This document shows, piece by piece, positions 1-64,000 of a stretch of DNA of 64,000 nucleotides; within the stretch, counting starts at the first letter, position 1; the number at the start of each line of letters is the position of its first letter. Under the pieces are notes generated by a model. That model saw nothing but the letters and a program-made list of their open reading frames with translations, did not search any database and was not told where the DNA came from. The DNA lies in assembly GCF_030818905.1 (NCBI RefSeq), contig NZ_JAUTAZ010000001.1, forward strand, positions 2,046,001 to 2,110,000, in the 5' to 3' direction. The DNA is from Microbacterium sp. SORGH_AS_0888. Lineage in GTDB: Bacteria; Actinomycetota; Actinomycetes; Actinomycetales; Microbacteriaceae. The translations under genes were made by a program, and so were the position numbers.

Positions 1-25
1 CAGCCCGTCGCGGGGGTCGTCTGCG

Positions 26-652
26 TCACTGTCGCGCCGCCTTTCGTTGGGTGAGATAACGGTCGGATGCGGTGTCCTCGTCGTCGGGCCCCCAGGCGAA
101 GCCCGGATCCTCGAGTCGGGACATGAAAGCGGCGAGCCAGCCGAGCTCCGCCGCGACGAGCGTCGCCTGCCGCTCGACCTCGACCAGGTACTGCTCGGGA
201 ACGCCGCGTTCGCGCGCGGCGACGAGCCCGTCCGTCGTGATCTCGTCGTCGGCGACGAGCGCGGCACGATGGGCGCGCAGGAGGTCGAGCACCTCCTGCC
301 GGTCGAGATTGTGGGACTCGGCGAGCGCCACGCGGAACTCGGCGGGCCGATCGATGCGCGGCAGCTCCTCGCGCACCCAGGAAAGCAAGGCCTCGGCCCC
401 CTCCTCCCGGAGCCGGTAGGTCGTCCGCTCCGGCCGGTTGCCCTCGCGCTCCACGCCGACCTCCTCGATGAGACCTCGCCGTTCCAGCCGAGCGACCGTG
501 TGGTAGACCGTGCCGCCGGTGATGGGGACGATCCGTTCGTCGTGCCGGTGGCGCAGGAGCCGGAGCATCTCGTACGGGTGCATGTCGTCCTCGCGGAGGA
601 GCGCGAGGAGCATGACGCCCAGGGGCGTGAGCCTGCTGCGTGCGCCGGTCAT
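26..652 (-). CDS. PadR family transcriptional regulator
   Basis: 208-residue DNA-binding regulator. Residues about 8-85 form the PadR winged helix; key stretches are HPYEMLRLLRHR, TGGTVYHTVARLERRGLI and the wing around RTTYRLREEG. The C-terminal half (about 95-190) is a helical dimerisation domain of the Vir_act_alpha_C type common in PadR subfamily 2. ATG at 652 is chosen over the TTG one codon upstream. The gene is divergent from purC, and a near-palindrome at 670-685 overlaps its probable -10 (TATAGT on the minus strand), which fits autorepression, the usual PadR mode. The effector is not deducible. PadR proteins often control a neighbouring transporter, but any such partner would lie outside the left edge. 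Confidence 0.88.
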   Translation of the reverse strand: MTGARSRLTPLGVMLLALLREDDMHPYEMLRLLRHRHDERIVPITGGTVYHTVARLERRGLIEEVGVEREGNRPERTTYRLREEGAEALLSWVREELPRIDRPAEFRVALAESHNLDRQEVLDLLRAHRAALVADDEITTDGLVAARERGVPEQYLVEVERQATLVAAELGWLAAFMSRLEDPGFAWGPDDEDTASDRYLTQRKAARQ

Positions 653-669
653 CAATGCTCCATCTCGAT

Positions 670-685
670 TAGTTCACTTGGACTA
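670..685. promoter_or_regulatory. Candidate PadR operator and promoter
   Basis: TAGTTCACTTGGACTA is a near-perfect inverted repeat (one mismatched pair) just upstream of the padR start. It overlaps an AT-rich stretch unusual for this DNA; the minus-strand reading contains TATAGT at a plausible -10 position. Autoregulation through this site is inferred from position and symmetry only. Confidence 0.45.
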
Positions 686-781
686 TATCGCAGATCCGAC
701 TCGTTCGCACCCGCCGGGGCGGACCGTCGCGCCCAGGGCGGGATTCCCCCGCGACCGGAGGCGCTCTGGGATGATGGGCGG

Positions 782-1708
782 ATGACGGAACCGAACCTGC
801 CCGGCTGGCGCCACGTCTACTCCGGAAAGGTGCGCGACCTCTACGTGCCCGACACCCTCCCCGAAGGCGGGAGAGCGGAGCGGATGCTGGTGGTCGCCAG
901 CGATCGGGTGAGCGCCTTCGACCACGTGCTCTCCCCGGGCATCGACGGCAAGGGCGAGCTCCTGACGACGCTGAGCCTGTGGTGGTTCGACCGGCTGGCC
1001 GGCGCCGACGGCGGACGCCGCATCCCGAACCATCTCGCGGCGGACCACGTGCTGGGCGCCGATGACGAGGCCGCGTCGCTCATCCCGGATGCCGTCGCCG
1101 GCCGCGCGATGGTGGTCCGCGGTCTCGACATGCAGCCCATCGAGTGCGTCGTGCGGGGGTATCTGACCGGATCGGGATGGGCGGAGTACCGCGAGCACGG
1201 CACCGTGTGCGGCATCCCGCTCGTGGCCGGTCTGACCGACGGCGACCGCCTGCCGGAGCCGATCTTCACCCCGGCGTTCAAGGCGCCGCTCGGGGAGCAC
1301 GACGAGAACATCTCGTTCGAGCGCACGGCCGAGCTCGTGGGCGCCGAGCGCGCTGCCGAGCTGCGCGAGGTCTCGCTGGAGATCTACGCCCGCGCGGCCG
1401 ACGCCGCCCGGGCGCGCGGACTCATCCTCGCGGACACCAAGTTCGAGTTCGGCCTCGACGAGGCCGGTGTGCTCACGCTCGCCGACGAGGTGCTCACGCC
1501 CGACTCGTCGCGGTACTGGGATGCCGCGGCGTGGGAGACCGGCACGACGCCGGCCGAGCGGATGGCGAGCTTCGACAAGCAGATCGTGCGCGACTGGCTG
1601 GCCGCCGCCTGGCCCGACCGCGCGGGCGAGCCGCCCGCGCTCCCCGCCGACGTCGTCGCGCGCACGGCCGCCCGCTACCGCGAGCTGCTGGCCCGCCTGA
1701 CCGCCTGA
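782..1708 (+). CDS. purC: Phosphoribosylaminoimidazole-succinocarboxamide synthase (SAICAR synthetase)
   Basis: 308 residues, normal for the family. It catalyses ATP-dependent condensation of CAIR with aspartate in de novo purine synthesis, in the cytoplasm. Family hallmarks: the N-terminal YSGKVRDLY nucleotide loop, VVASDRVSAFD, the IECVVRGYLTGSGW strand, and the C-terminal DEVLTPDSSRYW and SFDKQIVRDWL motifs. The reading frame is open far upstream, but homology starts at MTEPNLPGWRHVYSGK, so ATG 782 is used. purS-purQ follow only after about 4 kb of unrelated permease and sugar genes, so this is not a compact pur operon. A large hairpin lies directly downstream. Confidence 0.97.
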   Translation: MTEPNLPGWRHVYSGKVRDLYVPDTLPEGGRAERMLVVASDRVSAFDHVLSPGIDGKGELLTTLSLWWFDRLAGADGGRRIPNHLAADHVLGADDEAASLIPDAVAGRAMVVRGLDMQPIECVVRGYLTGSGWAEYREHGTVCGIPLVAGLTDGDRLPEPIFTPAFKAPLGEHDENISFERTAELVGAERAAELREVSLEIYARAADAARARGLILADTKFEFGLDEAGVLTLADEVLTPDSSRYWDAAAWETGTTPAERMASFDKQIVRDWLAAAWPDRAGEPPALPADVVARTAARYRELLARLTA

Positions 1709-1737
1709 CCCCCGCCCCCGTCCGCACCCCCGCCTTT

Positions 1738-1810
1738 CCGCGAGACCAGTCCGCGGCGCCGAGACCGGCGGGTTTCCCGCCGGTCTCGGCGCGCGGGACT
1801 GGTCTCGCGG
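1738..1810. repeat. Long nested palindrome (REP-like hairpin)
   Basis: Between purC and the uracil permease. Outer arms at 1738-1752 and 1796-1810 are perfect 15-bp inverted repeats (CCGCGAGACCAGTCC and its complement). Inside them a second stem of about 16 bp (CGCCGAGACCGGCGGG and its complement) closes on a very short loop. Both stems contain GAGACC. No T-tract follows. It could terminate purC transcription, but its length and symmetry resemble a dispersed palindromic element. A bulge of about three bases on each side separates the two stems. Confidence 0.75.
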
Positions 1811-1852
1811 TCAGAGAAGCGGGCAGAGAAAGAAGAAAGAGAGAAGACGTAC

Positions 1853-3187
1853 ATGGCCGTATGGAAGCTGCACGGGAACGGACGCGCCGTCGCGCCCGGC
1901 GACGTCGTGCGCCCCGACGAGCGACTGAGCTGGCCCGCCACGATCGCGATCGGCGTGCAGCACGTCGTCGCGATGTTCGGCGCGACCTTCCTCGTGCCGG
2001 TGCTGACCGGGTTCCCGGTGTCGACGACGCTGCTGTTCTCGGGCGTCGGCACGCTGCTGTTCCTGCTCATCACGCGCAACCGCCTTCCCAGCTACCTGGG
2101 CTCGTCGTTCGCGTTCATCGCCCCGGTGACGGCGGCCACCGCGACCGCCGGCATGGGCTCCGCCCTCGCGGGCATCGTCGCCGTCGGCATCCTGCTCACC
2201 CTCGTCGGCGTCGTCGTTCAGCTGGCCGGGCTCGGGTGGATCGACCGCCTCATGCCCCCGGTCGTCTCGGGCGCCATCGTCGCCCTCATCGGCTTGAACC
2301 TCGCCCCCGCCGCGTGGAAGAACGTCGCCCTGCAGCCCGTGATCGCCACGATCACGCTCGTCGCGATCGTGCTGTTCAGCGTGCTGTTCCGCGGGTTCCT
2401 CGGCCGCATCTCGATCTTCCTCGGCGTCGCGATCGGCTACGCGGCGGCCGCCGTGCTCGGCGGACTCGACCTGAGCGCGGTCGCGGATGCCGCCTGGATC
2501 GGGCTGCCGGAGTTCCACCTGGCGGATGTGTCCTCCCCCGGCACCTGGGCCGCCATCGCGATGTTCCTGCCCGTCGTGCTCGTGCTGATCGCGGAGAACG
2601 TCGGCCACGTGCGGGGTGTGGCGACCATGACGGATGCCTCGGTCAACCGCAGCACCGGACGCGCCCTCATCGCGGACGGCGTCTCGACGGCACTGGCGGG
2701 CACCTTCGGCGGCTCGGGGACGACGACCTACGGCGAGAACATCGGCGTCATGGCCGCGACCCGCGTGTACTCGACGGCCGCGTACTGGGTCGCGGGCGTC
2801 ACGGCGATCCTGCTCGCGCTCTCCCCCAAGGTCGGCGCGATCTTCAACTCGATCCCGGCCGGCGTGCTGGGCGGGGCGACGACCGCGCTCTACGGCCTGA
2901 TCGGCGTGATCGGCATCAAGATCTGGGTCGACAACCGGGTGGACTTCTCCCGGCCGGTGAACCAGTACACCGCGGCGGTGTCGCTCGTGATCGCGATCGC
3001 CGGGTTCACGATGACCTGGGGCGGCTTCCAGCTCGGCGCGATCGTGCTCGGGGCCGCGGCGGCGCTGCTCGTGTACCACCTCGGCAATGCGATCGCCCGC
3101 TGGCGACGGACGGGCGCGGACGACGGCGGCCCGCTGCCGGTCATCGGTCCGCTCGGCGGAGGCACGGAGGAGCAGCGCTCCGAGTGA
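1853..3187 (+). CDS. Uracil-xanthine permease family protein, probable uracil permease (NCS2)
   Basis: 444-residue membrane transporter of the NCS2/UraA family, predicted to import uracil (or a related base) by proton symport. Signature segments are GSSFAFIAPV early in the protein, AENVGHVRG (position of the substrate-binding Glu of UraA) and TTYGENIGVMAATRVYS (second conserved Glu). About 14 hydrophobic segments span residues 25-420. This pattern is closer to uracil permeases than to the purine/urate type encoded at 49941-51416. The start is ATG 1853, behind a purine-rich AGAAAGAGAGAAG stretch. It is probably monocistronic: a hairpin precedes it and its stop codon sits in a convergent stem-loop shared with the LacI gene. 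Confidence 0.88.
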   Translation: MAVWKLHGNGRAVAPGDVVRPDERLSWPATIAIGVQHVVAMFGATFLVPVLTGFPVSTTLLFSGVGTLLFLLITRNRLPSYLGSSFAFIAPVTAATATAGMGSALAGIVAVGILLTLVGVVVQLAGLGWIDRLMPPVVSGAIVALIGLNLAPAAWKNVALQPVIATITLVAIVLFSVLFRGFLGRISIFLGVAIGYAAAAVLGGLDLSAVADAAWIGLPEFHLADVSSPGTWAAIAMFLPVVLVLIAENVGHVRGVATMTDASVNRSTGRALIADGVSTALAGTFGGSGTTTYGENIGVMAATRVYSTAAYWVAGVTAILLALSPKVGAIFNSIPAGVLGGATTALYGLIGVIGIKIWVDNRVDFSRPVNQYTAAVSLVIAIAGFTMTWGGFQLGAIVLGAAAALLVYHLGNAIARWRRTGADDGGPLPVIGPLGGGTEEQRSE

Positions 3188-3206
3188 CCCGCCCGCGCGG
3201 GATCAC
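3184..3206. terminator. Bidirectional stem-loop between convergent genes
   Basis: GTGACCCGC and GCGGGATCAC pair around a 4-nt loop with one bulged base. The stem includes the stop codons of both the uracil permease (+) and the LacI regulator (-). Shared use as a bidirectional terminator is inferred; no T-run is present, as is common in high-GC actinobacteria. Confidence 0.4.
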
Positions 3207-4210
3207 GCCGACGCGCGCACGATCAGCTCGGTGGGCAGGATCGTGGCGTGGGGCGGCTCGCCGCCGGCGAGGAGGTCGAGCAGCACCCGCGCCATCATCT
3301 GCCCCTGCCGGAACGAGGGCTGGCGCATGGTCGTCAGCGTCGGGCTGGTGCTCGTCGCGACCGGGGAGTCGTCGAAGCCGATGACGGCGGTCTCTCCCGG
3401 GATGTCGACTCCCGCGGCGTGCAGGACCCCGACGGCTCCGCTGGCCATCAGGTCGCTCGCGATGAAGACGGCATCCGGCCGCGTCCCGCGGTCGAGGATC
3501 CGTCGCATGGCCGCGGCGCCGCCCTCGGCGGTGAAGTCGCCGTCCTCGACCGCGAGCTCGGGCAGCCGCGCCCGGCGGAGGGCGCTGCGGTACCCGGCGA
3601 GCCGGTCCACGCCGGCGCTCATGCTCGAGGGCCCCGTGATGGTCGCGATCCGGGTGCGGCCCTGTGCGATGAGGTACTCCACCGCATCCCGCGCCCCGGA
3701 CTCGTTGTCGACGTCGACGTAGTGGTCCGCCGGGCGGAGCAGGGCCGGGCGGCCGGCGTAGACCACCGGCATCGCGGCGGCGATCGAGGCCACGAACGTG
3801 TCGCTCGTGTGGTGGGAGACCACGATCGCGCCGTCGATCGAGCCGCTGCGCGCGTAGGAGACCATCTTGTCGCCGGGGTCGCCCGAGGCGATGAACAGCG
3901 TCAGCACATACGGCGAGGAGGCGATCGTCGCGTTGATGCCGGAGACGATGGCGGCGAAGAACGGGTCGCCGAAGAACCGGTAGGTGTCCTCGGGGATGAT
4001 GACCCCGAGCGCGAGCGCCCGGCTCGAGGCGAGCGAGCGGGCGGCCTGATTGGGCACGTAGTTGAGCTCGGCGATCGCCTGGCGGACCGCCTGCAGAGCC
4101 TCGGCGCTGACCGCCGTCGAGCCGTTGACCACCCGCGACACGGTCGATCGCGAGACACCCGCGACCCGGGCGACCTCCTCGATCGTCACGGTGCTGCGCA
4201 GCATGCTCAT
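3203..4210 (-). CDS. LacI family transcriptional regulator, probably of beta-glucoside use
   Basis: 335 residues. The N-terminal LacI HTH (about 8-60) contains TIEEVARVAGVSRSTVSRV and the hinge helix LNYVPNQAARSLASSRA; the rest is a periplasmic-binding-protein-like effector domain (LGVIIPEDT, FDDSPVATSTSPTLTTMRQP). It is downstream of and codirectional with the GH1 beta-glucosidase (37-bp gap), and a CebR-like operator lies upstream of that enzyme. A cellobiose- or beta-glucoside-responsive repressor of this unit is therefore likely. Two ATGs (4210 and 4204) are possible starts. Effector identity is inferred from context only. Confidence 0.9.
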   Translation of the reverse strand: MSMLRSTVTIEEVARVAGVSRSTVSRVVNGSTAVSAEALQAVRQAIAELNYVPNQAARSLASSRALALGVIIPEDTYRFFGDPFFAAIVSGINATIASSPYVLTLFIASGDPGDKMVSYARSGSIDGAIVVSHHTSDTFVASIAAAMPVVYAGRPALLRPADHYVDVDNESGARDAVEYLIAQGRTRIATITGPSSMSAGVDRLAGYRSALRRARLPELAVEDGDFTAEGGAAAMRRILDRGTRPDAVFIASDLMASGAVGVLHAAGVDIPGETAVIGFDDSPVATSTSPTLTTMRQPSFRQGQMMARVLLDLLAGGEPPHATILPTELIVRASA

Positions 4211-4247
4211 CGCGGGCGAGCCCCTTCCACGTGGTCGCGCGGCGCGA

Positions 4248-5684
4248 TCACATCCTTCGCGCGGCGATGATGCGACTGTAGCGCTCGGCGCTCAGCTTCG
4301 CCGTGCGCTCCTGGGTGTCGTAGTCGACCCGCACGATGCCGAAGCGCTTGCCGTAGCCCCACGCCCACTCGAAGTTGTCCAGCAGCGACCAGTAGAAGTA
4401 GCCGCCGACGTCGACCCCTGCGTCGATCGCGTCGAGGATGGCCGAGAGGTGGTCTTCGAGGAAGTCGGCGCGCTCGCGGTCGGCGACGATCGTGCGTCCG
4501 TCGGTCACGACGGGCTCGTCGTCGTAGGCGGCGCCGTTCTCGGTCACGAACAGTCGGGTGCCGGCCGCATCCGAGTACTCGTCCGCGACCCGCCGCAGCA
4601 GCCGGGTGAGGCCCGCGGGGTCGACCTCCCAGTGCATCGCCGTGCGGGGGAGGCCACGATCGTGCCAGTGGATGTCGTGATGCACGGGGAACGGCGACGC
4701 CGCGCGGCGTGACGTGGGGGCGTCGCCGCCCGCGACCGGCTCGGCGGGCGGGCGGGCGGAGACGAACTCGCCGTGGTAGTAGTTCACCCCGAGCGCGTCG
4801 ATCGGCGCCGCGATGAGGTCGAGGTCGGCCGGGCGCACGACCTCGTCGAGGGCCGCGGCCGCCTCCGGGACGAAAGCGCGGAGGTCCTCCACCACGTCGC
4901 GCGGGTAGGAGCCGCGGAAGACCGGGTCGAGGAACCAGCGGTTGAACTGGCCGTCGATGCGCCGTGCCGCGTCGAGGTCGCCGGGATCGGCCGGGTCGAC
5001 GGGGTCGGCGACCGTGAGGTTGAGCGTGATGCCGAGGTTCAGCGAGGCGTCGCGCGCCCGCAGCTCCCGGACGGTCATCCCGTGCGCGAGCAGGAGGTGG
5101 TGGGCGCTGGTCACGCCTTCCGCAGCGGAGTAGTGGCCCGGCGCGTGGATGCCGGCGGTGTGGCTGAGGAACGATGCGCACCAGGGCTCGTTGAGCGTCG
5201 TCCACACCGACACCCGGTCGCCGAGGGCGTCGTGCACATCGAGCGCGTACTCCGTGAACCGCTCGGCGGTGTCGCGGGCCGTCCACCCGCCGCGCTCCTG
5301 CAGGGCCTGCGGCAGGTCCCAGTGATAGAGCGTCAGCCAGGGGAGGATGCCCGCCTCCTGCAGCGCGTCGACGAGACGGCGGTAGAAGTCGAGCCCCGCC
5401 TGGTTGACCGGCCCGCCGTCGGGGCGCACGCGCGCCCACGAGGTCGAGAAGCGGTAGGTCTGCAGACCGAGGTCCCTCATGACCGCGACATCCTGCGCAT
5501 AGCGGTGGTAGTGGTCGCAGGCGACCTCGCCGTCGTCGCCGTGGAGGACGGCGCCCGGCACCCGGCAGAACGCGTCCCAGATCGAGTCGCGCCGCCCGTC
5601 CTCGTGGGCGGCGCCCTCGATCTGGAACGCCGCCGTCGCGGCTCCGAAAAGGAAGTCGTCGGGGAAAGCCCGGGGCGATGGCAT
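4248..5684 (-). CDS. GH1 family beta-glucosidase
   Basis: 478 residues, full length for glycoside hydrolase family 1; hydrolyses beta-glucosides such as cellobiose, cytoplasmic because no signal peptide is present. The N-terminal family signature [15 protein letters not shown] is at 11-25. The acid/base glutamate is E166 (TLNEPW), the nucleophile E382 (FVTENGA), and [13 protein letters not shown] forms the aglycone-site motif. The start ATG 5684 has GGAAGGA at good spacing. It is transcribed leftwards with the LacI gene, with a CebR-like box about 165 bp upstream. Beta-galactosidase or fucosidase activity is possible within GH1. Confidence 0.95.
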
Positions 5685-5850
5685 GGGAGCGATGGTCCTT
5701 CCGGTGAACGTGAGGGGGGCGCAGACCTCGGTCGCACCGAGCGGGGGGTTCGCCGGTGCGACCGAGGACGGCGACCACGGCGACGAGCCGGGGGGTCACT
5801 GCCACCGGGTCACACCGACGGCGGTTCGTGTCCGTCGAGGACTCAGGCTA

Positions 5851-5864
5851 TGAGAGCGCTCCCA
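5851..5864. promoter_or_regulatory. CebR-like LacI-family operator
   Basis: TGAGAGCGCTCCCA differs at one position from the palindrome TGGGAGCGCTCCCA bound by CebR cellobiose repressors in Streptomyces (family knowledge). It lies upstream of the minus-strand beta-glucosidase, the first gene of the unit that also encodes the LacI regulator. Binding by that regulator is an inference. Confidence 0.6.
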
Positions 5865-5946
5865 GCGCGTCAAGGCGGATCCCGTCACCGCCCGGCCCCG
5901 GCCCGTAGACTGGACGCGCACATCCGCCGCACACCGGGAGCCTCGT

Positions 5947-6195
5947 ATGCCCACCATCGTCGTCGACGTCATGCCCAAGGCCGAGATCCTCGACCCGCAG
6001 GGGAAGGCGGTCGCGGGCGCGCTCGGCCGCCGCGGGATCGACGCCTTCAGCGGCGTCCGCATCGGCAAGCGCTTCGAGCTCACGGTCGAGGGGGAGGTCG
6101 ACGAGCAGGTGCTCGAGACCGCCCGCCGGATCGCGGACGAGGTGCTCTCGAACGGCGTGATCGAGGATGTCGTCGGCATCGAGGTCGTGGAGTGA
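5947..6195 (+). CDS. purS: FGAM synthase subunit PurS
   Basis: 82 residues, the standard size. PurS is the small bridging subunit of the three-part (PurS-PurL-PurQ) formylglycinamidine ribonucleotide synthase of purine biosynthesis; it helps pass ammonia from PurQ to PurL. Visible hallmarks are the beta strand [19 protein letters not shown], then VRIGKRFEL and the C-terminal [11 protein letters not shown]. Its TGA stop overlaps the purQ GTG start by 4 bases, so the two are translationally coupled. purL is not in the window. GTAGACT at 5905-5911, about 35 bp upstream, could supply a -10. Confidence 0.95.
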
Positions 6196-6899
6196 CCGTC
6201 CGCATCGGGGTCATCACCTTCCCCGGCTCGCTGGACGACCGCGACGCGCAGCGCGCGATCCGCATCGCTGGGGCGCAGCCCGTGCCGCTGTGGCACGCCG
6301 CGCACGACCTGGAGGGCGTCGACGCGCTCGTGCTGCCGGGTGGCTTCAGCTACGGCGACTACCTGCGCGCGGGCGCCATCGCGGCCCTCGCGCCGATCAT
6401 GGCGGAGGTCAAGGACGCCGCGGCGGCGGGGATGCCCGTGCTCGGCATCTGCAACGGCTTCCAGATGCTCGCCGAGGCGCACCTGCTCCCGGGCGGCCTC
6501 ATCCGCAACGCGCACCAGCAGTTCATCCGTCGCGACCAACGGCTGCGGGTCGAGAACGCCGACACCGCGTGGACGAGCGAGTTCGAGGCCGGCCAGGAGA
6601 TCGTCATCCCGCTGAAGAACGCGGACGGCGGTTTCGTGTGCTCGCCCGAGACGCTCGCCCGCGTCGAGGGCGAGGGCCTGGTCGCCTTCCGCTACGTCGG
6701 CGTCAACCCGAACGGCTCGCAGGACGACATCGCCGGCCTCACGAACGAGCGCGGCAACGTCGTCGGGCTCATGCCGCACCCCGAGCACGCGGTCGAGCCC
6801 GGCTTCGGGCCCGACACGGATGCCGCGATGCGCTCGGGCGTGGACGGGCTGGGCTTCTTCGCCTCGGCCATCGCGGCCGTCGTGGGCGCCGCCGCCTGA
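6192..6899 (+). CDS. purQ: FGAM synthase glutamine amidotransferase subunit PurQ
   Basis: 235 residues. Class I glutamine amidotransferase that hydrolyses glutamine and supplies ammonia to PurL. The nucleophile is C87 in VLGICNGFQ; the catalytic His-Glu pair is in [10 protein letters not shown] near residue 198. [15 protein letters not shown] is the typical N-terminal glycine loop. The start is GTG 6192, overlapping purS by 4 bases; the frame is open upstream but homology begins at [13 protein letters not shown]. Length and motifs are intact. Confidence 0.96.
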
Positions 6900-6920
6900 G
6901 GGGCGCGTAGCGTGGAGGGC

Positions 6921-7841
6921 GTGACCGAGACCCTCGTCGTTTCCGTGCCCGACGCGCAGCTCGCCGAGGCGCTCACGCCCCCGCCTCCCGGCGTCGAGCT
7001 GATCGTCTGGTCGATGGATGCCGCCGCCCCGCGACCGGCGATCGACATCGTCGTGCCGCCCTATCAGAGCCAGGCCGCCGCCCTGCCGCGGCTCGCGGGC
7101 GTGCGCACCCGGCTCGTCCAGAGCCAGTCGATCGGGTACGAGGGCCTCGCCGACCTGCTGCCGGCGGGCGCCGTGTTCGCGAACGCCGCCAGCGTGCACG
7201 AGACCTCGACCGCCGAGCTGGCCCTGACGCTCACCCTGGCGGCGCAGCGCGAGATCCCCGCCTTCGTGCGCGAGGGCGAGCACGGACAGTGGCGCAACCG
7301 CTTCACGAACAGCCTCGCCGACCGCCGCGTGCTGCTGCTGGGCTACGGCGGCGTCGGAAAGGCGGTGGCCGCCCGGCTCGACGGCTTCGAGGCCGAGGTC
7401 GTTCCGGTGGCGTCGCGCGCCCGCGACGAGGACGGCGTGCACGTGCACGGCATCGACGAGCTCCCCGAGCTCCTGCCGGGCGCGGAGGTCGTGATCCTGA
7501 CGCTCCCCGGCGGCGACACGACACGGCACGTGATCGACGACGCAGCGCTGGCAGCCCTCCCGGACGGTGCGCTCGTGGTCAACGTCGGCCGCGGGCCTCT
7601 CATCGACACGATCGCGCTCGTGGACCACGTCCGGCGCGGCCGCATCCGGGCGGCGCTGGATGTGACCGACCCCGAGCCCCTGCCGGCGGATCACGCGCTC
7701 TGGACGCTCCCGGGCGTGCTCGTGACGCCGCACGTGGGCGGCGCGTCGGCCGCCATGCGCCCGCGGCTCGTGCGGCTGATCCGCGACCAGATCGAGCGGA
7801 TGCGGCGGGGCGAGGAGCCCCGCAACGTCGTGATCGGCTGA
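6921..7841 (+). CDS. D-2-hydroxyacid dehydrogenase family protein
   Basis: 306 residues. NAD(P)-dependent oxidoreductase of the D-isomer-specific 2-hydroxyacid dehydrogenase family. The Rossmann domain (about 95-275) carries LLLGYGGVGKAVAARL as the dinucleotide-binding loop. Further hallmarks are TLPGGDTTRHVID, VVNVGRGPLID, the conserved Arg/Glu region DVTDPEPLPADHALW and the catalytic His in VTPHVGG. GTG 6921 is preferred over GTG 6912 because a TAGCGT -10 ends directly upstream, consistent with a leaderless mRNA. Substrate unknown; the glyoxylate/hydroxypyruvate reductase-like branch is the nearest guess. Confidence 0.88.
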   Translation: MTETLVVSVPDAQLAEALTPPPPGVELIVWSMDAAAPRPAIDIVVPPYQSQAAALPRLAGVRTRLVQSQSIGYEGLADLLPAGAVFANAASVHETSTAELALTLTLAAQREIPAFVREGEHGQWRNRFTNSLADRRVLLLGYGGVGKAVAARLDGFEAEVVPVASRARDEDGVHVHGIDELPELLPGAEVVILTLPGGDTTRHVIDDAALAALPDGALVVNVGRGPLIDTIALVDHVRRGRIRAALDVTDPEPLPADHALWTLPGVLVTPHVGGASAAMRPRLVRLIRDQIERMRRGEEPRNVVIG

Positions 7842-7858
7842 GGCGCCCGGCGGGCGGT

Positions 7859-8647
7859 CTAGATGTCCGGCAGCCCGCCGACATCCACCACGACGACATC
7901 GCCGCGGTGGGTGAAGCGGACCGTGGCGCCGTCGGGGTAGCGCTCGGTGAGCTCTGCCGGCAGCGGGACGGTGGAGCCGTAGCCTCCCGCGCTGCTCCCG
8001 TCGGCCGGCACCGTGACGTCGAGGACGGTGGCGAGTCCGCTGCCGGCGCAGGTGCCCGTCCCGGACCGACCGCCCTCCCCGCCGAAGACCACCTGAAGGC
8101 ATCCGCCGCCGGCATAGACGCCGAGACCGAGGTAGGTTCCGAAGGAGCGGAGCTCGACGTCCTGACTGCCCATGAAGCGGTCGACGCCGCCCTCGTCCTG
8201 CGGGGTCAGGCGAGCCGCGTGCGGGATCGGATCCCAGCCGCTGAACACCACCGCCCCTGCCGCGACGCCGGCGCCCAGGGCCGCCGCGAGCACGAGACTC
8301 GCCGCCCACACCGCGCGGACACGGCGGGAGAGTCGCAGACCCCGCCCGCCTCCGGCAGCGGCCGAGGCGTCTCCGACCGTCGCGCCCGCGTCGGGGGTTT
8401 CGGGGGCTCCGCTCGTCGCGGCGGGTCGCGGGGGCTCGGCCGGAGGCCGCGCGCCGGCGCGGGCGCCATCCGAGACCGGCGCGGTGGGGGCCGGCGCACC
8501 GGCGGCGTGGTCGCGCGGGGCGCTCCGCGCACGCTCCCCCGCCTCCATGTCGCGCAGCCGGGCCAGCGCGACAGCGTCGATGTCCGCATCCGGTCCGTAA
8601 GCGCGACGGCGGAGCTCGGCGAGCTCGTCCGCGGCGTCTGGGCTCAT
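7859..8647 (-). CDS. Hypothetical single-pass membrane protein
   Basis: 262 residues, function not recognised. The cytoplasmic N-terminus (1-110) begins DELAELRRRAYGPDADI and continues as a Pro/Ala-rich disordered stretch. One transmembrane helix lies at about 112-135 (WAASLVLAAALGAGVAAG). The extracytoplasmic part (135-262) has two cysteines (GGGCLQ and TGTCAG) that could form a disulfide. The N-terminal motif recurs in other Microbacteriaceae membrane proteins by general recollection. It runs convergently with the hydroxyacid dehydrogenase and follows the MocA-like gene on the same strand with a 92-bp gap. Confidence 0.7.
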   Translation of the reverse strand: MSPDAADELAELRRRAYGPDADIDAVALARLRDMEAGERARSAPRDHAAGAPAPTAPVSDGARAGARPPAEPPRPAATSGAPETPDAGATVGDASAAAGGGRGLRLSRRVRAVWAASLVLAAALGAGVAAGAVVFSGWDPIPHAARLTPQDEGGVDRFMGSQDVELRSFGTYLGLGVYAGGGCLQVVFGGEGGRSGTGTCAGSGLATVLDVTVPADGSSAGGYGSTVPLPAELTERYPDGATVRFTHRGDVVVVDVGGLPDI

Positions 8648-8739
8648 GCTTCCATTCTGCGGCCCCGGACCCGCGGCACAAGCTCTGCGACCTGCGCACG
8701 CTCAGCAGGAGCCCGCGAAGACGACGGAGGATGCGCGGA

Positions 8740-9321
8740 TCACCGAGCCCGCGCAGCGAGGTCGACGTCGTCGCCGTGCCACAGGTCGCCGCACTCGACC
8801 GCCTCGGCGCCGTGGGCGGCGAGATACGGCCCCGCGCCGCGGTCGCCCGCGACCCCGTCGGCGAGCGCGGACCAGTGCGCGCGACCGATCAGCACGGGGT
8901 GCCCGGGGCGACCCCCGTATGTCGCACGAGCCAGCGCATCGGATGTCGCCAACCCGCGCAGTCGACCGACGGCGGCTGCCGGCAGGTCTGGCGTGTCCAC
9001 CGTCGTCACGACGAGGGCGGCGGCATCCGTCTCCGCCGCCGCGGCGAGCCCCGCGCGCACCGAGGCCGATAGCCCTTCGCGCCAGTCGGAGACGGGCACG
9101 GTCACGGCACCCGGCGGCACGAGCGCGGCGACCTCCGCCTGCGCGGCGCCGATCGCGACGAGCACCGGGGCACAGCCCGCCTCGCGGAGCGCGGCGACCG
9201 CGCGGACCAGCCACGGCGTGCCGTCCGGGGTGCGGGCGAGACCCTTCGGGCCGCCGAACCGGGTGCCCGCGCCTGCCGCGAGCACGAGCCCGGCCGTGCC
9301 GGGGGGCGGGGACACGCTCAT
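8740..9321 (-). CDS. mocA: Molybdenum cofactor nucleotidyltransferase (MocA/MobA-like)
   Basis: 193 residues. NTP-transferase fold protein likely to cytidylate molybdopterin for xanthine dehydrogenase-type enzymes. The N-terminal nucleotide loop GLVLAAGAGTRFGGPKGL is the MobA/MocA signature; VVTTVDTPDLPA supplies the metal-binding aspartate, and GRPGHPVLIGRAHW is typical of MocA. It is divergent from xdhC, another maturation gene for the same enzyme class, with about 50 bp between. A GlnR-like site lies in that gap. Cytidylyl versus guanylyl specificity cannot be read by eye; the xdhC linkage favours MocA. Confidence 0.88.
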   Translation of the reverse strand: MSVSPPPGTAGLVLAAGAGTRFGGPKGLARTPDGTPWLVRAVAALREAGCAPVLVAIGAAQAEVAALVPPGAVTVPVSDWREGLSASVRAGLAAAAETDAAALVVTTVDTPDLPAAAVGRLRGLATSDALARATYGGRPGHPVLIGRAHWSALADGVAGDRGAGPYLAAHGAEAVECGDLWHGDDVDLAARAR

Positions 9322-9332
9322 GGCCGCCCAGC

Positions 9333-9348
9333 GTAGCGCGCACGAAAC
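9333..9348. promoter_or_regulatory. GlnR-box-like site between mocA and xdhC
   Basis: GTAGC-N6-GAAAC, one base from the actinobacterial GlnR pattern GTnAC-N6-GAAAC. The same GTAGC variant with identical spacing appears upstream of the amidohydrolase at 31114-31129. The TACGCT-like -10 of mocA (minus strand) overlaps its left end. Confidence 0.45.
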
Positions 9349-9371
9349 ACGATCGGGTTAGCGTGACTCGC

Positions 9372-10500
9372 ATGCTCGAGCTTGCCACCGACCTGCTGCC
9401 CCTGCTGCGGGCGGGCGAGACGGTCGCGGTCGTCACGGTCGTGCGGGTCGCCCGCAGTGCGCCGCGCGGAGCCGGCGCCGCCATGGCCGTGACCCGCGAC
9501 GCCCGCGTCATCGGATCGATCTCAGGTCGGCTGCGTCGAGACGGATGCGGTCGCCCTCGCCCTCGCCGCCCTCGGCGGCGGCCGCGGGCGGACCTCGCGC
9601 TTCGGGTTCAGCGACGAGCAGGCGTTCGCCGCGGGACTCGCCTGCGGCGGCTCGATCGACGCCGTCATCAGCGTGCTGCATCCGGACGACCGCACCGCGA
9701 TCACGGCGCTCGAAGGCGCGGCGGCCGGGAGACGGGCGACCGTCGGCATCGTCGTCGCCGGCACCCGGGCGGGCGAGCTGGTCGACGCCGAGCAGGTCGC
9801 ACCGGAGGCCGCGGCATCCGTGTCCGCCGACGGCATCGCACGGGAGACGGGCGAGATCCTGGTCGTGGGAGCCGTGCCGCCGCCGCGACTGCTGATCCTC
9901 GGCGCCGGCGAGCATGCCGCCGCGCTGTGCCGGGTGGCCAGTGCTGTCGGCTTCGCCGTGACGGTGTGCGACGTGTGGGAGCTGCTGGTGACGCCGGAGC
10001 GGTTCCCCGAGGCCGTCGAGCTCGTCGTCGACGCTCCACACGAGTACCTGCGCTCGCTCGGCGAGGACGACATCGACGCGCGGACCGCGGTGTGCGTGCT
10101 GACGCACGACGTCCGTCTCGACGTGCCGGCCCTGCGCGAGGCGCTGCGGATGCCGGTGGGTTTCGTCGGCGCGATGGGTGCCCGCTCGACCGTCGCACGC
10201 CGCGCGGACCTGCTGCGCACCGCGGGGGTGGACGAGGCATCGCTCGCGCGACTGCGCTCGCCGCTCGGACTCGACCTCGGGGGCGCCTCCCCCGCCGAGA
10301 CGGCGCTCGCAGCCCTCGCCGAGATCACCGCCGTGCGCCACGGCGGGAGCGGGCTTCCGCTGCGCGAGCGCACGGGGCGGCTGCACCCGGCGGGCGCCGC
10401 CGCCGTGCGAGCCGCGGCGCCGGGAGCCGAGGCCGCGGCGCCGGCGGCATCCGCCGTGCCCACCGCATCCGTCTCCGCACCGTCCTGCGCGATCGGCTGA
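9372..10500 (+). pseudogene. xdhC: XdhC-type maturation protein, interrupted by a one-base frameshift
   Basis: XdhC family proteins insert sulfurated molybdenum cofactor into xanthine dehydrogenase. The first part (from ATG 9372, or GTG 9363) encodes MLELATDLLPLLRAGETVAV and ends VIGSISG in one frame. From about 9529 the expected continuation GCVETDAVALALAALGGG appears in the next frame and runs cleanly through the Rossmann part (LLILGAGEHAAAL, GFVGAMGARSTVARR) to 10500. Removing one base near 9526-9528 restores the family motif SGGCVE and one open frame of about 375 codons. This is either a sequence error or a recent mutation. The C-terminal tail is Ala/Ser/Pro-rich and unlike the family core. 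Confidence 0.8.
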
Positions 10501-10549
10501 GCCCGGCGCGCCGGGTGCTAGTCTCGCGGCACTGCGTGTCCTATCACCA

Positions 10550-10611
10550 TGGGCTTCGGCCCAGGGCGGGGACTGCGGCGAACCCTTTCGTCTCAGAACC
10601 CGCCCAGGAGG
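10550..10611 (+). promoter_or_regulatory. Structured 5' leader of the nucleoside phosphorylase
   Basis: A TAGTCT -10 near 10519-10524 would start a leader of about 90 nt. It contains TGGGC-TTCG-GCCCA (10550-10563), a stable UUCG-capped hairpin. A second stem pairs GGGCGGG (10564-10570) with CCCGCCC (10599-10605). AGGAGG (10606-10611) follows immediately, with ATG at 10618. The second stem abuts the ribosome site, so folding could gate translation. It does not match a riboswitch consensus I can recall with confidence. Confidence 0.5.
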
Positions 10612-10617
10612 TAGGTC

Positions 10618-11385
10618 ATGTCCGCATCCGTCGACAAGTCCCAGGCCGGCATCGGCGTCCGGCAGTATCACATCGGCATCGCGCCGGGCGAGGTCTCGAG
10701 CGTCGCGCTCCTGCCCGGCGACCCGTTCCGGGTCCCGCTCGTCGCGGAGTTCCTCAGCGACGTCCGTGAGGTCGCCTTCAGCCGCGAGCACCGCACCATG
10801 ACCGGCTGGTACAAGGGTCGGCACATCACCGCGACCTCGACCGGGATGGGGTGCCCCTCGACCGCGATCGCGGTGGAGGAGCTGGCCCGCGTGGGCGTCA
10901 CGAGCGTCATCCGGGTCGGCAGCTCCGGCGGGCTGCAGGCGGGGATCGAGCCGGGAGACCTGCTCGTGAGCGAGGGCAGCTTCCGCAACGACGGCACGAC
11001 CGACGCCTACCTGCCGAAGGGCTTCCCGGCCGTCCCGGATCTCGAGCTGACCGCGTCCCTGGCCCGCCATGCCGCGCGTCTGGCCGAGGCATCCGGCACG
11101 CGCTCCTACACCGGGATCAGCGTGAGCGACGATGCGTTCTACGCCGAGACCCCCGAGTGGATCGGACAGCTCAACCGCATGGGGATCCTGAACGTCGAGA
11201 TGGAGGCGTCCGCGCTGTACGTCGTCGCACGCCTGCGGGGGCTGCGCGCCGGCATGGTCTGCGCGTGCTCGAGCAACCTCGTCGACGGGACCTCGCTCTA
11301 CGACGAGAAGAACAGCGCCCTCAAGGACGGCTGGATGCGGTCGATCGAGGCCGCGCTGGAGACCGCCGTCGAGCTCGAGCTGTAG
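10618..11385 (+). CDS. Nucleoside phosphorylase (purine/uridine phosphorylase family)
   Basis: 255 residues. Phosphorolysis of a nucleoside to free base and ribose-1-phosphate; PNP_UDP_1 fold. Hallmarks are VALLPGDPFRVPLVAEFL (phosphate-binding loop), STGMGCPSTAIAVEEL, the VIRVGSSGGLQ strand, and NVEMEASALYVVARL with the ribose-binding Met-Glu pair. Length and the E-M-E-A region fit the DeoD/Udp hexameric class. The neighbours (XdhC, MocA and, further on, adenosine deaminases) favour purine nucleosides, but uridine phosphorylase is not excluded. It has its own promoter, a structured leader and a strong AGGAGG site. Confidence 0.88.
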   Translation: MSASVDKSQAGIGVRQYHIGIAPGEVSSVALLPGDPFRVPLVAEFLSDVREVAFSREHRTMTGWYKGRHITATSTGMGCPSTAIAVEELARVGVTSVIRVGSSGGLQAGIEPGDLLVSEGSFRNDGTTDAYLPKGFPAVPDLELTASLARHAARLAEASGTRSYTGISVSDDAFYAETPEWIGQLNRMGILNVEMEASALYVVARLRGLRAGMVCACSSNLVDGTSLYDEKNSALKDGWMRSIEAALETAVELEL

Positions 11386-11411
11386 CGCATCCGCATCCGC
11401 GTCCGCGTCGA

Positions 11412-11455
11412 AAACGTGCGTCCGCACAGCGAATTCGCTGCGCGGACGCACGTTT
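11412..11455. repeat. 44-bp near-perfect palindrome
   Basis: AAACGTGCGTCCGC (11412-11425) and its exact complement (11442-11455) flank CAGCGAATTCGCTG, itself a perfect palindrome; only one base pair in the whole element is mismatched. It lies between the convergent nucleoside phosphorylase and MDR oxidoreductase genes. It may act as a bidirectional terminator, or be a dispersed palindromic repeat like the one at 1738-1810. Confidence 0.75.
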
Positions 11456-11498
11456 CGGTCGCGGTCGTGGGGCGCACACGCCGCGCCCCACCGCCGCA

Positions 11499-12476
11499 TC
11501 AGGGCCGGAGGAGCACCTTGCCGACCCGGCCGGGCTCGAAGTTCTCGCGGGCCGCCGCGGCGATGTCGTCGAAGGAGTGCACGGACGAGACCGGCAAGGT
11601 CAGCACCCCCTCGCGGATGCGGGTGACCAGCTCGCCGAGCAGTGCGCCGCGCCGGGCGGGCTCCATCGCGGAGCTGACCTTGCTGCCCCAGAAGCCCTTG
11701 ACCGTCAGCTGACGGAAGATGACGTCTCCCGAGCTGATCTCCATGACGGGCGAGGCCATCGCGCCGAACACGACAAGCGTGCCGTTCTCGGCGAGGAGCG
11801 AGAGCACCTCGCCGCTGGCCGCGCCGCCCACGGAATCCACGCCCGCCACGATCGGTGCGCCGCCAGTGATCGCGGCGACCCGCTCGCGCCAGTCGTCCGC
11901 GTCCGTCGCCACGACGTCGCCGATGCCGAGCGCGGCCAGCTCGTCGACGCCCGCCGCACGCCGCACGAGTCCGAGGACGTGGATGCCGCGCGCCGCGGCG
12001 AGCTGCGCCACGAGGCGCCCGACGGCGCCGTTGGCGGCGTTCTGCACGATCCAGGCTCCGGGCTCGAGCTCCAGGAACTCGAGGAGCGTGATCGCGCTGA
12101 ACGGCATCGACACGAGCTGGGAGGCGGTCTCATCGTCGACGTCGTCGGTCACCGGGATGAGCGCCGCCGCGTTCGCCACGAAGTACTCCGCCCATACCCC
12201 GAAGGTGCCGCCGGTCGCGACCCGCTGGCCCACCGTCAGGTTCTCGACGCCCTCTCCGAGGGCGTCGACGACCCCGACGGCCTCGGTGCCCGCGCGGGCG
12301 GGCAGCTCGGGCTTGTACCCGTAGGTGCCGCGCACGGTCCACAGGTCGTGGTTGTGGATGGGGCTGAGGAGGGTCCGCACCCGTACCTGCCCGGGGCCGG
12401 GCTCGGGGGTGTCGACCTCTTCGACGGCGAGGACCTCGGCGGGATCGCCGAAGGAGTGGTGAACGAGAGCGCGCAT
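11499..12476 (-). CDS. Zinc-independent MDR oxidoreductase (quinone/enoyl reductase-like)
   Basis: 325 residues from the preferred ATG 12476 (MRALVHHSFGDPAEVL); a 14-codon in-frame extension exists upstream but lacks family features. Medium-chain dehydrogenase/reductase: a GroES-like N-terminal domain, then a Rossmann domain with NAANGAVGRLVAQLAAARG. The cysteine ligands of zinc alcohol dehydrogenases are absent (HNHDLWTVRGTYG at the usual catalytic-zinc region), which fits the quinone oxidoreductase/trans-2-enoyl reductase branch using NADPH. It is followed upstream by the DUF1304 gene on the same strand (49 bp). Substrate unknown. Confidence 0.85.
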   Translation of the reverse strand: MRALVHHSFGDPAEVLAVEEVDTPEPGPGQVRVRTLLSPIHNHDLWTVRGTYGYKPELPARAGTEAVGVVDALGEGVENLTVGQRVATGGTFGVWAEYFVANAAALIPVTDDVDDETASQLVSMPFSAITLLEFLELEPGAWIVQNAANGAVGRLVAQLAAARGIHVLGLVRRAAGVDELAALGIGDVVATDADDWRERVAAITGGAPIVAGVDSVGGAASGEVLSLLAENGTLVVFGAMASPVMEISSGDVIFRQLTVKGFWGSKVSSAMEPARRGALLGELVTRIREGVLTLPVSSVHSFDDIAAAARENFEPGRVGKVLLRP

Positions 12477-12525
12477 GAGATCTCCTGTCTCGATAGCGGG
12501 GACGGATGCCGTCGGCATCCGTGGG

Positions 12526-12912
12526 TCAGAGGAACAGCCCGATGACGGTCGCGATGACGGCGAGCAGCGGCAGGAAGCCCTGCTTCAGGGCGGCACCGCG
12601 CTTGTCCGGCGAGCTGAGGAGGAGCACGAGGGCAGCCGCGAGCATCGAGCCGGCACCGGTGAGCACGAGCGTGAGGCCGACGGCGGGCGCCCCCGTCGCC
12701 GTGACGATGATCCCGAGGAAGACCGCGAGCGCGAGGAACAGGTTGTAGAACCCCTGGTTGAACGCGAGCGCACGGGTCACCTCGACCTCGGCGTCGCGCG
12801 TGCCGAAGGTCTTGCGGGCCTGCGGCCCGTCCCAGGCGAGCGACTCCATCCAGAAGATGTAGACGTGGAGCGCGGCCGCGAGGCCTGCGAGCACGAGTCC
12901 GGCGATGATCAT
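12526..12912 (-). CDS. DUF1304 family small membrane protein
   Basis: 128 residues from ATG 12912 (MIIAGLVLAGLAAALHVYIF). Four transmembrane helices fill the protein; the conserved segments HVYIFWMESLAWD and FNQGFYNLFLALAVFLG are DUF1304 signatures. Function is unknown for the family. It is divergent from a TetR gene with a symmetric operator between them, so it is probably the regulated target, possibly with the MDR oxidoreductase that follows it. Inner-membrane location. Confidence 0.88.
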   Translation of the reverse strand: MIIAGLVLAGLAAALHVYIFWMESLAWDGPQARKTFGTRDAEVEVTRALAFNQGFYNLFLALAVFLGIIVTATGAPAVGLTLVLTGAGSMLAAALVLLLSSPDKRGAALKQGFLPLLAVIATVIGLFL

Positions 12913-12933
12913 GACTTCCCCCTCGATTATTGG

Positions 12934-12967
12934 AACGACCGTTTCACTATATACTGGAACGGTCGTT
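12934..12967. promoter_or_regulatory. TetR operator with divergent promoter
   Basis: AACGACCGTT (12934-12943) and AACGGTCGTT (12958-12967) are exact inverted copies, centres 24 bp apart, flanking an AT-rich ACTATATACT core. TATACT at 12950-12955 gives a rightward -10 and its complement TATAGT a leftward one. Occupation of both half-sites would shut both the TetR gene and the DUF1304 gene. Symmetry and position are seen; binding is inferred. Confidence 0.65.
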
Positions 12968-12987
12968 TTACAAACCGGAGGCATCGG

Positions 12988-13566
12988 ATGGGTCGCTCAC
13001 GCAGCTTCGTCGAGACGGAGGCGGTCCGCGCCGCGCGCGGCGTGTTCTGGGACCGCGGCTACGCCGAGACCGCCGTGCCCGAGCTCGAACGCGCGACCGG
13101 GCTCGGACGCTCGAGCCTGTACCACGGCTTCGGCAGCAAGCGCGGACTGTTCGACGCCGCCGTCACGAGCTATCTCGACGAGGTCGTGCGACCGCGTCTC
13201 GCACCGCTGCAGACGACATCCGTCGCGCCCGGCGCGCTCGCGACCTATCTCACGGGCCTGCGCGCAGCGATGGCCGACGGCACGACGCAGCTCGCCACGC
13301 ACGGCTGTCTGCTGATGAACGCGGCCACCACGAGCACGGTCGACGACGACGCGCTGCGCCAGGTCGTCCGCTCCTACCGGGCCGAGCTCGCCACCGCGTT
13401 CGCGGCCGGCGTGGACGCGGCGCGCCCCGAGCTCGGCGACGACGCCCGCGCGCAGCTGGCGACCTCGTGCACCGCGCACGTCGTGGCGGCGATGTCGATC
13501 GTGCGCGCCGACCCGGCGGCGGCGGTCGAGTTCCTCGACAGCGCGCTGCGCCTCGTGCGGGCCTGA
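12988..13566 (+). CDS. TetR family transcriptional regulator
   Basis: 192 residues. The N-terminal TetR HTH (about 5-55) reads FVETEAVRAARGVFWDRGY, then TGLGRSSLYHGFGSKRGLFDAAV; the C-terminal ligand-binding helices are of the AcrR/YcdC kind. GGAG lies 9 bases before ATG 12988. The inverted repeat at 12934-12967 sits directly upstream. It likely represses itself and the divergent DUF1304-MDR oxidoreductase unit. The ligand is unknown; oxidoreductase targets suggest an electrophile or xenobiotic, but this is conjecture. Confidence 0.92.
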   Translation: MGRSRSFVETEAVRAARGVFWDRGYAETAVPELERATGLGRSSLYHGFGSKRGLFDAAVTSYLDEVVRPRLAPLQTTSVAPGALATYLTGLRAAMADGTTQLATHGCLLMNAATTSTVDDDALRQVVRSYRAELATAFAAGVDAARPELGDDARAQLATSCTAHVVAAMSIVRADPAAAVEFLDSALRLVRA

Positions 13567-13579
13567 CCCGCGGCGCGCA

Positions 13580-14731
13580 TCACCCTCGAGGAGGCACGCC
13601 CACGTAACGGGCCGAGGGCCGGATGATCTTCGGGTCCGCAGCCTGTTCGAGCACGTGGGCGGTCCAGCCGACCGTCCGTGCGACCGCGAAGGTCGCGGTG
13701 AACATCTCCCGCGGCACCCCGACCGCCTCCATCACGACCGCGGCGAACAGCTCGACGTTCGCGTGGAGCCCGCGCCCGGGCTTTGCCTCGGCGAGCAGCC
13801 GCTCGGCGAGGTCGGCATAGGCGAGCGCGAGCTCGACCCGATCGCCCCCGAGCTCGGCGGCGACGCGCTTGAGCAGCTCCGAGCGGGGATCGGCCGTGCG
13901 GTACACCGCATGGCCGAAGCCCATCAGCCGACGCCCCGCTGCCAGCTGATCGCGGATCCACGACTCCGCCCGCTCGAGCGAGCCGATCTCGTCGAGGGCG
14001 TCGAGCACGCGACTCGGCGCGCCGCCGTGCAGCGGACCCGTCAGCGCTCCGAGGGCGCCGGCGAGGCAGGACGCGACATCCGCCCCGGTCGAGGCGATCA
14101 CGCGCGCCGTGAACGTCGAGGCGTTGAACCCGTGATCCATCGTCGCGACGAGGTAGGCGGTGAGCGCGCCCTCCGCTGCCGCGGTCGGAACCCGTCCGGT
14201 GAGGGCGAACAGATAGTTCGCCACGACGCCGCGGTCGGCGAGCGGCCCCGCCTCCGGCTCGTGCCGGGCGAGGCGGGACGCGAACGCGAGCACCGACGGC
14301 GTCAGCGCCACGAACGCCAGCGCATCGCGGCGGCGTTCGTCCGGGGTGAGGTCGTAGAGCGGCCGTGAGCCGCGCACCGCGCCGGCGAGCGGATACGCGG
14401 CCTTCAGCACGCCCGTCGCATCGAGCCGTCCGCCCGACGCGGCCACGATGCCGCGAAGCATCTCCCGCAGAGCGGGGTCGAGCCGTGCGGCGGACGCCGC
14501 CTCCCGGCGGAAGGCGACGTGCTCGGCGACGGTGGGCACGGAGCCGTGCAGCAGCAGGTGCCACGCCTCCTCGAAGCTCGCGTGCGCGGCGAGGGCCGCG
14601 GCATCGTGGCCGCGGTAGCGGAACCTGCCGGCCAGCCCGTCGACCTCGCCGACGGCGGTCTCGGCGACGACGACGTTCGTGAGCCCGCGGGGCACGTCGA
14701 TCAGAGTGGGGTCGAAGCGATCGGTCGGCAT
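13580..14731 (-). CDS. Citrate synthase/2-methylcitrate synthase-like protein
   Basis: 383 residues, cytoplasmic. The citrate synthase fold is evident: [36 protein letters not shown] (first catalytic His) and [19 protein letters not shown] (second catalytic His). The third catalytic position reads [12 protein letters not shown], with Glu where classical enzymes have Asp (NVD); I recall the same Glu in related actinomycete proteins, so it may be a subfamily trait. Probable acyl-CoA/oxaloacetate condensation. Divergent from a second citrate synthase-like gene bearing an HTH, an arrangement I also recall in Streptomyces. Whether it makes citrate or methylcitrate is open. Confidence 0.88.
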
Positions 14732-14855
14732 CCGGTGTCCTCCTGCACGTCTCGGTGTGCGTGCTCACACCCTCGTGCGCACATGGATGATCGTCAACGT
14801 TGATCCTGTCAATGGATGGCGATGCGGCAAGCCCGCGTCCCGTACGCTGCGGTGC

Positions 14856-16073
14856 GTGACGGATGCCGCATCCCCCCTGACCGCGGCCCAGGCCGCGGCG
14901 CGACTCGGGATCAAGGTCGAGACCCTGTACGCCTACGTCTCGCGCGGACGCCTCACCCGCCATCGCACCGCGGCGGGGTCGCTGTTCGACCCGCTCGAGA
15001 TCGAGGCGTTCGCCCGCGCACGGCGGCCCGGGACGCCGACGACGGCCCACGGCGGCGGCTCACCCCTCATGGTGCTCGACACCGACATCGCGCTCGTCGA
15101 GGACGACGAGCTGTACGTCCGGGGCCGTCCCGCGCGCGACCTGGCGACGCGACACGGGTTCGAGCAGGTCGCCGGATGGCTGCTCGGGAGCCCGCTCGAG
15201 GGCCCGCCCGCCGCGGCGTTCGCGCTCGAGGAGGTCGACGAGCGCGGCATCCGCTCCCTCGTGGCGGCGCTCCCGGCCGGACATTCGTCGCTGCACCGAT
15301 ACGAGGCGGCGCTGCTCTGGCTCGCCGCCTCCGATCCGCTGGCCGCGGAGACGACGACGGACGGCCTCGTCCACGCCGGCACGCGCTCGATCGCGGGCGC
15401 GGCCGCCGCGGTGTCGCGAGTGGACCCCGGGGAGGCGGCCACCATCGCTCAGCGCCTCGCGCACGGATGGGCGCCGGATGCGGACGCGTCGCTCGCGCGG
15501 CTCCTCGACGCCGCTCTCGTGCTGCTCGTCGACCACGACCTGGCGGTGTCGACGCTCGCCGCCCGGGCAGCAGCATCCGCCCGCGCCTCCGCATACGGCG
15601 TGATCGCGGCGGGCCTCGGGGCGATGGACTCGGCGCTGCACGGCAACGCGAGCGTGGCGGCGGTGCGGACGATCCGCCGCATGAGGGACGGCGCAACGGC
15701 GCACCGCGCGCTGGGTGACACGGTCGCCACCGAGCCGGGCGGCCTCCCCGGGTTCGGGCACTTCCTGTACACCGGGATCGACGCCCGCGCCGACGTGCTG
15801 CTGACGATGCTGCGCGAGGTGCCCGACGCGCGACCGACGATCGAGGCGGTCGACGCCCTCGCCGCCGAGGCGGAACGCGTCGCCCGTCTCCGGCCCAACG
15901 TGGACCTGGCCCTCGCCGCGATCGTCACGGCCTTCGATCTGCCGGCCGACGCGGGCACCGCCCTGTTCGCGATCGCGCGCTCGGCCGGCTGGATCGCGCA
16001 CGCCGTCGACGAGTATCGGCGGCCGCCGCTGCGTCTGCGCCCGCAGGGCCGTTACGTCGATCCGGCCCCCTGA
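14856..16073 (+). CDS. Citrate synthase-like protein with N-terminal helix-turn-helix
   Basis: 405 residues from GTG 14856. Residues 1-55 (TAAQAAARLGIKVETLYAYVSRGRLTRH) are a MerR/excisionase-type HTH as in DNA-binding helix-17 proteins. Residues about 70-405 are a citrate synthase fold keeping DSALHGNAS, LPGFGHFLY and NVDLALAAIV at the three catalytic positions, and GWIAHAVDEY near the end. A TACGCT -10 ends just before GTG, suggesting a leaderless transcript. It may be a DNA-binding regulator that senses acyl-CoA or oxaloacetate, or a bifunctional enzyme. It sits divergent from the Glu-variant citrate synthase at 13580-14731, its most obvious target or partner. Confidence 0.85.
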   Translation: MTDAASPLTAAQAAARLGIKVETLYAYVSRGRLTRHRTAAGSLFDPLEIEAFARARRPGTPTTAHGGGSPLMVLDTDIALVEDDELYVRGRPARDLATRHGFEQVAGWLLGSPLEGPPAAAFALEEVDERGIRSLVAALPAGHSSLHRYEAALLWLAASDPLAAETTTDGLVHAGTRSIAGAAAAVSRVDPGEAATIAQRLAHGWAPDADASLARLLDAALVLLVDHDLAVSTLAARAAASARASAYGVIAAGLGAMDSALHGNASVAAVRTIRRMRDGATAHRALGDTVATEPGGLPGFGHFLYTGIDARADVLLTMLREVPDARPTIEAVDALAAEAERVARLRPNVDLALAAIVTAFDLPADAGTALFAIARSAGWIAHAVDEYRRPPLRLRPQGRYVDPAP

Positions 16074-16165
16074 CCCGATCGATACGGCGAGCCGCAACGG
16101 CGCCCGGGCCCGCACGGAACGCACCGGTGCCCGCCCGGTGCCCGCTGCAGCGGGGATGCCGCGGC

Positions 16166-18058
16166 TCAGACCAGCGCGGACTCCCGCGGCTGCAGCGCCC
16201 GCTCGACCGCCTCGACGTCGCGCACGGCGCCGCGGTCGGCGGAGGTCGCCATCGCGGCGTAGGCGCGCAGCGCCATCGACACCGGCCGCTCGCGATCGCG
16301 CGGCCGGAAGCCGCCGTCCGCGATGAGCCGCTCCCGCCGGGCCGCCAACTCCTCCTCGCTCACACGCAGCGCGAGCGAGCGGGTCGGGATGTCGATCTCG
16401 ATCACGTCGCCGTCCTCGACCAGAGCGATGTCGCCGCCGGCCGCCGCCTCCGGCGAGACGTGCCCGATCGACAGTCCCGAGGTGCCGCCGGAGAACCGGC
16501 CGTCGGTCACGAGCGCGCACACCTTGCCGAGCCCGCGCCCCTTGAGGAACGAGGTCGGGTGCAGCATCTCCTGCATCCCCGGCCCACCCTTGGGGCCCTC
16601 GTAGCGGATGACGACGACATCCCCCGCCTGCACCTGCTTGCCGAGGATCTTGGCGACCGCCTCCTCCTGCGACTCGCAGACGACGGCGGGGCCCGAGAAG
16701 GTCCAGATCGAGGGGTCGACGCCCGCGGTCTTCACGACGGCGCCGTCGAGCGCGAGGTTGCCGCGGAGCACCGCGAGCCCGCCGTCGGCGGAGTACGCGT
16801 GGGCGACGTCGCGGATGCAGCCGTCCTCGGCGTCCAGGTCGAGGCTGTCCCAGCGTGCGGACTGCGAGAACGCGCTCGAGGAGCGCACCCCGCCGGGGGC
16901 GGCGTGCCACAGCTCCCGCGAGGTCTCGGAGGCGCTGCCGCCGCGCACGTCCCACTCGTCGAGCCACGCCGAGAGCGAGGGCGCGTGCACCGCGTGCACG
17001 CCGACGTCCAGCAGTCCCGCGCGCCGCAGCTCGCCGAGGATCGCGGGGATGCCGCCGGCGCGATGCACGTCCTCGACGTAGTACATGCGGCCGTAGGCGG
17101 GGTTCGGGGCGATCTTGGCGAGGCAGGGGACGCGCCGCGAGACGGCGTCGATGTCGTCGAGGCCGAAGCCGACACCCGCCTCGTGGGCTGCGGCGAGCAG
17201 GTGCAGGATCGTGTTGGTCGACCCGCCCATCGCGATGTCGAGGGCCATGGCGTTGCCGAAGGCGGCGGGGGTGGCGATCGCGCGCGGGAGCACGGAGGCG
17301 TCGTCCTCGTCGTAGAAGCGGCGGCAGAGCTCGACCGCGAGGGCACCCGCCTGCTCGTAGAGCGCGCGGCGGGCCGTGTGCGTGGCCAGCACCGTGCCGT
17401 TGCCGGGCAGCGCGAGGCCGATCGCCTCGGTCAGGCAGTTCATCGAGTTCGCCGTGAACATGCCCGAGCACGAGCCGCACGTGGGACAGGCGGCCTCCTC
17501 GATGCGCTGGATGTCGGCATCCGACACCGCGTCGTTGGCCGCCTCCGAGATCGCGTCGACGAGGTCGAGGGTGCGCACCGTGCCGTCCACGAGCGTCGCC
17601 CGCCCCGACTCCATGGCCCCGCCCGAGACGAACACGGTCGGGATGTTCAGCCGGAGGGCTGCCATCAGCATCCCCGGGGTGATCTTGTCGCAGTTCGAGA
17701 TGCACACGAGCGCATCGGCCTGATGGGCGTTGGCCATGTATTCGACCGAGTCGGCGATGAGATCGCGAGAGGGCAGCGAGTAGAGCATCCCGCCGTGGCC
17801 CATCGCGATGCCGTCGTCGACGGCGATCGTGTTGAACTCGCGTGGGATGCCGCCGGCCGCCGTGATCGCCTCGGACACGATCCGGCCGACGGGCTGGAGA
17901 TGCGTGTGACCGGGCACGAACTCCGTGAAGCTGTTGGCGACGGCGATGATCGGCTTGCCGAAGTCGGCCGCGTTCACGCCGGCGGCGCGCAGCAGTGCGC
18001 GCGCGCCGGCCATGTTGCGGCCGTGGGTGACGGTGCGGGAGCGAAGAGGGGTGGGCAT
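16166..18058 (-). CDS. ilvD: Dihydroxy-acid dehydratase
   Basis: 630 residues; dehydrates 2,3-dihydroxyisovalerate and its homologue in branched-chain amino acid synthesis. Iron-sulfur ligands are seen in [10 protein letters not shown] (C123) and [11 protein letters not shown] near residue 200. [32 protein letters not shown] and [24 protein letters not shown] are family signatures. Length and three-Cys arrangement suggest the E. coli-like form. It stands alone, convergent with the HTH-citrate synthase gene and divergent from an XRE regulator; no other ilv gene is nearby. Confidence 0.96.
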
Positions 18059-18105
18059 GGTCCCACCCTGGCCCGTCGGACGCTCCGGTGGAAGACGGCG
18101 CCACT

Positions 18106-18126
18106 GCTAGTAGTGAGAGCACTAGC
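18106..18126. promoter_or_regulatory. Inverted repeat in the ilvD promoter region
   Basis: GCTAGT and ACTAGC flank a 9-bp spacer, with an overlapping CACT/AGTG symmetry, about 50 bp upstream of the ilvD start in an otherwise GC-rich gap. It may contain the leftward promoter and an operator. No cognate regulator is identified. Confidence 0.3.
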
Positions 18127-18183
18127 GTTGCGAGGCGGCTTCATCGGCGACGACGCCCGGGACGGGCAGCGCGGCGGCGGACA

Positions 18184-18202
18184 CGAGGGTGCGCCACCCT
18201 CG
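18184..18202. promoter_or_regulatory. Perfect inverted repeat upstream of the XRE gene
   Basis: CGAGGGTG-CGC-CACCCTCG has 8-bp perfect arms. It lies just upstream of a TACCCT -10 (18221-18226) that precedes GTG 18233, at about the -35 region, a natural place for autorepression. Confidence 0.45.
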
Positions 18203-18232
18203 CCGGGACCTCGGCGCGCCTACCCTGAAGGG

Positions 18233-19069
18233 GTGAGCAGCGACGAGCAGAGGCGACGCGAGCTCGGCGTCTTCCTCCGCGCCCGGCGCGAACAGGTCGA
18301 GCGCGACGCCTACGGCCTGCCCCCGGCCGGTCGCGGTCGCACGGTGGGCCTGCGGCGCGAGGAGGTCTCGTACCTCTCCGGCGTCAGCGTCACCTGGTAC
18401 ACCTGGCTCGAGCAGGGGCGCGACATCCACCCCTCCCGCCAGGTGCTCGATGCGATCGCGCACAGCCTGCGGCTCACGGTCGCCGAGCACGACTACGTCC
18501 TCGGGCTCTCGGGGTTCGCGCCCGCGCAGGCGACGAGCGGACCGGCGGTCGAGGCCGCCCCGGCGCATGTGCAGCGGCTGCTCGACGCACTCGAGGAGCA
18601 CCCCGCGTACGCCCTCGCGCCCGACTGGGGCATCGCCGGGTGGAACCGTGCGTACGAGGACCTCTACCCGCGAGTGGCGGAGACGCCCGATGCCGAGCGC
18701 AACCTGCTGTGGCTCATCTTCACCGACCCGGGGGTGCGTGCTCTCGTCGACGACTGGGAGCTCACGAGCCGCCGGTTCCTCGCCGAGTTCCGCGCCGAGG
18801 CGGGGCCGCGCCTCGCCGACCCCCGCTACCGCGATCTCGTCGCACGGCTGCGCGGGGCGAGCCCCGAGTTCCGGGACGGATGGGCGGGCCACGACGTCCT
18901 CGGCTTCCAGTCGCGCGAGCGCGTGTTCCACCACCCGGCGGCGGGACGCCTCGTGTTCGAGCACCACCAGCTGCGCCCCTCGGACCAGCCGGGCATCCAG
19001 CTCGTGGTCTACACGGCCGCCGACGCCGGCACCCGCGAGCGCTTCCGCGCCGCCCGCGGCGAGCTCTGA
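18233..19069 (+). CDS. XRE-family regulator with MmyB-like ligand domain
   Basis: 278 residues from GTG 18233, with TACCCT ending 6 bases earlier (leaderless type). Residues about 8-80 form an XRE HTH (LGVFLRARREQVERDAYG, LRREEVSYLSGVSVTWYTWLEQGRDI). Residues about 105-278 form the MmyB-like PAS-fold ligand domain (YALAPDWGIAGWNRAYEDLYP, RERVFHHPAAGRLVFEH). Such proteins are common actinobacterial regulators, often next to an oxidoreductase they control, and the xdh genes follow 90 bp downstream on the same strand. Control of xdh or of the divergent ilvD is plausible but unproven. Confidence 0.88.
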   Translation: MSSDEQRRRELGVFLRARREQVERDAYGLPPAGRGRTVGLRREEVSYLSGVSVTWYTWLEQGRDIHPSRQVLDAIAHSLRLTVAEHDYVLGLSGFAPAQATSGPAVEAAPAHVQRLLDALEEHPAYALAPDWGIAGWNRAYEDLYPRVAETPDAERNLLWLIFTDPGVRALVDDWELTSRRFLAEFRAEAGPRLADPRYRDLVARLRGASPEFRDGWAGHDVLGFQSRERVFHHPAAGRLVFEHHQLRPSDQPGIQLVVYTAADAGTRERFRAARGEL

Positions 19070-19078
19070 CCGGGCGGC

Positions 19079-19105
19079 GTCGCCGTCACGAAACACTCGC
19101 GAAAT
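19079..19105 (+). promoter_or_regulatory. GlnR-box-like repeat upstream of the xdh genes
   Basis: GTCGC-N6-GAAAC-N6-GAAAT shows three half-sites at the 11-bp spacing of GlnR sites, with one mismatch to GTnAC. An inverted copy of the core (CACGAAACACTCG versus CTCGAGTGTTCGTG, to about 19138) brackets a TTTGAT stretch that could be the -10. The GGAAGGG ribosome site and GTG 19159 follow. Confidence 0.4.
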
Positions 19106-19158
19106 CCCACTTTGATTCACTCGAGTGTTCGTGCGGTCAACATCGCGGAAGGGCTCCT

Positions 19159-19977
19159 GTGGACATCACCAGCGTCACCGGCTTCCGTGCCGCGCGCACC
19201 CGCGACGATCTGCGGCTCGCGCCGGGCGAGGTCGTGATGGCGGGCGGCACCTGGCTCATGAGCGAGCCGCAGCCCGACACGACCGGCTTCGTCGACCTCA
19301 TGACGCTGGGCTGGCCCGATCTCGAGACGGACGACGCGGGACTGCGCATCGGCGCGACCTGCACGATCGAGCGCCTCAGGCAGTGGGCGGAGGCCGAGGC
19401 GCCGGCCGAATGGACCGCGCTGTCGATCGTGCCCGACGCCGTCAACGCCCTCCTCGCATCGTTCAAGATCTGGAAGACCGCGACCGTCGGGGGGAACATC
19501 GCCCGCTCGTTCGCGGCAGGGTCCATGGTCGCCCTCGCGGCGGGTCTGGACGGCATCGCCGAGGTGTGGACGCCGGACGGCGGCGAGCGCGCGCAGCCCG
19601 TCGCGGAGCTCGTGACCGGGAACGGCACGAACACGCTCGCGCCCGGCGAGGTCATCCGCGCCATCCGGCTTCCGGCCCGGACGCTGCGTTCCCGCGCGCG
19701 GATCCGCAAGATCGCCCTGGCCGAGCTCGGCCGGTCCGGCGCGGTCGTCACCGGCCGCGTCGACGAGGACGGCGCGGCCGTCTTCGGCATCACGGCGGCG
19801 ACGTGGGCACCCACCGTGCTGCGGTTCGACGCACTGCCGCGGCCCGTCGAGCTGGCGGATGCGGTGGGCGCGGCATCCGGGTACTACACCGATCCGCTCG
19901 GCTCGGCCGACTGGCGGCGCGGGGTCAGTCTCGTGCTCGCGGAACGCATCCGCGCCCAGCTGGAGGAGGCGGCATGA
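19159..19977 (+). CDS. FAD-binding subunit of a molybdopterin hydroxylase (xanthine dehydrogenase type)
   Basis: 272 residues from GTG 19159. CoxM/XdhB-type subunit that passes electrons through FAD. The flavin loop is recognisable as [14 protein letters not shown] and [33 protein letters not shown] marks the C-terminal domain. Its TGA overlaps the ATG of the following iron-sulfur/molybdenum gene by 4 bases, so the pair is coupled. With xdhC and mocA 10 kb away and adenosine deaminases downstream, a purine hydroxylase (xanthine/hypoxanthine to urate) is the likely enzyme, although CO or aldehyde dehydrogenase homologues share the fold. Confidence 0.9.
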
Positions 19978-22841
19978 GGTTCGAGATCAACGGCGAGTCC
20001 ACCGAGGCCGACCCCCGCCCCGGCCAGTGCCTGCGCACGCTCCTGCGCGAGCACGGGCACACCGAGGTCAAGAAGGGCTGCGACGCCGGCGACTGCGGGG
20101 CGTGCGGGGTGCTGCTCGACGGCGAGCCCGTGCACTCCTGCATCGTCCCGGCGATGCGGATGGAGGGGCGCAGCGTCACGACGGCGTCCGGCCTCGCGCC
20201 CGGCGACGAGCTGCATCCGGTCCAGGAGGCGCTGATCGAGAGCTTCGGGTTCCAGTGCGGCTTCTGCACCCCGGGCATGAGCGTGACGGCGTCCACGCTG
20301 TGCGCGTCCGACCTGTCCGATCTCGACCGGCGCATGAAGGGCAACCTCTGCCGCTGCACCGGATACCGGCCGATCCGCGAGGCGATCACGGCGTCCGTGC
20401 TCGGCCCCGTGCGGGAGACCGGCGCCGCCGCATCCGCCTCCCCCGCCGGGTCCCCACCCACCATGTCCCAGTTCGAACCGCTGGGGGAGGCTCCGAGCGG
20501 TCGAAAAGGGGACATGGTGGGGGAGGATGCGGCGGATGCCGGGCGCCAGGGGGTCGGGAGGTCCGTCCGGCCCGACGCCGGTCGCCGTGTCGTCCAGGGC
20601 CTCGAGCCCTACACCTTCGACGTCGTGGGCACCCCCGACCAGCCGTGGGCCGGCACCGCGCTGACCCTGCGGGTCGTCACGAGCCCGCACGCGCACGCCC
20701 GCATCCGCTCGATCGACACGAGCGAGGCCCTCGCGATCCCCGGCGTGGTCGCCGTCCTCACCCACGAGGACGCGCCTGCGATGCGATACTCGAGCGGCCG
20801 GCACGAGCACCGCGAGGACGACCCGGACGACTCCCGTGTGCTCGACGACACGGTCCGGCACATCGGACAGCGCGTCGCAGCCGTCGTCGCCGAGACCGCG
20901 GAAGCGGCCGACGCCGCCTGCCGCGCGGTGCGCGTCGACTACGAGCTTCTCCCCGCGGTCTTCGACCCCGACGAGGCACGCCGGCCCGGCGCGCCGCTGC
21001 TGCACCCCGACCGCACCCCCGCGGACCGCGTCGACGAGGCGCACCGCAACGTCATCGCAGGACTCCACGACGGCTCCGGCGGCGACATCGACGCCGCGCT
21101 CGCACACAGCGCCGTCACGGTCTCCGGCACGTGGCAGACCCAGCGCGTCACGCACGCACAGCTCGAGACGCACGGCGCGATCGGCTGGCTCGACGACGAC
21201 GGCCGCCTCGTCATCCGCTCGTCCACGCAGGTGCCCTTCCTCACGCGCGACGAGCTGTGCCGCGTCTTCGACATCCCGCAGGACCGGCTCCGCGTCTACG
21301 CGCCGCGGGTGGGAGGCGGGTTCGGCGGGAAGCAGGAGATCTTCACGGAGGACCTGGTCACCCTCGCCGTGCTGCGCACCGGTCGCCCCGTCGCCTACGA
21401 GTTCTCGCGCACCGACCAGTTCCAGCGGGCGTCGCTGCGGCATCCCATGCGCGTGAGCGTCACGCTCGGGGCGGATGCCGACGGCACACTGACCGCGATG
21501 AAGGTCGACGTCCTGAGCGACACCGGCGCCTACGGCAACCACTCGCGCGGCGTCATGTACCACGCGATGGCCGAGTCGACGACGATCTACCGCGCTCCCG
21601 TGCGACGCCTGGACGCCGAGGTCGTGTACACGAACAACGTGCCCTCCGGCGCGTTCCGCGGGTACGGCCTCGGGCAGGTGATCCTCGGTGTCGAGTCGGC
21701 GATGGACATGCTCGCGCAGCGACTCGGCCTCGACCCCTTCGAACTGCGGCGCCGCAACATGATCCGGGAGGGCGACCGGCTGCATCCGGATGCGGACGAG
21801 TACGAGGAGGACCTGATCTGGGGCAGCTACGGCCTCGACCAGTGTCTGGACCTCGCCGAGGCCGCGCTGCGACGCGGCAACGGTGCGACGGCGCCCGACG
21901 GCTGGCTCGTGGGCGAGGGCATGGCGGCCTCGATGATCGCCACCATGGCCCCGCGTGGCCACGTCGCGCACACGACCGCGACCCTGCGCCCCGACGGCAC
22001 GTACCTGCTGCGGGTCGGCACGGCCGAGTTCGGCAACGGCACCACGACGGTCCACCGGCAGATCGCCGCCTCCGTGTTCGGGGTCGGCTTCGACCGGCTC
22101 GCGCTCTGGCACGCCGACACGGACGCGGTCGAGCACGACACCGGAGCCTTCGCCTCGGCCGGCATCACGGTCGCGGGCAAGGCGCTGTACGCCGCGTGCC
22201 GCGCGCTCGAGGAGCGCATGCGCGCCGTCGGCGCCGAGCTCACGGGCACGGATGCGGCGGCGGCCGCCGTGACGCCCGACGGGGTCCGCGCGGGCGACCG
22301 GATCGTGTCGTTCGCGGAGATCGTGGCGGCCGCGCCGGAGGCTTTCCGTACCGAGCAGGGGCTCACGGCGGACGGCCGGGAGTTCGGCGACCAGCGCTCG
22401 CTCGCGTTCAACGTGCAGGCCGTGCGGGTCGCGGTCGATCCCGAGACGGGGACCGTCCGCATCCTGCAGTCGATCCAGTCCGCGGACGCCGGCGTCGTCC
22501 TGAACCCCGCCCAGTGCCGCGGCCAGGTCGAGGGCGGCGTCGCGCAGGGCATCGGCAGCGCGCTGTACGAAGAGGTCATGACCGACGGCGAGGGTCGGGT
22601 CACGAGCCCGGTGTTCCGGGTCTACCGCGTGCCGCAGTTCGCGGACGTGCCCGAGACCGAGGTGTACTTCGCGAAGACCTCGGACACGGTCGGCCCGCTC
22701 GGGGCGAAGTCGATGAGCGAGAGTCCGTACAACCCGGTCGCCCCGGCGATCGGGAACGCGATCGCCCGTGCCCTCGGCGTCCGCCCCTTCGCGCAGCCCT
22801 TCAGCCGCGATCGGGTCTGGCGTCTCGCGCAGTCCCGCTGA
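19974..22841 (+). CDS. Fused iron-sulfur and molybdopterin subunits of xanthine dehydrogenase-type hydroxylase
   Basis: 955 residues in one open frame. Residues 1-150 are the two-cluster [2Fe-2S] subunit: [16 protein letters not shown] and HSC for the plant-type cluster, CGFCTPG and CRCTGY for the second. Residues about 185-955 are the molybdenum subunit: [23 protein letters not shown] (cofactor loop near 445), [13 protein letters not shown], and [10 protein letters not shown], whose Glu aligns with the catalytic GEP glutamate. The two are separate genes in most bacteria. Here they are joined by a linker (about 160-184) encoded by a palindromic repeat. Likely makes urate from hypoxanthine/xanthine; specificity is inferred from neighbours. 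Confidence 0.9.
20457..20521. repeat. CATGTCCCA-type palindromic repeat inside a coding sequence
   Basis: CCCACCATGTCCC (20457-20469) and GGGACATGGTGGG (20509-20521) are perfect 13-bp inverted arms. Inside, TTCGAACCGCT (20472-20482) pairs with AGCGGTCGAA (20496-20505) with one bulged base. The element keeps the reading frame of the hydroxylase fusion and encodes a Pro/Gly-rich linker. It shares CATGTCCCA-TTC-GA-CCG order with the intergenic repeat at 45104-45180, so the two belong to one family. Confidence 0.85.
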
Positions 22842-22852
22842 CCGCGCACCTC

Positions 22853-22956
22853 GGACGCCGCGCATAACTCAGGCAGAACCGCCACCACAGCAGCAAAAAT
22901 CAGCCCGGGAGCCGACTCTGCCTGAATTACGGGCGACCACGGGGGCGACCACGGGC
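22853..22956. repeat. Direct repeat copy 1 with internal inverted arms
   Basis: About 100 bp starting GGACGCCGCGCATAACTC, repeated almost identically 131 bp downstream. Inner arms TAACTCAGGCAGA (22865-22877) and TCTGCCTGAATTA (22917-22929) are complementary apart from one pair, around a central run with AAAAA. It lies after the hydroxylase stop codon and before the convergent adenosine deaminase gene. Confidence 0.85.
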
Positions 22957-22983
22957 CGGCCGGCCGTCCACCCCGCCGACCCG

Positions 22984-23088
22984 GGACGCCGCGCATAACT
23001 CAGGCAGAACCGCCACCACAGCAGCAAAAATCAGCCCGGGAGCCGACTCTGCCTGAATTACGGGCGACCACCGGGGGCGACCACGGGC
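22984..23088. repeat. Direct repeat copy 2 with internal inverted arms
   Basis: Second copy of the element at 22853, identical over at least 88 bp and then differing by one inserted C. The pair fills the 270-bp gap between convergent genes together with GACCACGGG-type short repeats. Fold-back of each unit could terminate transcription from both sides. No ORF is supported here. Confidence 0.85.
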
Positions 23089-23111
23089 GGGCAAGCCACC
23101 GGGGCGGACGA

Positions 23112-24155
23112 TCAGGGACGGGCGAGGAGCGCGTCGAGGGCGAGGAACTCGGCGGCGAAGGAGGCACGAAGCGCCGCCTTCGTCTCGTCGTCGCAGAACG
23201 CGCCCTCGATGCCGTCGAGCGCGATCGTCTTCGCTGTGGCCGCGTCCACTCCCATGGCGGCGAGCCCCTCGCGGTACTCCCGGCCGAGGTCCGTGCGGAA
23301 GAACATCGCGTCGTCGGTCGAGACAGCGACCCGCAGACCCGCATCGATCATCGCCCGGATGCGGTGACCCTCGTCGAGGGTCCAGCCCGAGCAGATCGTG
23401 GTCGACACCGGCGTCACGGTGAACACGACGTCTCGCTCGCGCGCCAGGTCCACGAGAGCGGGGTCGTCGACGATGCGGTACCCGTGGTCGAGCCGTTCGC
23501 AGCCGAGCTCCTCCAGCGCGACGCGCACCGCATCCGGCGTCGCGAACGGGGTCTCGGCCACGTGCGCCGTGCGCTTCAGCCCGTGCCGGCCGGCGAGGGC
23601 ATAGGCGTCGATGAAGCGGCCCGGGTCCTCCGTGTCCTCCGGCGTGAGGTCGTCCTGCCCGATGGCGAGCACTTCCGGCAGCCCGTGGGCGACGACCTGC
23701 TCGACCATCTCGACGGCGGAGGCCGGCGACTCACGGCGGTTGATCGCGGCGACGATCCCGAAGCCCACGCCGAAGTCGGCCTCGGCGGCGCGGAGCCCCG
23801 AGATGATCGGGTCCATGACCTCTCGGTACCCGAGGCCGCGCGCGGCGAAGTACTGCGGGTTCACGGCGTACTCCCGATAGCGGAGGGAACCGTCGGCGAC
23901 CGCCGATCGGACCCCCTCATAGGCGACGCGTTCGAAGTCCTCGGGATCGCGCAGCACGTCGTGCGCGAACCGGAACGCGACGAGGAAGTCGCGCAGGTCC
24001 TCGAAGTCGAAGAGGGTCGCGGGATCGGTGGCGGGCAGCGTGACGCCGTGCTTGGCGGCCAACTCGATGAACAGCGGCGCACTCATGGTGGAGGCGAAGT
24101 GGCAGTGCAGCTCGGTCTTGGGCAGGAGCTGCAGGTAGTCGGGGTACGCGATCAT
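23112..24155 (-). CDS. Adenosine deaminase family protein (first copy)
   Basis: 347 residues from ATG 24155, which overlaps the stop of the XRE-cupin gene (ATGA). Metal-dependent hydrolase of the adenosine/adenine deaminase fold: LPKTELHCHFASTM (HxH zinc ligands), KRTAHVAETPFATP (His plus catalytic Glu-type region), RLDHGYRI (His) and VAVSTDDAMFF (Asp-Asp). The substrate loop differs clearly from the second copy at 24771, so the two may split adenosine, adenine or other aminopurines. It is the last gene of a minus-strand operon beginning with the ABC transporter binding protein. Cytoplasmic. Confidence 0.9.
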   Translation of the reverse strand: MIAYPDYLQLLPKTELHCHFASTMSAPLFIELAAKHGVTLPATDPATLFDFEDLRDFLVAFRFAHDVLRDPEDFERVAYEGVRSAVADGSLRYREYAVNPQYFAARGLGYREVMDPIISGLRAAEADFGVGFGIVAAINRRESPASAVEMVEQVVAHGLPEVLAIGQDDLTPEDTEDPGRFIDAYALAGRHGLKRTAHVAETPFATPDAVRVALEELGCERLDHGYRIVDDPALVDLARERDVVFTVTPVSTTICSGWTLDEGHRIRAMIDAGLRVAVSTDDAMFFRTDLGREYREGLAAMGVDAATAKTIALDGIEGAFCDDETKAALRASFAAEFLALDALLARP

Positions 24156-24760
24156 GCCCCTCGCCCGCGCAGCCGTGGACGCTCCTTCACGACGATCAGG
24201 CGGTAGGGGGATCCGTCGGCGGACCACCATCGGTGCGAGACCCCGCCGCCGTAGTAGATCGAGTCGCCGGTGTCGAGGGTGTGCACCTCCCCCGCGAGCT
24301 CGACGAGGACCCGCCCCTGCACGACGTACAGGAACTCCTCCTCGTCGTGCACGAAGCACTCGCCCTGGCTCGTCGCATCCGACACGACCTCCATCGGATG
24401 GAACGGCCTGGCCCCGTGCACGAGCATCCGCGCCGTTCCGGCGGCGAAACCCTCGGGGACCGCCCCCGACCCGGCCCGCTGCACCTCGACGTCCACGCTC
24501 GTCTCCGGCGACGCCTCGGCCGCCGCGATCAGCTCGATCGGGCTCGTCTCGAGCGCGAGGGCGATGCGACGCAGCGACCCGAGGCTCGGCTGGGCGAGGC
24601 CGCGCTCGAGCTGGCTGAGGAAGGGATGCGAGAGCTCGGTCGCGGACGCCAGCTGCACGAGCGTGAGCCCCCGCGCCTTACGGAGCTGACGGATGCGTTC
24701 GCCCAGTCGGAGGACCGCCTCGGCCTCGTCCTGCCGCGACAGCCCGCCGATGACGCTCAA
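24152..24760 (-). CDS. XRE-cupin transcriptional regulator
   Basis: 202 residues. HTH of XRE type at about 20-75 (LGERIRQLRKARGLTLVQLA, HPFLSQLERGLAQPSLGSLRRI); cupin_2 effector domain at about 115-195 (EEFLYVVQGRVLVEL, LDTGDSIYYGGGVSHRWW). This architecture (PuuR-like) typically senses a small metabolite and controls a catabolic operon. It is embedded between two deaminase genes (4-bp overlap downstream, 10-bp gap upstream), so it is the natural local regulator of the purine uptake/deamination operon. A repressor responding to a purine intermediate is the simplest reading. Confidence 0.92.
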   Translation of the reverse strand: MSVIGGLSRQDEAEAVLRLGERIRQLRKARGLTLVQLASATELSHPFLSQLERGLAQPSLGSLRRIALALETSPIELIAAAEASPETSVDVEVQRAGSGAVPEGFAAGTARMLVHGARPFHPMEVVSDATSQGECFVHDEEEFLYVVQGRVLVELAGEVHTLDTGDSIYYGGGVSHRWWSADGSPYRLIVVKERPRLRGRGA

Positions 24761-24770
24761 GACCGGCGCC

Positions 24771-25811
24771 TCACACCTCGAGCGCGACGCCGTGGGATGC
24801 CGCGTAGTCGGCGACCTGCGCGACGTACGCCGCCCGGCGGGCAGGGGTGAGCCACGAGGCCTGGAACGAGTTGATCGCGAGCTGGACGAGGTCGGCGCGC
24901 GAGAGGCCGGCGTGCTCCGCGAGCGCGACGTAGTTGTCGCCGACGTAGCCGCCGAAGTAGGCGGGGTCGTCGGAGTTGACCGTCACGGCGACCCCCTCGC
25001 GCATGAGGCCCACGATCTCGTCGGACTTCATCTGCTCGGTCACGAAAGAGTTCGAGACGGGGCAGCAGGTGAGTCCGAGGCCGCGCTCCTTGACGAGGGC
25101 GACGAGCTCGGGGCTCTCGACGATGTTGGTGCCGTGGTCGATGCGGTCGACCTCGATCTCGGTGAGCACCTGACGGATGTGCTCGATCGATCCCGGCTGG
25201 TCGATGTCGCAGTGCATCGTGAGCAGGAAGCCCTCGGCACGTGCGCGCGCGAACACGTCGGCGAACTTCGACGGCGGGTTGTCGCGCTCGTCCGAGTCGA
25301 GCCCGACCCCGACGATCCAGCGGCGGTAGGGCAGCGCCTCCATGAGGGTCGACATGGCGTGCTCGGCCGAGAAGTCGCGCAGGAAGCAGAGGATGAGCTC
25401 GGCGGAGACGCCGAGCTCGGTCTCCGCCCGCACGGCCGCCCGGCGGTAGCCGCCGATCACGTTCTCGAACGGCACGCCCCGGCTCGTGTGCGCCTGCGGG
25501 TCGAAGAACATCTCGACGTGCACGACGCCCTGGGAGGCCGCCTTCTGCAGGTAGGCCCAGGCGAGGTCGTGGAAGTCGTCCGCCGTCTGGAGCACCCCCA
25601 TCGCCGGGTAGTAGACGGCGAGGAAGCTCGTCAGGTCGGTGAAGTCGTAGGTCGCGCGGACCTCGGCGACGGTCTTCTCCGCGAGCTCGATGCCGTTGCG
25701 GGCGGCGAGCTCGAACTTCAGCTCGGGCTCGAGGGTGCCTTCGAGGTGCAGGTGCAGCTCTGCCTTCGGCAGGCCGAGGGCGAACTCGGCCAGCCCCACG
25801 TCGTCGGTCAT
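24771..25811 (-). CDS. add: Adenosine/adenine deaminase family protein (second copy)
   Basis: 346 residues. LPKAELHLHLEGTLEP gives the HxH zinc ligands and the family's conserved EGT; LTMHCDIDQPGSIEHI, DRIDHGTNIVE, and VAVTVNSDDPAYFGGYVGDNY give the other His and Asp ligands. The NSDDPAYFGGY pattern and CCPVSNSFV resemble the adenine deaminase-like branch, so adenine to hypoxanthine is as likely as adenosine to inosine. Preceded by the ABC permease gene (35 bp). Together with xanthine dehydrogenase this would channel aminopurines to urate. Confidence 0.9.
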   Translation of the reverse strand: MTDDVGLAEFALGLPKAELHLHLEGTLEPELKFELAARNGIELAEKTVAEVRATYDFTDLTSFLAVYYPAMGVLQTADDFHDLAWAYLQKAASQGVVHVEMFFDPQAHTSRGVPFENVIGGYRRAAVRAETELGVSAELILCFLRDFSAEHAMSTLMEALPYRRWIVGVGLDSDERDNPPSKFADVFARARAEGFLLTMHCDIDQPGSIEHIRQVLTEIEVDRIDHGTNIVESPELVALVKERGLGLTCCPVSNSFVTEQMKSDEIVGLMREGVAVTVNSDDPAYFGGYVGDNYVALAEHAGLSRADLVQLAINSFQASWLTPARRAAYVAQVADYAASHGVALEV

Positions 25812-25846
25812 GGGTGTTCTCTCTTCAGGGTGCCGGAAGCGGCGGG

Positions 25847-26737
25847 TCAGATGCCGGTCTGCGCGCGCATCCCCATACGCGCCAGGACCACGTTCTCCAC
25901 GATCTGGATCACGTTGTAGAGGATGAGCGAGACCGCGGTGACGAGGACGACAGCGGTCCACAGGGCGCTGAACTGCGCCTGCGGCACGTACTTCGCGATC
26001 GATCCGCCGATGCCGCCGCCGACGGCGAGCCACTCGGCCAGCAGCGCCCCGGTGATCGCGCCGGGCACCGAGATGCGCACGGCCGCGAAGAACGCGGGAA
26101 GCGAGGACGGCATCGCGACCTTGCGGAGCTTGGTCACCGAGCTTCCGCCGTAGACGTCGACGAGGTCGTTCATCTGCGCGGAGGCCGACTTCAGGCCGAA
26201 CGAGATGTTCACGAGGGCGGGGAAGAGCACGACGATCCCGCCGATGACGGCGACGGTCAGGATGTCGCGGCCGAAGATCAGGATGATGACGGGCGCCATC
26301 GCGACCAGCGGGACCGAGCGCAGCAGCATCGCGACCGGCATGAGCGCGTGCTCGACGCCCTTGCTCAGCTGGAAGACCGAGGCGCCGAGGAGGGCGACCA
26401 CGAGCCCGGACACGAAGCCGATCGCCGAGTGCCCGAGGGTCACGACGAGGTTGCCGAGCATGACCTCGCGGTTGGCCGCCGCGGCCGGCACCGTGAACAG
26501 GTAGTTCCAGACGTCCACCGGTCCCTTGGCGATGTACGGCGAGATCTGGAAGATCGCGAGGATGCCGATCCACAGCACCAGCACCGCCACGATCGTCCCG
26601 ACGAGCGTGATGACGCCCCAGCCGAGCGCCTTCAGCGCACCGGATGTCGCCTGCCGGCGGATCTGCGCGTTCAGCTGCGCGGCGGCCTGCGATCCGAGGC
26701 CGGCGGCGGGCGATTGCACCGTGTTCAGGGTGGTCAC
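25847..26737 (-). CDS. ABC transporter permease (second subunit)
   Basis: 296 residues from GTG 26737, overlapping the stop of the preceding permease by 4 bases. Binding-protein-dependent permease with an N-terminal cytoplasmic stretch and six predicted helices from about residue 40; the EAA loop that contacts the ATPase is DLVDVYGGSSVTKLRKVAMPSS in diverged form. It is paired with a second, different permease, so the channel is a heterodimer. The set resembles NMT1/THI5-type uptake systems (pyrimidine, sulfonate, nitrate families). Confidence 0.88.
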   Translation of the reverse strand: MTTLNTVQSPAAGLGSQAAAQLNAQIRRQATSGALKALGWGVITLVGTIVAVLVLWIGILAIFQISPYIAKGPVDVWNYLFTVPAAAANREVMLGNLVVTLGHSAIGFVSGLVVALLGASVFQLSKGVEHALMPVAMLLRSVPLVAMAPVIILIFGRDILTVAVIGGIVVLFPALVNISFGLKSASAQMNDLVDVYGGSSVTKLRKVAMPSSLPAFFAAVRISVPGAITGALLAEWLAVGGGIGGSIAKYVPQAQFSALWTAVVLVTAVSLILYNVIQIVENVVLARMGMRAQTGI

Positions 26738-27567
26738 TGAGCCGTTCCTTTCGACCAGGGAGCGATGGCACGGGCGACGAGGCCGACGAGCGCGAAGCCC
26801 GCCAGCGCGACGGCTCCGCTGGCGAGGGCGAGCGCCCACACGAGGGCCGCGTCGGAGTTCTGCTGGGCGAGGATCATGGCCAGTCCCACTCCGGCCTCGA
26901 TCTTGCCGAAGAACTCACCGAGCACGGCTCCGAGGAAGGCGGCGGGCACGGCGATCTGCAGCGAGTTGAGGATCGAGGGGAGGGCGGCGATGAGACGGAC
27001 CTTGCGCAGCTGGGTGAGCTTGCTGCCGCCGTAGACGCGGACGACGTCCAGGCTCGCCTTGTCGGCGGACTTCAGGCCGAGGAGGGCCCCCACGACGGTC
27101 GTGAAGAAGCACGAGAGCGCGGCGAGGAAGACGGCCGTTCCGCTGGCCTCACCGGGCTTGGGAACCGGGAACAGCACGACGGCCAGCATGCCGATGGCGA
27201 CGATGGGCACGCAGTAGGTGAGGATCGCCAGCTGCATCGCGAGGCCCTCCAGCCGCGGGAGCAGCAGGACGACGAAGGCGAGCAGAAGAGCGAGTCCGTT
27301 GCCCCACAGGTATCCGATGCCCGACTCCACCAGGGTCACCGAGAAGTTGCGGGCGAAGTAGTCCCACCCTGCCGTGCCGTAGGCGATGACCACGTCGAGG
27401 GGACTGGGGATGATCTTCTGTCCCGAGGGGTTGAGGAAGATCTGGGAGATGATCCACCACAGGATGATCAGGCCCACGCCGCCGATCGTGCCGGTCAGCC
27501 ATGCCGGGAGCTTGATGTCCTCCCAGTGGATCGCGCGGCCCTTGCCGGGTGCGTCAGTGGTCGTCAT
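26734..27567 (-). CDS. ABC transporter permease (first subunit)
   Basis: 277 residues. Six predicted membrane helices between about 25 and 270; coupling loop [18 protein letters not shown] near residues 175-195 matches the equivalent loop of its partner. The start overlaps the end of the ATPase gene by 14 bases. Inner-membrane partner of the lipoprotein-type binding protein at 28419. Two unlike permeases per transporter is less common in the NMT1/taurine group, where homodimers are frequent. Confidence 0.88.
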
Positions 27568-28381
27568 CGGCGGCGGCGCCCCCCTCGCCGAACAGCAGCT
27601 CGGAGGCCTGATCGACGTAGGCGTGGAACTCGGGGGTGCGCATCATGTCGGGCGTCCGCGGACGGGGGAGGTCGATCGTCATGACCTCCTTGACCCGGCC
27701 GGGTCGCGGGCTCATGACAGCGACCTGGTCGGAGAGGAAGATCGCCTCCGAGATCCCGTGGGTGACCAGCAGCGTGGTCGCGGGCTTCTCGGTCCAGATG
27801 CGCAGGAGCTCGAGGTTCAGCTTCTGCCGCGTCATGTCGTCGAGCGCGCCGAACGGCTCGTCGAACAGCAGGACCTCGGGTCGCATGACCAGCGACCGGG
27901 CGATCGAGACGCGCTGACGCATGCCGCCCGAGAGCTGAGCGGGCTTGGCCTTCTCGAAGCCCTTGAGGCCGACGAGCGAGATGAGCTCGTCGACGTAGCC
28001 CTTGTCGACCGACTTTCCGGCGACCTCGAAGGGCAGACGGATGTTGCTCATCACGCTCCGCCAGGGCATGAGCGCCGAGTCCTGGAACGCGATGCCGAGC
28101 TTGCTGTCGCGTCGCAGCTCCTTGGGGCTCTTGCCATCCACCCGCGTGGTGCCGCTGGTGGGCTGCTCGAGTCCGGCGAGGATGCGCAGGATCGTGGACT
28201 TCCCGCATCCGGAGGGCCCGAGCAGGGAGAGGAACGTCCCCTGCTCAGTGTGCAGGTTCGCGTCCTGCAGCGCCACGACCGTCTTGCGTCCCGTGGTGAA
28301 GACCTTGTTGAGGCCGGTGATCTGGAGGCCGGTGCCCAGGGTGGTCCCCTGGGCACCGGTCTCGATGACGGTGTTCGTCAC
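27554..28381 (-). CDS. ABC transporter ATP-binding protein
   Basis: 275 residues. Walker [10 protein letters not shown] at 55-63, signature [14 protein letters not shown] near 150, Walker [13 protein letters not shown] near 172, and the H-loop [13 protein letters not shown]. It belongs to the nitrate/sulfonate/bicarbonate/pyrimidine (TauB/SsuB/ThiZ) branch by the [10 protein letters not shown] stretch. It energises the adjacent permeases and sits second in the operon, 37 bp after the binding-protein gene. Confidence 0.94.
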
Positions 28382-28418
28382 GTGAGTGCTCCGGATTCGG
28401 ATGTCGAGAGTGCCGGGA

Positions 28419-29498
28419 TTACTTGGCGTACTTCACCAGGTCGGGGTTCTCCTTGTACACCTCGTCGAGCAGCGAGGTGTCGAAGAGCTGGTCCGTCGTG
28501 ACGTTGATGCCGGCGTCCGCGAGGCTCTTGATCGTCGAGCTCTTGAGCTCGTCGGAGATCGTGAACAGGCCGTTCTCGACGGTCTCGTCGGAGACGACGA
28601 GGTCGCTCAGCTGCGCCTCGGCGCCGGCCAGCGAGTTGGCGGGCGTGAGGTTCAGGTCCTTGCCGTAGTCGTTGACGGCGAGGTCCGAGCAGCCCTTCGG
28701 GTCGTTGACCGCGTCGGTCCAGCCCTGGATCTCGGCCTTCAGGAACGCCTTGACCTTGTCGGGGTGGTTCTTGATCATGTCGTCGGTGGCGATGAAGGTC
28801 TCCGCAGGGAAGGGCAGACCGTTGTCGGCGAACGGCAGGTTGACCGTGTCGTAGCCCTCGTTCTTGACGATGATCGCCTCGTTGGTGAGGTAGGCGATGA
28901 ATCCGTCGACCTCGCCGTTGGTCAGGGGCGCCGGGTCGTACTGGACCGGGACGACCGTGACGTCGCTCGAGGTCAGGCCGTTCGCGGCGAGGAAGGCGTT
29001 GAACAGCGAGGTGTTCGAGTCCTGCACGCCGATCTTCTTGCCCTTGAGGTCGGCGACCGTGGCGATGTTGCCCTTGTTCTTGAGCGAGAGGATCGTGAAG
29101 GGGTTCTTCTGGTAGGTCGTGCCGATGACCTTCAGGGGCGAGCCCTCGGTGGCGATGGCGGAGCCGGTGGCGACGGCGTCGCTGAGACCGAAGTCGGCGG
29201 TGCCCGAGAGGAGCTCGGAGACGCTCGTGGACGGGCCGGGGATGAGGTTCACGCCCGAGAAGCCGGCCCCCGTGAAGTAGCCCTTGCTGTCGGCGAAGAA
29301 CTCGCCACAGAACTCCTCGTTCTTGATCCAGCTCAGCTGCACGTTGAGCTGGCCGAGGTCCGCGGAGTCACCGCCGGACGAAGCGCTGCTTCCACCCGAC
29401 GAGGAGCCGCCGCTGCAGGCGGTCAGGGCGAGAGCCGTCAGCGCGATCGCTGCGACCGAGGTGGCGACGCGGCTGCGTCGCGAGGTGAGGAATGACAT
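28419..29498 (-). CDS. NMT1/THI5-type ABC substrate-binding lipoprotein
   Basis: 359 residues. Signal peptide and lipobox LTAC place the lipidated Cys at 28, followed by a Ser/Gly linker (30-45). The mature part is a two-lobe periplasmic-type binding protein of the NMT1/SsuA family ([50 protein letters not shown]). Such proteins bind pyrimidines such as HMP, sulfonates or other small heterocycles. Cotranscription with two aminopurine deaminases and a purine-type regulator suggests a purine or related heterocycle, which is inference. First gene of its operon, with an exact GlnR-type box 120 bp upstream. Confidence 0.9.
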
Positions 29499-29619
29499 GA
29501 CGTGTCTCCAGATGCCGTGTGGTGCACTCGGGTAAGGGCGTTGCGGGAATCGGCTCGCGCCACACCCCGCAACGTCTTCGACGGTAGGCGATGTAGATTT
29601 CACGAACACTGGCGCTCGT

Positions 29620-29635
29620 GTTTCGTCGCCGTTAC
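29620..29635 (-). promoter_or_regulatory. Exact GlnR-type box upstream of the ABC/deaminase operon
   Basis: Read leftwards the site is GTAAC-GGCGAC-GAAAC, an exact GTnAC-N6-GAAAC pattern of actinobacterial GlnR sites. Another CACGAACACT element adjoins it at 29601. It lies about 120 bp upstream of the binding-protein ATG, compatible with activation from upstream of the promoter. Confidence 0.6.
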
Positions 29636-29677
29636 GGTCCGCCCGATCTGCGCCGGACGGTCGCGACCGCGCGCGGC

Positions 29678-31066
29678 TCAGCGGGGGTGGCCGAAACGCG
29701 CGGCCTGCGCCGGCAGGTCGGCGTGGATGCGCGCGCTCGCCTCGGCGGCGAGCGGGTTGGTGGACACGCCGTTCTCGCTCACGAGGCGCCCGCCGACGTA
29801 GACCTTCTTGAGGTTGCGCAGGCTCATCGAGAGCACGTAGCTGCGCACGGGGTGCCAGAGCGGCCCCACATCGGGGGTGCGCGGGTCGACGACGACGAAG
29901 TCGGCGAGCTTGCCGACCTCGAGCGAGCCGACGCGGTCGGCGACCCCGAGGATCTCCGCCCCGCCGATCGTGTGGAGGCGGAGCACCCGCTCGGGGGTCA
30001 TCGAGAGCGGGTCCTTCGTGCGTGCGCGCTGCATGAAGATGCCCGCGCGCATGTTGCCCCAGGGGTCCGAGATGTCGGTGCACGCCTGGTCGTCGAGCCC
30101 CATGCCCACCCGGATCCCCAGCTCGAGCATCTCGGGCACGAGCGCGACGCCGGAGGCGAGACGTCCGTTGGACGCGGGCTGCCAGGACATCGACGCGCCG
30201 CCGGCGGCGGTCTGCTCGATGATCTCCGGCGTCGTCTGGATGAAGTGACCGAACATCATGTCGGGGCCGAGGGCGCCGGCGTCGCGGTACAGGGCGAACT
30301 TCGCCTGCTGCAGCGGCACCGCCTCGGGCGACTCGAGGAAGTGCGCCTGGTTGGTGACGCCGAACCGGCGCATCGCGGCGACCTCGAGCTCGGCGGCCTC
30401 CGGCCGGGGCGACCACTGCACCTGGCCCATGATCGAGGCGCCGAGCGCGAAGTCGGGGTCGAGCGAGCGGGTGTGGGCGACGGATGCCGCGAAACGGTCG
30501 AAGATCTCGTCGTCGGACCCGGCGGTGACGTCCATGCCGATCGAGTCGACGAACCGGATGCCGGCGTCGAAGCAGCCGTCGGCCTGGCGCAGGTGGTAGT
30601 CGAGCTCGCGCAGCGGCGCATCGCCCACACGCTTCCCGTCGACCATGGACTCCCACGACTGCAGCGGATCGGTGAAGTTGTAGGCGGTCGTCACGCCGTT
30701 CGCGAGGAAGTCCAGCGCCCCGTGCAGCGTCGACCAGTAGATGTCCTCGGCGGACATGTGCCGCGTGAACCCGAGCATCGAGTCGCACCAGCCGTACAGC
30801 GTCTCGTCGACCCCGAGCCCGCGCAGCCCGCTCGTGAACAGGTGGGAGTGGCTGGACACGAAGCCCGGCGCGACGAACGCGCCCTGCACGTCCAGGACCT
30901 CGTCGGGGACGACGCCCTCGAGCAGGGTCTGCGGCGGCTCCCCCGCGCCAAGGGCCGCGATCCGTCCCGCGTCCACGAGCATCCAGCCGTTCTCTATGTA
31001 GCCAGGGTCATCCGTGCCGGCGGGCAGCGTGATGAGTCGGGCGTGGGTGACGAGCACAGTGGGCAT
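29678..31066 (-). CDS. TRZ/ATZ-family amidohydrolase, candidate guanine or 8-oxoguanine deaminase
   Basis: 462 residues from ATG 31066. Amidohydrolase superfamily: VSSHSHLF gives H73 and H75, FGHFIQTTPE the third His region, and GMGLDDQACTD the metal/catalytic Asp. PGFVSSHSHL at the barrel entry and ADFVVVDPRTPDVGP at the C-terminus fit the TrzN/AtzB/SsnA group, which includes 8-oxoguanine deaminase and guanine deaminase. 8-oxoguanine deaminase would yield urate directly. It lies just upstream of, and parallel to, the ABC/deaminase operon, with its own promoter and GlnR-like site. Hydroxytriazine hydrolase activity is an alternative. Confidence 0.82.
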   Translation of the reverse strand: MPTVLVTHARLITLPAGTDDPGYIENGWMLVDAGRIAALGAGEPPQTLLEGVVPDEVLDVQGAFVAPGFVSSHSHLFTSGLRGLGVDETLYGWCDSMLGFTRHMSAEDIYWSTLHGALDFLANGVTTAYNFTDPLQSWESMVDGKRVGDAPLRELDYHLRQADGCFDAGIRFVDSIGMDVTAGSDDEIFDRFAASVAHTRSLDPDFALGASIMGQVQWSPRPEAAELEVAAMRRFGVTNQAHFLESPEAVPLQQAKFALYRDAGALGPDMMFGHFIQTTPEIIEQTAAGGASMSWQPASNGRLASGVALVPEMLELGIRVGMGLDDQACTDISDPWGNMRAGIFMQRARTKDPLSMTPERVLRLHTIGGAEILGVADRVGSLEVGKLADFVVVDPRTPDVGPLWHPVRSYVLSMSLRNLKKVYVGGRLVSENGVSTNPLAAEASARIHADLPAQAARFGHPR

Positions 31067-31113
31067 GGCGATCTCTCCGAACGGTCGGTGCACCGCAACG
31101 CTAGCGGGACCGT

Positions 31114-31129
31114 GTTTCCGGGCCGCTAC
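31114..31129 (-). promoter_or_regulatory. GlnR-box-like site upstream of the amidohydrolase
   Basis: Leftward reading GTAGC-GGCCCG-GAAAC, one mismatch to GTnAC-N6-GAAAC and the same variant as at 9333-9348. A TAGCGT -10 (minus strand, about 31099-31104) lies between it and ATG 31066. Confidence 0.45.
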
Positions 31130-31295
31130 AGATCGCGGCGCCCGCCGCGAACGCGAAGTTATCCACAGGGCGCGGAACCGAGGGCCGCGCATTTCTTATG
31201 CTGGTTGCCGTTCCCAGCGAACGCATATCACCAACAGAGAGGTTGCCCAGCCTGCCGGACGGCTCCGCCGGGCGCCATCGGAAAACGAGTCACCC

Positions 31296-31796
31296 ATGCG
31301 CACCACACGCCTGCTGCCCGCCGCAGCCCTCCTGTCCTCCGTTCTGCTCCTCGGGGGATGCACCGCGATCGGCAATCTCTTCGGAGGCGACCAGGCCGTC
31401 CGAGACGCCGACAGCGGCGAGGTCACCGACGCCGGCAAGGGCGATGTGTTCGCGCTGAAGGTGGGCGACTGCTTCGACGACGAGGCCGGCACCGAGGTGA
31501 GCGAGCTGCCGCTGAAGCCCTGCTCCGGCCCGCACGACTTCGAGACCTACTACGACTTCTCGCTGCCGGGCGACGAGTACCCGGGCATGAGCGAGATCGA
31601 CTCCCAGGCCGAGACGGAGTGCGGCGCCGCTTTCGACGACTTCGTCGGCATCCCCTATGAGGAGTCGACCCTCGGGTACAGCTACCTGACGCCGACCCAG
31701 AAGAGCTGGGAGCAGGGCGGCGACCGCCTCGTCTCCTGCTACGTCGGCGACCCGGCCGGCCCCGTCAGCGGCAGCCTCGCCGGCGCCGCGCGATGA
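31296..31796 (+). CDS. Septum-formation-domain-like lipoprotein
   Basis: 166 residues. Signal peptide LLPAAALLSSVLLLGGC with a lipobox ending at C22. The mature domain contains FALKVGDCFDDEAG, PLKPCSGPHDFETYYDF and AETECGAAFDDFVG, the paired-Cys pattern of the actinobacterial 'septum formation' domain (PF13845-type) and related DUF4190-linked lipoproteins. Extracytoplasmic, membrane-anchored. Its stop overlaps the ATG of the next membrane-protein gene by 4 bases, so they form a unit. No specific role can be assigned. Confidence 0.82.
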   Translation: MRTTRLLPAAALLSSVLLLGGCTAIGNLFGGDQAVRDADSGEVTDAGKGDVFALKVGDCFDDEAGTEVSELPLKPCSGPHDFETYYDFSLPGDEYPGMSEIDSQAETECGAAFDDFVGIPYEESTLGYSYLTPTQKSWEQGGDRLVSCYVGDPAGPVSGSLAGAAR

Positions 31797-32800
31797 GCGA
31801 CGCGGCGGCCGGGCGGCAGGTGTTCCGCCCGGCGCTCGGCCGCCGTGTCGTCGGTGCCCTCCTCGGCTCGATCGCCTTCGCCGTGCTCGCCGCCGTGCTG
31901 GTTCCACGGCTGTTCCCGGTGACGACGCCGCGCGACGTCCGCGCGGGGCTCACGCTCGTCGTCGTCCTCGTCGGGGTCGGCGTCATCTGGGCCGTGACCC
32001 TGTGGTGGAGCAACCTGCGGGTGGTCGTGACCGCCGCAGCCGTCGAGGTCCACCGCCCCGGCATGCGGCTGCACGCCTGGGCGCGCGACGAGACCGCCTT
32101 CAGCAGCTCGCTCACCAAGCGCTACGTCAACGGGATCCCGGCGGGGACCACACGCACCCTCGTCGCCCGCGGCCCGGGCGGGACGGTCAACGTGGCCGTT
32201 CCCCTGGGTCGTGAGGACTTCACCCGGCTGATGGCGGTGGTGACCCCGCTGGCACCCCCGGCAGCGCCCGCCGAACCGGATCCCGCCGTAGTCGGCCCGC
32301 GCGTCTTCCTGCCGGACCCGGCGCCCATCGCCGCACGCGCCATGCGGCTCGGGATCGGCGCCGGCGTCGGGCTCCTCGTCACCTTCGGCGTGCTCGTGCT
32401 GCTGGCGACGGGCGTGTGGGGACGCGACGACACGGAGCTCGCGACGGTCGGGGTCGCGGTCGCCGCCGTGGTCACGGTCGTGCTGGCCGTGCTGACCGCG
32501 ATCATGCTCGGCCGCGCGCGGCAGGTCCCGGAGCGGATCGAGGTGGCACCGGGGATGCTGACGGTCGACGACCGTGTCTTCCCGCTCACGGCCGTGCGCG
32601 CCGTGCGGCTCAGTCCGCCCGCCTACCCGGTCCGGCGGCTCGCGATCACCGACGCGGCCGGATCGACGCACCGGTGGCTGCTGGGCGAGGCGCACTCGCC
32701 GCGCACGCCGCAGCTCCTGCCGGCGTATCCGGAGCTCGTGGCCGCCGTCGCCGCGGCCGGTGCCGGCACCGAAGGGGTCGTGCTCTACGACCTCCGCTGA
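31793..32800 (+). CDS. Hypothetical four-helix membrane protein (PH-like domain possible)
   Basis: 335 residues, not recognised as a named family. Hydrophobic pairs at about 18-40 and 48-70, then 180-205 and 215-242, each pair followed by a soluble beta-rich part (NLRVVVTAAAVEVHRP and RIEVAPGMLTVDDRVFPL). This repeat of helix pair plus sheet resembles bacterial PH (bPH) membrane proteins. It is translationally coupled to the preceding lipoprotein gene (ATGA). It runs convergently into kdpE, with TGAGCG and CGCTCA at the two stops. Confidence 0.65.
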   Translation: MSDAAAGRQVFRPALGRRVVGALLGSIAFAVLAAVLVPRLFPVTTPRDVRAGLTLVVVLVGVGVIWAVTLWWSNLRVVVTAAAVEVHRPGMRLHAWARDETAFSSSLTKRYVNGIPAGTTRTLVARGPGGTVNVAVPLGREDFTRLMAVVTPLAPPAAPAEPDPAVVGPRVFLPDPAPIAARAMRLGIGAGVGLLVTFGVLVLLATGVWGRDDTELATVGVAVAAVVTVVLAVLTAIMLGRARQVPERIEVAPGMLTVDDRVFPLTAVRAVRLSPPAYPVRRLAITDAAGSTHRWLLGEAHSPRTPQLLPAYPELVAAVAAAGAGTEGVVLYDLR

Positions 32801-32828
32801 GCGGGATCGCCCGGCCGCATCCGCGCGC

Positions 32829-33518
32829 TCAGTCCTCGAGCACGAGCCGGTAGCCCATGCCGGGCTCGGTCAGCAGGTGCACCGGACGCGCCGGATCGTG
32901 CTCGAGCTTCTTCCGCAGCTGCGACATGTAGAGCCGCAGGTAGCCCGTGTCGGTGACGTGCGCGGTGCCCCAGATGTGCTCGAGGAGCGTCTGTCGGGTG
33001 ACGAGCCGCCCGGGGTTGCGCAGCAGCAGCTCGAGCATGCTCCACTCGGTCGGCGTGAGCCGCACCTGCCGCGTCTCCCCCGCCGTCGTCCGGGTGATGC
33101 TGTGCGCGGCGAGGTCGACCGAGACGTCGCCGAAGGTCACGACCGGATCCGCATCGTGCTGCGGCAGGCGGCGGGTCAGGGCGCGGATGCGCGCGAGGAG
33201 CTCCTCGATCGAGAACGGCTTGGTCACGTAGTCGTCGGCGCCGGCGTCGAGCGCATCGACCTTGTCCGCCGCACCGGTGCGCCCCGAGATGACGAGGATC
33301 GGCGCCTCGGACCAGCCGCGGATCGCGTGGATGACGTCGATCCCGTCGAGCTGCGGCATCCCGAGATCGAGCAGGAACAGGTCGGGACGATCGTCGACGG
33401 CGGCCGCGATCGCCTGCGCGCCGTCGGTCGCCGTCACGATCTCGTACCCCTTGGCGGTCAGGGTGATCCGCAGCGCCCGCACGATCTGCGGGTCGTCGTC
33501 GGCGATGAGCAGTTTCAT
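32829..33518 (-). CDS. kdpE: Two-component response regulator KdpE
   Basis: 229 residues. Receiver domain 1-115 with phosphoacceptor D51 (FLLDLGMPQLDG), acidic pair DDD at 7-9 and the conserved Lys in YVTKPFS. OmpR-type winged helix 130-229 (RLTPTEWSMLELLLRNPGRLVT, LRLYMSQLRKKLEHDP). It activates the kdp operon under low potassium or turgor stress after phosphorylation by KdpD. ATG 33518 overlaps the kdpD stop (ATGA). Last gene of the operon. Confidence 0.96.
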   Translation of the reverse strand: MKLLIADDDPQIVRALRITLTAKGYEIVTATDGAQAIAAAVDDRPDLFLLDLGMPQLDGIDVIHAIRGWSEAPILVISGRTGAADKVDALDAGADDYVTKPFSIEELLARIRALTRRLPQHDADPVVTFGDVSVDLAAHSITRTTAGETRQVRLTPTEWSMLELLLRNPGRLVTRQTLLEHIWGTAHVTDTGYLRLYMSQLRKKLEHDPARPVHLLTEPGMGYRLVLED

Positions 33519-36034
33519 CGCTCCCCCTCCCGCCGCGAGCCCTCGTCCCCCGCCGAGTCTGCCACGGGCAGCGAGATCACCATGGTGAGCCCGCCTCCCG
33601 GGGTGTCCTCCGGCACCAGCGTGCCGCCCATCCCCTCCACGAACCCCTTCGACAGGGCGAGCCCGAGCCCGAGCCCCGTCGTGTTGTCGGTGTCGCCGAG
33701 CCGCTGGAACGGCACGAACACCTCGTCCTGCCGGTCGGGAGAGATCCCCGGCCCGTGGTCGATGACGCGGATCTCGACGACGTCGGCGAAGCTGCTCGTC
33801 GAGATCCGCACGGGCCTGCCCGGCGGCGAGTACCGGAGGGCGTTGGCGAGCAGGTTCACGACGACCCGCTGCAGCAGGACCGGGTCCGCGCTCATCGCGG
33901 GGGTGTCCCGGCCGAAGTCCAGCTCGACCTCGGCGGGGCCGAGCCCCAGCTCGTCGAGCGCGGGCAGGACGGCGTCGGCCGGCTCGACGGGAAGCGTCGC
34001 CACCGCCAGCACCCCGGCCTGCAGCCGGCTGACGTCCAGCAGATCGGTCACGAGCACGCCGAGCGCCGTGAGGCTCTCGTCCGCGGTGGCGAGCAGGTCC
34101 TCCCGGTCCTGCTCGCTGAGCGTTCCGCGCGCCGCGCGCAGGCCGCCCACCGCGGCCGTCGCCGCGGCGAGGGGGCGCCGCAGGTCGTGGCTGAGCGCCG
34201 ACAGGAGGGCGCTGCGGACCTTGTCGGTGGCCGCCAGCGGTGCGACCTCGCTCGCCGCCTCCTCCAGGGCGCTGTGCGCGATCGCGGCGGCGAGCTGGGC
34301 CACCACGACGGCGAGCAGCCGTTGTCCCGAGGCCTGGAGGTCGGGTCCGTGCAGCTCGAGCACGACATCCGCCGTCACCGGCACGACCGTGTGCGCGTCG
34401 TCCGCCAGAGGCTCGCCGTCGGATGCGAGCACCGTGTCGCCGCGGCGCAGCCGGACCCCGCTCAGGCCGAAGGCCTCGCGCGTGCGGTCCACGAGCGCCT
34501 GCAGCGCACCGTCGCCGCGCAGCACGCTCCCCGCGACGTTCTGCAGCAGCTCGGACTCCGCCGCCGCGCGGCGCGCGGCCCGCGTCTGCCGGGCGGCGCG
34601 GTCGACCACGACGCTCACGAGCACGGCGATCGTGACGTAGAGGACGAGGGCGAGCAGGTGCAGCGGGTCGCTGATGGTGATCGTGTAGTACGGCGCGATG
34701 AAGAGGAAGTCGAGCGTGACGCCCGACAGCACGGCGGCGAACAGCGCCGGCCACAGGCCGCCGACGAGCGCGACCACCACGACCAGGAGCTGGTAGCTGA
34801 GGACGTCGGTCGTGAGGAGCTCGTCGCGGTGGAACGCCACCAGCAGCCAGGACAGCAGCGGTCCGCCCACGAGCGCGACGGCCAGGCCGGCGAGACGGCG
34901 GCGGAGGCTGAGGGCGCCGCCCAGCCGGGGCAGCCGGAAGCCGCCCCCCGCCGCCGCCGAGTGCGACACGATATGGACGTCGATGTCGCCCGACTCGCGG
35001 ATGACGGTCGCCCCGATCCCGGGCCCGGTCAGCAGCGCCGTCAGCCGACTGCGCCTGCTCACCCCGATGACCAGCTGGGTCGCGTTGACCGAGCGGGCGA
35101 ACTCGACCAGCGCAGCAGGGATGTCCTCGCCGACGACCTGGTGGAACGTGCCGCCCAGCTGCTCGACGAGCGCCCGCTGCTGCGCGAGCGCGGCGGGGTT
35201 CCCCGCGCGCAGCCCGTCCGGGCTGATGACCCGGACGGCGAGGAGCTCGCCGCCGGAGGAGCGCGCCGCGATCCGCGCTCCGCGGCGGATCAGGGTCTCC
35301 CCCTCCGGACCGCCCGTGAGCGTCACGACGACGCGCTCGCGCGCCTCCCAGGTGCTGTCGATGCCGTGCTCGGCACGGTAGTCCTTGAGCGCCTGGTCGA
35401 CCTCGTCCGCCAGCCAGAGGAGCGCGAGCTCGCGGAGGGCCGTGAGGTTTCCCAGCCGGAAGTAGTTCGACAGGGCGGCGTCGATGCGCTCGGCGGGGTA
35501 GACGAACCCGCCCGACAGCCGGTCGCGCAGCGCCTGCGGGGCGAGATCCACGACCTCGACCTGGTCGGCCGCGCGCAGCACCTCGTCCGGGATCGTCTCG
35601 CGCTGGGGCGCCCCGGTGATCTTCTCCACCACGTCGTTGAGGGAGGCGATGTGCTGGATGTTGACGGTCGAGAGGACGTCGATGCCCGCGGCGAGGAGCG
35701 CGTCGACATCCTGCCAGCGCTTCTCGTGGCGCGAACCCGGGGCGTTCGTGTGCGCGAGCTCGTCGACGAGCGCGACATCCGGCCGGCGCGCGATCACCGC
35801 GTCGAGGTCCATCTCCGACAGCACGACACCGCGATGCTCGACGACCCGCCGGGGCACGGCGGGGATCCCCTCGGTCATGGCGGCGGTCGCGGCGCGGCCG
35901 TGCGTCTCGACGACGGCGATCACGACGTCCCGTCCCTCGGCCAGCAGGCGCCTGCCCTCCTCGAGCATCGCGAAGGTCTTGCCGACGCCGGGGGCGGCGC
36001 CGAGCAGCACGCGCAGCCTCCCCCGTGCGGTCAT
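33515..36034 (-). CDS. kdpD: Sensor histidine kinase KdpD
   Basis: 839 residues. N-terminal KdpD domain with Walker A GAAPGVGKTFAML (12-24) and the VDELAHTNAPGSRHEKRWQD signature, a USP-like domain about 250-365, four transmembrane helices (DUF4118) about 395-485, a GAF-like region, HisKA with SALSHDLRRPLAAA and an HATPase domain (NLLANALRYSPPG, DHGPGISPD, GLGLGLALSKGFVEGMGG). All catalytic boxes are intact. Two bases separate its start from the kdpC stop, with coupling to kdpE behind it. Confidence 0.97.
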   Translation of the reverse strand: MTARGRLRVLLGAAPGVGKTFAMLEEGRRLLAEGRDVVIAVVETHGRAATAAMTEGIPAVPRRVVEHRGVVLSEMDLDAVIARRPDVALVDELAHTNAPGSRHEKRWQDVDALLAAGIDVLSTVNIQHIASLNDVVEKITGAPQRETIPDEVLRAADQVEVVDLAPQALRDRLSGGFVYPAERIDAALSNYFRLGNLTALRELALLWLADEVDQALKDYRAEHGIDSTWEARERVVVTLTGGPEGETLIRRGARIAARSSGGELLAVRVISPDGLRAGNPAALAQQRALVEQLGGTFHQVVGEDIPAALVEFARSVNATQLVIGVSRRSRLTALLTGPGIGATVIRESGDIDVHIVSHSAAAGGGFRLPRLGGALSLRRRLAGLAVALVGGPLLSWLLVAFHRDELLTTDVLSYQLLVVVVALVGGLWPALFAAVLSGVTLDFLFIAPYYTITISDPLHLLALVLYVTIAVLVSVVVDRAARQTRAARRAAAESELLQNVAGSVLRGDGALQALVDRTREAFGLSGVRLRRGDTVLASDGEPLADDAHTVVPVTADVVLELHGPDLQASGQRLLAVVVAQLAAAIAHSALEEAASEVAPLAATDKVRSALLSALSHDLRRPLAAATAAVGGLRAARGTLSEQDREDLLATADESLTALGVLVTDLLDVSRLQAGVLAVATLPVEPADAVLPALDELGLGPAEVELDFGRDTPAMSADPVLLQRVVVNLLANALRYSPPGRPVRISTSSFADVVEIRVIDHGPGISPDRQDEVFVPFQRLGDTDNTTGLGLGLALSKGFVEGMGGTLVPEDTPGGGLTMVISLPVADSAGDEGSRREGER

Positions 36035-36036
36035 GG

Positions 36037-36651
36037 TCAGCCCTTCAGCTCGTCGAGTGCCAGGTTAAGCTGCAGGACGTTCACGGTGGGCTCGCCGAGG
36101 TATCCGAGATCGCGGCCGGTCGTGTGCGCGGCGACGAGGCTCTGCACCTCGGCCGCCGTCAGCCCGCGGGCCCGTGCGACCCGGGCGACCTGGATCTCGG
36201 CGTAGGCGGGGCTGATGTCGGGGTCGAGGCCTGAGCCGGACGCCGTCACCGCATCCGCGGGGATCCGGTCCTCCGGCACTCCGTCGAAGGCCGCGATCTG
36301 GGCCTTGCGCGTGCCGATCGCGTCGATCAGATCCTCGTTCTCGGGGCCGAGGTTGGAGCCGGAGGACGAGGCGGCGTCCCAGCCGTCCCCGGCAGCCGAC
36401 GGCCGCGACTGGAAGTACTGCGGGAGCGGGTCGCCCGCAGCATCCAGGAAGCCCTGGCCGAGCAGCGCGGAGCCGACGACCTGGCCGTCGGCTCCGCGCT
36501 GGAGCGAGCCGTTGGCCTGGGCGGGCAGCGCCAGCTGGCCGACGCCGGTGACGAGCGCCGTGTAGCCGATGCCGAGCAGCAGCGTGAAGACCGCCATGGC
36601 CCGGATCGCGACCCAGAGGGTGCGTCCGGTGGAGCGGGTGGCCGTGTTCAT
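36037..36651 (-). CDS. kdpC: Potassium-transporting ATPase subunit KdpC
   Basis: 204 residues. A single N-terminal transmembrane helix (about 12-35) and a periplasmic domain. YFQSRPSAAGDGWDAASSSGSNLGP is the conserved KdpC motif region (positions about 78-102), and VARARGL, VQSLVAAHT and NVLQLNLALDEL close the family pattern. It stabilises the KdpFABC complex. ATG 36651 is the start; kdpB ends 23 bp upstream. Confidence 0.95.
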   Translation of the reverse strand: MNTATRSTGRTLWVAIRAMAVFTLLLGIGYTALVTGVGQLALPAQANGSLQRGADGQVVGSALLGQGFLDAAGDPLPQYFQSRPSAAGDGWDAASSSGSNLGPENEDLIDAIGTRKAQIAAFDGVPEDRIPADAVTASGSGLDPDISPAYAEIQVARVARARGLTAAEVQSLVAAHTTGRDLGYLGEPTVNVLQLNLALDELKG

Positions 36652-36674
36652 GGGGTTCCCTTCCTGGTCCGGCG

Positions 36675-38819
36675 TCAGAAGCCGGGGATGAGGCGCACGA
36701 CGAGGTCGATGAGCCAGATGCCGATGAACGGGGCGACGATGCCGCCGAGCCCGTAGACGAGCAGATTGCGGGCGAGCATGCTCGACGCGCTGACCGCCCG
36801 GTACCGCACCCCGCGCAGCGAGAGCGGGATGAGGATCACGATGATGATCGCGTTGAAGACGACCGCCGACAGGACCGCCGAGGCGGGCGAGTGCAGCCCC
36901 ATGACGTTGAGCACCGCCAAGCCGGGGAAGACCCCCATGAACATGGCGGGGATGATGGCGAAGTACTTCGCGATGTCGTTGGCGATCGAGAACGTCGTCA
37001 GCGCGCCGCGGGTGATCAGCAGCTGTTTGCCGATCCGCACGATGTCGATGAGCTTGGTGGGGTCCGAGTCGAGGTCGACCATGTTGCCGGCCTCCTTGGC
37101 CGCCGAGGTGCCGGAGTTCATCGCGACGCCGACGTCGGCCTGAGCGAGCGCGGGCGCGTCGTTCGTGCCGTCGCCCGTCATCGCGACGAGGTTGCCGCCC
37201 TCCTGCTCCCTGCGGATGAGCGCGAGCTTGTCCTCCGGGGTCGCCTCGGCGAGGAAGTCGTCGACCCCCGCCTCCTTCGCGATCGCCGCGGCCGTCAGGG
37301 GGTTGTCTCCCGTGATCATGACCGTGCGGATGCCCATGCTGCGCAGCTCCGCGAACCGCTCGGACAGCCCGTCCTTCACGATGTCCTTGAGGTGCACGAC
37401 ACCGAGGATGCGGCCCTGGCCCGCCGCGGAGCGGGTCGCGACCACGAGCGGAGTGCCGCCGGACTGCGAGATGTGCTGGGTGTGCTCGTCGAGCTCGGCG
37501 CGCATGCCGCTCGGCAGCGGGCCGCCCTCCGCCTCGAGCCAGGCGACGACGGCGGAGCCGGCGCCCTTGCGGATGCGGGTGCCGTCCGGCAGGTCGAGGC
37601 CCGACATCCGGGTCTGCGCCGTGAACGGCACGATCTCGCCGGGGGCGGAGGCGCCGACGTCCACGCCCTCGGCCACGGCGAGCTCGACGATCGAGGTCCC
37701 CTCGGGCGTCGGATCGGCCAGGGAGGAGAGGGATGCCGCCCGGACCAGGTCCTGATCGGCCACGCCGGCGAGGGGCACGAAGGCCGCCGCGCGGCGGTTG
37801 CCGTAGGTGATGGTCCCGGTCTTGTCGAGCAGGAGCGTCGTCACGTCGCCCGCGGCCTCGACCGCGCGGCCCGACATCGCGAGCACGTTGCGCTGGACGA
37901 GCCGGTCCATCCCGGCGATGCCGATCGCCGACAGGAGCGCGCCGATCGTGGTCGGGATGAGGCAGACGAGCAGGGCGACGAGAACCGTGATGCTCACGGG
38001 GCTGGCGGCGTAGGAGGCGACGGGGTCGAGCACGAGCGCCACCACGACGAAGACGATGGACAGGCTCGCGAGCAGGATGTTCAGGGCGATCTCGTTGGGC
38101 GTCTTCTGACGGGCGGCGCCCTCGACCAGCGCGATCATCCGGTCGACGAAGGTCTCCCCGGGCCTCGAGGTGATGCGCACCACGATGCGGTCCGACAGCA
38201 CGCGGGTGCCGCCGGTGACGGCGCTCCGGTCGCCGCCGGCCTCGCGGATCACGGGCGCGGACTCGCCCGTGATGGCCGACTCGTCGACCGAGGCGATCCC
38301 CCAGACGATGTCGCCGTCGCCGGGGACGAGCTCGCCGGCGGTGACCACGACGACGTCGCCGAGTCGAAGCTCGGCAGAGGCGATGTCCTCGGACGCGGCG
38401 GAGACGGCACCCGCGTCCGCCGTCGCGTCGTAGCCGCGCACCCGGTGCGCGGTCGTGCTGGTGCGGGTCTTGCGCAGCGTGTCGGCCTGGGCCTTGCCCC
38501 GCCCCTCGGCGACGGACTCCGCGACGTTGGCGAACACGACCGTGAGCCACAGCCACACCGCGATCACGGCGGTGAAGGCGGCGGGCACGGGTGTGCCGCC
38601 GGAGTCCTGCGGCCCGCCCAGGAACGGCTCCGCGATCGCGAGGAGGGTCGTGAGGACCGCCCCCACCCACACGATGAACATGACGGGGTTGCGCCACTGG
38701 TCGCGGGGGTCGAGCTTGCGCAGCGCACCGGGGAGCGCGGCGACGATCTGCGCCCAGGAGAGCCCGCCGCGCGGCGCGGGCGAGCCTGCGGTGTGCGCGG
38801 GCGAGGTGAGTGTGGACAT
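36675..38819 (-). CDS. kdpB: Potassium-transporting P-type ATPase subunit KdpB
   Basis: 714 residues. P-type ATPase catalytic subunit: phosphorylated Asp D332 in [16 protein letters not shown] in the actuator domain ([10 protein letters not shown]), MVTGDN-type hinge as [11 protein letters not shown], and [19 protein letters not shown]. Multiple transmembrane segments, with the KdpB-typical serine (SAITGESAP) that can be regulated by phosphorylation in E. coli. It couples ATP hydrolysis to potassium movement through KdpA. Intact length. Confidence 0.97.
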
Positions 38820-38822
38820 GGG

Positions 38823-40496
38823 TCAGGCGAGTCCTTCCGCGAGCGGTCCGAGAGCGAGGACCGGGAAGTAGGTGAGCGCGGCGACGAGGATGACGGCGCC
38901 GACGAGGAGGGAGACGAACAGCGGACGGTGCGTGGGGAGCGTCCCGGCGGTGACGGGGACGGCATCCTGGGTGGCCAGCGAGCCCGCAAGCGCCAGCACC
39001 AGCACGATCGGGACGAAACGTCCGAGCAGCATCACGACGCCCAGGGCCGTGTTCAGCCACGGGGTGTTCGCGGTGAGTCCCGCGAACGCGGAGCCGTTGT
39101 TGTTGGCGGCGGAGGTGAAGGCGTACAGCACCTCGGAGAACCCGTGCACGCCGGGATTGAGGATCGAGGTGCCGGTGACGTCGTCGCGCACGCCCGGGAT
39201 GGCGAAGCTCAGCGCGGTGCCGGCCAGCACGAACACGGGGGTCACGAGGATGTAGAGGCTCGCGAGCTTGATCTCGCGGGCACCGATCTTCTTTCCCAGG
39301 TACTCGGGGGTGCGGCCGACGAGCAGGCCCGCGATGAACACCGCGATGACGGCCATGATGAGGATGCCGTAGAGCCCGGAGCCGACGCCGCCGGGGGCGA
39401 CCTCGCCGAGCATCATGTTGAGCATCGTCATCATGCCGGCGAGGGCGGGGAACGAGTCGTGCATGGCCGAGACCGCGCCGGTCGAGGTCGCGGTGCTCGC
39501 GGTCTCGAACAGCGAGGTGAGGGGGAGGCCGAAGCGCGTCTCGACGCCCTCGAGCGCGCCGCCCGCCAGCTGCGGCGCCGTGCCGGCACCGGCCAGCAGG
39601 AAAGCCGTGAGCGCGGCGAAGGAGGCGACGAAGAGCACCGTCATGGCGCCGAGGATCGCGTAGCCCTGCCGGATGTCGCCGACCATCCTGCCGAACGTGC
39701 GGGTGAGGGCGACCGGGATCAGGAGCATCAGCACGATCTCGAACAGGCTCGTCCACCCCGTCGGGTTCTCGAAGGGATGCGCCGAGTTCGCGTTGTAGAA
39801 GCCGCCGCCGTTCGTGCCGAGCAGCTTGATCGCCTCCTGCGAGGCGACCGGCCCCCCGGGGATCGTCGCGGTGCCGCCCGAGATCGTCGGGACCTCGCTG
39901 AACGAGGTCAGGTTCTGGATGACGCCTCCGGCGATGAGGACGATCGCGCCGACCACGGAGATCGGCAGCAGGATCCGCAGCGTGCCGCGCACGAGATCGA
40001 CCCAGAAGTTGCCGATCGTGCCCGAGCGCCGGGCGGCGAAGCCGCGCACGAGCGCGATGGCGACGGCCATGCCGACGGCCGCGGAGACGAAGTTCTGGAC
40101 GGCGAGTGCCGCGAATTGCACCGTGTAGCCGAGCGTCTGCTCCGGCGAATAGGACTGCCAGTTCGTGTTGGTGACGAACGAGACCGCCGTGTCGAAGGAG
40201 AGCGGCTCGCTGGGAGCGGGCAGTCCGAGCGAGAGCGGCAGCCACTGCTGCGTGCGCTGGAACAGGTAGACCAGCAGCACGCCGACGAGCGAGAACAGGA
40301 GCACGCCGCGCAGGTACGCCTGCCAGGTCTGCTCCGCGCGGGGGTCGACGCCGATCACGCGGTAGACGCCCCGCTCGATGCGGGCGTCCCTGGCGGTCGT
40401 GTACGCCCACGCCATGTAGTCGCCGAGCGGACGCCAGAAGACCGCGAGGACCACGGCGACGGTCAGCAGCGCCGCGCCGGCGAACAGCCACGCCAT
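38823..40496 (-). CDS. kdpA: Potassium-transporting ATPase subunit KdpA
   Basis: 557 residues from ATG 40496, which overlaps the kdpF stop (ATGA). Potassium channel-like subunit with about ten helices and four selectivity-filter repeats: [44 protein letters not shown] and [18 protein letters not shown] and [14 protein letters not shown] are also typical. It provides the high-affinity potassium path of the KdpFABC complex. Only 3 bp separate it from kdpB. Confidence 0.97.
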
Positions 40497-40585
40497 CAGA
40501 ACTTCTCCGGGCGGACCAGCGCGAACACGAGATAGACGACGGCCGCGACGCCGAGCACGACGCCGAGGATCTGGAAGACGATCAC
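40496..40585 (-). CDS. kdpF: KdpF small membrane subunit
   Basis: 29 residues from GTG 40585: one hydrophobic helix ([20 protein letters not shown]) ending RPEKF, exactly the KdpF pattern. It stabilises the KdpABC complex in the membrane. Its stop overlaps kdpA by 4 bases and its GTG overlaps the stop of another tiny membrane-protein gene, so three successive genes are translationally coupled. Confidence 0.88.
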
Positions 40586-40719
40586 GCCCGCTCGCCTCCC
40601 CGCCCACTGCGCGGCGCCGAGTCGCCGGCCGAAGGGCCGAGCTTCTCCACCGCTTTGCCGATCAGGGCGACCAGCACGAACAGGGCGATGACGCCGAGCA
40701 CGTACAACACGTCCAGCAC
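40582..40719 (-). CDS. Small membrane protein encoded ahead of kdpF
   Basis: 45 residues from GTG 40719, preceded by GAGTGAGG as ribosome site. Residues 2-21 form one transmembrane helix ([20 protein letters not shown]), followed by KAVEKLG and a charged Gly/Arg tail. Its TGA overlaps the GTG of kdpF, strong evidence for translation. I recall similar tiny proteins ahead of kdpF in other actinobacteria but know no assigned function; an additional Kdp accessory subunit is a reasonable guess. Confidence 0.7.
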
Positions 40720-40813
40720 GAGACACCTCACTCAGAGAAGGACGACCCCGGTGCCGGAGCCGCACGCCACAGGCGCATCGACGATGCAACACCCCGGGGA
40801 GGCCGGAGGACGG

Positions 40814-40861
40814 GGTCCTCACGGAATCCATACGGGTCGCGGCCGGATGCTGACGGGATCC
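40814..40861 (-). promoter_or_regulatory. Candidate KdpE-binding direct repeats in the kdp promoter
   Basis: Read leftwards, GGATCCCGTCAGCATCC (40845-40861) and GGATTCCGTGAGGACC (40814-40829) are imperfect direct repeats about three helical turns apart, as expected for an OmpR-type activator. The 190-bp gap from 40720 to 40911 otherwise holds a small GCATCG/CGATGC inverted repeat (40774-40786). The assignment to KdpE is inferred. Confidence 0.4.
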
Positions 40862-40911
40862 GTGCGGCCGGGCGTTCGGGAGGAGCCTTCTCGAAGAGAG
40901 CGGAGGCGGCC

Positions 40912-42220
40912 TCAGCCGCGGTCGGCGGCGAGGGAGAGGACGGACTCGGCGAGCGCACGGATGCCGAGTGCCACGTCCGCGCCCGAGACCGACTCGTCCG
41001 GGTGGTGGCTGATCCCGTCGGGGTTTGCGGAGGAAGAGCATGCCGACATCCGTCACGGCGCCGATCGACATCCCGTCGTGTCCCGCGGGGCTGAACAGGG
41101 TCGCCGGATCGTCGGAGACGCCCGGGAGCGCGGACACGATGCCCTCGCGCACGACGTCCTGCAGCAGCGGCGCGCACATGACCGCCGGCGCGCTGTGCAC
41201 CTCGCGCGCGCGCCAGCGCAGGTGCCGCCGACCCATGATGCCGTCGAACTCGCGGGCGATCCGATCCCAGACGCGGTCGCGCTCGCCGTCGAACTCGCCG
41301 CGCAGGTCGAGGGAGAAGTGCGCCTCGCCGGGCACCACGTTCACGGCCCCGGGGAAGGCCTCCAGCTGACCCACCGTGCCGATGATGTGATGCTCGCTCG
41401 CGCAGATGCGCTCGACGGCGAGCGCCGCCTCGGACGCCCCGAGCAGGGCGTCGCGGCGCATGTCGTAGGGGGTTCCCCCCGCGTGCCGCGCCTCGCCCTC
41501 GACCACGAGCTGGAAGCGGCGGGCGGCGGCGATCGAGGACACGACCGCGAGCGGCTCCCCCCGGCGGTCGAGCTCGGGCCCCTGCTCGATGTGCGCCTCG
41601 AGGTAGCCCACGAGCTGCTCCGGTCGACGCGCCGCCTCACCGATGCGCGCGGGATCCAGGCCGAACTCGAGGAACGCCTGCCGCAGCGTCGTGCCCTCGG
41701 CATCCTTCAGCGCCCACCAGTCGTCGCGCCAGATGCCCGCCACGGCGGACGAGCCCAGCAGCGCCTTGCCGAAGCGGGTGCCCTCCTCGTCGGAGAACGC
41801 GATGACCTCGAGCGCGAACGGCAGCCGCACCCCGTAGCGGTCGTCGCCGAGAGGGGCGCGCAGGAGGCGCGCGACCTCGAGGGCCATGAGCACCCCCACG
41901 ATCCCGTCGAAGCGCCCCGCGTCGAGCACGGTGTCCAGGTGCGAGCCGAGCACGAGCGCGGGCTCGTCGGGCACGAGCGCGTCGCCGGCGATGCGATCGA
42001 GTCGCCCGAGCTGGTTGCCGGCGGCATCCTGCCGGGAACGCATCCCCAGCTCGCGCATCCACTCCGCCACGAGCCGGTTGACGCGGGCATGCTCCGGCGA
42101 GAGGTAGACCCGCTCGACGCTTCCCGGAGTGGCCGTCACCCGGGCGAGCTCGTCACAGCGGGCCATGACCCGCCGCGCCGCCGCCGCGATCCGGTCGGGC
42201 GTCGCGTCGAGATGGGCCAT
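40912..42220 (-). pseudogene. Allantoate amidohydrolase-type M20 hydrolase with a one-base frameshift near the C-terminus
   Basis: Zn/Mn-dependent M20 peptidase-fold enzyme of the AllC/hydantoinase/carbamoylase group. LVLGSHLDTVLDAGRFDG, FSDEEGTRFGKALLGS, YLEAHIEQGPELD and FSPAGHDGMSIGAVTDVGMLF carry the metal ligands and catalytic Glu. The frame then degenerates after LFLR, but one base further along the expected ending NPDGISHHPDESVSGADVAL and an in-frame TGA at 40912 follow. Dropping one T of TTT at 41024-41026 restores about 435 codons. ATG 42220 overlaps the PucG stop. With allantoinase in the operon, allantoate to ureidoglycine is the likely reaction. Confidence 0.82.
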
Positions 42221-43458
42221 CAGGCGGCCTCCGCGTAGACGGCGAGCGCGGCTTCCACCCCGCCCCCGACGGGCACCGCCGCGCCGAAGCGGCGAAGCAC
42301 CGCCTCGAGGGCGACGAGGGTCGTGAGCACGGCGTCCTTGCGGGCGTTGTAGCCCATCGTCCCGATGCGCCACACCCGTCCGTGGAGGGGGCCGAACGAG
42401 GTGCCGATCTCGATGCCGAAGTCGTCGAGCATCGCCTGGCGCGCGACATCCCCGGGCACGCCCTCGGGGATCTCGACGGCGACGACGTTGGTCATCTTGT
42501 GCGCCGTGTCGCCGAAGACGGTCATGCCGAGGGCCTCGACGCCCGTGAGCATCGCGCGACCCGCGAGCTCGTGCCGGGCGATGACCGCGTCCCGGCCCTC
42601 GAGCAGCAGCAGGCGGGCGCACTCACGAGCGCCGTAGAGCATGCTCGTGGCCTCCGTGTGGTGGTTCAGCCGTCGCGGACCCCAGTAGTCGAGGATCATG
42701 CCGAGGTCGAAGTAGTTCGAGCGGACGAAGTCGGATGCGTCGGGGTCGCCGGCCTCGCGGATGCCCGCCTCGATCCGCTTGCGACCGCGGATCACCTCGA
42801 CCGCACGCGCGCTCAGCGTGATCGGCGCGGAACCGCTCGGTCCGCCCAGGCACTTCTGAAGTCCGGCGGTCGCGGCATCCAGACCCCAGGCGTCCGCCTC
42901 GAACGGGTTGCCGCCGAGAGAGGCGGTCGCGTCCGAGTAGAACAGCACGCCGTGCTTCTGGCAGATCGCACCGACCTCCTCCAGCGGCTGGAGCATGGTC
43001 GTGGAGGTGTCGCCCTGCACGAGTGCGAGGAGCGTGGGCTTGACGCGCACGATCGCCTCCTCGATGACGGAGGGCGGGAACACCTGACCCCACTCGGTCT
43101 CAATCGTGTGCACCTCGGCCAGCGCGCGCTCGGCGATCTCGGCCAGCAGGTGTCCGAAGCGGCCGAACACGGGCACGAGCACCCGGTCGCCGGGGCGGAC
43201 GAGGGAGAGGATCGCCGCCTCGATGCCCGCGCGGCTCGTGCCGTCCACGAGCATGGTGCCGTCGTTGCGGGTGGCCCACACCTGCCGGTACAGCTCCTGC
43301 GTCTCGGTCATGGTGGCGGTCATGAAGGGGTCGTACTGCCCCACGAGCGGCGCCGACATCGCCCGCAGCACGCTCGGGTAGGCGGAGATGGGCCCCGGCC
43401 CCATGAGCAGCCGGGCGGGCGGGTCGATGGGCGACGTGGTTTCGACGAAGGAGGACAT
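42220..43458 (-). CDS. pucG: PucG-like ureidoglycine:glyoxylate aminotransferase
   Basis: 412 residues. PLP-dependent class V aminotransferase: LLMGPGPISAYPSVLRAM at the N-terminus, YSDATASLGG (cofactor Asp) and K202 in AGLQKCLGGPSG (Schiff-base Lys), GIEIGTSFGPLHGRVWRIGTMGY at the C-terminus. Closest by pattern to PucG/serine- and alanine-glyoxylate aminotransferases. In Bacillus PucG converts ureidoglycine plus glyoxylate to oxalurate plus glycine (family knowledge). Its position between the allantoate amidohydrolase and an amidase supports that role here. A 39-bp gap separates it from the amidase. Confidence 0.88.
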   Translation of the reverse strand: MSSFVETTSPIDPPARLLMGPGPISAYPSVLRAMSAPLVGQYDPFMTATMTETQELYRQVWATRNDGTMLVDGTSRAGIEAAILSLVRPGDRVLVPVFGRFGHLLAEIAERALAEVHTIETEWGQVFPPSVIEEAIVRVKPTLLALVQGDTSTTMLQPLEEVGAICQKHGVLFYSDATASLGGNPFEADAWGLDAATAGLQKCLGGPSGSAPITLSARAVEVIRGRKRIEAGIREAGDPDASDFVRSNYFDLGMILDYWGPRRLNHHTEATSMLYGARECARLLLLEGRDAVIARHELAGRAMLTGVEALGMTVFGDTAHKMTNVVAVEIPEGVPGDVARQAMLDDFGIEIGTSFGPLHGRVWRIGTMGYNARKDAVLTTLVALEAVLRRFGAAVPVGGGVEAALAVYAEAA

Positions 43459-43497
43459 CGGGAGGCTCCGAGTGAGAGGGGGTGGGAGGCGGAAAGG

Positions 43498-45084
43498 TCA
43501 GCGGAGGAGGGTGGCGAGGCGGCGGGCGAGGCGCACGAGCGCGATGTCGGTGCCGGCGCGCGAGACCAGGCACACGCCCACGGGCGCCGGTCCCAGGTGC
43601 GACGGCACCGACAGCAGCGGGGCAGACAGCGCGGGGAGACCGCCGATCGCGGCGGGCGTCGTCATCCGCAGCGTCGCCGTGCGGACGGCGTCGATGCGCG
43701 CCCCGTCGGCCGTGCGCATCGGGGCGGGACCCGGCACGGTCGGCAGGATCAGCACGGCGTCGCGCACGAGGTCGTGCACGTGCTCGCGCAGCTCTTCGAG
43801 CCGCGCCCGGGCCGCGGACTCCTCCTCCGCCGTCACCTCGCTCGCCAGCCGGAAGCGTTCGGCGACCGCGGCGCCCGTCGCGCCCGGATGCGCGCGCAGC
43901 CAGTCGGCGTTGTTGCGCCACGCCTCGGCGGCCTGCACCGCGCGGAACGGCTCGTGGTAGCCCGCGAGGTCGCCGATCGCGACACGACGGAGCACGGGAG
44001 GGTCATCGGATGCCGCGAGGCGCGCCAGCAGTGCGTCGAACGCCGCGCGGGTGTCGGGCTCGACCGCATCCATCACCTCGTCGGGAACGATGAATCGCCA
44101 CGGGAGGTCGTCGCCGGACTCGCCGAACACGCTCTCGGTGGACTCGGAGCCGTCGTAGCTGAGGCACCAGTCGGCGACGCGCTGCAGCGTGTCGCCGTCG
44201 CGGGTGAGCCACCCGACCGTGTCGAACGACTGCGCGAGCGGGAGCATGCCCATGCGCGGCACGAGTCCGTGCGTCGTGCGCAAACCCCAGAGCCCCTGGT
44301 AGGAGGCGGGGACGCGGATCGAGCCGGCCGTGTCGGTCGCGAGTCCGATCTCGGCCTGGCCGGTCGCGACGGCGCTCGCGGGTCCGCTCGACGAGCCGCC
44401 GGGCAGGGCGCCCGGCAGCGCGCCGTTGGGCGGCGTGCCGTAGTGCGCGTTGTCGCCGGCGATCGAGTACGCGAACTCGTCCGTGCGTGCGATGCCGCGC
44501 AGCGACGCGCCGCCGCGGAGCAGATCGGTGACCGCGGGCGCCGTCGACGCCTCGGGACGCGCGGAGTCGAGGAACGTCGGGTTGCCGGCGCCGATGCGGT
44601 AGCCCTTGATCGCGAAGAGGTCTTTCACGGCGACCGTCAGGCCGCGCAGCGGACCCTCCCACGCGCCCTGGAGCAGGGGGTCGCCGACCGACCGCCAGAC
44701 CGACCGGTCGAGCGCCTGCGCCCGCCCGGTCACATGGGCCGCGGCGATCCGCCACGAGCCGTCGACGCGCTGCCACACCTGAGACTGGAGGCCGGTGCCG
44801 CCGCCGCGGTACCGGGAGACCGAGACGAGGAGCGCGACATCCTGGCCCAGCGGCCGGTACTCGATGCGTTCGATCTCGCGCGGGGGAACGCCGCCGCGCA
44901 CGCCGCGGAACGCGCTGATGACGTCATGGCCGACCAGCAGCCCTGCGGCATCCCCGCGCAGCGTGTCGGGCCCCGGCGCGAACATCTCGTCCAGCACGTC
45001 GAGGTCGTTGTCGAGGATGGCGCGCTCGTACCGGTCGAAGGCGCTGAACAGGTCGGCCGGGATGTCGGCACCGAGCTCCGTCAT
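43498..45084 (-). CDS. AtzH-like domain fused to an amidase-signature hydrolase
   Basis: 528 residues. Residues 1-125 form a SnoaL/NTF2-like AtzH (DUF3225) domain (FDRYERAILDNDLDVLDEMF, SQVWQRVDGSWRIAAAHVT). Residues about 135-528 are an amidase-signature enzyme with the Ser-cisSer-Lys triad: K154 (TVAVKDLF), the GGSSSGPASA loop near 230 and S255 (DTAGSIRVPA). AtzH and AtzE-type amidases are separate genes in s-triazine and in Klebsiella hpx purine clusters, where the amidase is proposed to act on oxalurate (recollection). Directly upstream of pucG, whose product is oxalurate, so oxalurate amidohydrolase is a good candidate function. Confidence 0.85.
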   Translation of the reverse strand: MTELGADIPADLFSAFDRYERAILDNDLDVLDEMFAPGPDTLRGDAAGLLVGHDVISAFRGVRGGVPPREIERIEYRPLGQDVALLVSVSRYRGGGTGLQSQVWQRVDGSWRIAAAHVTGRAQALDRSVWRSVGDPLLQGAWEGPLRGLTVAVKDLFAIKGYRIGAGNPTFLDSARPEASTAPAVTDLLRGGASLRGIARTDEFAYSIAGDNAHYGTPPNGALPGALPGGSSSGPASAVATGQAEIGLATDTAGSIRVPASYQGLWGLRTTHGLVPRMGMLPLAQSFDTVGWLTRDGDTLQRVADWCLSYDGSESTESVFGESGDDLPWRFIVPDEVMDAVEPDTRAAFDALLARLAASDDPPVLRRVAIGDLAGYHEPFRAVQAAEAWRNNADWLRAHPGATGAAVAERFRLASEVTAEEESAARARLEELREHVHDLVRDAVLILPTVPGPAPMRTADGARIDAVRTATLRMTTPAAIGGLPALSAPLLSVPSHLGPAPVGVCLVSRAGTDIALVRLARRLATLLR

Positions 45085-45103
45085 GCCGCCCACTTTCCCG
45101 ATG

Positions 45104-45180
45104 CATGTCCCACTTCCGACCGGTGCGGGCGCCCGGAAGCGGTCCGAAGTGGGACATCGTCCGGTCGGAAGTGGGACATG
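45104..45180. repeat. CATGTCCCA-type repeat with one left and two right arms
   Basis: CATGTCCCACTTCCGACCGG (45104-45123) and its exact 20-bp complement (45161-45180) form a perfect inverted repeat. A further right-type arm GGTCCGAAGTGGGACAT (45141-45157, one mismatch) lies between them, so two alternative hairpins are possible. It occupies the 109-bp gap between the acetamidase stop and the amidase start within one operon. Same family as the copy at 20457-20521. Confidence 0.88.
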
Positions 45181-45193
45181 GGGGGTGTGGCGC

Positions 45194-46360
45194 TCATGCG
45201 ATGTGCCCCTCGGGGGATGCGGCGGATGCGGATGCGGCGGATGCGGATGTGCGGGACGTGGATGCGGGGGATGCCGCGGGGACGGCGGCGAAGTCGGACT
45301 CACGGATGCGGGCGTGCACACCGCAGACGATATCGACCACCTGCGAGATGTCGAAGTCGGTCGCCGCCGACAGGTACGCATACGCGAGATGCTCGGCCAT
45401 GCCGTAGCGCGCCTGCAGCAGGTCGAGCGCGGCGCGCACGCACCGCCGCATCGCCTCGCCCAGGTCGGGGTCCAGACCCGTCGGCACGAGGTACTCGCTC
45501 GTGCGCACGAGGGGGCCCGTGACCTCGCCGAAGGCGGCGAGCGCATCCCGGCGCGGCACGATCTCGAACCGCAGCGTCGCGCGCAACGACGCCTCCAGCG
45601 CGGTGAGGGCGACCTCCCCGTCGCCCTGCGCGAAGTGGGGGTCGCCGACGTACGCGAGCGCGCCCGGGACCTGCACGGGCAGGTACAGCACGGCGCCCTC
45701 GACGAGCAGGTTGATGTCGATGTTGCCGCCGTGGCTGCCCGGCGGGACCGAGTGCGGACGCGTGTCGCCCGCGACCGCGACGCCCATGGTGCCGAGGAAC
45801 GGCGCGAGCGGGAAGGCGACATCCCGCGGTCCGCCCTCGGCCAGCGGCAGCACTCCGTGCAGCGCGCCGTCGCGGTCCTCGACGGGCGCGAAGACGCTCA
45901 CGTTGTGCTCGCCCCGCGGCAGCACGCCCACGAGGGCGCCCTTGCCGTGCCGGTTCGAGATCACGCCATAGGGCACGCGCGGCACGAGGGTCTCGACCGT
46001 GATCTTGAGCAGGTCGCCCGGCTCGGCGCCGGTCACGTGGATCGGCCCCGTGACGACGTGCGGACCGTCGGCGAGCGGGTCGCGTGCGAGCTCGCGGGCG
46101 ATGTCGATCGCATCCTCCAGCACGGACGACGCGGGCACGCCGTGACCGGAGAAGTACGCGAGCGGATCCTTGCCCTGGTCCTCGAGGATGCCCTCATGGC
46201 TGACCGTGTCGATCGTGACGGTCTGGCCGGGATCGATCGTGAGGACGGGCGCGTCGGCGGCGCACGGGAGACGCCCCCACACGACGGTCGTGGGGCTCGA
46301 GGCGAGATAGTGGTCGCCCGGGATCTCCCCGGTGCCGGGCTGCAGGATCTCGACGGTCAT
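45194..46360 (-). CDS. Acetamidase/formamidase family protein
   Basis: 388 residues. FmdA_AmdA family metal-dependent amidase: PVLTIDPGQTVTIDTVSHEG, PGDLLKITVETL, HSVPPGSHGGNIDINLLVEGA and YVGDPHFAQGDGEVA are its signatures. Hydrolyses formamide or small amides to ammonia, cytoplasmic. ATG 46360 overlaps the allantoinase stop. The C-terminal 30 residues are an Ala/Ser-rich tail encoded by reiterated GGATGC-type hexamers (about 45214-45290) and are not part of the family core. A role in the last nitrogen-releasing steps of ureide breakdown is inferred from the operon. Confidence 0.87.
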   Translation of the reverse strand: MTVEILQPGTGEIPGDHYLASSPTTVVWGRLPCAADAPVLTIDPGQTVTIDTVSHEGILEDQGKDPLAYFSGHGVPASSVLEDAIDIARELARDPLADGPHVVTGPIHVTGAEPGDLLKITVETLVPRVPYGVISNRHGKGALVGVLPRGEHNVSVFAPVEDRDGALHGVLPLAEGGPRDVAFPLAPFLGTMGVAVAGDTRPHSVPPGSHGGNIDINLLVEGAVLYLPVQVPGALAYVGDPHFAQGDGEVALTALEASLRATLRFEIVPRRDALAAFGEVTGPLVRTSEYLVPTGLDPDLGEAMRRCVRAALDLLQARYGMAEHLAYAYLSAATDFDISQVVDIVCGVHARIRESDFAAVPAASPASTSRTSASAASASAASPEGHIA

Positions 46361-47694
46361 TGCTGCTCCTCCGCGCTCGCGATCAGCTCGAGTCCGTGTC
46401 GGATCGACACGTCCTCGCCGCGACGGTACACCGCTTCACCGCGGAGATACGTGGTGCGCACCGCCCCCACGAGCGCCTGGCCGTCCCACGGCGAGAGCTT
46501 GTTGCGGTATTCGAGGCGCGCGGCGTCCACCACGAAACGCTCGTCCGGCGCGAACTCGACGAGGTGCGCCGGGGCGCCGGGTGCGATCACGCCGCGGCCC
46601 GCGAGCCCCCCGATGCGGGCGGGCCCCGTCGTCAGGAGCGGCAGGATCTGCACGAACGGGATGTCGCGGCTGCGCGCCGCGGTGTGGATCGCGGCGAGGC
46701 CGGTCTGCAGCCCCGAGATCCCGCCCCAGGCGAGCCCGAAGTCCGGGTCCTTCAGCTCGGCGGTCGAGGGCGAGTGGTCGCTCACGATGGCGTCGATCGT
46801 GCCGTCGAGCACGCCTGCCCAGAGCAGGTCCTGGTTCGCGCGGTCGCGGATGGGCGGGCAGCACTTGAAGGATGCGGCGCCGTCCGGCACGTGTTCGGCA
46901 TCCAGGGTCAGGTAGTGCGGACAGGTCTCGACCGTGAGGCGCAGACCCTCGGCCTTCGCGGCTCGCACGTCGTCGAGCGCCTCGCCGTCGGAGACGTGCA
47001 CGATGTGGGCGCGGGCGCCCGTGCGTCGCATCGTGTCGATGACGCGCTGGATCGCGGAGCGCTCACTGGCGGCGGGACGCGAGGCCAGGAAGTCCGCGTA
47101 GTGCCGGCCGAGCGCACCCTCGCCGTGGATGTGGGCGGGGTCCTCGGCGTGCACGATCAGCAGCCCGTCGAAGGCGGCGAGCTCGGTCATGGCCTGCGCG
47201 AGCTGCGCGGGGTCCAGGTAGCCGAACTCGTCGATGCCGCTCGGCAGCAGGAAGCACTTGAAGCCCACGACGCCCGCGGCGCCGAGCTCGCGCAACGAGC
47301 CGAGGTTCTCCGGGACGGCGCCGCCCCAGTAGCCCACATCGACCGCGAGCGCCCCCGCCGCCGCGGCCCGCTTGGCCGCGAGCGCGGCGGGCGTCGTCGT
47401 GACCGGGATGCTGTTGAGCGGCATGTCGAGAACGGTCGTGACGCCGCCGGCCGCCGCCGCCGCCGTGCCGGTCACGAAGCCCTCCCACTCGGTGCGGCCG
47501 GGATCGTTGAGGTGCACGTGCGAGTCGACGAGGCCGGGCAGCAGCACGGCGTCGTCGGGCAGCACGGTGTCTGCGGCGGGGTCGAAGGGCTCGATCGCGG
47601 CGATGACGCCGTCGACGACGCGGACGGTGGCGGGGACGAAGGCGCCGTCGATGAAGGCGCGGCGCGCGGAGAACGTCGCGCTCGGGTGGGTCAT
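46357..47694 (-). CDS. allB: Allantoinase
   Basis: 445 residues from ATG 47694. Cyclic amidohydrolase with a binuclear metal site: GLVDSHVHLNDPGRTEWEGF (H59, H61), GFKCFLLPSGIDEFG (carbamylated-Lys position), LIVHAED, HIVHVSD and IDAIVSDHSP. PGRTEWEGF and the DEFG stretch favour allantoinase over dihydropyrimidinase. It opens the ring of allantoin to allantoate. First gene of a minus-strand operon (allantoinase, acetamidase, amidase fusion, pucG, allantoate amidohydrolase) and divergent from the OHCU decarboxylase gene. An exact GlnR-type box lies 24 bp upstream. Confidence 0.93.
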   Translation of the reverse strand: MTHPSATFSARRAFIDGAFVPATVRVVDGVIAAIEPFDPAADTVLPDDAVLLPGLVDSHVHLNDPGRTEWEGFVTGTAAAAAGGVTTVLDMPLNSIPVTTTPAALAAKRAAAAGALAVDVGYWGGAVPENLGSLRELGAAGVVGFKCFLLPSGIDEFGYLDPAQLAQAMTELAAFDGLLIVHAEDPAHIHGEGALGRHYADFLASRPAASERSAIQRVIDTMRRTGARAHIVHVSDGEALDDVRAAKAEGLRLTVETCPHYLTLDAEHVPDGAASFKCCPPIRDRANQDLLWAGVLDGTIDAIVSDHSPSTAELKDPDFGLAWGGISGLQTGLAAIHTAARSRDIPFVQILPLLTTGPARIGGLAGRGVIAPGAPAHLVEFAPDERFVVDAARLEYRNKLSPWDGQALVGAVRTTYLRGEAVYRRGEDVSIRHGLELIASAEEQQ

Positions 47695-47717
47695 GCACCC
47701 CACGCTAGGGGCTCTGC

Positions 47718-47733
47718 GTTTCGCGAATGTAAC
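47718..47733 (-). promoter_or_regulatory. Exact GlnR-type box between allantoinase and OHCU decarboxylase genes
   Basis: Leftward reading GTTAC-ATTCGC-GAAAC, an exact GTnAC-N6-GAAAC. A TAGCGT -10 (minus strand, near 47702-47707) follows before the allantoinase ATG, and a TTAGGGT -10 serves the rightward gene, so one site could serve both directions. Confidence 0.62.
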
Positions 47734-47789
47734 CCAGGTCAACATCTCGTGTGACGGCGAGGACACGCACGGGCGTTAGGGTGGCGGCC

Positions 47790-48314
47790 ATGCAGCTCGC
47801 CGAGTTCAACGCCCTCGACCCCGCCGACGCCGCCCAGACCGTCGCGGTGTGGGCCGCGGTCCCCGGCTGGGTCGACGCCCTCGTCGCCGCCCGGCCCTAC
47901 GCCTCCGTCGCCGCACTCGCCGCCTACGCCGGGGAGCTCGCGGCCGTCTGGTCGCGCGCCGACCTCGACGCCGCGCTCGCGCACCATCCGCGGATCGGCG
48001 CGCGGGTGACGGGGACCGGAGCGGAGGCGGCGGCATCCCGTTCCGAGCAGTCCGCCATGGCGAGCGCAGCCGACGAGGTCGCGGCGGCGATCGCCGCGGG
48101 CAACGCCGCCTACGAGGAGCGCTTCGGCCGCGTGTTCCTCATCCGCGCGGCGGGACGCACGCCCGAGGAGATGCTCGCCGAGCTCGAGCGACGGCTGCAC
48201 AACGACGACACGACGGAGGCGCGCGAGGCGACGGCGCAGCTCGCCGAGATCGCGCTGCTGCGGTTGGGGACGACCGTGCTGGAGGACGAGATCGGACCGG
48301 AGGAGCAGGAGTGA
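47790..48314 (+). CDS. uraD: 2-oxo-4-hydroxy-4-carboxy-5-ureidoimidazoline (OHCU) decarboxylase
   Basis: 174 residues. Final step of urate oxidation: decarboxylates OHCU to (S)-allantoin. HHPRIGARV at 65-73 contains the catalytic His, and ERFGRVFLIRAAGRTPEEML is the second family motif. A TAGGGT -10 lies about 8 bases before ATG 47790. Its TGA overlaps the GTG of the HIU hydrolase gene, so the two enzymes of this pathway are coupled. The urate oxidase that should precede them is not encoded in the window. Confidence 0.93.
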   Translation: MQLAEFNALDPADAAQTVAVWAAVPGWVDALVAARPYASVAALAAYAGELAAVWSRADLDAALAHHPRIGARVTGTGAEAAASRSEQSAMASAADEVAAAIAAGNAAYEERFGRVFLIRAAGRTPEEMLAELERRLHNDDTTEAREATAQLAEIALLRLGTTVLEDEIGPEEQE

Positions 48315-48643
48315 GCCATCTGACCACCCACGTGCTGGATGCGACGGCGGGGATCCCCGGCGCCGCAGTCGCGGTGTCGCTGCACCGCCATGACCCCGGC
48401 GGCGCCGTCGTGCTGGTCGCCGACGGACTCACCGACGCCGACGGGCGCCTGGCCCTGGGCCCCGACGTCCTCGACCCCGGCATGTACGCGCTGACCTTCG
48501 CGACCGGCGCGTACTTCGCGGACCGCGGCGTCGAGACGTTCTACCCGCTCGCGACGATCATGTTCACGGTGGCGGACGCCGCGCATTACCACGTGCCGCT
48601 GCTGCTGAGCCCGTTCGCCTACTCGACCTACCGCGGCAGCTGA
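48311..48643 (+). CDS. uraH: 5-hydroxyisourate hydrolase (transthyretin-like)
   Basis: 110 residues from GTG 48311. HIU hydrolase: N-terminal HLTTHVLDATAGIPG with the catalytic His, central ETFYPLATIMF, HYHVPLLLSPFAYSTYRGS ending in the diagnostic YRGS tetrapeptide. Converts 5-hydroxyisourate to OHCU. Overlaps the OHCU decarboxylase gene by 4 bases; both are cytoplasmic here. Followed by a strong hairpin. Confidence 0.95.
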   Translation: MSHLTTHVLDATAGIPGAAVAVSLHRHDPGGAVVLVADGLTDADGRLALGPDVLDPGMYALTFATGAYFADRGVETFYPLATIMFTVADAAHYHVPLLLSPFAYSTYRGS

Positions 48644-48646
48644 GGC

Positions 48647-48686
48647 CCGTCCTCCCCGGCCGTCGCAGCGCGCGGCCGGGGAGGAC
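48647..48686. terminator. Strong bidirectional hairpin terminator
   Basis: CGTCCTCCCCGGCCG (48647-48661) and its exact 15-bp complement (48672-48686) surround a 10-nt loop, between the stop codons of the convergent HIU hydrolase and alcohol dehydrogenase genes. Terminator function in both directions is inferred from position. Confidence 0.65.
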
Positions 48687-48693
48687 GCGCGTC

Positions 48694-49800
48694 TCAGGCC
48701 ATCACGAGCACGGCCTTGACGGCCTTGCCGCTCTGGGTGTCGGCGATCGCCGTCTCGATCTGATCGAACGGGTACGTCGTGATCAGCTTGTCGAAGGGGA
48801 ACGTGCCGGAGCGGTGCATCTCGATGAGCTTCGGGATGAACGTCTGCGGCACGGCATCCCCCTCGACGGCCCCGATGAACGTCCTGCCCGACGCCGAGAC
48901 CAGGGATGCGGGGATCATCGCGTCGGGCCGCGTCGCCGCGATGACCGCGATCGTCGCGCCGAAACGCGTGGCCGCGACGAGGTTGGCGATGACGGCGGGA
49001 ACACCGGTGGTGTCGAGTCCGTAGGCGGCTCCGATCCCGCCGGTGAGCGCCTGGATCTGCGCCACGACGTCCTCGTCACGCCCGTTGATCGCGTGCGTCG
49101 CACCGAACTCGACGGCGGCCGCGAGACGCTCGGGGAGCACGTCGACCGCGACGATGGTGGTCGCGCCTGCGGCCTTGGCCGCCATGATCCCGGAGAGGCC
49201 GACCGCGCCGGCGCCGCTCACGACGATGCTGTCGCCCGCGCCGACTCCGAGGGAGTTCAGCACGGTGCCGGCTCCGGTCTGGATCCCGCATCCGAGCGGT
49301 CCTGCGAGCTCGACGGGGAGGTCGTCGGGGAGCTTGACCGCGTTGCGCGCGACGACGAGGGCGTGGGTGGCGAAGGAGGACTGGCCGAAGAAGCTGCCGG
49401 CGACCGAGCCGCCGTCGACGAGCGCCATCGTGCCGCTGCCGTCCTCGCGGACGCCGCCGAAGTTCAGCGGCATGAACGAGAGGCAGTAGGCCTCGCGGCC
49501 GGCGAGACAGTTCTCGCAGTGGCCGCACGCGGCGAACGAGAGGGAGACATGGTCGCCGACCGCGAACCCGCTGACGGCCGAGCCGACGGCTTCGACGACA
49601 CCGGCACCCTCGTGACCGAGCACGATCGGGAAGGCGGTCGGGATGTCGCCGTGCTGCACCGCGAGGTCGGTGTGACACAGCCCGGTCGCGACGATGCGGA
49701 CCAGCAGCTCATCGGCGCGCGGATCCTGCAGCACGACATCGGTGAAGACGAACGACGAGTCGACGCCGTCGAGGACGGCGGCGTGAGCGGTAGTGGGCAT
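48694..49800 (-). CDS. Zinc-dependent alcohol dehydrogenase (aryl-alcohol type, MDR family)
   Basis: 368 residues from ATG 49800. Catalytic zinc ligands in GLCHTDLAVQHGD and GHEGAGVVEAVG; structural zinc site CGHCENCLAGREAYC; Rossmann loop VVSGAGAVGLSGIMAAK. The NFGGVREDGSG and GPLGCGIQTGAGTVLN stretches match the benzyl/aryl-alcohol or NAD-dependent class III-like branch. It has its own TACGCT-type -10 in the 140-bp gap after the permease gene. No clear link to purine breakdown; an aldehyde/alcohol metabolic role is all that can be said. Confidence 0.9.
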   Translation of the reverse strand: MPTTAHAAVLDGVDSSFVFTDVVLQDPRADELLVRIVATGLCHTDLAVQHGDIPTAFPIVLGHEGAGVVEAVGSAVSGFAVGDHVSLSFAACGHCENCLAGREAYCLSFMPLNFGGVREDGSGTMALVDGGSVAGSFFGQSSFATHALVVARNAVKLPDDLPVELAGPLGCGIQTGAGTVLNSLGVGAGDSIVVSGAGAVGLSGIMAAKAAGATTIVAVDVLPERLAAAVEFGATHAINGRDEDVVAQIQALTGGIGAAYGLDTTGVPAVIANLVAATRFGATIAVIAATRPDAMIPASLVSASGRTFIGAVEGDAVPQTFIPKLIEMHRSGTFPFDKLITTYPFDQIETAIADTQSGKAVKAVLVMA

Positions 49801-49940
49801 GGAAGAAGACCTCCGGGAGAGTGCCGGGCGACGGCCGACTGTGCGCGGACGCACGACCGTCGGTGCACGGCGTCCTCTCCAGCGTATCCCCGTGAATACA
49901 TCGGGGGGCCGTGACCGACTCCGCCCGAAAGGGCACCCGG

Positions 49941-51416
49941 TCAGCGCCGGTCCGGCTCCTCGTCGGGACGCAGCGCCACCGCGTCGATCGCACCGGTCGT
50001 GCCGGCGGCGTCCGGGTGCACGAGCGCGGCCGCAGCAGGGCCTCGCACCGCGTCGTAGGCCCCGATCTTGGCATCGCCCGCGTGATCACGGCGGATCCCG
50101 TCGGAGTTGAGCAGGAGATTCAGCAGGATCGCCGAGATCGCGCCCGCCGAGATGCCCGAGTCGAAGATCAGCGTGAACCAGTCCGGGAACTGGTCGTAGA
50201 TCGTCGGGCTGACCGTCGGCAGCAGGGCGACGCCGACCGAGATGGCCACGACGAGCACGTTCTTGTTGTTGAACTGGACCTTCGAGAGGGTGCGGATGCC
50301 GCTGGCCGCCACCATGCCGAACAGGGCGATCCCGGCACCCCCGAGCACCGCGCGCGGCACGCCCTCCACGACCGCCGCCACCTTCGGGATGAGCCCGAGC
50401 AGCACGAGGATGCCGCCGGCCAGGGTGGCGACGTAGCGGGACCGGACGCCGGTCAGGGAGACGAGCCCCACGTTCTGGGCGAAGGCCGTGTACGGGAACG
50501 TGTTGAAGATGCCGCCCACCACCGTGCCGAGTCCGTCGGCGCGCAGCCCGTCGGCGAGCTGTCGGCGCCCGACCGGCTTGTCGACGATCTCGCCGACCGC
50601 GATCATGTCGCCGGTCGTCTCGGTCATGATGACGATCGCGACGACGACCATCGACACGACGGCGGCCGGCGGGAAGGTGGGCAGCCCGAAGTGGAACGGC
50701 GTCACGACGGCGAACCAGGCGGCATCCGCCACCCCCGACCAATCCACCATGCCGGGCACGAACAGCGCCACGACGGTTCCGGCGACCAGGCCGAGCAGCA
50801 CGGAGACGCGTTGCAGCGCGGGCGGGGCGAAGCGTTCGACGAGCACGATGAACAGCAGGGTCCCCGCGGCGAAGGCGACGTTCACGGGCGGTGCGCCGTC
50901 CGTGGCGTTGTCCACGATCCAGCCGGCGGCGACGTCCATGAGCGACAGGCCGATGATGAGGATGACGGTGCCGGTCACGATCGGGGGGAAGAACCGCAGC
51001 AGCTGCGAGAAGAACGGCGCGACGAGGATCATGAACAGCCCGCAGGCGATCGTCGCGCCGAACACGGCGGTGATCCCCTCGCTCTTGCCGATCGCGATCA
51101 TGGGCCCGACCGCGGCGAAGGTGACGCCCTGCATGAGCGGCAGCCGCACCCCGAACCGCCAGAAGCCGACCGACTGCAGGATCGTGGCGAGGCCGGCGAC
51201 GAACAGGTCGGCGCTGATGAGGAACGCGAGATCGCTCGCGGAGTAGCCGAGGGCGCCCCCGACGATGAGGGGCACGGCCACCGCGCCCGCGTACATCGCG
51301 AGCACGTGCTGAAGGCCCAGCGGGAAGAGCCGGGCCAGCGGCGGGATCCCGTCCACCGTGTTCTCGCGGCGCCTCGCCGTGCGCTCCTGCCGGTCGGGCC
51401 TCTCGGACGTCGTCAT
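49941..51416 (-). CDS. NCS2 xanthine/urate permease
   Basis: 491 residues, about 14 transmembrane helices. Nucleobase-cation symporter 2: MQGVTFAAVGPM, MTETTGDMIAVGEI (substrate Glu region), and IFNTFPYTAFAQNVGLVSLTGV, which is the xanthine/urate (PucJ/PucK, PbuX) signature and unlike the uracil-type copy at 1853. Probably imports xanthine or urate by proton symport. The C-terminal 50 residues are a cytoplasmic charged tail. An exact GlnR-type box lies about 115 bp upstream. It belongs to the same nitrogen programme as the allantoin genes. Confidence 0.92.
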   Translation of the reverse strand: MTTSERPDRQERTARRRENTVDGIPPLARLFPLGLQHVLAMYAGAVAVPLIVGGALGYSASDLAFLISADLFVAGLATILQSVGFWRFGVRLPLMQGVTFAAVGPMIAIGKSEGITAVFGATIACGLFMILVAPFFSQLLRFFPPIVTGTVILIIGLSLMDVAAGWIVDNATDGAPPVNVAFAAGTLLFIVLVERFAPPALQRVSVLLGLVAGTVVALFVPGMVDWSGVADAAWFAVVTPFHFGLPTFPPAAVVSMVVVAIVIMTETTGDMIAVGEIVDKPVGRRQLADGLRADGLGTVVGGIFNTFPYTAFAQNVGLVSLTGVRSRYVATLAGGILVLLGLIPKVAAVVEGVPRAVLGGAGIALFGMVAASGIRTLSKVQFNNKNVLVVAISVGVALLPTVSPTIYDQFPDWFTLIFDSGISAGAISAILLNLLLNSDGIRRDHAGDAKIGAYDAVRGPAAAALVHPDAAGTTGAIDAVALRPDEEPDRR

Positions 51417-51529
51417 GCCGTCTCCCTCTGCTGCCGAGCCGCGGACGCTCCCGTGCCGCGCGGCGCCGCCGTGTTCGCTCGCGTATGGGGACCGTACGAG
51501 GCTCGTGTTACAACCGGTGCGGCGCCGAG

Positions 51530-51545
51530 GTTTCGGTCCTGTGAC
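51530..51545 (-). promoter_or_regulatory. Exact GlnR-type box upstream of the urate/xanthine permease
   Basis: Leftward reading GTCAC-AGGACC-GAAAC, an exact GTnAC-N6-GAAAC. A further GTAAC-type half-site (TGTAACACGAG) follows toward the gene at about 51506-51511. The apt gene ends at 51565, so the site lies in the 148-bp gap serving the permease. Confidence 0.6.
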
Positions 51546-51564
51546 AGCCGGACGGCGCCCGGCC

Positions 51565-52098
51565 TCAGACCCGGAAGACCGCGTGCAGGCCGGGGTCGCC
51601 GAGGACGGCCCTGCCGCCGAGCGCCTCGAGCTCCATCAGCACGGTGACGCCGGCGACCTCGCCGCCGATCCGATGCACCAGCTCGCGTGCGGCGGCGAGC
51701 GTGCCGCCCGTCGCCAGCACGTCGTCGATCAGGAGCACGCGGGTGCCGCGCGGGATGTCGTCGTGCATCTCGATCGTGGCCGTCGCGTACTCGAGGGCGT
51801 AGTCGACGGATGCGGCAGGCCGCGGCAGCTTGCCCGCCTTGCGGATCGGCACGAGGCCGACGCCCGCCGCGATCGCAGCGGCTCCGGCGAGCAGGAACCC
51901 GCGTGCTTCGACGCCCGCCACGACGTCGAAGGATCCCGCGAACGGCTCGATCAGCGCGGCGGTGACGGCTTCGAGAGCGGCGGCGTCTGCGAGCAGCGGC
52001 GCGATGTCGCGGAACAGCACCCCGGCCTCGGGATAGTCGGGGATGAGGGCGATCAGGCTCTCGGCGCGCGCGAGGGCGTCCGGGTCGGGATGCGGCAC
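51565..52098 (-). CDS. apt: Adenine phosphoribosyltransferase
   Basis: 177 residues from GTG 52098. Type I phosphoribosyltransferase: PRPP loop VLLIDDVLATGGTL, GVEARGFLLAGAAA and IPDYPEAGVLFRDIAPLL are Apt signatures. Salvages adenine to AMP with PRPP. It lies next to the purine permease but is not obviously cotranscribed with it. A GATAAGGT -10 precedes GTG by a few bases on the minus strand. Confidence 0.95.
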   Translation of the reverse strand: MPHPDPDALARAESLIALIPDYPEAGVLFRDIAPLLADAAALEAVTAALIEPFAGSFDVVAGVEARGFLLAGAAAIAAGVGLVPIRKAGKLPRPAASVDYALEYATATIEMHDDIPRGTRVLLIDDVLATGGTLAAARELVHRIGGEVAGVTVLMELEALGGRAVLGDPGLHAVFRV

Positions 52099-52191
52099 CC
52101 GCCAACCTTATCCCCCTCCCCCTTTCTCCGTCGGTGGCGCAGTGGATGCGGCACGCGGGCGTCGACGGGACCGGAGGACTCGGGGGCGTGA

Positions 52192-52205
52192 TCGAATCGA
52201 TACGA
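52192..52205. promoter_or_regulatory. Candidate LacI-type operator before the GH13 gene
   Basis: TCGAATCGATACGA is a near-palindrome (one mismatched pair) centred on CG, the form of LacI-family operators, just upstream of a TAGGCT -10 (52215-52220) and ATG 52228. No cognate regulator is adjacent. Confidence 0.35.
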
Positions 52206-52227
52206 TCGGGGCGGTAGGCTCATCGGC

Positions 52228-53886
52228 ATGACGCAGCAGGATGCCGCATCCCCGACCGGTTCCGAGTGGTGGCGAACCGCCGTGATCTACCAGATCTATC
52301 CGCGCTCCTTCGCCGATGCGAACGGCGACGGCATCGGCGATCTGCCCGGCATCACGCGCCGGCTCGACGCCCTCGCAGACCTGGGGGTCGACGCGATCTG
52401 GCTGAGCCCGTTCATGGTCTCGCCGCAGAAGGACGCCGGCTACGACGTCGCCGACTACTGCGACGTCGACCCGCTGTTCGGCACCCTGGACGACTTCGAC
52501 CGGATGCTGCACGCCGCCCACGAACGCGGCATCCGCGTGATCGTGGACCTCGTCCCCAACCACTCCTCCGACCAGCACGTCTGGTTCCAGGAGGCGCTGA
52601 CGGCGGCGCCCGGCAGCCCGGAGCGCGCGCGCTATATCTTCCGCGACGGGAAGGGCGAGAACGGCGAGCTGCCTCCCAACAACTGGGAGTCGGTCTTCGG
52701 CGGCGGGATGTGGCAGCGCGTCGTCGAGGCGGACGGCACGCCCGGGCAGTGGTACCTCCACATCTTCGACGTCTCCCAGCCGGACTTCGACTGGACCAAC
52801 CCCGAGGTCCGCGAGTATTTCCGCGGCGTCCTCCGGTTCTGGCTCGACCGCGGGGTCGACGGCTTCCGGGTGGACGTCGCCCACGGCCTGATCAAGGCGG
52901 ACGGGCTCCCCGACTACTCGCCTCCCGCCGACGGCGACTCGATGGGCGGGGAGGACGACGACGTCCCGTACTGGGGACAGCCCGGCGTCCACGATGTATA
53001 CCGCGACTGGCATGCCGTGCTCGAGGAGTATCCCGGCCACCGCGCCCTGTGCGCGGAGGCGTGGCTCCCGACCCCCGAGAAGACCGCGCTCTGGGTGCGC
53101 CCCGACGAGATGAACCAGGCGTTCAACTTCCCTTACCTCACGACCGAGTGGGATGCGGCGGCCCTGCGCAAGGTCATCAGCGAGTCGCTGGAGGCGTTCC
53201 CCGCCGTCGGCGCCCCCGCCACCTGGGTCCTGTCGAACCACGACGTGATCCGCCACGCGTCCCGTCTCGCGCTGACGGCCGAGAGCCCGCAGGGCGAAGG
53301 CATCGGCCCGCTCTCGGCGGCTCAGCCCATCCCGGAGCTGGGGCTGCGGCGGGCCCGCGCGGCGACGACCGTGATGCTCGCCCTCCCCGGCTCCGCGTAT
53401 CTCTTCCAGGGGGAGGAGCTCGGTCTTCCCGAGGCCGTCGACCTGCCCGACTCGGCCCGCCAGGACCCCACCTGGTTCCGCACGAACCACGAGAAGTACG
53501 GTCGCGACGGATGCCGCGTGCCGATTCCGTGGGAGGCGGCGGCGCCCGCCTTCGGTTTCAATGACTCGGGCGCCTCCTGGCTCCCGCAGCCGACCGACTG
53601 GGCGCGCTTCGCCCGCGACGTGGAGGCCGCGGACCCCGACTCCACCCTGCATCTCTACACGCGGCTCCTGCGCCTCCGGCGGGAGCACGGGCTGGGCGCG
53701 GGCACGCTGACCTGGATCGGAGACGAGGGCGACGACGTGCTCGCATTCCGCAACGGGAATGTCACGGTCATCGCCAACCTCGGGGCGCAGCCGATTCCGC
53801 TCCCGTCGGGCGAGGTCCTGGTCTCGAGCGAGCCGCTCACCGGGGACGTCCTGCCCGCTGACACCGCGGCCTGGCTCCTTTCATAG
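52228..53886 (+). CDS. GH13 alpha-glucosidase
   Basis: 552 residues. Family 13 glycoside hydrolase of the oligo-1,6-glucosidase/alpha-glucosidase group. N-terminal AVIYQIYPRSFADANGDGIGDL; conserved regions DLVPNHSS, GFRVDVAHGL (nucleophile D216), ALCAEAWL (acid/base E277) and LSNHDVIRH (third Asp near 339). No signal peptide, so it acts on imported maltose- or isomaltose-type sugars. A LacI-type operator candidate precedes it, and a hairpin follows the stop. No transporter is adjacent. Confidence 0.95.
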   Translation: MTQQDAASPTGSEWWRTAVIYQIYPRSFADANGDGIGDLPGITRRLDALADLGVDAIWLSPFMVSPQKDAGYDVADYCDVDPLFGTLDDFDRMLHAAHERGIRVIVDLVPNHSSDQHVWFQEALTAAPGSPERARYIFRDGKGENGELPPNNWESVFGGGMWQRVVEADGTPGQWYLHIFDVSQPDFDWTNPEVREYFRGVLRFWLDRGVDGFRVDVAHGLIKADGLPDYSPPADGDSMGGEDDDVPYWGQPGVHDVYRDWHAVLEEYPGHRALCAEAWLPTPEKTALWVRPDEMNQAFNFPYLTTEWDAAALRKVISESLEAFPAVGAPATWVLSNHDVIRHASRLALTAESPQGEGIGPLSAAQPIPELGLRRARAATTVMLALPGSAYLFQGEELGLPEAVDLPDSARQDPTWFRTNHEKYGRDGCRVPIPWEAAAPAFGFNDSGASWLPQPTDWARFARDVEAADPDSTLHLYTRLLRLRREHGLGAGTLTWIGDEGDDVLAFRNGNVTVIANLGAQPIPLPSGEVLVSSEPLTGDVLPADTAAWLLS

Positions 53887-53894
53887 CCCCGGCG

Positions 53895-53956
53895 CCGTGC
53901 CCTCTCGCCCGCCGCGACGGGAAGACGCCCGGGATCGTGACGGGCGAGAGGCACGG
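53895..53956 (+). terminator. Stem-loop downstream of the GH13 gene
   Basis: CCGTGCCCTCTCGCCCG (53895-53911) pairs with CGGGCGAGAGGCACGG (53941-53956) apart from one bulged C, with a 29-nt loop that can itself fold. It lies between codirectional genes and probably separates their transcripts. Confidence 0.5.
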
Positions 53957-53978
53957 GGCGAGGCCTAGGCTCGGAGGC

Positions 53979-55193
53979 ATGGCGCTCGACCTCGAGGCGA
54001 TCTACATCGACCTGCACCGACATCCTGAGCTCTCGTTCCAGGAGACGCGGACGGCGGGTGTGGTCGCGGCCCGCCTCACCGAGCTCGGCATCCCCTTCGA
54101 GACGGGCGTCGGGCGCACGGGGGTCGTCGCACGGCTGGAGAACGGCCCGGGCCCGGTGGTCTGGCTGCGCGCCGACATGGATGCGCTGCCGGTCGAGGAG
54201 CGCACCGGCCTCGCCTACGCCAGCACCGCTCGGGGGACGGATGCGGCGGGGAACGACGTCCCGGTCATGCACGCCTGCGGACACGACCTCCACACGACCG
54301 CCCTGCTCGGCGCACTCGAACGCCTGCGCGACACCCGCGACGCGTGGACGGGCACGGTCGTCGCCGTGTTCCAGCCGGCGGAGGAGCTGGGCGCGGGATC
54401 GCAGGCGATGATCGACGACGGCGTGCTCGATCGTGCGCCCGGGCCCGACATCGTCCTCGGCCAGCACATCACAGCGCTCCCCGCGGGCGTGATCGGGCTC
54501 CGTCCGGGCACGCAGATGACCGCCTCCGACGGCCTGACGGTCGTCCTCCACGGACGGGGCGGGCACGGCTCCCGCCCGCACGCGACGATCGATCCGGTCG
54601 TGATGGCTGCGGCGACCGTCATGCGGCTGCAGACGCTCGTCGCCCGCGAGGTCGACCCGCGCGAGGTGGCGGTCGTCACCGTCGGCTCGATCCACGCGGG
54701 GCTCAAGCACAACATCATCCCGCCCGAGGCGACGCTGCAGCTCAGCCTGCGCTACACCGACGACGACGCCCGGGAACGGATGCTGGCTCGCGTGGAACGG
54801 GTCGTGCGGGCCGAGGCCGCGGCATCCGGAGCCGACCGCGAGCCCACGATCACGCTGGACCACACCCTTCCGGCGACCATCAACGACCCGGAGGCGACCG
54901 CTCGCGTGCGCGCGGCGTTCGCGGCGGCCTTCGGCGACGCCGCGGTCACCGACCCGGGCCTGTTCACGGGGAGCGAGGACGTGTCGCGATTCGCGCGGGC
55001 CGCGGGAGTCCCCCTCGTGTTCTGGTTCTGGGGCGGCATCGACCCCGCTGTGTACGCCGCCGCGGAGCGTGCAGGCACCGTCGACCGCGGCATCCCGACG
55101 ATCCACTCGCCGCTGTTCGCGCCCGTGCGACATCCCACGATCGAGCAGGGCGTGGAGAATCTCGTCGTCGCCGCGCGCGCTTTCCTCGGCTGA
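53979..55193 (+). CDS. M20 family metallo-amidohydrolase (hippurate hydrolase-like)
   Basis: 404 residues. Peptidase M20D/amidohydrolase: DLHRHPELSFQETRTAG, WLRADMDALPVEE, HACGHDLHTTALLGA (metal ligands), VFQPAEELGAGS (catalytic and metal Glu) and GRGGHGSRPHATIDP (dimerisation-domain His). Deacylates N-acyl amino acids or similar amides. A TAGGCT -10 at 53966-53971 lies 7 bases before the ATG, indicating a leaderless transcript. It is of a different M20 branch from the allantoate enzyme at 40912. Substrate unknown. Confidence 0.92.
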   Translation: MALDLEAIYIDLHRHPELSFQETRTAGVVAARLTELGIPFETGVGRTGVVARLENGPGPVVWLRADMDALPVEERTGLAYASTARGTDAAGNDVPVMHACGHDLHTTALLGALERLRDTRDAWTGTVVAVFQPAEELGAGSQAMIDDGVLDRAPGPDIVLGQHITALPAGVIGLRPGTQMTASDGLTVVLHGRGGHGSRPHATIDPVVMAAATVMRLQTLVAREVDPREVAVVTVGSIHAGLKHNIIPPEATLQLSLRYTDDDARERMLARVERVVRAEAAASGADREPTITLDHTLPATINDPEATARVRAAFAAAFGDAAVTDPGLFTGSEDVSRFARAAGVPLVFWFWGGIDPAVYAAAERAGTVDRGIPTIHSPLFAPVRHPTIEQGVENLVVAARAFLG

Positions 55194-55197
55194 GGGG

Positions 55198-56262
55198 TCA
55201 GCGCCCGGGTCGCGCCGGCTCGGTCGCACGCGCGTCGACGAGCCGTGAGGCGGTCACCAGGCCCGGGATGCCGCGGCCTCCGGCCGTCGTGAACAGCAGC
55301 ACGATCGCGACCACCGCGTAGACCCCGGCGAGCGCCGACCAGGGCGCCGGGAGAGCGCCGAGCAGCATCCATCCGCCGATCCCGCCGAGGAAGCGGAGGG
55401 GGCGCGCGAGCCAGGCCGGCATCGCGCTCGCATACCGCAGCTGGGTCGCGAGGTCGCCGATCGTGCGGCCGGTCGCGAGTGTCACGACGAGCCACAGGCC
55501 GGCCGTGAGGGTCGCGGCGATCGTCGACGAGAGCGCCCCGTCGATCACGACGCCGTCGCCGCGCACGACCAGCTGCACGAGCTGGCCACCGACCGCGAGC
55601 GTGACCTGGAGCACGGCGGCACCGAGCACGTCGCACAGCATGGCGAGCAGCCGCCGGCGGCGCGTCACCGGGTCCGGATCGTCGGCGTCGGGGGTCACCG
55701 CGAGGCCGCGGTGCCGGGCGGGCACGACGAACCCCGCGATCGAGCCGAGCAGGGCGCCCGTGGTGTTGGTGAGCAGATCGTCCACGTCGAACACGCGGTA
55801 TGCGCAGGGGTAGAGCCCCCACACGCCCGTCAGCTGCGTGGTCTCGATGAACAGCGACGTGCCCAGGCCGGCGAGAACGGCCACCAGGATGCCCCGTCCA
55901 CCCAGGACCCGCACGAAGAAGCCGAGCGGGAGGAACAGGACGACGTTCAGCGCGAGCTGCAGGACGGCGGGATCCGTCAGCATGTTTCCGGGTCGCGCCG
56001 AGGCACCCCGGATGTCGTCGACGAACGCCCACACGTCGAGGTTGACGCCCGCGCAGCGGATCGCATCCGGCTCGGGCAGGGGCAACAGGGTGTATGTCCA
56101 GATCGCCCAGAAGTAGACGACCGCGGCGATCCACAGCAGGGAGCGGCCGACGCTGAGCCCGCCGCGACGCCGGTAGCTGAGCGCCACGAACGGCACGAAC
56201 AGGACGATGCCGGCGAGCCCACCCAACACGACCGCGATGACGCCGAGGTGGACCTGCTGCAC
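55198..56262 (-). CDS. VanZ/RDD-domain membrane protein
   Basis: 354 residues from GTG 56262 (an in-frame ATG at 56316 gives 18 more residues). The N-terminal half is VanZ-like (LPLPEPDAIRC, LALNVVLFLPLGFFVRVL, ETTQLTGVWGLYPCAYRVFDVDDLLTNTTGA in part). The C-terminal half is an RDD-type domain (LLAMLCDVLGAAVLQ, TGRTIGDLATQLRY). Eight or nine predicted helices. TATGCT on the minus strand precedes the GTG by about 6 bases. VanZ-like proteins are linked to glycopeptide tolerance in enterococci, but in actinobacteria this fusion has no defined role. Confidence 0.87.
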   Translation of the reverse strand: MQQVHLGVIAVVLGGLAGIVLFVPFVALSYRRRGGLSVGRSLLWIAAVVYFWAIWTYTLLPLPEPDAIRCAGVNLDVWAFVDDIRGASARPGNMLTDPAVLQLALNVVLFLPLGFFVRVLGGRGILVAVLAGLGTSLFIETTQLTGVWGLYPCAYRVFDVDDLLTNTTGALLGSIAGFVVPARHRGLAVTPDADDPDPVTRRRRLLAMLCDVLGAAVLQVTLAVGGQLVQLVVRGDGVVIDGALSSTIAATLTAGLWLVVTLATGRTIGDLATQLRYASAMPAWLARPLRFLGGIGGWMLLGALPAPWSALAGVYAVVAIVLLFTTAGGRGIPGLVTASRLVDARATEPARPGR

Positions 56263-56343
56263 GCGTCGAGCATAGGGCGCGTCGAGCGTCGCCGCCCCCG
56301 CGACGACCGAGTGCACGATGACGCCGACCAGGTCGGCCGAGGC

Positions 56344-57144
56344 TCAGGCGAAGTGCTCGTTCAGGCTCTTCTGGATCTCCTCGAACGTCTCCTTGAGGGA
56401 GCTGACCAGGCTCACGTACGTGCCCGCGGACTCGACCAGCTCCTTCACGAACCGCGACAGCAGCGCCGCCCAATGAGCCGTCTTGGACGCGAGCTGCGCC
56501 ACGATGACCGGGATGGCGACGCCGAGCGTAGCCGCGGCCTCCACGACCGCCTGCACGATGAAGCCGACAAGGTCGGCCAACACGTCGCGCACGAGGTCGT
56601 GCACGAGCTTCACGATCGACGCGAGCAATTGCATGGCGAGGCTCATCGCCTCCGCCAGCTTCGACGCGCCCGCGAGCGAGCCCACCATCGTCTGGATGAA
56701 GCGCTCGTAGGCCTCGATCATGAAGCCCTCCAGCCCGTCGAGGGTCGACAGGGTCGACGTCAGCTGGGCGGATGCCGACGACATCGCGACCGAGACGTTG
56801 TCCCAGGTGCCTGCGAAGGAGGCGACCATATGGGGGTCGCCCGTCAACTGCTTGAGCCAGTCCGAGATCGGATACAAGTGCTCCAGCGCCCACCCCGCAC
56901 CTAGGGAGACGAGCGTCGCGATCGGGTTGATCACGGCGTCCACCACGTCGAGCACGATGGATCCGCCCGAGAGCGCCATCCCTACCCAGTCACCGGCGGC
57001 GAGGGACTCCCCAAACGCCTGGCCGTCTTGGAAGGGACCGACGCCGTCCATCCACCCGGGAAGCTCGGGCGCTTCGATCAGCGGGTTTGCCGCATGAGCG
57101 AGGTTTCCCGCGACGTATCCGCCGTAACCGACCGACAGGCTCAT
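56344..57144 (-). CDS. Large helical protein of a type VII secretion-like operon
   Basis: 266 residues from ATG 57144, overlapping the stop of the preceding small protein (ATGA). Predominantly alpha-helical: an N-terminal segment rich in Gly/Pro (about 1-65), then a long helical region with WDNVSVAMSSASAQLTSTLS near 115-135, resembling the WXG100-type helix of LXG/PPE-like substrates, then amphipathic helices to the end. No recognisable toxin motif is visible. With the YbaB-like and EspC-like genes upstream it forms a three-gene unit typical of ESX/T7SS cargo loci. Function unknown. Confidence 0.65.
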   Translation of the reverse strand: MSLSVGYGGYVAGNLAHAANPLIEAPELPGWMDGVGPFQDGQAFGESLAAGDWVGMALSGGSIVLDVVDAVINPIATLVSLGAGWALEHLYPISDWLKQLTGDPHMVASFAGTWDNVSVAMSSASAQLTSTLSTLDGLEGFMIEAYERFIQTMVGSLAGASKLAEAMSLAMQLLASIVKLVHDLVRDVLADLVGFIVQAVVEAAATLGVAIPVIVAQLASKTAHWAALLSRFVKELVESAGTYVSLVSSLKETFEEIQKSLNEHFA

Positions 57145-57479
57145 ACGAGCCACGTCCTCTCGCCGTCGATCCCGCTCGCGAGCTCCCGCAGCTGCGCCAC
57201 CGTGCGCTGCTCAAAGTCGGCGAAGTCGGCGATCCCCGCCTTCACGATGGTGGCGGAACGGTTCAGCAGCCCCCCGGTAGCCGTCATGGCAGCCGCGGCC
57301 GCCGTGCCAACGACGGTGGTTGGGGCGGCTGCGAAGGAGCACATGAGCCCGAAGGCGAGCGAGTTCAGCTGCGTGTAGGCGACCGCCTGCAAGGCCCGAT
57401 CGACGTCGGCGACGACATCCTGCACCTGACCGATGTGGGCCTCCAGCGCATCCGGGTCGATCGAGATCTCATGGCTCAT
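57141..57479 (-). CDS. Small ESX/EspC-like secretion-associated protein
   Basis: 112 residues from ATG 57479. An N-terminal helix (IDPDALEAHIGQVQDVVADVDRAL) followed by a Gly/Ala-rich centre and a C-terminal helix (FADFEQRTVAQLRELASGI) matches the two-helix hairpin of WXG100/EspC-type proteins, though the W-x-G turn is not clear. The start codon overlaps the stop of the YbaB-like gene when that gene is read in its coding frame. A secretion partner or chaperone for the larger downstream protein is likely. Confidence 0.65.
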   Translation of the reverse strand: MSHEISIDPDALEAHIGQVQDVVADVDRALQAVAYTQLNSLAFGLMCSFAAAPTTVVGTAAAAAMTATGGLLNRSATIVKAGIADFADFEQRTVAQLRELASGIDGERTWLV

Positions 57480-57890
57480 CGGATGATCCCGTCGTCGTCG
57501 CGCACGATCTTCGGCGCGTTCCGGGGTCGCACCGTCGCGCAGCATCGCGACGGTCGGCGATTGCTCGCCCAGTGTCTCCTCGGCAAGGGCGACCTGCCTT
57601 CCGCTGACGATCCGATACCCCTCCTCCAGCGCGTCCAGGAGCGCTGTGCGAAGAGCGTCCGACCTGGTCCTCTCCGCCGCCGCTCCGAAGGCGATGTCGA
57701 TCAGCCTGCCGCTCGCGTCGACCGTCACGCGGACCTCGCCGCCCGGCGAGGTGACCTCCGCGGATACATCGCGGAGGTCGCTCGCGAGCTGGTTCATGCG
57801 CTCCGCGTGGACCTGCGCCTGCTCGACCTGGAGGTCGATGTGCTCGAGGCGCGCTCGCACGTCATCGATGGTGGGTGGGGTGCCGTCCAT
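57476..57890 (-). pseudogene. YbaB/EbfC-like protein with a one-base frameshift
   Basis: N-terminal coiled region and sheet (VRARLEHIDLQVEQAQVHAE, GEVRVTVDASGRLIDIAFG) are YbaB/EbfC-like, a family often found ahead of WXG100 genes in actinobacteria. As given, the frame runs on into the next gene, which would make a 249-residue fusion. After about 57523-57526 (GGGG on the plus strand) codon use in that frame becomes unnatural. The next frame reads APKIVRDDDGIIR, then a TGA that overlaps the downstream ATG. One extra base in the G-run explains both. Restored length is about 137 residues. Confidence 0.72.
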
Positions 57891-57959
57891 CCTTCACTCC
57901 CTCGTTTCCTCGTCCGATCCAGGCGCGCATATCGTCCGCACATACGGTGCAGGCACAAT

Positions 57960-58625
57960 ATGCCCGTGACCTCAGCCAACTATGCGCCATTGACGACGTC
58001 GCCGACGAACAATCCACAGGCGACCGATCTCTCTAGCCGGCTGGCGGCGTTCGCGCAGGCCAACGGCGCCGAGTTCTACCCGGTAGCGATGACGCAGCCG
58101 CTTCCCGGCGTCATCTTCCGGGACGCGAAAGGGCGTCCCCGCCCGAGTCAGGCCGCGGGCAACATCGTCCGCTTCCCGGGTCCACCGCTGGTCGAGGTCG
58201 CGAACGCGATGTACGCGGTGCCGCTGCACATCACCGTGCTCACGCGCGTCACCCGCGCGTGGGGATATGCGGCGATGCAGCTCCCCGCGCCGCGGCCGTG
58301 GCTGCTCGTCGAGTCGGCTCGGGCGCAGGCGGTGCAGGGCCTGCCGGTTCCGAAGGGACTTCAGCCGGTCACGCTCGGAGGCTCGCACGGCCGGTTCGAG
58401 GTGTATGCGCCCGGCGCCGCGGGCACGGTCGCCGAGGCCCTGCTGACCCGGGAGGTGCTCGACGCCCTCGACGATGACGCGAGCCCCGCTCTCGACCTCG
58501 AGGTCTCGGAGGGGTGGGTGTTCCTCTATGCGCCGGGACGGCTCGCGACGACGGACCCGACCCTCTGGCAGCGCCTGTTCGGCGTGCTCGACCTGCTACG
58601 GACCCACCCCGCGCTCGGCGCGTGA
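57960..58625 (+). CDS. Hypothetical protein divergent from the T7SS-like operon
   Basis: 221 residues, no family recognised. No signal peptide or membrane helix. Mixed alpha/beta composition with ITVLTRVTRAWGYAAMQLP, PRPWLLVESARAQAVQGLP and GSHGRFEVYAP; the C-terminus WQRLFGVLDLLRTHPALG is helical. A TACGGT -10 lies 11 bases before ATG 57960. The pattern (surface-property-like beta part plus 'divergent from YbaB') recalls DUF3137-type proteins only weakly. Its last 30 bases overlap the 3' end of the convergent membrane-protein gene. Confidence 0.6.
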   Translation: MPVTSANYAPLTTSPTNNPQATDLSSRLAAFAQANGAEFYPVAMTQPLPGVIFRDAKGRPRPSQAAGNIVRFPGPPLVEVANAMYAVPLHITVLTRVTRAWGYAAMQLPAPRPWLLVESARAQAVQGLPVPKGLQPVTLGGSHGRFEVYAPGAAGTVAEALLTREVLDALDDDASPALDLEVSEGWVFLYAPGRLATTDPTLWQRLFGVLDLLRTHPALGA

Positions 58626-59300
58626 GGCGCGGACCCGGCCGAGAGCCCGGTCGACCGCCACGTACGCGAACGCGATGACCTCCATCGCGACCGTGAGCGC
58701 GAGGATCCACAGGGCGACGCCGCCGACGCCGTGGAGCGGGACCGACATGAACGGGTACGGGTAGCGGGACCCGGCCGCACCGAACACGCCGCCCGCCGCG
58801 CCGTAGGCGAAGGCGAAGGCGAAGGCGAGGTAGATGTACGGGATCAGCGCCCACAGCGGCGGGTCATACCAGCGGAACGACCCCTTCGGGGTGAACAACA
58901 GCCAATCGAGGATCGTCAGCACGGGGGCGACGATGTGGATCAGGTCGTCCGTCAGGGTGAACGGTGTGTAACCGCTTCCCTGCGTGAACGCCTCCGGCGC
59001 GAGAACGATGGGGTAGGTCAGCATCGTCACGGTGATCGCCATCATGACGGCGCCGCCGGTTCGCGGCCAGGGCGCGGACGGACCGCGGGGACCGGTGCGT
59101 GCCAGATCGCGCACGGTCGCCACGGCGAGCGCGACGAACCATCCGATGCACAGCAGGTTGCTCAGCACCGTGAAGTACAGGAAGGCGACGCCGGAGAACC
59201 GTCCGTCGAGGGTTCCCGTGACCCGGAGCACGCCCCAGAGGATGAGAAGCGCCGCGACGACGCGGTACCCGAGCGCGATCCGGCGATCAGCGAGGAACAC
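58596..59300 (-). CDS. Pr6Pr family integral membrane protein
   Basis: 234 residues from GTG 59300, with TACGAT -10 about 7 bases upstream on the minus strand. Six hydrophobic segments (ALGYRVVAALLILWGVLR, FLYFTVLSNLLCIGWFVALA, MMAITVTMLTYPIVLAPEA and others) and the conserved FTVLSNLL, DDLIHIVAPVLTILDWLLF and ALIPYIYLAFAF stretches identify the Pr6Pr/FAR-17a/AIG1-like family. Function in bacteria unknown. It overlaps the convergent neighbour by 30 bases. Confidence 0.85.
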   Translation of the reverse strand: MFLADRRIALGYRVVAALLILWGVLRVTGTLDGRFSGVAFLYFTVLSNLLCIGWFVALAVATVRDLARTGPRGPSAPWPRTGGAVMMAITVTMLTYPIVLAPEAFTQGSGYTPFTLTDDLIHIVAPVLTILDWLLFTPKGSFRWYDPPLWALIPYIYLAFAFAFAYGAAGGVFGAAGSRYPYPFMSVPLHGVGGVALWILALTVAMEVIAFAYVAVDRALGRVRASRAERGVGP

Positions 59301-59387
59301 GCTCCGATCGTAGGGGCGGCGACCCCCGTCCACGCAAAGCCCATCCTGCGTTGCACGCGGGGCAGCGTTGGCGTAGTGTCGCGGGCC

Positions 59388-61526
59388 GTGACACCTGACA
59401 GCCGGGAGCCCGGCGCGGACCCCACGACCGAGGTCCCCATGGCGAAGCGCCTGCTGCTCGGCGACCCGCTCGCGTCCGGCGACGCCGACGACCACCTGCT
59501 GCGCAAGCGCATGGCGCTGCCCATATTCGCCTCCGACGCGCTGTCGTCCGTCGCGTACGCGCCGCAGGAGCTGCTGATGATCCTGCTGATCGGCGGCACG
59601 GCCTTCCTGGCGTTCAGCCCGTGGATCGCCCTGGCCGTCGTCGTGCTGCTCGTCGTCGTCGTGCTGTCGTACCGGCAGCTCATCAAGGCCTACCCCTCGG
59701 GGGGCGGCGACTACGAGGTCGCCCGGACCAACCTCGGCGAGGGACCCGGTGTCGTGGTCGCGTCCGCCCTGCTGGTCGACTACATCCTCACGGTCGCGGT
59801 GTCGGTCGCGTCCGGCGTCGACAACATCATCTCCGCGCTCCCGGGGCTCAACCCCTGGCGCGTCGAGCTGGCGGTGGGCTTCGTCATCCTGCTCGTGATC
59901 GTGAACCTGCGCGGCGTCCGGGAGGCCTCCCGTGCGTTCGCGCTGCCGACCTACATCTTCATCGGCTCCGTCGGCGTCATGATCGTCGTCGGTGTCATCC
60001 GGTGGCTGCTCGGTGATCCGCCGGTGGCATCCAGCGCGCAGTACGAGGTGCACGCCGAGAACCTGTCGCAGGTCGCGGTGATCCTCCTCGTGCTGCGGGC
60101 GTTCTCGAGCGGCTGCTCGGCTCTGACGGGTGTCGAGGCGGTGTCCAACGGCGTGCCGGCGTTCCGCCGCCCGAAGGTCAAGAACGCGCAGCGGACGCTC
60201 ACGGCGATGGGCGCGATCGCCATCCTGCTCTTCGCCGGACTCACCCTGATCGCGCTCGTGTCGGGTGTCCGCTACGCGGAGGACGCCTGCCACCTCGTGG
60301 GCTTCGACTGCTCGCAGCCCCAGCCGAGCCTCATGGCCCAGGTGGCGGCGGCGACCTTCGGGATGAACTCCATCCCCTTCTTCATCATCCAGGCGGCGAC
60401 CGCCTGCGTCCTGCTGCTCGCGGCCAACACGGCCTTCAACGGCTTCCCCCTGCTCGGGGCCGTGCTCGCTCGCGACGGCTACGCCCCGAAGGCGCTGAAC
60501 ACCCGCGGCGACCGCCTCGTCTTCTCCAACGGCATGATCGTGCTGGGCATCGTGGCGATCCTCGTGCTGGTCGTCTCCCGCGCAGACCTGTCGACGCTGA
60601 TCCAGCTGTACATCATCGGCGTGTTCGTGTCGTTCTCGCTCGGCCAGGTCGGCATGGTCGTGCACTGGCGACGGGCGCTCCGGGGGCTGAAGCAGCTTCC
60701 GGATGCGGCTCTGCCGCAGAAGTCGACGAGGTTCAGCCGCCGAGAGATCGTCAACGGCCTGGTGATCAACTCTCTCGGCGCGGGGCTCACGGCCGCCGTG
60801 TTCATCATCGTCACGATCACGAAGTTCACGCACGGGGCGTGGCTCGTCTTCCTGGCGATCCCCGTGCTGTCGCTGCTGATGATCGGCGTCAGCCGCTACT
60901 ACCGCGACGTGGAGCACGAGATCGCCTTCGACGACCAGACGCATTTCGGCGCATCCGGCGACCTGGCGCTCGTGCTGGTCGGACGGCTGCAGAAGCCGGT
61001 CGCGAAGGCGATCGACTATGCGCTGGCCGCCCGTCACGAGAAGACGCTGGCGGTGCACGTCGCCGTAACCAAGGAGTCGGCAGACCAGCTGCAGCGGGAC
61101 TGGCAGGAGCACAGGATGCCGGTGCCGCTCGTGATCATCGAGTCGCCGTACCGCACCTACGCGGGACCGGTCGCCGCCTTCATCAACAAGTACCGGGCGA
61201 AGCACGGCCCGGCTGTCGTCACGGTCTACCTGCCCCAGTACATCGTGGGGCACTGGTGGGAGTCGTTCCTGCACAACCGGCGCGCGCGACGAGTCGCCCA
61301 GCAGCTCATGCTCGTGCACGGCGTGACGATCACGCTCGTGCCGTGGCTGCTCGACTCGACAGAGCTCATCTACGGACGCCGTTCGCGTCCGCTCCCCGGC
61401 CAGGAGCGCGCCGGACGGCCGTACTCGCCCGGGGGCAAGGTGCTGCCCGCGTCCATGCTGGATTCCGCGGGACCGGGCTCGGTGACCCGCGTCGACCCGG
61501 TGAGCGAGGGCGGCGAGAGCCGCTGA
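59388..61526 (+). CDS. KimA-like APC-family potassium importer
   Basis: 712 residues from GTG 59388 (alternative ATG 59439); a TAGTGT -10 lies just upstream. Twelve-helix APC-superfamily core with MALPIFASDALSSVAYAPQE, LSYRQLIKAYPSGGGDYEVA, VDYILTVAVSVASGVDNI, AFSSGCSALTGVEAVSNGVP and LAANTAFNGFPLLG, which closely follow KimA of Bacillus subtilis, a high-affinity potassium/proton symporter regulated by c-di-AMP (family knowledge). The soluble C-terminal domain (about 480-640) includes AVHVAVTKESADQL and HWWESFLHN. The organism thus carries Kdp and a KimA-like system together. Amino acid transport is the fallback assignment. Confidence 0.85.
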   Translation: MTPDSREPGADPTTEVPMAKRLLLGDPLASGDADDHLLRKRMALPIFASDALSSVAYAPQELLMILLIGGTAFLAFSPWIALAVVVLLVVVVLSYRQLIKAYPSGGGDYEVARTNLGEGPGVVVASALLVDYILTVAVSVASGVDNIISALPGLNPWRVELAVGFVILLVIVNLRGVREASRAFALPTYIFIGSVGVMIVVGVIRWLLGDPPVASSAQYEVHAENLSQVAVILLVLRAFSSGCSALTGVEAVSNGVPAFRRPKVKNAQRTLTAMGAIAILLFAGLTLIALVSGVRYAEDACHLVGFDCSQPQPSLMAQVAAATFGMNSIPFFIIQAATACVLLLAANTAFNGFPLLGAVLARDGYAPKALNTRGDRLVFSNGMIVLGIVAILVLVVSRADLSTLIQLYIIGVFVSFSLGQVGMVVHWRRALRGLKQLPDAALPQKSTRFSRREIVNGLVINSLGAGLTAAVFIIVTITKFTHGAWLVFLAIPVLSLLMIGVSRYYRDVEHEIAFDDQTHFGASGDLALVLVGRLQKPVAKAIDYALAARHEKTLAVHVAVTKESADQLQRDWQEHRMPVPLVIIESPYRTYAGPVAAFINKYRAKHGPAVVTVYLPQYIVGHWWESFLHNRRARRVAQQLMLVHGVTITLVPWLLDSTELIYGRRSRPLPGQERAGRPYSPGGKVLPASMLDSAGPGSVTRVDPVSEGGESR

Positions 61527-61536
61527 CCCCGCGCGG

Positions 61537-61570
61537 CCGGGGAAGAGGTCTGGCGGATCCCCTCCCCCGG
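61537..61570. terminator. Imperfect stem-loop between convergent genes
   Basis: CCGGGGAAGAGG and CCCCTCCCCCGG pair imperfectly around about 10 nt, in the 54-bp gap between the KimA-like gene (+) and the surface-protein gene (-). Bidirectional terminator by position. Confidence 0.4.
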
Positions 61571-61580
61571 CACCGACGTG

Positions 61581-62939
61581 TCAGCGCGTGCGGGCTCGGC
61601 GGCTCACGGCCACCATCGCGACGCCGGCGACGAGCGCGGCGATGATCGCGCACAGTGCGAGCGGGGGCAGCGCGACGCCGGTCGCGGCGAGCGTCTGGGC
61701 CGCGGGGACGTCCGTGGCGTCCGCCTCCGCCGCCGCCAGGACGTTGATCGGACCCCAGCCGATCAGGCTGCCGTCCATCGCGCCGATGGCGATGCGGTGG
61801 TCTCCGGTGAGACCGGGAGCCAGCGCGAACGTGACGTAGCCGTCGCCGCCGACCTGGGTCCTGCCGAGGAAGGTGGGCGACGAGTACATCCAGGCACGGA
61901 CGGTCTCGCCCGCGTGCTCGGCACCGACGTGGACCGAGACCGTTGCGCCCTCGGCCGCCATGGACGGCACCGTCACCGCGCCACGGCTCGCGTCCGTGAA
62001 CTCCCAGAAGGCAGGGGCCAAGACGTCACCGAGGTCCACCGTGAGCTGTGCGCCCGTCCAGGGGCCGCCGAGTGTCACCGGCACAGCCTTCGCCGGGTCG
62101 GTCGCCGCGGAGCCGGTGCCGTCGTAGTAGAACGTGATGCCGCCGCTGACGATGCGAACGGTCACGGTCGTCCCCGGAGTCGCGGTGAGGTTCCACCAGG
62201 ATGCGCCCTGCCCGCCACCGAAGCAGCGAAACGGCCACTCGGCGCCGGTCGCGAGATCGATCGCGACGACCTGCTCGTCGCTGTCCACACTGCCGCAGTA
62301 CGCCGCCGGATCGTCCGCCGTGAGGCCCAGACCCGCACGGGCCCGGTCGAAGAACACGTCGAGCCCGGGGCGGTCGCCCGCCTCGAGGTCGACCGTGACC
62401 TCCCAGTCACCGTCGGAGGCATCCCAGGCGGACGTCGGTTGCGTGCTCGCCGAGAAGACCCATCCGTCGGTGTGGATCTGGATGAACACCCGGTACGTGC
62501 CCGGCGCAAGACCGTCGACCGAGTAGGCCCCGGTGGCGGCGTCGTAGGAGACGCTCCCGGCCGAGGGGCCGGAGAGCTCGGGCGTCGCCTCGATCGTGAC
62601 GCTCTGGCGCTGGGCCGCGGTGGTGACCGGGTCGAAGTGGATCGTGCCCGAGATCGTCCGCGTGACGGTGGTCGCCTCGGGAGAGGCCTGCGTCTCGGGT
62701 GCGCTCTCCGGCGCCCGAGCGACCGGGGTGCCCGGCGTCGGGTCGCCCGTCGTCGGCTGCACAGTGCCCGTGGCGGTCGACGGCGCCTCGGCAGCCGACG
62801 CGTCCGACGCCGCGCCGGGCCCGTCGTCGGCGGTGGCGCTCAGCGGCGCGGACAGGAGCAGCACGGCTAGGGCCGCGGCGATCCCGGACAGGGCCGAGCG
62901 GCGGAGTCGACGCGGAGAGGAAGAGGAGTGGAGTGGCAT
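61581..62939 (-). CDS. Secreted surface protein with LAATG sorting signal
   Basis: 452 residues. Signal peptide 1-38 (LSGIAAALAVLLLSAPLSATA). An Ala/Pro/Thr-rich linker (40-90), then a beta-sandwich of carboxypeptidase-regulatory or SdrD-B-like type (TISGTIHFDP, YDAATGAYSVDGLAPGTYRVFIQ), then two more beta-rich domains. The C-terminus has TLAATGVALPP, a 20-residue hydrophobic segment and RRARTR: an LAxTG-type signal for class E sortases of high-GC actinobacteria. Probably anchored to the wall. No ligand can be named; a sortase gene is not in the window. Confidence 0.82.
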   Translation of the reverse strand: MPLHSSSSPRRLRRSALSGIAAALAVLLLSAPLSATADDGPGAASDASAAEAPSTATGTVQPTTGDPTPGTPVARAPESAPETQASPEATTVTRTISGTIHFDPVTTAAQRQSVTIEATPELSGPSAGSVSYDAATGAYSVDGLAPGTYRVFIQIHTDGWVFSASTQPTSAWDASDGDWEVTVDLEAGDRPGLDVFFDRARAGLGLTADDPAAYCGSVDSDEQVVAIDLATGAEWPFRCFGGGQGASWWNLTATPGTTVTVRIVSGGITFYYDGTGSAATDPAKAVPVTLGGPWTGAQLTVDLGDVLAPAFWEFTDASRGAVTVPSMAAEGATVSVHVGAEHAGETVRAWMYSSPTFLGRTQVGGDGYVTFALAPGLTGDHRIAIGAMDGSLIGWGPINVLAAAEADATDVPAAQTLAATGVALPPLALCAIIAALVAGVAMVAVSRRARTR

Positions 62940-63089
62940 GCGGTTCCTTCGCTGTGGCGGATGCCCGCTCGGGCACCCTCCGCCCGATGGTAGGAACGGC
63001 GAGCCGTTCGGAGAGGGCGTCAGCTGATTCCCGGACAAGCCCGCACAGCCGGCGCCCCGGGCCGCCCCGGGCGTCCGGGACACAACTAG

Positions 63090-64000
<911 letters not shown>

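Follow-up and report, generated by a model that had tools for sequence, protein, structure and literature searches.

Palindromic repeats of different families in the interdomain linker of a fused molybdenum hydroxylase subunit of Microbacterium and its relatives

The linker that joins the [2Fe-2S] and molybdenum parts of a fused molybdenum hydroxylase subunit in Microbacterium sp. SORGH_AS_0888 carries, in frame, a 51-bp palindrome of a kind otherwise located mainly between genes, and in related bacteria the same joint is occupied by palindromes of other families. We consider it very probable that this linker is a tolerated landing site for normally intergenic palindromes, the 51-bp in-frame insert included. 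The window referred to below is the whole stretch of DNA that was analysed, 64,000 nucleotides from contig NZ_JAUTAZ010000001.1 (positions 2,046,001 to 2,110,000), and the features within it are as follows.

19159..19977, + strand: FAD-binding subunit gene of a molybdenum hydroxylase (PF00941 FAD_binding_5, E 7.7e-14)
19974..22841, + strand: fused [2Fe-2S]-molybdenum hydroxylase subunit, 955 aa (single open frame; Pfam domains)
20421..20555, + strand: variable interdomain linker, residues ~150-194 (invariant columns of 32 homologues end at T149 and restart at G195)
20425..20545, + strand: stretch folded as a predicted extended mRNA hairpin (-82.5 kcal/mol, against -58.1, sd 4.1, for shuffles; z -5.9)
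20457..20469, unstranded: left 13-bp perfect arm, CCCACCATGTCCC (read from the sequence; within the inverted repeat)
20464..20514, unstranded: TGTCCCA-family palindromic repeat, 51 bp, in frame and stop-free (17 of 18 conserved terminal bases; length as in other copies)
20509..20521, unstranded: right 13-bp perfect arm, CCCACCATGTCCC (read from the sequence; within the inverted repeat)
45104..45180, unstranded: intergenic copy of the TGTCCCA family with a third half-site (half-site pattern, inverted repeat, gene calls)

The fused subunit and its linker

The stop of the FAD-binding subunit gene overlaps the start of the fused gene (19977 against 19974), and the long frame that follows contains Fer2, Fer2_2, Ald_Xan_dh_C, MoCoBD_1 and MoCoBD_2, each above its Pfam cut-off. 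An earlier note on this DNA had described a xanthine dehydrogenase whose [2Fe-2S] and molybdenum parts share one frame. The open frame 19974-22841, with both sets of domains, bears out the shared frame, and judged by its five Pfam domains the product is a member of the molybdenum hydroxylase (xanthine oxidase) family, but the narrower name did not hold under a strict test for xanthine dehydrogenase: the top NCBIfam model, NF043082, gave 483.7 bits against the 780 required. As the product scored under the cut-off of every one of the 20 NCBIfam models listed, “xanthine dehydrogenase” (xdh) is used here as a working name, with xanthine as a putative substrate only. The top solved relative of the subunit, albeit a distant one, is the aldehyde oxidoreductase MOP (PDB 1sij, 907 residues; E 2.3e-83), in which both the Fe-S and the Mo domains belong to a single chain. 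An AlphaFold model of the fused subunit was poor overall (mean pLDDT 63.9), so that the values under 50 across residues 145-217 prove little about the linker, and querying solved structures with the linker sequence yielded no significant match.

Linker length varies widely between orthologues. The palindrome that the earlier note had seen in the joint is there, a 51-bp element at 20464-20514 inside the frame, together with the 13-bp perfect arms it described; the frame is open across the repeat, again as claimed. The right arm of the repeat is partly degenerate, and a wider imperfect palindrome covers 20443-20535 with 77% complementarity. The 51-bp palindrome has a strong predicted fold both as RNA and as DNA. 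The idea that the repeat encodes a linker of about 25 residues was right as to in-frame coding and slightly off as to size, with 17-18 residues coming from the repeat in a variable stretch of about 45.

The TGTCCCA family in the genome and the genus

A search of the window for the half-site, allowing at most three mismatches, gave five matches, where 100 shuffles averaged 0.95 and only 1 of the 100 reached five. Genome-wide, the exact half-site occurred 38 times against 0 for a reversed-pattern control, and the end pattern TGTCCCANTT...AANTGGGACA was found at 37 places, every one of them 51 bp long with 44-54 bp permitted. When slightly worn examples are included, 42 full copies are present in 229,538 bases of stretches fetched from this genome, all of which start with TGTCC and finish with GGGACA, and the repeat at 20464-20514 is a member of this family. 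Covariation links the two arms across the 42 copies: nine of 20 pairs are changed on both sides, which was matched by 4 of 500 shuffles, and the covariation score is 0.146 against 0.080 when shuffled (0 of 500 reach 0.146) and 0.023-0.059 for slid partners. Half-sites often repeat at 22-bp steps outside the palindrome. An Rfam scan of the window gave no match at gathering scores.

Using gene calls from a home-made codon-usage caller, 38 of the 42 copies are intergenic, three lie at or near a predicted gene 3' end and one, that in xdh, lies deep inside a gene; the 3'-end copy at 1652865 is 67 bp inside a predicted frame and is internal under the 60-bp rule used for other genomes. These placements agree with the earlier description of the repeat as intergenic in type, and the like copy that had been reported between genes at 45104-45180 is real. 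Of the 42 copies, 35 contain no stop when read in the same frame as in xdh, against about 64% when shuffled. At 22867-23058, shortly after the end of the fused gene, another palindromic pair (ACTCAGGCAGA ... TCTGCCTGAAT) occurs twice in tandem, and in seven relatives (L002, L008, L078, L091, L096, L098 and L104) one to four TGTCCCA palindromes occur just downstream of the fused gene, several of them ~105 bp apart.

Perfect-ended copies were found in 46 of 198 Microbacterium genomes. When 299 genomes from across the family were scanned, the pattern turned up in the window's own genome only, and hence in 0 of the 293 that belong to other genera; the exact end pattern skips worn copies, so that these genome and copy counts are lower bounds. 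The TGTCCCA family is seen only in Microbacterium in these scans. In most of the carrier genomes listed the repeat is 50-52 bp long, and the arms look typical of each species.

Several candidates for the mover or source of the family were considered and rejected. A RAYT is not supported, as the Y1 transposase model PF01797 had no match in a search of 18 genomes that included 12 carriers. An IS481 source, or a MITE of IS481, was rejected because no TGTCCCANTT end was seen beside the IS481-like loci of the window's genome, and because three transposases (L150, L151 and L154) that do have a TGTCCCA next to them have it within GTGTCCCACGCT at the gene start and not at an end. Repeats flank an MTES_1575/DUF559-like gene on both sides in the window's genome, a like gene in G216 and perhaps one in G206, but this gene was rejected as the mover because its matches are under cut-off and the repeats of L064 and L065 adjoin other genes. 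A viral origin was set aside likewise: 23 stretches from a viral collection fit the end pattern, and, as judged by eye, the arms of this genome are present in none of these stretches, whose loci have a G+C of 0.34-0.63. Near phosphofructokinase, a small gene is flanked by palindromes on either side in L061 (5359-6657), L240 (1662-2840) and L239 (1609-2833); in L061 and L240 this gene matches MTES_1575 weakly. The palindrome positions there seem to be kept in G216 and perhaps in G206, with arms that differ by species.

Orthologous loci and other repeat families in the linker

In each of the 99 orthologous loci examined the gene is fused, a single frame encoding both Fe-S motif and molybdenum part. 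They comprise L001-L019 and L069-L148, the latter being the best 80 of 183 found, and contain 92 distinct linkers, with some genomes represented twice; the set excludes 11 loci of more distant relatives, L020-L030, in which the two parts are split between frames or pieces. Microbacterium, Agromyces, Isoptericola, Pseudoclavibacter, Gordonia, Pseudonocardia and other families of the order are all represented among the fused loci. The TGTCCCA repeat is in the linker of two of the 99 (L001 and L074) and absent from the linker in 97, and the fusion therefore predates the repeat at 20464-20514. The motif is present in 119 of the best 120 protein homologues listed, all 119 being single chains of 900-983 residues, and the homologues P0003 (82% identical) and P0004 (81%) are fused with short linkers in which no repeat was recognised.

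Different lineages hold different palindromic families in the linker, namely TGTCCCA, GTCCANGACAC, CTCCTGCAG and GCTCGCTCAACG, and for every one of these families at least one host genome contains additional copies. A TGTCCCA-type peptide is present in eight of the 119 homologues (seven recognised by script and P0009 by eye, with the DNA seen for two), in the same frame and with 16 codons between the ends. The nearest homologue, P0002 (88% identical; protein only), has a GTCCANGACAC peptide where the window protein has TGTCCCA. Perfect arms reach 19 bp in the linker of L069 and 17 bp in that of L133, where the best of 80 coding windows from the same genes is 13 (these windows are 250 nt, and linkers vary in length). 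The L069 genome contains the GTCCANGACAC repeat 11 times, the linker copy included, and the L109 and L113 genomes, whose own linker copies are worn, each have it at three places elsewhere. The CTCCTGCAGATC repeat occupies six places in the L133 genome, again with the linker included; six other genomes gave the linker copy alone in three and nothing at that stringency in the other three. In the L122 genome the GCTCGCTCAACG repeat gave 58 hits, two of them in the linker, and L115 and L106 were put in the CTCCTGCAG group by eye. The linker repeat of Gordonia is a weak case, with five hits in each of two genomes (two and three of them in the linker, the others being less exact) and none in two other Gordonia genomes searched. 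A recurring ARNLGSTG-like peptide in the linkers of L132, L134, L136-L139 and L145 (Agromyces, Naasia and Amnibacterium) is perhaps another repeat.

In five other genomes, 53 copies of these other families were classed, 46 as intergenic and seven as internal, with 30 of 58 hits looked at in G518. Four of the internal copies are in the xdh linker (one in G514, one in G525 and two in G518), and the other three lie in frame in an ABC transporter (L181 2500-2547), a MazG protein (L184 2486-2533) and a UDP-glucose dehydrogenase (L204 2554-2579). The share that falls in xdh is biased because the families were picked for occurring there.

A tree was built from 55 rows, consisting of 32 of the 119 proteins and 23 of the 99 loci, with the linker removed. 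The linker-repeat label changes nine times over seven states on this tree, with TGTCCCA needing two changes and GTCCANGACAC three; the labels of P0002, P0088, L115 and L106 come from the peptide or by eye, and that of L102, one of the seven states, is a putative CTGAGCCCGTCGAAGG repeat. A single clade is rejected for both families, at p-AU 0.0007 (TGTCCCA) and 3.6e-82 (GTCCANGACAC). The tree indicates more than one origin in the linker for each of these two families, and horizontal transfer of the fused gene could mimic such separate origins.

How the linker may have come to hold repeats

We propose that a normally intergenic palindrome of 51 bp, equal to 17 codons, landed in the long and unconstrained interdomain linker of a subunit that was already fused, that the frame stayed open, and that the insert was retained because the extra residues were harmless. 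The repeat-derived residues would be neutral and the protein would remain one chain. Palindromes of other families would have entered the same linker in other lineages, and the presence of several families in one linker argues for a tolerated landing site. An active mobile process would insert such repeats widely and they would persist where they do no harm, in intergenic space and in a long linker, where an insert would survive if it were stop-free and its length divisible by three (51 and 48 bp here).

Three other explanations deserve consideration. The repeat peptide might have been selected as a useful linker rather than tolerated, and all eight homologues retain the frame and the spacing of 16 codons although the palindrome has decayed in the two with DNA seen. 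We regard such exaptation as improbable, as the sister protein P0002 has another repeat by peptide, P0003 and P0004 have none recognised, and linkers differ freely in length and make-up. Marginally less probable again is a function for the hairpin or for in-frame starts, either in pausing between domains or in an internal start of the molybdenum part. The hairpin predicted at 20425-20545 is strong, and in-frame ATG (20463 and 20514) and GTG (20517) codons are present, the GTG 5 nt after AAAAGGGG, so that an internal start at GTG 20517 is possible. However, the ribosome-binding-like AAAAGGGG is partly paired in the predicted hairpin, one arm has decayed in the window and the other in L074 with the frame kept in both, and 97 of the 99 orthologues lack such a repeat yet have a fused frame. 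The earlier proposal of internal initiation was correct in noting ATG and GTG codons, but the start at GTG 20517 is not kept in L074, the only other locus whose DNA was seen to have the TGTCCCA repeat in its linker, where no start codon follows the right arm. Finally, it is very improbable that the repeat lay between two genes and that its insertion, or read-through, joined them, as the earlier note had claimed: the repeat does sit in the joint, its family is mainly intergenic and L020-L030 have the two parts apart, but all 99 orthologues are fused, 97 of them lack the TGTCCCA repeat in the linker, with other families of the order, Gordonia and Pseudonocardia among these 97, and some relatives carry different repeats at this point. 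The check it had suggested, a search of related xdh loci for separate genes without the repeat, gave orthologues that were all fused, the same fusion occurring with unrelated linkers, which is the outcome that the note had named as refuting its proposal.

The tolerated landing site has parallels elsewhere. As a working likeness, the linker repeat resembles the protein-coding palindromes of Rickettsia in being a multicopy palindrome in frame within a gene. Rickettsia palindromic elements (RPEs) form several families and occur in frame in many protein genes, according to a review (PMC10969869), which gives them about 150 bp, whereas the repeats here are about 48-60 bp, actinobacterial and mainly intergenic; the likeness is one of description. 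Two further papers describe intragenic repeats from several bacteria besides Rickettsia: the GTAG/CGTC REP elements with RAYT, short intergenic palindromes with some copies inside genes (PMC3733652), and the enterobacterial ERIC/RU, small repeats with open frames that are found intragenically (PMC2759123). REP/RAYT systems have a Y1 transposase, for which the 18 genomes searched here gave no match, and the words Microbacterium and Actinobacteria are absent from the main text of PMC3733652; ERIC/RU repeats are longer, at 103-168 bp, and have other hosts. Judged by titles and the starts of abstracts, literature searches gave no match, among the matches listed, for Microbacterium palindromic repeats or for actinobacterial palindromes within genes, and none for palindromes in frame in linkers; nothing was found on repeats in Microbacterium xanthine dehydrogenase linkers.

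Rather tentatively, Actinobacteria may possess palindromic mini-elements of fixed length that fall into several unrelated families, with covarying arms specific to the species and an enzyme other than a RAYT as mover; interdomain linkers, that of xdh above all, would be their recurrent safe harbours within genes. The xdh linker is one protein joint that is filled in frame by different repeat families in different lineages. It provides a natural record of intergenic repeats turning into protein sequence, and it brings to light a palindromic family that these scans show in Microbacterium alone.
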